Source of the DNA: Peptostreptococcaceae bacterium
Lineage (GTDB): Bacteria; Bacillota_A; Clostridia; Peptostreptococcales; Anaerovoracaceae
Length of the DNA: 6,514 nt
NCBI GenBank assembly: GCA_016650135.1
Contig: JAENWH010000112.1
Coordinates: 1 to 6,514 of the forward strand
Direction: 5' to 3'
In this document: positions 1 to 6,514 of the stretch, in pieces
How positions within the stretch are numbered: the stretch's first letter is position 1
Layout: every line of letters begins with the position of its first letter
The notes under the pieces: generated by a model
Seen by the model: only the letters and a program-made list of their open reading frames with translations
Databases searched by the model: none
Told to the model about the DNA's origin: nothing
Translations under genes and position numbers: made by a program

Positions 1-156
1 GCGTATACAAGAAAAAAATGCAAGAAGGATTTTCATAAAATTTGGCATCAAAAACACTTGAAATATAGGTATTTTCTAGTATTCAAGCATAATGGTGGTA
101 AAACAATTGTCTACGCTAATTTAAATAGGGAATTCAGGTTAAATAAAAAATATTGA
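1..156 (+). CDS. possible 3' end of an unrecognised gene, cut by the window edge
   Basis: Frame 1 is open from the first base to a TGA at 154-156, giving about 51 residues, while the other two forward frames close within 60 bases. The peptide is basic and ends with FLVFKHNGGKTIVYANLNRE followed by FRLNKKY, a mix of hydrophobic and charged residues that could be a real C-terminus. I recognise no family. The stretch is AT-rich, so a chance open frame of this length is quite possible. It ends 43 bases before the DUF362 start, in the same direction. Confidence 0.3.
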   Translation, partial: AYTRKKCKKDFHKIWHQKHLKYRYFLVFKHNGGKTIVYANLNREFRLNKKY

Positions 157-199
157 ATATGCTGCCAGTCGAATGAAAGAAAAATAAAAGGAGACGGTA

Positions 200-961
200 A
201 TGGAAAAGGTATCCGTTGTTAAATGCAGTGCATATGAACTTGAAGAAGTATACAAGGCTGTAAAGGAATCCTTTGAAAGGATAGGTTTTGAATTGCCCGA
301 TAATAAAAAGGTATTGATTAAGCCGAATCTGATGGGACAAAACAGGCCAGAGCAACACACCGTCACTTATTACGCTTTGATAGATGCATTGTGCAGAATG
401 TTATCGGAACATCACTGCAGAATATTGATAGGGGAAGCTTCTGCCTTTTATCAGAAAGGCATGACAGAGAAAGCGTTTAAGACAACAAGGATTTCTGAGG
501 TGGCGGAAAAGTATAACGCTTCCCTGGTTCCCTTCGAAAAAGAGGCTTTGGTTCGAATAGATTCAGGACTAAAGGGACTTAAAGAACTCTATATACCAAA
601 GATGCTTTTAGATGTGGATATGGTAATCAATGCGTGTAAACTGAAAACTCATGCTGCATTGCGTTTGTCGGGAGCTCTCAAAAATATGTTTGGCTGTCTG
701 CCAGGCGGTTATAAGCAGAAGATTCACATGTGGACCAGAAATGAATTTGAATTGTCTGAGGTTTTTCTGGATATCCATCAGAGTGTCAAGCCGGCGGTTT
801 CTATTATGGATGCAGTCTATAGTTTAGACGGAGGACCTTCTGCGATTGGCAAGCCGGTAAAAACTTCAAGGATTTTTGCATCCACCAATGCAGCGGCACT
901 TGATTTAGTAGCCTGCAGAATGATTGGCTACGAGCCACAGGACATTTCTTTATGGTCATAG
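200..961 (+). pseudogene. truncated DUF362 protein
   Basis: The 253-residue product begins VSVVKCSAYELEEVYKAVKE and carries the DUF362 signature KKVLIKPNLMG near residue 40, then VINACKLKTHAALRLSGALK (about 142-161, the Lys-rich central motif), KNMFGCLPG, and a late block GGPSAIGKP followed by ASTNAAALDLVACRMIGYEP. In complete family members this last block is followed by roughly 40 more residues of the domain and often by a 2[4Fe-4S] ferredoxin module. Here the frame stops just after YEPQDIS, where the DNA turns into a different gene. The start is well supported: AAAGGAGA at 187-194 lies 5 bases before the ATG. DUF362 proteins are poorly characterised; many are predicted Fe-S proteins of anaerobes. 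The missing tail makes activity doubtful, although the truncated protein could still be translated. Confidence 0.75.
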
Positions 962-1230
962 ATCCGGAAGCCTTTATGGGCAGAGAAATCTTTGAAAAAA
1001 TTACCGGCGATATTTTAAGACAATTACGGTCATCCAAGGTTGCTCCAGGAGAGAAACGGATTTATACAGCAGGGGAGAAGGAATACTTAGTCTGGCTGGA
1101 TCGAAAGGACAAAGGTGTTCCTCTGGGAGAAGCGGTCAGGAAAGAGCTGATACAAATTCGGAATGAGCTTGGAATGGATTTCGTTTTTCCTTTTGAGACG
1201 GAATGGAGAAAAGCAAATGGGACTATTTAG
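940..1230 (+). pseudogene. C-terminal remnant of an Ldh_2-family malate/L-lactate dehydrogenase
   Basis: Read from 940, the frame gives GHFFMVIDPEAFM, the conserved GHFF-hAIDPxxF segment near the C-terminus of the Ldh_2 family (malate/L-lactate, ureidoglycolate and sulfolactate dehydrogenases; NAD(P)-dependent 2-hydroxyacid oxidoreductases). It continues with FEKITGDILRQLRSS, a PGE motif (TAGEKEY), and the usual tail of KGVPLGEAVRKEL and IRNELGMDF. That is about 95 residues of a family normally near 330-360 long. The N-terminal three quarters, with the catalytic His and cofactor-binding parts, are absent. The ATG at 952 is an internal methionine and has no ribosome site. The fragment lies in a different frame from the DUF362 gene that it overlaps by about 20 bases. 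I read it as a dead fragment left by a deletion or recombination. Confidence 0.75.
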
Positions 1231-1391
1231 CAGTAAATCCAAGAACAGCACCAATGATATCCCGGGAGCCAAATGTCAGTGAGGGGTTGTATCAGGAGCT
1301 GATTTCCTTTGTATCTTCTGCAGGGTTTGATATTTCGAAAATAATCAAGGTAGTGCAAACCTACAGAGAAGGTACAGAATATGAAAATTAA
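1203..1391 (+). pseudogene. probable lipocalin (Blc-like) C-terminal remnant
   Basis: The 62-residue frame reads DYLAVNPRTAPMISREPNV and continues EGLYQELISFVSSAGFD-ISKIIKVVQT. The arrangement matches the end of bacterial lipocalins: a Y-x-x-A-V strand, then (W)ILSRxP, a helix of the form LYxxLxxxAxxxGFD, and a closing L-I-x-V-x-Q. The expected Trp-Ile-Leu before SRxP is replaced by APMI, so the alignment is imperfect. The barrel, about 110 residues, is missing: the frame upstream has stops at 1164-1166 and 1194-1196. No convincing ribosome site precedes the ATG at 1203, which overlaps the dehydrogenase remnant. The frame ends 16 bases before the convergent DUF4230 stop. The lipocalin assignment is inferred from motif spacing only. 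Confidence 0.5.
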
Positions 1392-1407
1392 AAAGCTAAT
1401 CTGGATT

Positions 1408-1995
1408 CTACTTTGAAAAAGTAACGTTGACAGATTCAAAGCCCATTGAATAGAGAAGATTTTCAACATACAGTTTTGTGTTTCCTATTGCTTTTTCTGT
1501 AATCCCACTATCCAGAGCTTGCTTCCCTAAGCTGTCTTTAAAAGTGCTCAGAGCGGTTAAAGTGTCCTCTGTTGTTACCTCGTTGAACAGAGCGTCTTTC
1601 TCGTAATAAAACTTATAGGATAGAATTTCTTTGGACGTGATTTTAGGTTGAGGCAATTTGATAGATATGGATTTATCCTTAATTATGATATCTTTTTCCT
1701 TAATTGCGGACAAATCTATTCCAGATTTAACTTTTGCTTCAACCTTGAACATAAAAGACTTTTCAGTAAAAGGAAGCTTCAATTCTTTAAAGAATTTTGC
1801 ATTATTATAATCTATAATTTCATTGAAATACATTTCAATTGAATTCAATTCACTAATTGTATTGAACTTTTCCATCACTCCTGTGGCAGAAAATTCACTT
1901 TTATCTTTAAAAATCCCCGTGCTTAGCCAGGCTCCGGAAACAATCACCAGAGAAATTACGAGTATTGAAATAATTATACGATATGCTTTTATCAT
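1408..1995 (-). CDS. DUF4230 family membrane-anchored protein
   Basis: This 195-residue protein has one N-terminal hydrophobic segment (about residues 7-26, IIISILVISLVIVSGAWL) behind a short basic start, so it is probably anchored with the rest outside the membrane. The body follows the DUF4230 pattern: a strand ending in LPFTEKSFMFKVEAKVKSG, then IDLSAIKEKDIIIKDKSISI-KLPQPKI, then S-x-x-Y, then a helical C-terminal region with LFNEVTTEDTLTAL, and the closing LLYSMGFESVNVTF. The length is normal for the family, whose function is unknown. AGAAGGAGAAA lies just upstream of the ATG. A minus-strand promoter is plausible at 2137-2165, with the zinc-ribbon remnant in the leader. It is the only gene left of 2183 that looks intact. 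Confidence 0.85.
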   Translation of the reverse strand: MIKAYRIIISILVISLVIVSGAWLSTGIFKDKSEFSATGVMEKFNTISELNSIEMYFNEIIDYNNAKFFKELKLPFTEKSFMFKVEAKVKSGIDLSAIKEKDIIIKDKSISIKLPQPKITSKEILSYKFYYEKDALFNEVTTEDTLTALSTFKDSLGKQALDSGITEKAIGNTKLYVENLLYSMGFESVNVTFSK

Positions 1996-2034
1996 TTTTT
2001 CTCCTTCTCTAAAAAGCCAGTAAGGGTTTTATAC

Positions 2035-2117
2035 CTAAATTTTTACCCCACATTTAAAACAGAAATCTGAACCGGGGCTATGGCCTTAGCGCCACAATTG
2101 GAGCAGGATTTCTCTGC
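2035..2117 (-). pseudogene. frameshifted double zinc-ribbon tail
   Basis: On the minus strand, from 2117, the frame reads AEKSCSNCGAKAIA. After a one-base slip at the CC/GG run near 2071-2076, the next frame reads GSDFCFKCGVKI and a stop at 2035-2037. Joined, this is the classic C-x2-C-G-A-K ... F-C-x2-C-G-x-K double CxxC zinc ribbon found at protein ends. Restoring one base would give a continuous proline codon at the joint. A TAG sits directly before the first codon (2118-2120) and no start codon exists, so the 5' part is gone as well. It lies between a plausible promoter and the DUF4230 gene. The zinc-ribbon pattern is seen directly; that it is a decayed gene is inference. Confidence 0.55.
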
Positions 2118-2136
2118 CTAAATATATATATAATTT

Positions 2137-2165
2137 ATTATACCTAATATCCCTGAAATGTTCAA
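2137..2165 (-). promoter_or_regulatory. probable sigma-A promoter toward DUF4230
   Basis: On the minus strand TTGAAC (2160-2165) and a perfect TATAAT (2137-2142) are separated by 17 bases. Transcription would begin near 2130 and run through the zinc-ribbon remnant into the DUF4230 gene, with a leader of about 135 bases. The surroundings are very AT-rich, so chance matches are possible. Confidence 0.45.
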
Positions 2166-2182
2166 TGAAAGACTTATAAAGT

Positions 2183-2282
2183 GGAGCCACTCAGATAGGG
2201 GCTGGTGGCACTCTTTTTGCGCAAAATGTCGAAATATGCAAAAAGAGTGCCACCAGGCTCTAGCTGAGTGGCTCCTTTTTTT
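2183..2282 (+). terminator. very long hairpin with T-run (terminator-like)
   Basis: Arms 2183-2220 and 2238-2275 are each 38 bases and pair along their whole length except for two mismatches and one G-U pair, around a 17-base loop. Seven T's follow at 2276-2282, the form of an intrinsic terminator for plus-strand transcription. The stem is several times longer than an ordinary terminator. No plus-strand gene lies between 1391 and here, so its natural client is unclear. It stands 10 bases before the promoter at 2293 and would shield it from read-through. No T-run exists on the minus-strand side. It could alternatively be a small hairpin-forming repeat. Confidence 0.7.
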
Positions 2283-2292
2283 GAAATAGTTA

Positions 2293-2321
2293 TTGACAAA
2301 AAACCAAAAATCCGATATAGT
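2293..2321 (+). promoter_or_regulatory. near-consensus sigma-A promoter for the trmB-like gene
   Basis: TTGACA (2293-2298, perfect) and TATAGT (2316-2321, one base off TATAAT) are separated by exactly 17 bases. Transcription should begin near 2328, giving a leader of about 75 bases to the ATG at 2403. I see no clear operator palindrome in the leader. No other strong promoter is visible before lysA. Confidence 0.8.
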
Positions 2322-2402
2322 GTTCCTAAATAGTACAACTAATTTTACAACCACGCGATGATTTAAATATTTTTCGCCCTAATTGACAAGGAGATCAACT
2401 CA

Positions 2403-3104
2403 ATGGAACTGATTCAACTGATGACACAACTTAACCTTACCAGGCAGGAAGCCACCATCTATGTGGCATTACTGACAGAAGGCGAATTAAATGGGTATGA
2501 AGCAGCAAAAGTGACAGGTATTTCCCGCTCAAACACCTATAATTCCCTTTCCGCCCTTGTTGAAAAAGGGGGCGCCTTTGTCATGGAAGGACAACCGGTA
2601 AAATACAGCCCGGTTTCACTGGAGGAGTTCTGCGACAATCAGATTAGAAGGCTTGTGCAAACCAAGACCCAACTTATGAAGCTGGCTCCTGAAAAACGCC
2701 GGGAAGCGGAAGGATATATTACCATAAAGGGTGAGACACATATCCTGAACAAAGCCAGACATATGATTTCAGAGGCAAAAGAGCGAGTTTATTTATCAGT
2801 ATCTGACCAGATACTTGAAACAATAATTCCTGATATTGGGGAGGCGATAGCGCGAGGCATCAAGATGGTTTTGATCACAAATCCACCCTTTTACCTGGAA
2901 GGCGCAACTGTGTATTACGGGAAAAAGAATCATCACCAGATAGGTCTTATTGCTGATTCGGCAAATGTGCTGACGGGAGATATTGAAGAAGGTGAGAATT
3001 CGACCTGTCTGTATTCCAGAAAGAAAAATCTGGTGGATTTATTTAAGGAATCCATGAAAAATGAAATCAGGCTGATAGAAATCGTGAAAGATAGTGAAAG
3101 TTGA
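2403..3104 (+). CDS. TrmB-family transcriptional regulator
   Basis: The 233-residue protein begins with a TrmB-type winged helix-turn-helix: LNLTRQEATIYVALLTEGEL (about 11-30), recognition region GYEAAKVTGISRSNTYNSL (about 32-50), and wing with VKYSPVSLEEF (about 66-76). A short charged helical linker follows. From about residue 104 a phospholipase-D-like sensor domain of the TrmB type reads YITIKGETHILNKARHMI, RVYLSVSD, and IARGIKMVLITNPPF. Members bind DNA and respond to small ligands, often sugars; the ligand here is unknown. AAGGAGA (2388-2394) lies 8 bases before the ATG. The gene is followed after 98 bases by lysA in the same direction, so control of the lysine/diaminopimelate genes is possible but unproven. 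Its last ~24 bases of conserved coding sequence are copied in the downstream gap. Confidence 0.85.
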   Translation: MELIQLMTQLNLTRQEATIYVALLTEGELNGYEAAKVTGISRSNTYNSLSALVEKGGAFVMEGQPVKYSPVSLEEFCDNQIRRLVQTKTQLMKLAPEKRREAEGYITIKGETHILNKARHMISEAKERVYLSVSDQILETIIPDIGEAIARGIKMVLITNPPFYLEGATVYYGKKNHHQIGLIADSANVLTGDIEEGENSTCLYSRKKNLVDLFKESMKNEIRLIEIVKDSES

Positions 3105-3165
3105 TAAAATCAGGCTGCTTGAAATCGTGGGGAAAATTCGAAGTGAATCAGAATTAATAAGCTGA
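3063..3165 (+). repeat. imperfect tandem copy of the trmB-like gene's 3' end
   Basis: Bases 3063-3086, inside the gene and encoding EIRLIEIV, recur at 3106-3129 with three differences, 43 bases downstream. The second copy, read from 3100 in another frame, gives DKIRLLEIVGKIRSESELIS and a stop at 3163-3165, compared with NEIRLIEIVKDSES at the gene's own end. It therefore looks like a second, slightly longer version of the C-terminus. It may be an old partial duplication, or the original end of the gene displaced by a frameshift. Confidence 0.5.
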
Positions 3166-3202
3166 TCTATATCAAAATGAAAATGAAAGGAATCGACAAT
3201 TG

Positions 3203-4444
3203 ATGAAAAAAACTTTTGTAAATGCGGAACAATTAAATAAAATAGTGGAGGAATACCCCACACCGTTTCATCTGTATGACGAAAAGGGAATACGTGAAAA
3301 TGCACAAAAATTAAAAGAAGCTTTTTCCTGGAATAAAGGGTTTAAAGAATATTTCGCAGTAAAAGCGACCCCTAATCCTGCTATTCTGAAAATCCTGAAA
3401 GAGGAAGGCTGCGGTGTTGATTGCTCTTCCTATACGGAGCTTCTGATGTCAGAAATGGTTGGATTTCAGAAGGGTGATATCATGTTTACCTCAAACGTAA
3501 CCCCTGCTGAGGATTTTGTGCTTGCCAAATCCATGAAAGCTGTGATTAATCTGGATGATATTACACATATAGATTTTCTGGAGAAGGTTGCGGGGATACC
3601 AGAAACGATAAGTTGCAGGTATAATCCGGGCGGAGATTTTGTGATAAATAACTTCATTATGGATACACCTGCCCAGTCAAAATATGGTTTCACCAGGGAG
3701 CAGCTAACTGAGGGCTTTAAAATTCTCATTAATAAAGGGGCAAAGAATTTCGGCATACATGCTTTTTTAGCAAGTAATACAGACACAAATGAATATTACC
3801 CTGCGCTGGCAAAAATACTTTTTCAGACGGCCGTAGAGTTGAAAGAAGAAACAGGTGCACATATTACATTTATAAACCTTTCCGGTGGTATTGGCATTCC
3901 TTATCGGCCTGAACAAAAGGCGGCTGATATTCTTTTGATTGGAGAGGGCGTCCGAAAAGTTTATGAAGAAATTCTGATTCCTGCCGGTATGGGAGATGTG
4001 TCCATTTATACCGAGTTGGGGAGATTTATGCTGGGGCCTTATGGCTGTCTGGTGTCCAAGGTGCTTCACGAAAAACATACACACAAGGAATATGTCGGGC
4101 TTGATGCCTGTGCGGCAAACCTGATGCGTCCGGCTATGTACGGATCTTATCATCATATTACGGTAATGGGCAAGGAAAACCAGCCATGTGATCATATTTA
4201 TGATGTAACCGGTGGCCTTTGCGAGAATAATGACAAGTTTGCAGTGGACAGAATGCTCTCGGAAATTGAGATTGGTGACCTGCTGGTTTTGCACGACACG
4301 GGAGCACACGGATTTTCGATGGGGTACAACTACAATGGTAAGTTGCGTTCGGCGGAGATTCTGCTGAAAGAGGACGGCTCAACCAAACTGATCAGGCGTG
4401 CGGAAACCCCAGTTGACTATTTTGCAACCTTAAGCCCATTATAA
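3203..4444 (+). CDS. lysA: diaminopimelate decarboxylase
   Basis: This cytosolic PLP enzyme of the fold-III (alanine racemase-like) class decarboxylates meso-diaminopimelate to L-lysine. The 413-residue product has the PLP lysine in EYFAVKATPNP (K54), CGVDCSSYTEL, FGIHAFLASN (H186), the phosphate-binding loop LSGGIG (about 226-231), ELGRFMLGPYG (E271, R274), and the catalytic-site motif GLCENNDKFAVDR (C340, E341). It also has GDLLVLHDTGAHGFSM and the YN near 377 in YNYNGKLRSAEILL. The HAFLASN and GAHGFSM variants are typical of clostridial forms. I chose ATG 3203; TTG 3200 is directly in front, and AAGGAA (3187-3192) would serve either. The last residues, LSPL and stop, are encoded by the 31-bp repeat of element A, so the native tail after DYFAT appears replaced. 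Confidence 0.93.
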   Translation: MKKTFVNAEQLNKIVEEYPTPFHLYDEKGIRENAQKLKEAFSWNKGFKEYFAVKATPNPAILKILKEEGCGVDCSSYTELLMSEMVGFQKGDIMFTSNVTPAEDFVLAKSMKAVINLDDITHIDFLEKVAGIPETISCRYNPGGDFVINNFIMDTPAQSKYGFTREQLTEGFKILINKGAKNFGIHAFLASNTDTNEYYPALAKILFQTAVELKEETGAHITFINLSGGIGIPYRPEQKAADILLIGEGVRKVYEEILIPAGMGDVSIYTELGRFMLGPYGCLVSKVLHEKHTHKEYVGLDACAANLMRPAMYGSYHHITVMGKENQPCDHIYDVTGGLCENNDKFAVDRMLSEIEIGDLLVLHDTGAHGFSMGYNYNGKLRSAEILLKEDGSTKLIRRAETPVDYFATLSPL

Positions 4445-4462
4445 GCATCCGACATTGGGCTT
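4432..4462 (+). repeat. 31-bp repeat R1 (left end of element A)
   Basis: It starts AAGCCCATTATAAGC and ends ACATTGGGCTT. The outer 7 bases on each side are complementary, so a single-strand hairpin with a 17-base loop is possible. A GTG and five T's follow (4463-4470), so R1 may double as the lysA transcription terminator. It supplies the final SPL codons and TAA stop of lysA. Confidence 0.85.
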
Positions 4463-4505
4463 GTGTTTTTAAAAAAGGTTGAAATTCCAACGAATTGAAA
4501 AAGTG

Positions 4506-4530
4506 TTATCCACAGGTTGCTTGTGGATAA
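4506..4530. promoter_or_regulatory. convergent DnaA-box pair 1 of element A
   Basis: TTATCCACA (4506-4514) faces TGTGGATAA (4522-4530), its exact reverse complement, across 7 bases. Both match the bacterial DnaA-box consensus TTATNCACA perfectly. DnaA binding is inferred from sequence alone. Confidence 0.6.
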
Positions 4531-4589
4531 GATTTGGGGAAAAGTTAAAAAGATCTAAAAAAATGTAAAAATAATCTGACTGCAGGATT

Positions 4590-4614
4590 TTGTCCACAGG
4601 AGAGCTGTGGATTA
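4590..4614. promoter_or_regulatory. convergent DnaA-box pair 2 of element A
   Basis: TTGTCCACA (4590-4598) faces TGTGGATTA (4606-4614) across 7 bases. Each differs from the TTATNCACA consensus at one position. Orientation and spacing are identical to pair 1, which argues that the paired arrangement itself is under selection or inherited. Confidence 0.5.
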
Positions 4615-4656
4615 TATAAAATTAGAGTGAGCATTTGCAAGGCTTCGCAAAAAAGG

Positions 4657-4687
4657 AAGCCCAATGTCGGATGCTTATAATGGGTTT
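4657..4687 (-). repeat. 31-bp repeat R2 (right end of element A)
   Basis: This is the reverse complement of R1 with one difference (TTT instead of CTT at the outer end). It contains TATAAT (4676-4681) pointing toward dapL, but no matching -35 at 16-18 bases, so I do not call a promoter. An ATG at 4664 lies inside it. Read on the minus strand it is followed by CC and a run of six T's, so it could also end leftward transcription. Confidence 0.85.
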
Positions 4688-4694
4688 GGAGGAA
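4688..4694 (+). promoter_or_regulatory. dapL ribosome binding site, abutting element A
   Basis: GGAGGAA begins at the first base after R2 and lies just before the ATG at 4697. It favours 4697 as the start, which matches the family N-terminus [17 protein letters not shown] competing site, AAGGA at 4653-4657, lies 6 bases before the in-frame ATG at 4664 inside the repeat and would add 11 residues. Confidence 0.75.
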
Positions 4695-4696
4695 TT

Positions 4697-5953
4697 ATGA
4701 CAATTATTAACGAGAATTATTTGAAATTACCAGGTAACTATCTTTTTTCTGAAATAGGGAGAAGGGTCAGTTTGTTCACGGAGGAAAATCCTGATGCCAA
4801 AATTATCAGACTGGGAATTGGTGATGTTACACTGCCACTGGCGTCGGCGATCATTGAAGCCATGCATAAAGCGGTAGATGAGATGGCTTCTGAAAAAACA
4901 TTCAGAGGTTATGGGCCTGAACAAGGGTATGGTTTTTTGATTGAGAAGATTATCAAGTTTGATTATGAAGCACGTGGAATAAATTTTTCGGTTGACGAAG
5001 TTTTCGTGAGCGATGGCTCCAAGATAGATACTGGAAATATACAGGAAATATTTGGTCTTGAGAATAGAATTGCAGTGACGGATCCTGTCTACCCAGTGTA
5101 TGTAGATACAAACGTAATGGCAGGTAGAACCGGGATTCTGGGAACAGATGGCAAATGGAGCGATATAACATATCTGCCTTGTACAGCTGAAAATGGATTT
5201 ATCCCGGCATTGCCTGAGGGTAAGGTTCAACTGATCTATCTTTGTTTTCCTAACAATCCGACAGGGACAACTATTTCGAAAACCGAGCTGAAGAAATGGG
5301 TGGATTATGCAAAGGCCAATAATGCAATCATTTTATTTGATTCAGCCTATGAAGCTTATATTCAGGATGAGGATGTGCCACACAGCATTTATGAAATTGA
5401 AGGAGCCAGGGAAGTTGCTATTGAGTTCAGAAGTTTTTCAAAAACTGCAGGATTCACAGGGACTAGATGCGCTTATACTGTAATACCAAAGGAAGTGATT
5501 GGTTATACCGCGGCAGGGGATTCTGTGGAGGTTAATAAGCTTTGGAACCGCAGGCAGACCACCAAGTTTAACGGTGTTCCATATATTATACAAAGAGCTG
5601 CCGAAGCGGTTTACTCGGATGCTGGTCAGAGCCAGATCAAAGAACAAATCAACTATTATATGAAAAATGCCAAGGCTATCAATGATTGCCTTGAGAGACT
5701 TGGCTATCAGGTTTTCGGCGGAATTAACGCGCCATATATCTGGTTAAAGACGCCGGACGGAATGGATTCGTGGAGTTTTTTTGATAAATTGCTCAGTGAG
5801 TATCATATCGTCGGGACACCAGGTGTTGGTTTTGGACCAAATGGCGAGGGCTACTTCAGACTGACAGCTTTTGCAAGTAAGGACAGCACAGATGAAGCAA
5901 TTAAAAGGCTTCAAGCCCATTATAAGCATCCGATATTGGGCTTACAATTTTGA
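4697..5953 (+). CDS. dapL: LL-diaminopimelate aminotransferase
   Basis: This 418-residue fold-I PLP aminotransferase converts tetrahydrodipicolinate and glutamate directly to LL-diaminopimelate and 2-oxoglutarate, bypassing the acylated intermediates of the DapD/DapC/DapE route. Seen: [20 protein letters not shown] at the N-terminus, [54 protein letters not shown] (N186/N187), FDSAYEAY (D215, Y218; PLP ring contacts), [15 protein letters not shown] with Schiff-base K249, and GYFRLTAF with carboxylate-binding R388. SKIDTGNIQ and the [10 protein letters not shown] context are diagnostic for DapL rather than general aspartate aminotransferases. The last codons, from about [10 protein letters not shown], lie inside the repeat of element B and form an unusual tail ending LQF. 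It follows lysA in the same direction, separated only by element A. Confidence 0.95.
5913..5943 (+). repeat. 31-bp repeat R3 (left end of element B)
   Basis: It is identical to R1 except for one base (ATATT in place of ACATT). Here it is translated in a different frame from R1, contributing the [10 protein letters not shown] segment to the DapL C-terminus before the stop at 5951-5953. With R1 it forms a direct repeat around dapL. Confidence 0.85.
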
Positions 5954-5985
5954 GAACCCTTGCAATCAGTCATTTGGAATTTCAT

Positions 5986-6010
5986 TTATTCACATGTAAC
6001 CTGTGGATAA
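5986..6010. promoter_or_regulatory. convergent DnaA-box pair of element B
   Basis: TTATTCACA (5986-5994) faces TGTGGATAA (6002-6010) across 7 bases. Both match TTATNCACA perfectly. The spacing equals that of both pairs in element A. Confidence 0.6.
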
Positions 6011-6097
6011 ATGAAGAATAAGAGGTCACTAGTTGGTTACGGAAAATTAATTGACAGCAATCAAGGGAAGAATTAGAATATGACATAATAAGAAAAG

Positions 6098-6106
6098 TTA
6101 TCCACA
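6098..6106 (+). promoter_or_regulatory. single DnaA box of element B
   Basis: TTATCCACA is a perfect consensus box. The position where a convergent partner would lie after a 7-base spacer (6114-6122) does not match, so this pair seems decayed. A poor same-strand match, AAACCCACA, lies at 6121-6129. Confidence 0.5.
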
Positions 6107-6153
6107 GGTCGAATTATGAAAAACCCACAAATCGCAGGCGTTAATTTTTTCAC

Positions 6154-6184
6154 AAACCCAATGTCGGATGCTTATAATGGGCTT
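6154..6184 (-). repeat. 31-bp repeat R4 (right end of element B)
   Basis: It is the reverse complement of R1 with one difference (AAACCC at its inner end). On the minus strand it encodes the SPL codons and TAA stop of the histidine kinase, the same ending that R1 gives lysA. Confidence 0.85.
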
Positions 6185-6514
6185 GACAGGGGAACCTTAA
6201 TTATAAAGGTGCTCCCTGCGTTTTTTTTGGAGGTGACAGATATTGTGCCATTTAGCCGCTCAATATTCTCTTTTGCGATATAGAGACCGATGCCTTCGCC
6301 TTTTGTTGCTGCGGCAGCGCTTCGGTAATAGGCAGTAAAAATTTTTTCCAAATCTTCTTCTTTAATTCCAATCCCTGTATCCTGGATTTTAAGAATAAGA
6401 TTCCCTTCGTTCACGATGTAGCTTATCCTAACGTTACCACCGGGGTTGGTGTATTTATAAGCATTAGTCAAGATGTTGTAAATCGCCTGACTCAGCTTGT
6501 ATTTGTCTGTCTCC
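6172..6514 (-). CDS. sensor histidine kinase, C-terminal ATPase part (5' end outside window)
   Basis: The 113 visible residues are the catalytic HATPase_c domain of a two-component sensor kinase. They include the N box (QAIYNILTNAYKYTNPGG), the G1 box DTGIGIKEEDLEKIF, the F-box region FTAYYRS, the G2 box GEGIGLYIAKE, and the closing strand GSTFIIKVPL. The domain binds ATP and phosphorylates the dimerisation-domain histidine, which lies outside the window. The frame is open to the right edge, so the ORF start at 6471 (a TTG) is only internal. The product normally would stop soon after KVPL; here SSPL and TAA follow, the SPL codons and stop coming from element B. The response regulator partner is not in view. 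Confidence 0.9.
   Translation of the reverse strand, partial: ETDKYKLSQAIYNILTNAYKYTNPGGNVRISYIVNEGNLILKIQDTGIGIKEEDLEKIFTAYYRSAAAATKGEGIGLYIAKENIERLNGTISVTSKKNAGSTFIIKVPLSSPL

Follow-up and report, generated by a model that had tools for sequence, protein, structure and literature searches.

A 31-bp palindromic repeat forms the ends of two elements that flank dapL in the window, the whole 6,514-nucleotide stretch of clostridial DNA analyzed here, and belongs to a dispersed family that lies beside gene ends. We observed the family and its sites, the overlap of its repeats with stop codons, conservation at one locus, and element-free junctions in relatives. On balance, we favor as the probable explanation a REP-like gene-end repeat family carrying candidate DnaA boxes that are under selection and would be bound by DnaA.

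Repeats and DnaA-box words around dapL

The 31-bp repeat occurs in the window as four copies in two inverted pairs that enclose DnaA-box 9-mers. The features are as follows.

3200 to 4444, + strand: lysA (diaminopimelate decarboxylase), its final Ser-Pro-Leu-stop codons encoded by the repeat
4432 to 4462, + strand: element 1 left 31-bp palindromic repeat, giving the lysA stop codon TAA at 4442 to 4444
4479 to 4490, + strand: element 1 subterminal TTGAAATTCCAA motif, a variant of the TTGCAAT motif at other ends
4506 to 4530, unstranded: element 1 inverted DnaA-box pair TTATCCACA-7-TGTGGATAA, both exact, identical in the ortholog
4590 to 4614, unstranded: second DnaA-box pair of element 1, TTGTCCACA with TAATCCACA, each box carrying a single mismatch, identical in the ortholog
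4657 to 4687, - strand: element 1 right 31-bp repeat, abutting the presumed dapL ribosome-binding site
4697 to 5953, + strand: dapL (LL-diaminopimelate aminotransferase), its frame passing through the element 2 left repeat
5913 to 5943, + strand: A-type left end of element 2, a 31-bp repeat
5957 to 5975, + strand: element 2 A-type subterminal motif CCCTTGCAATCAGTCATTT
5986 to 6010, unstranded: element 2 inverted DnaA-box pair TTATTCACA-7-TGTGGATAA
6098 to 6106, + strand: element 2 single DnaA box, B-type end
6121 to 6144, - strand: element 2 B-type subterminal motif
6154 to 6184, - strand: element 2 right 31-bp repeat, giving the stop codon of the opposing gene at 6172 to 6174
6172 to 6513, - strand: 3′ part of a histidine-kinase-like gene, with its stop within the repeat, running off the window

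An earlier note on this DNA had described two inverted pairs in which any two copies differ at no more than two positions. Re-alignment bore this out, since each copy has 0 or 1 mismatch from AAGCCCATTATAAGCATCCGACATTGGGCTT. Its description of the interiors as noncoding held in that no open reading frame of at least 60 amino acids lies inside the interior of element 1 or element 2, but the dapL frame crosses the element 2 left repeat, with its stop codon at 5951 to 5953. Similarly, five of the seven boxes it counted are indeed exact copies of TTATNCACA (at 4506, 4522, 5986, 6002, and 6098), but three one-mismatch boxes at 4590, 4606, and 6146, likewise in or at the elements, bring the total to eight. 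Such consensus 9-mers cluster here beyond chance: the expectation for the whole window is 0.33 exact copies (standard deviation, 0.60), and none of 200 shuffles reached five.

Because the ends of lysA, dapL, and the kinase-like gene fall within them, the elements overlap three gene ends, and element 1 also touches the presumed dapL ribosome-binding site (GGAGG at 4688 to 4692, with ATG at 4697). The box pair at 4506 to 4530 is terminator-like on the - strand in a terminator scan, and the stem formed by the element 2 box pair continues outward (arms at 5981 to 5997 and 5999 to 6015). The window has no Rfam match at the gathering score, so that neither a riboswitch nor another known RNA is supported at lysA-dapL.

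A dispersed palindrome at gene ends

Searching relatives, as the note had proposed, revealed a dispersed multicopy family: a related MAG, G001, holds 40 copies of the 31-mer at ≤3 mismatches (reversed control, 0), occupying ~33 sites by hand count. No copy was found in the other 196 genomes of the family sample or the 392 of the order sample, so that within the genomes sampled the repeat is seen in one clostridial lineage only. When scanned with a covariance model built on the A unit, G001 gave at least 19 matches; there, as in each of the 197 genomes scanned, 19 candidates were scored, a depth at which weak relatives may be missed. Two other genomes had a single marginal match each; with E values of 0.004 and 0.009 per genome over 197 genomes, these are at about chance level. 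In IMG/VR, 15 stretches share a 17-mer and none has the 31-mer within 7 mismatches, and we rejected a viral origin on this basis. One G001 element used as a query against plasmids returned zero matches, and the sole phage match, to one Streptomyces phage that appears under two accessions, was a box palindrome of 27 bp.

The 31-mer is itself palindromic, with 7-bp arms in which six of seven pairs are formed in all 25 aligned ends. This alignment, A1, comprises 25 A-like ends and excludes L006, L015, and L169, the first two of which have no full box pair; a second alignment, A2, comprises eight B ends and excludes the ninth, L062. The family takes the form of singletons (L063/L170, L067, and L168), 63-bp abutting inverted doublets (L018, L057, L059, L069, and L071), and longer composite units. 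The note's view of the 31-mers as protein-recognized ends is therefore too narrow: since they are palindromic and also occur alone and as abutting pairs, the family is closer in character to REP repeats than to the ends of transposons.

The likeness to the REP/REPIN/BIME elements of the GTAG and CGTC superfamilies lies in short palindromes, present as singletons and inverted doublets beside gene 3′ ends, and the 31-mer is an imperfect palindrome of 20 to 40 bp in many extragenic copies, as REPs are. The differences are a TAA stop codon, long composite units with DnaA boxes, a clostridial host, and the lack of a GTAG/CGTC tag, which, with both strands of 49 copies covered up to 8 nt from each edge, appeared once (as CTAC). 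A RAYT near a copy, a further REP hallmark, was not found in a Y1 search of the fragmented G001 MAG. PMC12306157 reports that REPs ≤15 nt from stop codons stall ribosomes.

Of 49 repeat edges, 26 have the stop codon of the neighboring gene within the repeat, at repeat position 13 in 16 cases and position 2 in 10. Among 20 assessable proteins, 17 match to ≤4 positions from the end of their family profile, some of these families being below the cutoff, which indicates that the repeat starts near the natural gene end. The earlier note mentioned neither this stop-codon overlap nor the hairpin-like nature of the box pairs.

Conservation and pairing of the boxes

G001 contains 124 exact copies of TTATNCACA, 50 of them inside ~5.2 kb of elements whose spans were set by hand (45 among the 100 of 124 boxes listed, plus 5 from four further element-bearing contigs); ~40% of its exact boxes thus lie in ~0.26% of the assembly. 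TTATCCACA boxes are present too in the G001 region between rnpA- and dnaA-like genes. The density of TTATNCACA is highest in G001 of 60 family genomes counted, at ~62 per Mb, with close values in genomes free of the repeat (G040, ~58; G020, 56; G008, 56 per Mb), and the excess over the reversed control is stronger in G008 than in G001.

The box 9-mer is used in three layouts: an inward pair, a single box, and an outward pair beside doublets. Across 57 half-sites (49 A type and 8 B type, the left A half-site of L070 being dropped for a gap), position 5 is the most variable (6 of 57, to three other bases), and no more than two changes are seen at positions 1, 4, and 6 to 9; the B half-sites in this count were found by exact word and are constant by construction. 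The alignment of B ends is an independent count, and there all nine positions of the single box are invariant in 8 of 8 ends; the box of L062, outside the alignment, reads TTATTCACA, a change at the N position. E. coli DnaA is described in PMC11317965 as favoring box pairs 2 to 3 bp apart, modeled in tandem, whereas the pairs of A units are inverted and mostly 7 bp apart.

Between the window and G001, the lysA-dapL element changed at 0 of 62 repeat positions and 0 of 36 box positions, compared with 24 of 116 other interior positions and 148 of 397 four-fold sites at the same locus. For this one locus and one genome pair, Fisher tests of the boxes gave P values of 1.6e-7 against four-fold sites and 0.0012 against other interior positions, consistent with constraint on the 9-mer. 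Gene conversion could be an alternative cause of the likeness among 31-mers. Element 2 shows far more change than element 1 in the same comparison, and its end type on the kinase side differs between the two genomes.

An alternative that bears directly on the boxes is that the repeats, like the palindromes between them, are purely hairpins of intrinsic terminators or mRNA 3′ ends, and that the match to DnaA boxes merely follows from a stem sequence they have in common. At the three positions that border the box on its outer side, base pairs with two-sided changes are formed in 13, 15, and 19 of 24 sequences. One box is lost at L070 with the hairpin retained, both boxes are changed at L009 with pairing retained, and the diverged 31-mer of L062 is a perfect, compensated palindrome with different arms. 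Structure alone therefore explains part of the box signal, and the placement at gene ends, together with hairpins preceded by an A-run and followed by a T-run at L004, L016, L070, and L169, fits this reading. We nevertheless regard it as somewhat unlikely, given that the single boxes of the aligned B ends do not vary, the outward layout shares the same 9-mer, and the N-position pair is the most often mispaired within the box (5 of 24; next, 4 of 24). Moreover, the element 1 boxes with mismatches are identical in the window and G001 although loop and spacer change, whereas the stem of a long hairpin elsewhere in the window (2178 to 2280) did change.

A terminator scan of the window elements returned sites on the - strand only (3, versus 1.6 expected), and a scan of L016 returned none. 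RNAalifold on A1 predicted just eight pairs, with zero two-sided changes. The hairpin support instead comes from an analyst-specified structure, which beats shuffles in score and percent paired; its count of pairs with two-sided changes was reached by 258 of 500 shuffles and does not exceed them.

Mobility, DnaA, and likely role

Terminal inverted repeats around a noncoding core are expected of a MITE and are present here, and the earlier note had suggested a mobile one. Neisseria Correia elements and pneumococcal BOX and RUP are small MITE families that are short and dispersed and have inverted ends. Coxiella QMITE2 likewise shares short, noncoding, dispersed elements with inverted ends with our family, and PMC5896051 describes a QMITE2 copy that lengthens the C terminus of EnhC. 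As a nonautonomous DNA transposon, the family would have the 31-mers as ends, would be moved by a putative DDE transposase, and would use its DnaA boxes to aid or time transposition. Its copies are dispersed, and lysA-dapL junctions without an element, one of the checks the note had named, exist in G035 (25 bp) and G078, at a divergence that prevents exact definition of the target; the differing end type of element 2 on the kinase side also fits. However, classical mobility was not supported, and we consider it quite improbable. A target-site duplication of ≥3 bp was seen in 0 of 13 two-ended copies (2 bp in 1 of 13), a set that counts orthologous element 1 twice and includes three doublets. 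No inverted pair 0.8 to 3 kb apart, the spacing of a transposase gene, occurs among the 40 copies in the fragmented G001 MAG except around dapL. The parent transposase that the note had proposed seeking did not emerge from these positions, and small MITEs further differ in that here palindromic ends also stand alone or in one-ended and doublet forms and units carry DnaA boxes. The conservation of both repeat and boxes in an orthologous copy also speaks against a MITE. The transposase search itself covered the Y1 family: the two Y1_Tnp matches in G001 (again, a fragmented MAG) are not near a copy, the best nearby repeat match having 14 mismatches, and within this assembly they lend no support to a RAYT.

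Alternatively, the family may be a domesticated array for DnaA titration or control whose main role is to hold DnaA off oriC, with gene ends merely tolerating the repeats. Neisseria and Haemophilus DNA-uptake sequences, in which one short word in inverted pairs can form terminators, offer another comparison; here the word is the DnaA box, copies are far fewer, and the word is bound to a longer repeat. B. subtilis DnaA-box clusters, like datA and DARS, are groups of consensus boxes outside oriC, but such clusters are unique loci, whereas ours are carried by repeats dispersed among gene ends, in inverted pairs mostly 7 bp apart. Titration in E. coli is argued for in PMC12371093, and the concentration of exact boxes in the elements, the top density of G001, and box conservation all agree with this role; we hold it to be unlikely, however, as the lead in density over other genomes is small.

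Under the REP-like explanation that we prefer, a unit would once have spread to the 3′ ends of genes by transposition-like copying. Its palindrome may then have become the gene's own end, providing a TAA stop and a hairpin that often precedes a T-run, while the interior would bring DnaA boxes, as inverted pairs or singly. Repeats and boxes would now be maintained by selection. The likeliest role of the unit is as a transcript end that combines a translation stop with a hairpin or putative terminator; were the boxes bound by DnaA, the family would also constitute scattered chromosomal DnaA sites, perhaps titrating the protein. A stronger version, which we offer tentatively, is that a domesticated REP-like repeat serves as a dispersed DnaA array, with ~40% of exact boxes in ~33 selected gene-end units coupling initiator supply to transcript ends.

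If the boxes bind DnaA, the repeat family distributes initiator-binding sites through the chromosome, and a comparison of related species that have the repeats with others that lack them could put the titration idea to the test. Independently of DnaA, a clostridial REP-like family whose members regularly turn into the stop codon and transcript end of genes would extend the pattern known from GTAG REPs, and gene-end repeats of this kind show how a repeat may establish itself in a densely packed genome while doing little damage.

Repeat copies in the window and in a related genome

The earlier note described 31-bp repeats in inverted pairs that enclose DnaA boxes, and this observation holds. The window carries four copies, each at most one mismatch from AAGCCCATTATAAGCATCCGACATTGGGCTT:

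4432-4462, 31-bp repeat, first inverted pair (element 1, between lysA and dapL)
4657-4687, 31-bp repeat, first inverted pair
5913-5943, 31-bp repeat, second inverted pair (element 2, between dapL and the kinase gene)
6154-6184, 31-bp repeat, second inverted pair

The DNA between the paired repeats holds five exact TTATNCACA boxes, against 0.33 expected over the whole window, and three further one-mismatch DnaA boxes lie in or at the elements. Their neighbors are lysA, dapL, and the opposite-strand end of a histidine-kinase-like gene; the presumed dapL ribosome-binding site directly abuts the right repeat of element 1. At 200-1391, a DUF362 frame stops at 961 and overlapping frames from 952 and 1203 run to 1391, and this gene may be frameshifted or decayed. 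A 26-bp direct repeat (88%, spacing 43 bp) lies at the end of a TrmB-like gene (3061-3129).

An 18-mer taken from the repeat, scanned against GTDB species genomes, returned 19 stretches, 18 of them from a single MAG, Peptostreptococcaceae bacterium 5_8_m_bin4 (G001; L-numbers denote its contigs); the nineteenth, seven mismatches from the full repeat, is probably a chance match. Searching relatives, as the earlier note had proposed, showed the 31-bp repeat to be dispersed, with 40 copies at three or fewer mismatches in G001 (reversed control, 0). No copies outside G001 were found among 197 sampled genomes of the family or 393 of the order, G001 included in each, and G001 is the sole genome of its genus among those compared. 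Its contig L008 carries the orthologous lysA-dapL locus, with elements at both places.

The 31-mer is palindromic, its arms are 7 bp long, and six of the seven pairs are formed in all 25 aligned ends. Longer perfect arms are found in some copies, reaching 14 bp in L168 and 12 bp in L005 and L059; L062 has a diverged 31-mer whose arms differ in sequence yet make a perfect palindrome. Copies occur as inverted pairs around ~60 to 260 bp, one-ended units, abutting 63-bp doublets, and solo copies. A-type ends run from repeat to T-run to CCCTTGCAATCAGTCATTT to AGTTATCCACAGG-NNN-CCTGTGGATAACT, while B-type ends have a different subterminal stretch and a single box, with nine positions invariant in 8/8 aligned; a ninth B end outside this alignment, in L062, has TTATTCACA. 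A hairpin of the same box word in opposite order lies near four of five doublets, with one box imperfect in each of those at L069 and L071; none was found within the stretch examined around the L057 doublet. In L002, L005, L011, L013, L014, and L062, loosely similar middle hairpins (GAGCAT...TGTG...CACA...ATGCTC) are possibly a further module. At two element edges, part of the repeat is expanded in tandem (L016 3928-4140, TTCGGATGCTTA units; L018 4089-4180, AAGCCCATTAT units), which suggests slippage.

Box conservation and hairpin structure

In the comparison of the window to L008, changes occur at 54/156 four-fold degenerate sites in lysA, 59/150 in dapL, and 35/91 in the trmB-like gene. Across element 1, the repeats (0/62) and four boxes (0/36) are unchanged, while the remaining aligned interior has 24/116 changes plus 42 gap columns (Fisher P for the boxes, 1.6e-7 versus four-fold sites and 0.0012 versus other interior). 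Gene conversion possibly homogenizes the 31-bp repeats; two imperfect boxes are kept unaltered, which argues against simple homogenization of the boxes in this way. Element 2 is far more changed: the end next to the kinase gene is of B-type in the window but of A-type in L008, and the L008 dapL-side repeat is degraded, so this site has been remodeled. A long hairpin upstream of the TrmB-like gene (2178-2280; 43-nt CCACTCAG...CTGGTGGC arms, 88% complementary) also occurs in L008 with an altered stem and was not seen in other loci compared.

Among 57 half-sites (49 A-type and 8 B-type), 40 match TTATCCACA at the 9-mer and 45 match TTATNCACA. Position 5 is its most variable (6/57), and the flanks are freer. 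Within the box of the A-type hairpin, the position-5 pair is most often broken (5/24; the next, 4/24), and the box word is used in three layouts. This combination fits recognition of the word itself. Such recognition is countered by base pairs formed beyond the boxes in many copies, by L070, where the stem is retained and one box lost, and by L009, where both boxes are altered and pairing is retained. Word recognition and hairpin pressure may both be acting. A terminator scan gave three sites in window 4300-6300, all on the minus strand, versus 1.6 expected, and no sites in L016.

Exact TTATNCACA occurs 124 times in G001, against 74 for the reversed control. Its density (~62 per Mb) is the highest among 60 family genomes counted; three genomes lacking the repeat family (G040, G020, and G008) have 56 to 58 per Mb. 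Elements hold 45 of 100 G001 boxes listed plus five in four further contigs, and 50 of the 124 exact boxes lie within ~5.2 kb of elements out of 2.0 Mb. Between rnpA- and dnaA-like genes (Pfam), L166 700-1000, a putative oriC, has an inverted TTATCCACA-AGT-TGTGGATAA pair and a box, TGTGGATAACTTTTTTT; the word is therefore present where the host origin is expected. Two outward-facing TTATCCACAGG boxes ~75 bp apart lie upstream of an alanyl-tRNA-synthetase-related frame (L165 1467-1550), where none of the repeat copies listed falls. According to PMC11317965, E. coli DnaA favors box pairs 2 to 3 bp apart, whereas A-unit pairs here are inverted, mostly at 7-bp spacing. Conservation strengthens the link to DnaA, which is still putative.

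Gene ends, mobility, and classification

We considered open frames of at least 90 codons at 49 repeat edges from 31 sources. At 26 edges the frame terminates within the repeat, 16 times at position 13 (adding -Ser-Pro-Leu) and 10 times at position 2 (T|AA); at one further edge, window dapL, it reads through. A natural stop lies 3 to 26 nt ahead of the repeat at five edges, two edges with a stop 39 nt off both lie 5′ of dapL, one in the window and one in G001, and 15 have no such frame. The third reading frame through the repeat is used at 0/27 ending or read-through edges (26 independent, lysA being counted in both genomes), an observation made post hoc. In four convergent pairs (L002, L005, L011, and L014), the genes share an element, each terminating in one of its paired repeats.

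We compared 28 flanking proteins with NCBIfam, 25 of which come from the 27 edges where the frame ends in or reads through the repeat; five of these 25 (L019, both L014 proteins, L011 left, and L069) had no usable full-length family. Since 17 of the 20 assessable proteins match to within four positions of the family-profile end, some below the family cutoff, the repeat begins near the natural protein end and does not truncate genes. Three proteins fall outside this range: ArgH (7), a YtvI-like transporter scoring below cutoff (12), and an MnmL-like protein (13).

Element-free sites, which the earlier note had suggested seeking, were found at lysA-dapL junctions of two relatives. DapL matched at E ≤ 1e-60 in 14 of 119 family genomes, G001 among them. 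The genome with the nearest DapL (G035, 75% identical) has 25 bp between lysA and dapL, and in G078 the genes adjoin; the element is absent from both, the best 31-mer match at either locus having 13 mismatches. These junctions support gain in the window lineage; loss is an alternative, and divergence obscures the exact target. The MITE label failed one defining test, with target duplications of at least 3 bp in 0/13 two-ended copies.

Our searches returned no publication joining the DnaA box with miniature inverted-repeat, and literature pairing extragenic palindromic with DnaA box concerned plasmids or HuH nucleases, judging from listings. The comparison with published work draws on PMC12306157, PMC5896051, PMC11317965, PMC12371093, and PMC3733652. 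The elements are a new REP-like family (short palindromic repeats at gene ends) whose composite units carry conserved DnaA boxes; as far as our searches show, the novelty is a TAA version carrying DnaA boxes in this lineage.
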